This document shows positions 1 to 6,707 of a stretch of DNA of 6,707 bases, one piece after another. The notes beneath the pieces are model-generated. The model saw only the letters and a list, made by a program, of their open reading frames with translations, did not search any database and was not told the origin of the DNA. Numbering within the stretch: the stretch's first letter is position 1; every line of letters starts with the position of its first letter. The stretch comes from Chloroflexota bacterium (GTDB lineage Bacteria > Chloroflexota > Anaerolineae > J102). The stretch spans positions 1 to 6,707 of the forward strand of contig PIVW01000324.1 in the NCBI GenBank assembly GCA_003353825.1. The letters run 5' to 3'. A program made the translations under genes and the position numbers.

Positions 1-221
1 TTGGCACGGAACGCGCGCTCCTGATTCTGGAAGACGTCGAACGCATCCTGATCCTGGCGTGGTGCTGTCACGTAGAGATGGATGAGTTGGAACATGGTTT
101 CGAGGTCCTCAGGCGATGCGGCCCCACGGAAACCCTCATTCAACTCGGAGATATTCAGAGGCGGCCAGGGCAATGGACTTCTCGTTGGCTTCTGCCAGGG
201 GGTTATTGAGGTCGAAATGGC
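1..221 (-). pseudogene. M16 (insulinase/PqqL-type) zinc peptidase fragment, runs off left edge
   Basis: Read on the minus strand, the frame open from 221 down to base 1 gives ISELNEGFRGAASPEDLETM, then FQLIHLYVTAPRQDQDAF. This matches, from memory, the conserved segment of M16 zinc peptidases (PqqL-like), usually of the form YISELxEGLxGSASPEDLETxFQLIxLYFTAPR. That segment lies well inside such proteins, far from the N-terminal HxxEH zinc site, so everything upstream should be present but is not. The frame meets a TAG at 222-224, and the residues between that stop and about 155 do not look like M16 sequence. There is no credible start codon or ribosome binding site. I therefore call it a decapitated fragment; whether the C-terminal part continues intact beyond the window cannot be seen. 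The family call is fairly firm, the pseudogene call moderately so. Confidence 0.6.
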
Positions 222-285
222 CTAATTGATTGTATCCCTGCGGCAGGGGCACTCACAATTGTGCGCTGCTAGCGAAAGAGGATGC

Positions 286-305
286 TATGGGGATGCAATC
301 CCATA
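286..305. repeat. Imperfect inverted repeat upstream of the small ORF at 351
   Basis: TATGGGGAT (286-294) and ATCCCATA (298-305) are complementary apart from one extra G and are separated by GCA, so the transcript could form a short hairpin about 45 bases before the start codon at 351. A second, fully palindromic decamer, CACAATTGTG, lies at 254-263, and a 5-bp stem (CCCTG/CAGGG) at 236-248. They could be operator sites, leader structure or the worn end of a mobile element. Nothing in the sequence decides between these. Confidence 0.3.
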
Positions 306-350
306 CCACGCAACCAGGCATGCAATGCGCGAAACCGAAGGGAGAGTCAA

Positions 351-602
351 ATGATGGCAGCGCCGAAACAGAAAGATATCGTCCACCCAAATGAGAGCAA
401 TACGTCCCATACTAGTCAGTACGAGGAAGTGCTGGCAGAGCTAGATGAACTGCGAAAGAATGCACGCATTCTGATACCGCCAGAAGAATTGGAGGCGCTG
501 GAAAGGGAGATACGAGAACTGACAGATCGTTTGGCTAGTCTGTTATTAGAACAGAAGCTCCAGACCTCCCTGGATTCAGCAGAGTTGGAACAAAGGGAAT
601 AA
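351..602 (+). CDS. Small acidic coiled-coil protein, possibly the N-terminal part of a broken transposase-like gene
   Basis: The ATG at 351 is chosen because GGGAG sits a few bases upstream. An in-frame ATG at 282 would add 23 residues but has no Shine-Dalgarno sequence and lies just ahead of an inverted repeat. The product is 83 residues: a polar head of about 25 residues, then a strongly helical, Glu/Leu-rich stretch (YEEVLAELDELRK and LEALEREIRELTDRLASLLL) with heptad character, so a coiled coil or helical dimer is likely. There is no signal peptide or membrane segment. The next ORF begins five bases after the stop in the -1 frame, and that frame is open back across the junction. Reading through would join ELEQRE to IKLVKDSPKRL, which resembles, from memory only, the N-terminal region of multicopy transposases in Chloroflexota and cyanobacteria. 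It could equally be a genuine small hypothetical protein. Confidence 0.45.
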   Translation: MMAAPKQKDIVHPNESNTSHTSQYEEVLAELDELRKNARILIPPEELEALEREIRELTDRLASLLLEQKLQTSLDSAELEQRE

Positions 603-607
603 AACTG

Positions 608-916
608 GTGAAAGACAGTCCCAAACGTCTGACGAGCGGGGGCAGGAATAAGGGAACGATTCGCAGTTCATTGGGTTCCGGTATCATGGCGCGTGTGCGG
701 TATTATCGACGCCATTATGATCGCAGTAGAAGCAAGTGGAAGCAAAAACGCCGGAAAGGACTGGCAGGACCGTATGAGGGGCTGGTTCTATTGGGAATCC
801 ATGAGCGCAGCACGCCCTTGTTGAGTTCCGAGGGAGGATGGAATCTAAAAACCTTTCCGTCGCAATTTGTTGACCAATCCGCCACTGGCCTGCATTGCCG
901 GAAAGTAACCATTTAG
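608..916 (+). CDS. Small basic hypothetical protein, possible truncated transposase segment
   Basis: This ORF starts at GTG 608, five bases after the preceding stop; AAAGGG at 592-597 could serve as a weak ribosome binding site. The 102-residue product is very basic in its first half (YYRRHYDRSRSKWKQKRRKG), followed by GPYEGLVLLGIHERSTPLLS and a C-terminus with no recognisable motif. The Arg/Lys-rich segment followed by a YxGLVLLGIHxRxTP-like string recalls the N-terminal part of certain DDE-type transposases, where it precedes the catalytic domain. No catalytic domain follows here, and the sequence after about residue 75 looks unrelated. Two readings are possible: an independent small nucleic-acid-binding protein translated with its neighbour, or the residue of a transposase that lost its frame at about 600 and its C-terminus after about 830. 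I lean slightly to the second. I do not recognise a family with confidence. Confidence 0.4.
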   Translation: MKDSPKRLTSGGRNKGTIRSSLGSGIMARVRYYRRHYDRSRSKWKQKRRKGLAGPYEGLVLLGIHERSTPLLSSEGGWNLKTFPSQFVDQSATGLHCRKVTI

Positions 917-959
917 ATACAATCGGTCTATATGGGCGAATACCCCAACACGATCTGGA

Positions 960-1298
960 TTGCGTTCGCTACGAGTTCATGCAACTTTAGGTACAGGTTG
1001 GCGAAGTAGTTCCTTCTTGGTTGATGGTGATACTACTTACCGAGTTCGTACGTTTGTAATTGGTACCGGTAGTAATCAAGTCTTTTTGACAGTACGATGG
1101 TTTAGTAATGCTGACGGAACAGGATTTATTAGCGAAGATAATAGTATAATAGATTCAACTTATTCTAACTGGACACAGATAACTGGAGATTACATAGCTC
1201 CAGCCGCCGCCCAAAGTACAGATGTAATGTTTAGAGTTCCTGCGGCAACAACAGCCGATATTTATGCCGATGAATTTTCGGTACGTGAGGTAAGATAG
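960..1298 (+). pseudogene. Orphan C-terminal beta-sandwich module of a secreted or surface protein
   Basis: The frame is open from 909 and ends at TAG 1296-1298. The only formal start is TTG 960, and no Shine-Dalgarno sequence precedes it, so it probably has no proper beginning. The roughly 110 residues alternate hydrophobic and polar positions as in beta-strands. Segments such as YRVRTFVIGTGSNQVFLTVR, WTQITGDYIAPAAAQSTDVM and the ending ADIYADEFSVREV resemble carbohydrate-binding-module or discoidin-like jelly rolls (CBM4/9 type), in which the last strand carries a D(E/D)FSV-like ending. Such modules usually sit at the C-terminus of large glycosidases, adhesins or phage receptor-binding proteins. 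The DNA is visibly richer in A+T than the kinase and mosaic genes, which suggests a separate origin. A short genuine protein cannot be excluded. Confidence 0.4.
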
Positions 1299-1591
1299 AT
1301 TTCATAGCAAAATGTAAAACAGAGTCTCACCGTTGAAACACTGATTCGTTTGGCATTGTCATTCACACTGTTTGGCCGAAACGAAAATCAAGGCCGACTA
1401 TTTGATTAGTGCGGGCTACTTGCTCACCCCCTCATTTCCGCCCCCAATCATCGGCGCGTAGTCGGTGATACACCTTCAGGAATCAATCAAGATTTGCCCT
1501 CTTTGGCCGACGTTGTGTATAAACTAGATGCGCTTGATTCATAGGATTCGTCATGTAGCGTGGCCCACCGCTCACTAACAATTGCAAAACC
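1299..1591. other. Non-coding gap before the kinase gene
   Basis: I see no convincing gene in these 293 bases. Short open stretches on both strands have no recognisable product and no ribosome binding site. TTTGGCCGA occurs twice (1371-1379 and 1502-1510), the second copy just upstream of the candidate -10 box; this could be chance or a regulator site. The segment probably holds the promoter and leader of the kinase gene. Confidence 0.5.
1494..1523 (+). promoter_or_regulatory. Candidate promoter of the kinase gene
   Basis: TATAAA at 1518-1523 is a good -10 box. TTGCCC at 1494-1499, 18 bases upstream, is a partial -35 box with four of six consensus bases. Transcription would begin near 1530 and leave a leader of about 60 bases before GTG 1592. 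This is consensus matching only; the -35 half is weak. Confidence 0.3.
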
Positions 1592-3742
1592 GTGCCCCTA
1601 CAACCTGAACAAAGCATCCTCAACGGCAAATACCCCATCCTCAGCCTGATTGGCGAGGGGGGGATGGCGCGTGTGTGGCTGGCCGAGGAACCGGGATTCG
1701 GCCGTCGCCAGGTGGCGATCAAGGAGCCGAAAGGTGGGATTATCTCCGCTGATCGGGATGAGATATTAAAGCGTTACGAGCGAGAGATCGAGGTGGGGGC
1801 GGCGCTGCGCAAGGCGAAGGCCCCCAATGTGGTGGAGGCGATTACGGCCGAGCCCTATGAGGACACCCGCCTGTTGGTGCTGGAATATATGCCGGGTGGC
1901 GATCTGGCTAAACTGATTAAGCAACACCCCAAGGGCCTGCCCATCGATCTGGCGGTCTCAATCACTCAGGACTTGCTCAAGGCCCTGGCTGCCGTCCACG
2001 CCCACACCCTGGATATCGTCCATTGCGACATCAAGCCCTCCAACATCCTCTTCGACGCCAAGCCTTTGCAAGGGGGCCGGGCGCATCTGGCTGATTTTGG
2101 CCTGGCGCAGGTGGCGAGGACCAGTCAGGATTTGACGAAAATGTTGGGGAGTGGCTTTGGCACACCTGCATACACCGCCCCTGAACTGGCACAGGGCATA
2201 ACTTATATGACGCCGGCTACCGATATCTACGCGCTGGGCTGTGTGCTGTTTGAGATGCTAACCGGACAGAAGTACAAGCGCTACGAGCCGGGCACGAGAG
2301 CGAGCAGTTTGCGGGCCGACGTGCCTGACTGGCTGGACGATCTGGTCGCTCGAGCGCTGCCTGAGAACCAGTGGGAGCGGTGGCAGAGTAGTGAAGATAT
2401 GAAACGGGCGTTACAGGCGGGAGCAACAGGTGGTGATGGACAGAAAATGGACACTACCACCCCTCCCCTCCCCGCACAAAAAAAGAACAGGCGATGGGCT
2501 ATCATCATCGCCCTCTTGTTATTGGGCTTCACAGGTGGGGCATGGATTGTGAATACAGTGTTGCGAGCAGCAGAGCCGGAAGTCATCTCCACAACTCCGA
2601 CACGAGATGACTCATCACTTCTGAAACCAACCGACACGCTTATTTCACCGACCACTACACCTGTAGCGCCAACCGCTACTCCGATTCCTACCACCGACAC
2701 ACCTTTGCCGCCAACGAAGACGCCAATCCCGCCTACAGATACGCCTGTTCCTGCAACCGGTACTGCGATTCCGCCAACTAGCACAGCAGTACCTCCTACA
2801 AAAACGCCAATCCCCGCCACCAATACACCAGTTCCACCAACAAACACACCGATCCCCGCCACCAATACACCAGTACCTCCAACTAACACACCAATTCCAC
2901 CATCTCCCACATCAACCCTCGGCATCGGCTCCTCTATGGTTTCCGACAGAGACAGCATGGAATTGGTGTACGTACCGGCAGGCGAATTCCTTATGGGCAG
3001 TATCGAAGGCGTAGGCGAAGATGATGAGCACCCTCAACACACCGTATACCTGGATGCTTATTGGATCGATAAGACTGAAGTAAACAACAGCCAATTTGCG
3101 CAGTTTGTAGATGATACCGGTTACGAAACGACAGCCGAGCAAGAGGGATGCGGATACATAAACGATGGGGAAGAATGGTCGTGTGTAGAAGGAGCTGACT
3201 GGCAACATGTGACCGGATCAGGTAGCGATCTGCAAGAATTGGAGGACCATCCTGTGGTTCTGGTGAGTTGGTATGATGCAGAAGCCTATTGCGAATGGGC
3301 AGACCGACGTTTGCCAACAGAAGCGGAATGGGAGAAAGCGGCGCGAGGGAGGGATGGGCAAGTATATCCCTGGGGAGATGAGTTCGAAGGGACACGGCTC
3401 AACTATTGTGATACGAATTGTGTGTTTTCATGGAAGGATGAAAACAGTGATGATCGCTACGGAGTCACGGCTTCTGTGGGGAGCTATCCGACCGGAGCCA
3501 GCCCCTATGGAGCGCTAGACATGGCAGGTAACGTGTGGGAATGGGTGGCCGATTGGTATGATGGCGATTACTATGGATCGTCACCTGAGCGTAATCCATC
3601 CGGTCCAGAAACCGGCCAATACCGCGTGCTGCGGGGCGGCTCGTGGTTCGACTATCAGAACGGCGTGCGCTCCGCCGACCGGTACCACTTCACCCCCGGG
3701 GCTCGTCACAACGGCCTCGGTATTCGTTGCGCCCTCTCGTAG
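1592..3742 (+). CDS. Transmembrane Ser/Thr protein kinase with extracytoplasmic FGE-sulfatase (SUMF1-type) domain
   Basis: This is a receptor-like Hanks-type kinase of 716 residues. The kinase domain spans about 14-272: glycine loop GEGGMARV (21-28), VAIK lysine 44, helix-C glutamate probably E65, catalytic loop HCDIKPSN (144-151, D146 and N151), DFG 168-170, GTPAYTAPE 190-198 and D211. All residues needed for ATP binding and phosphotransfer are present, but the usual HRD arginine is cysteine. One hydrophobic helix (about 302-324) follows a KKNRR stop signal, so the kinase should be cytoplasmic. A Thr/Pro stalk (about 330-445) leads to an FGE-sulfatase domain (about 456-716) with [25 protein letters not shown] (559-569), [20 protein letters not shown] (646-652), RGGSW and a terminal GIRCA. 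The paired active-site cysteines of true formylglycine-generating enzymes, which lie soon after GGSW, are absent (682-700), so this domain is more likely a binding or sensing module. The GTG start is the only in-frame choice after the stop at 1556 and has no clear Shine-Dalgarno sequence. The substrate is unknown. Confidence 0.93.
2615..2925 (+). repeat. Thr/Pro-rich stalk coding repeat, with a 42-bp tandem unit
   Basis: This segment, inside the kinase gene, encodes repeats of the form (N/D/K)TP(I/V)PPT, about seven residues (21 bases) each. The clearest higher-order unit is 42 bases: copies at 2811-2852 and 2853-2894 share their first 22 bases exactly and differ at four positions overall, each encoding two stalk repeats. 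The protein would be extended, possibly O-glycosylated, and would hold the FGE domain away from the membrane or through the wall. Tandem repetition makes the length prone to slippage between strains. Confidence 0.8.
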
Positions 3743-3793
3743 CTTTGCTGAAATGCTGGCTTCTGGTCTTCTGAGATTCTGACCCGGGGGATT

Positions 3794-3830
3794 CCAAAGG
3801 GGGACACCCCCTTTGGTCGCCGGAGGCGAC
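3794..3830. repeat. Two adjacent perfect hairpins between convergent genes
   Basis: CCAAAGGGGG (3794-3803) and CCCCCTTTGG (3807-3816) form a perfect 10-bp stem with an ACA loop. Sharing its last G, GTCGCC (3816-3821) and GGCGAC (3825-3830) form a perfect 6-bp stem with a GGA loop. A run of eight A follows at 3832-3839. On the plus strand no T run follows the stems, and on the minus strand the T run precedes them, so neither orientation is a textbook intrinsic terminator. They may still slow or end transcription from both convergent genes or protect the 3' ends. The layout also fits a dispersed REP-like palindromic element, which this single window cannot show. Confidence 0.6.
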
Positions 3831-3898
3831 GAAAAAAAATTATGTCAGCGGGGGGGCATTGATATTTCGACGACTTGCCTGCCGAACCAGTCTTGACG

Positions 3899-6574
3899 CT
3901 ACACTTTTTCTCCGCAATTCTCACAGAACTCACTTGGCGAGGTCAACGTTGCTTCACAATTAGGGCAGGTGCCTCGCTGAGAACGCCTGATCTCGACCGC
4001 CTCCTCGTCGCTCTGAATCCGCACTTGCCGCTGTTCCCCCCGCATGATGATCACGCCATCGCCGGTGACGGTGGGGCCGTAGTAATGCTGGTGGACCTCA
4101 GGCGGCCGGGATACAGATAATGTGATCGTGAGGATGACGGGAAGCTGGGGCGTGCAGGCGCGGTCCTGGTACTGCAAGGTCAGGTCAAGCTCGGCCGAAC
4201 CGGAGGCGGTGGGGGTTATGGGGATATCGAGCAGGCGGTGGGCGTGAGGGCTTAGCGTACCCAGTGGCATGTCACCGGCCTTTTTGACGTGGCCCGTGTA
4301 GGTGAGGACGGTATCTCGGGCCAGGTGCTCGGTCTGGTTCCGTACTAAAATCTGCACGGCGTCCGCCTTTCCCTCGGTTAGTTCGGGCCGGTTACCCTGA
4401 CCCAATGTCAGCAGCGGCGCCTTGCGGGCATTGGCGTCCTGCAAACGGCAGGACAACGCCCGTTCTACATTACCCAGCATGCGCCACTGCTCAGCCGCCG
4501 CTGCCCACCATACCGCGGCTTTTTCAGGCTTGTTGTCTCGACGGCTGGCTAACCTTTCGTAATTACTTGCTGCTTTTTCATACCAGTTGAGATTGGCAGC
4601 CAGCTTGGCCACCACATCCAGTCTGCCTGCCTTTTCGGCAGCATCCAAAGCAGCGTCGGCCATATCCGCCTGCAGCCACAGCGTCGCCGCCTCCCACCAG
4701 CGTTTCGCTTTCTCCATGCGGCGGGCAGCCTTGGGGTATTGGGTCAGGCACCAGCGGATGGCATTGAGGTTGCCTTTACTGTCCACCACAAAAAGATGCC
4801 CATCCTCGGTCAGGGCCGGCGTCACGGTGATGGGGGCGCCGCTGGGATAGACCCAAAAGGCGCCGCCCTCTTCCGTATCCAGGGCGTGGAGATAGTGGTC
4901 GTTGGAGCCTACGAAGATCCAATCACCCCAGGCCAGTGGCGATGTGGCAATGGGGCCGCGGGTGGTGTAAGGTTCGCCCACACGATCACCGGACGCAGCG
5001 TCCAGGCGGTAGACGTTGCCATCACCGGCGCCGGCGTAGATGTGATCGTGGTGAATGAGGGGCTGGCCGACCACAGGGCTATCCAGGCGGGTCGACCAGC
5101 GCTGGCGGCCGCTGTAGTCCAGCGCCCGCACTTGCCCATACAGATCGCCGACCACCACCTGCTGTCGGGATTCGTCCACCTGGGCCGGGCCCAGGATACG
5201 GCCGCCATCGTCAAATATCTGGTGGACATGACCTGAATGTAGATCGAGCAGATAGAATCGGCCCCGGCGGTCACCCACGAACACATGGTTGCGGATAGAG
5301 ACCGGTTTGGCGCGGATGCCCCACTTGCTCACCTGCCAGCGTTGCTGTACCCGGCCGCTGTTTGCATCGACCGCCACCAGTTGGCCGGCATGTTCGCGCA
5401 GATCGCGCGCATCCACGTCCAGGCTCAGGATCAGAGCGCCGTTGTACACCAGAGGGGCGCTGCTGAGTTTGCCGCCCAGGTCGAGGCGCTGTTTGAGGGC
5501 GCCGGTCTCGGGATGAATCGTATAGAGAACACCGTCGTGGCCGGGGACCCAGAGCAAACCTTCGGCCAGGGCCATGCCATCGCCAGGCGCGGTCGCCAGT
5601 TTAAGGGGGTGGGTCCAGGCTGGTTGGCCGCAGCTTCGATCAAAGGCATGGACCCGACCTGCGCGGCTGGCGACATAGACTCGTTCGCCATCGCACAACG
5701 GCGCTGTGTGCACGGCTTCGCCCAGTTGCTCACGCCACAGTTCCGGCCGCATGATGGAGGGGGCGGAGTGGCTGAGCGATTCCGCCCAATCGGCAAGCCC
5801 GGCCTGCTTCTGCCGCTGTGTGGCCTGTATGCGCTGTTCGGCCGCGGCTTCACGCTCGCTGAGGCCGGCCATCTTCTCTTTGTGCTCGACCAGATCTTGT
5901 TTGAGGGGCACATGGTCCTGCAATACGGCCAGCACCTGTTCATCCAGCAGGTGGCGCCCGCGCGCCTCGGACTCGGCCAGGGACGCTTGCAGATAGAGCG
6001 TTTCCTTCTGTTGCCGTACCTCATCCATCACGGTACAGCGCAGGTCGTAGGCATCGACGCCCAGCACTGCCAGGCCGGACCGTCCCAACAAGTCGGCATC
6101 GTCGCTTAGCCCGTGCGCGATGGCTGTGCCCAACCAGTCTCGTAAATCCGACTTTTTGTCCAGCTCGGCCAGTGAGAAGCGTTTGAAGAGCGCTTGCAGG
6201 CTGGTGCGGATCGTGCCGGCCAGCAGTATGGCCAGATACTCCTCGCTCAGTTCCTGCCGATCCCTGACCACGTCCACCACAAGGCGCACCGGATCTTGTA
6301 CGCGCAATGCCAGGTTTGCGGTCAGGTCCAGGCGCGCGCCTTCCTTGCTGTGCATGTCGTCGACATCAAAGGTGAGGCGGATATCCTGGTTGGGGAAGAG
6401 GATGGCTTCGATACGTTTCTTTTTTTGCAGGGTTCTGCTCTGCCAGGGATCGGGTGTGATCTCGCCTGGGCCTTGTACGGGTTCTTTCGTGGCGATGCTG
6501 CCGTCGATGAGGATAACGGCTGTACCGCCCGGTGGGATGGTGGTGGGGAGTGGTATACGATGGGTGAGTGGCAT
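3899..6574 (-). CDS. SPFH/band-7-like, beta-propeller, helical repeat and zinc-ribbon mosaic protein
   Basis: The product has 891 residues if it starts at ATG 6574. The next upstream ATG (6622) would add 16 residues, and neither has a clear Shine-Dalgarno sequence; I prefer 6574 because the recognisable domain begins just after it. An SPFH/band-7-like domain covers about 11-200: the IPPGGTAVILIDG strand, LTANLALRVQDPVRLV, a helical segment, GLAVLGVDAYDLRCTV, then EVRQQKETLYLQASLAESEA. A coiled coil follows (about 190-255). A PQQ/WD-like propeller of about eight blades covers 285-608, with blade ends such as AVDANSGRVQQRW, ALDYSGRQRW and RLDAASGD. A Trp/Ala-rich helical-repeat region (about 612-712), an Ig-like beta-sandwich (about 735-822) and a zinc ribbon CPNC...CENC (870-887) complete it. 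No signal peptide or membrane helix is seen, so it is probably cytoplasmic. SPFH proteins form oligomeric membrane-associated scaffolds; propellers and solenoids bind partners. No catalytic domain is visible. It converges on the kinase gene. Confidence 0.85.
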   Translation of the reverse strand: MPLTHRIPLPTTIPPGGTAVILIDGSIATKEPVQGPGEITPDPWQSRTLQKKKRIEAILFPNQDIRLTFDVDDMHSKEGARLDLTANLALRVQDPVRLVVDVVRDRQELSEEYLAILLAGTIRTSLQALFKRFSLAELDKKSDLRDWLGTAIAHGLSDDADLLGRSGLAVLGVDAYDLRCTVMDEVRQQKETLYLQASLAESEARGRHLLDEQVLAVLQDHVPLKQDLVEHKEKMAGLSEREAAAEQRIQATQRQKQAGLADWAESLSHSAPSIMRPELWREQLGEAVHTAPLCDGERVYVASRAGRVHAFDRSCGQPAWTHPLKLATAPGDGMALAEGLLWVPGHDGVLYTIHPETGALKQRLDLGGKLSSAPLVYNGALILSLDVDARDLREHAGQLVAVDANSGRVQQRWQVSKWGIRAKPVSIRNHVFVGDRRGRFYLLDLHSGHVHQIFDDGGRILGPAQVDESRQQVVVGDLYGQVRALDYSGRQRWSTRLDSPVVGQPLIHHDHIYAGAGDGNVYRLDAASGDRVGEPYTTRGPIATSPLAWGDWIFVGSNDHYLHALDTEEGGAFWVYPSGAPITVTPALTEDGHLFVVDSKGNLNAIRWCLTQYPKAARRMEKAKRWWEAATLWLQADMADAALDAAEKAGRLDVVAKLAANLNWYEKAASNYERLASRRDNKPEKAAVWWAAAAEQWRMLGNVERALSCRLQDANARKAPLLTLGQGNRPELTEGKADAVQILVRNQTEHLARDTVLTYTGHVKKAGDMPLGTLSPHAHRLLDIPITPTASGSAELDLTLQYQDRACTPQLPVILTITLSVSRPPEVHQHYYGPTVTGDGVIIMRGEQRQVRIQSDEEAVEIRRSQRGTCPNCEATLTSPSEFCENCGEKV

Positions 6575-6632
6575 GGTGAATGGTGAATTGTGGCTCTTTG
6601 GGATTTCGCGTGGCGCACCCATATGTAGTGGT

Positions 6633-6640
6633 AGTATAAT
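6633..6640. promoter_or_regulatory. Overlapping divergent -10 boxes between the mosaic gene and the right-hand gene
   Basis: On the plus strand, TATAAT (6635-6640) is a perfect -10 box about 26 bases before the ATG at 6667. On the minus strand the same bases read TATACT (6633-6638), a good -10 box for the mosaic gene. If it is used, transcription would begin near 6626, four bases before the ATG at 6622 or about 50 bases before the ATG at 6574. No strong -35 box is seen on either side. Overlapping -10 sites would make the two promoters mutually exclusive on one DNA molecule. Confidence 0.4.
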
Positions 6641-6666
6641 CAGGGAAAAGTTTTGGAGGTAATGCA

Positions 6667-6707
6667 ATGTTGAACTTATCGGGTCTCAAATCACGTAACA
6701 TGATTTC
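6667..6707 (+). CDS. Start of a gene of unknown function, cut by the right edge
   Basis: ATG 6667 lies six bases after GGAGGT (6655-6660), the best ribosome binding site in the window, and a perfect TATAAT lies at 6635-6640. The visible product is 13 residues, MLNLSGLKSRNMI, too few to identify. The ATG at 6662 is closed by a stop after three codons, so 6667 is the start. The gene is divergent from the mosaic gene and may share its control region. The presence of a gene start is fairly well supported by the signals; the function is unknown. Confidence 0.5.
   Translation, partial: MLNLSGLKSRNMI

Follow-up and report, generated by a model that had tools for sequence, protein, structure and literature searches.

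The window, i.e. the whole analysed stretch of 6,707 nucleotides, contains two convergent genes, one at 1592–3742 on the forward strand and the other at 3899–6574 on the reverse strand. The former encodes a 716-aa protein (GTG start) in which a Ser/Thr kinase domain is followed by a membrane helix, a Pro/Thr-rich linker and an FGE domain of the C-type-lectin fold. The latter encodes an 891-aa protein, further referred to as P0001, that combines an SPFH domain, a helical coil, a propeller, a solenoid, an Ig-like sandwich, a conserved tail and a zinc ribbon. A gene fragment at 1–240 on the reverse strand by eye resembles what we take to be the end of an M16-type peptidase. A strand-rich open reading frame at 960–1298 has no Pfam family over cut-off and might be the terminal part of a disrupted surface protein. 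No Rfam match was obtained anywhere in the window.

All features of P0001 are given on the reverse strand. The SPFH/Band 7 domain (residues 1–180; 6035–6574) was identified by Pfam Band_7 and by the predicted fold. It is followed by a long helix or helical coil with low to middling pLDDT (residues 181–268; 5771–6034), an eight-bladed PQQ/BamB-like propeller (residues 276–608; 4751–5749), a seven-helix TPR-like solenoid (residues 613–717; 4424–4738), an Ig-like sandwich (residues 722–822; 4109–4411), a tail conserved around HYYGP..GDGVII (residues 826–863; 3986–4099; low pLDDT) and a zinc ribbon with CxxC pairs (residues 870–888; 3911–3967). What separates the SPFH domain from the zinc ribbon is not the coil alone, but also the propeller, the solenoid and the Ig-like domain. 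The solenoid and the Ig-like sandwich come from the full-length model, which was built with AlphaFold2 using 24 aligned relatives (mean pLDDT 82.3, pTM 0.56). The original prediction had listed the SPFH, propeller, helical-repeat, Ig-like and zinc-ribbon modules in this order, and Pfam together with the model confirms it.

The Band_7 score of P0001 is 26.5 bits with the Pfam cut-off at 23.6, and 13 of 24 family members match this domain. For residues 1–277, the best 50 structural matches listed by Foldseek are all SPFH-family or vault chains. The predicted fold and the Foldseek and VIA matches rule out a chance match and show that residues 1–200 are SPFH-like, in agreement with the original prediction. 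The SPFH core is superposed tightly, whereas whole-chain VIA alignments have rmsd of 8.5–19 Å because the orientation of the helix differs. In the separate model of the SPFH part, this long helix downstream of the SPFH domain spans residues 178–268; in the full-length model, pLDDT blocks across residues 181–270 range from 45 to 68.

The propeller scores 115 bits with PQQ_2, and the zinc-ribbon families of Pfam are sub-threshold in P0001. Fold search with the full-length model, whose listed matches are propeller chains only, shows the propeller to be eight-bladed and BamB-like. BamB and other PQQ_2 propellers, including AfsK-type kinases, share the eight blades, but their partner domains differ and P0001 scores below both NCBIfam cut-offs (55.5 bits for the AfsK model). 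BamB models are the top NCBIfam matches of P0001, and some relatives are named 'BamB' in their source records, as would be the case if P0001 were an envelope protein of the BamB kind whose N-terminal part had been fused to it by accident. Against this stand the score of 147 bits compared with an equivalog cut-off of 285.2, which rules out a BamB orthologue, the lack of a signal, the zinc ribbon and the retention of the fusion in 23 of 24 aligned rows; we regard such an origin as extremely improbable. A described defence protein was ruled out as well, since PADLOC has no family matching P0001.

SPFH/Band 7 proteins usually, though not universally, have an N-terminal membrane hairpin or anchor, which is absent from P0001. 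The maximum hydropathy over its first 60 residues equals 1.01, and none of the 24 family rows has a hydrophobic stretch resembling a membrane helix (maximum 1.59, compared with 2.21 in the neighbouring kinase). There is no lipoprotein signal in P0001, as the SPFH domain begins at the N terminus and is not preceded by any hydrophobic stretch. The expectation that P0001 lacks both a signal and a membrane helix was thus borne out, by hydropathy, for P0001 and for the family rows. Judging from the sequence, P0001 is a soluble protein, and we infer that it is cytoplasmic. Solved relatives with PQQ-type propellers are mostly envelope proteins among the matches listed.

For the solenoid, the best match in a PDB sequence search is alpha-SNAP (E 0.018), followed by the VPS4 MIT domain (E 0.08), both weak; with Pfam, solenoid slices match SNAP in 6 of 13 cases and IFT140/IFT172 TPR in 2 of 13, also weakly (best E 0.00044). 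Slices covering the Ig-like domain weakly match Transglut_C (10 of 13, best E 3.9e-5), CARDB (5) and TRAPPC13_C (2). These matches are hints of trafficking-type modules, no more. They bear on the possibility that P0001 is an adaptor in membrane stress or membrane traffic, similar to YdjI/PspA or to archaeal adaptin-type ESCRT systems. The latter (Meth_adaptin and Halo_adaptin) are the nearest match in kind: according to the accessible part of PMC10936438, they too comprise SPFH with coiled coil and zinc ribbon, a PQQ-like propeller and Ig-like domains, but these are split over several archaeal proteins of one system, encoded with Vps4 and ESCRT genes, whereas P0001 is a single bacterial protein. 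The similarities to alpha-SNAP, VPS4-MIT, IFT140/172 and TRAPPC13_C would agree with an adaptor. However, all of them are weak, and neither a PspA nor an ESCRT gene was seen in the window or in the related contig L001, both of which are short stretches. We consider this reading unlikely.

Relatives were collected in searches with the SPFH–propeller part and with the C-terminal part, each scoring a capped set of about 8000 candidates. Besides P0001, 25 of these relatives were compared, with identity to it of 38–87% over alignment A1 (56% for P0043 and 42% for P0044); P0027, matched over 380 residues, was left out of this comparison. All 13 proteins matched with the C-terminal part have propeller domains, so that this part was never seen without a propeller. 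The zinc ribbon is optional, being found in 17 of the 26 proteins compared (P0001 included); among the nine proteins lacking it, P0002 is disrupted by a shift of frame, while P0015 does not extend beyond the propeller. Purifying selection acts on the gene (dN/dS 0.222 over 765 codons). Given this and its membership of a small family, the fusion is not an artefact, and conservation across relatives together with dN/dS rules out a spurious fusion.

One family member, P0010, comes from a source named as Anaerolineae. When viral sequences were scanned with the family profile, none of the 22 pattern matches proved to be a relative. Among plasmids, 51 records matched, none covering 80% of P0001. In genome contigs, a single-protein query, which reaches close relatives only, retrieved one locus, L001. 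Among 18 genomes around the bin of L001, a family-level match was present in that bin only; the other 17 contained propeller-only matches (best E from 2.2e-17 to 1.5e-7).

In HflK/C, prohibitin, flotillin, stomatin and erlin, rings or cages are formed by chains with the SPFH fold and a long helix, as in P0001. These proteins are membrane-anchored, and none of the chains listed has a propeller, unlike P0001. The combination of SPFH with a zinc ribbon is already known, as noted in the original prediction for proteins of the YdjI type; the accessible parts of PMC9239133 and PMC11237479, as well as PMC10936438, contain such cases. YdjI from Bacillus subtilis shares with P0001 the SPFH domain, the coil, the C-terminal zinc ribbon, the cytoplasmic location and the absence of a membrane helix, but it has no propeller, solenoid or Ig-like domain and is linked to PspA and encoded in the pspA operon, as far as these texts describe it (PMC9239133, PMC11237479). 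The genes identified in the window and in L001, which are each shorter than 7 kb, do not include pspA. A single protein with the full domain order from SPFH to zinc ribbon was not found in open-licence papers, Pfam, NCBIfam or PADLOC, in line with the original prediction, which regarded the arrangement as unusual. The P0001 family is a real, conserved and so far undescribed SPFH fusion.

We favour the reading that P0001 is a soluble cytoplasmic SPFH ring or cage scaffold that displays propellers, solenoids and Ig-like domains as binding surfaces (probability about 0.6). It is based on solved relatives, in which SPFH with a long helix builds rings and cages. The SPFH domain and the following long helix would oligomerise, and each subunit would extend its eight-bladed propeller, helical solenoid and Ig-like domain as client-binding arms, with the conserved tail and the zinc ribbon possibly acting in docking. 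Having no membrane anchor of its own, the scaffold may depend on a partner for its recruitment to the membrane, which is what has been reported for YdjI, likewise a soluble SPFH protein. P0018 (1167 aa) has a second SPFH domain at the C-terminus (two Band_7 stretches; the two ends of the protein align with each other at E 5.9e-8), and SPFH domains at both ends fit the logic of a scaffold. On the other side, the coil that would set the placement of the propeller relative to the ring is of low confidence, the pTM of the model is 0.56, the whole-chain rmsd values are large, and the solved PQQ-type relatives mentioned above are mostly from the envelope. SPFH proteins organise membranes and proteases, but their binding of specific clients is poorly understood. 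With putative client-binding modules joined to the SPFH subunit itself, the P0001 family would allow this binding to be studied in a soluble protein.

The neighbouring kinase gene scores 129.7 bits with Pkinase and 249.2 bits with FGE-sulfatase (Pfam), and it retains the kinase motifs K, HxD and DFG; its PADLOC matches are matches of the kinase domain. The predicted membrane helix comprises residues 302–320 (2495–2551, forward strand). Comparison with the template repeat of L001 revealed that the FGE domain ends in a variable region of a diversity-generating retroelement (DGR; 3624–3735, forward strand), just ahead of the stop region of the gene. Over its 112 bases there are 21 differences from the template, 19 of them at template adenines, which make up 31 of the 112 bases (hypergeometric P 1.6e-11). 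On this sequence evidence, the kinase-FGE gene is a true DGR target. Given the membrane helix and the Pro/Thr-rich linker, the diversified domain would be extracellular. An inverted repeat at 3794–3816 (forward strand), identified by its predicted fold, begins 58 bases past the variable region, and one is found a short distance past the variable region in L001 as well. It may be the target-site hairpin of the DGR, or equally a terminator that separates the two convergent genes; in phage BPP-1, retrohoming requires a hairpin downstream of the variable region, as stated in the accessible part of PMC3240598. Two points escaped the original prediction: the zinc ribbon is optional, and the neighbouring gene is a DGR target, which may provide a context for the locus.

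L001 contains, in this order, a kinase-FGE gene, a reverse transcriptase, Avd, the template and the SPFH–propeller gene. The DGR core is complete at 2036–3782 of L001, where the reverse transcriptase scores 72.9 bits with RVT_1 and Avd scores 99.2 bits with NF033474 (cut-off 80); both genes are absent from the window. The reverse transcriptase has the motif IGNLTSQ, which we take to be a DGR mark. In L001's own kinase-FGE gene, 18 of 19 differences in the variable region are at template adenines; this kinase has no membrane helix by hydropathy. The SPFH–propeller genes of the window and L001 are 91.5% alike, and the similarity stops 18 bases upstream of the start codon. Directly before this gene, L001 contains short tandem TTCACCATT-like repeats (about 3990–4100), and a remnant, CACCATTCACC, precedes the start codon in the window.

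These data hint at a possible functional link between the scaffold and the diversified kinase, seen at two related loci. P0001 might be the intracellular hub of DGR-diversified kinases, an extension compatible with the ring or cage scaffold rather than its strict rival. The membrane kinase would bind a foreign ligand by its diversified C-type-lectin tip and act on or through the SPFH–propeller ring. In both places with visible neighbours, the scaffold gene is accompanied by a kinase-FGE gene whose variable region belongs to one and the same template lineage, so that two of three known variable-region loci have the scaffold gene next to them. The reverse transcriptase, Avd and template sit between the two genes in L001, and the window kinase has both the kinase motifs and the membrane helix. 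However, only two loci are involved and they are close relatives. There is no shared operon, because the genes are convergent in the window and, in L001, the template is separated from the scaffold gene by 324 bases that contain a strong inverted repeat; the orientation differs as well. Moreover, FGE genes are abundant in the bin of L001 (PF03781, 15 stretches), the L001 kinase is without a membrane helix, and the third variable region derived from this template (L017, 602–712; 15 of 16 differences at template adenines) adjoins another gene, not the scaffold gene. A hub role is thus possible but doubtful.

Published kinase-CLec proteins of cyanobacterial DGRs resemble only the neighbouring kinase, having a kinase and a C-terminal CLec variable domain, but the sequences are distinct and an SPFH–propeller partner is not mentioned in the accessible part of PMC7517822. 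Parts of PMC7159879 and PMC10907252 deal with FGE domains of DGR-linked conflict systems; in PMC7159879, 'SPFH' appears in the reference list only. If the link to the kinase is true, it would reveal the intracellular destination of the signal from a DGR-made receptor, which for kinase-type DGR targets is not known as far as the accessible literature tells. A bolder and improbable version is a self-diversifying receptor system, in which membrane kinases with retroelement-diversified lectin tips would signal into a cytoplasmic SPFH cage with coat-like propeller–solenoid–Ig arms. A single assembled scaffold would then be wired to the recognition of new ligands such as phage or neighbours, similar to an inflammasome or a receptor-clustering raft.

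The bin of L001 carries the title Halieaceae. A plasmid record from Candidatus Chlorohelix, which we take to belong to Chloroflexota, covers most of the window kinase; because of this record and the Anaerolineae source of P0010, L001 is probably a Chloroflexota contig misplaced in this bin. PF22296 and PF03781 were searched in this bin only. The anchor pattern of the variable region occurs in three places there (none in the reversed control). In L017, the FGE gene with the variable region is followed by a gene that by eye encodes an FtsK-type ATPase-like protein. Two further Avd loci, L014 and L015, have reverse transcriptase and FGE genes near each, and the organism of this bin seems to run several DGRs.
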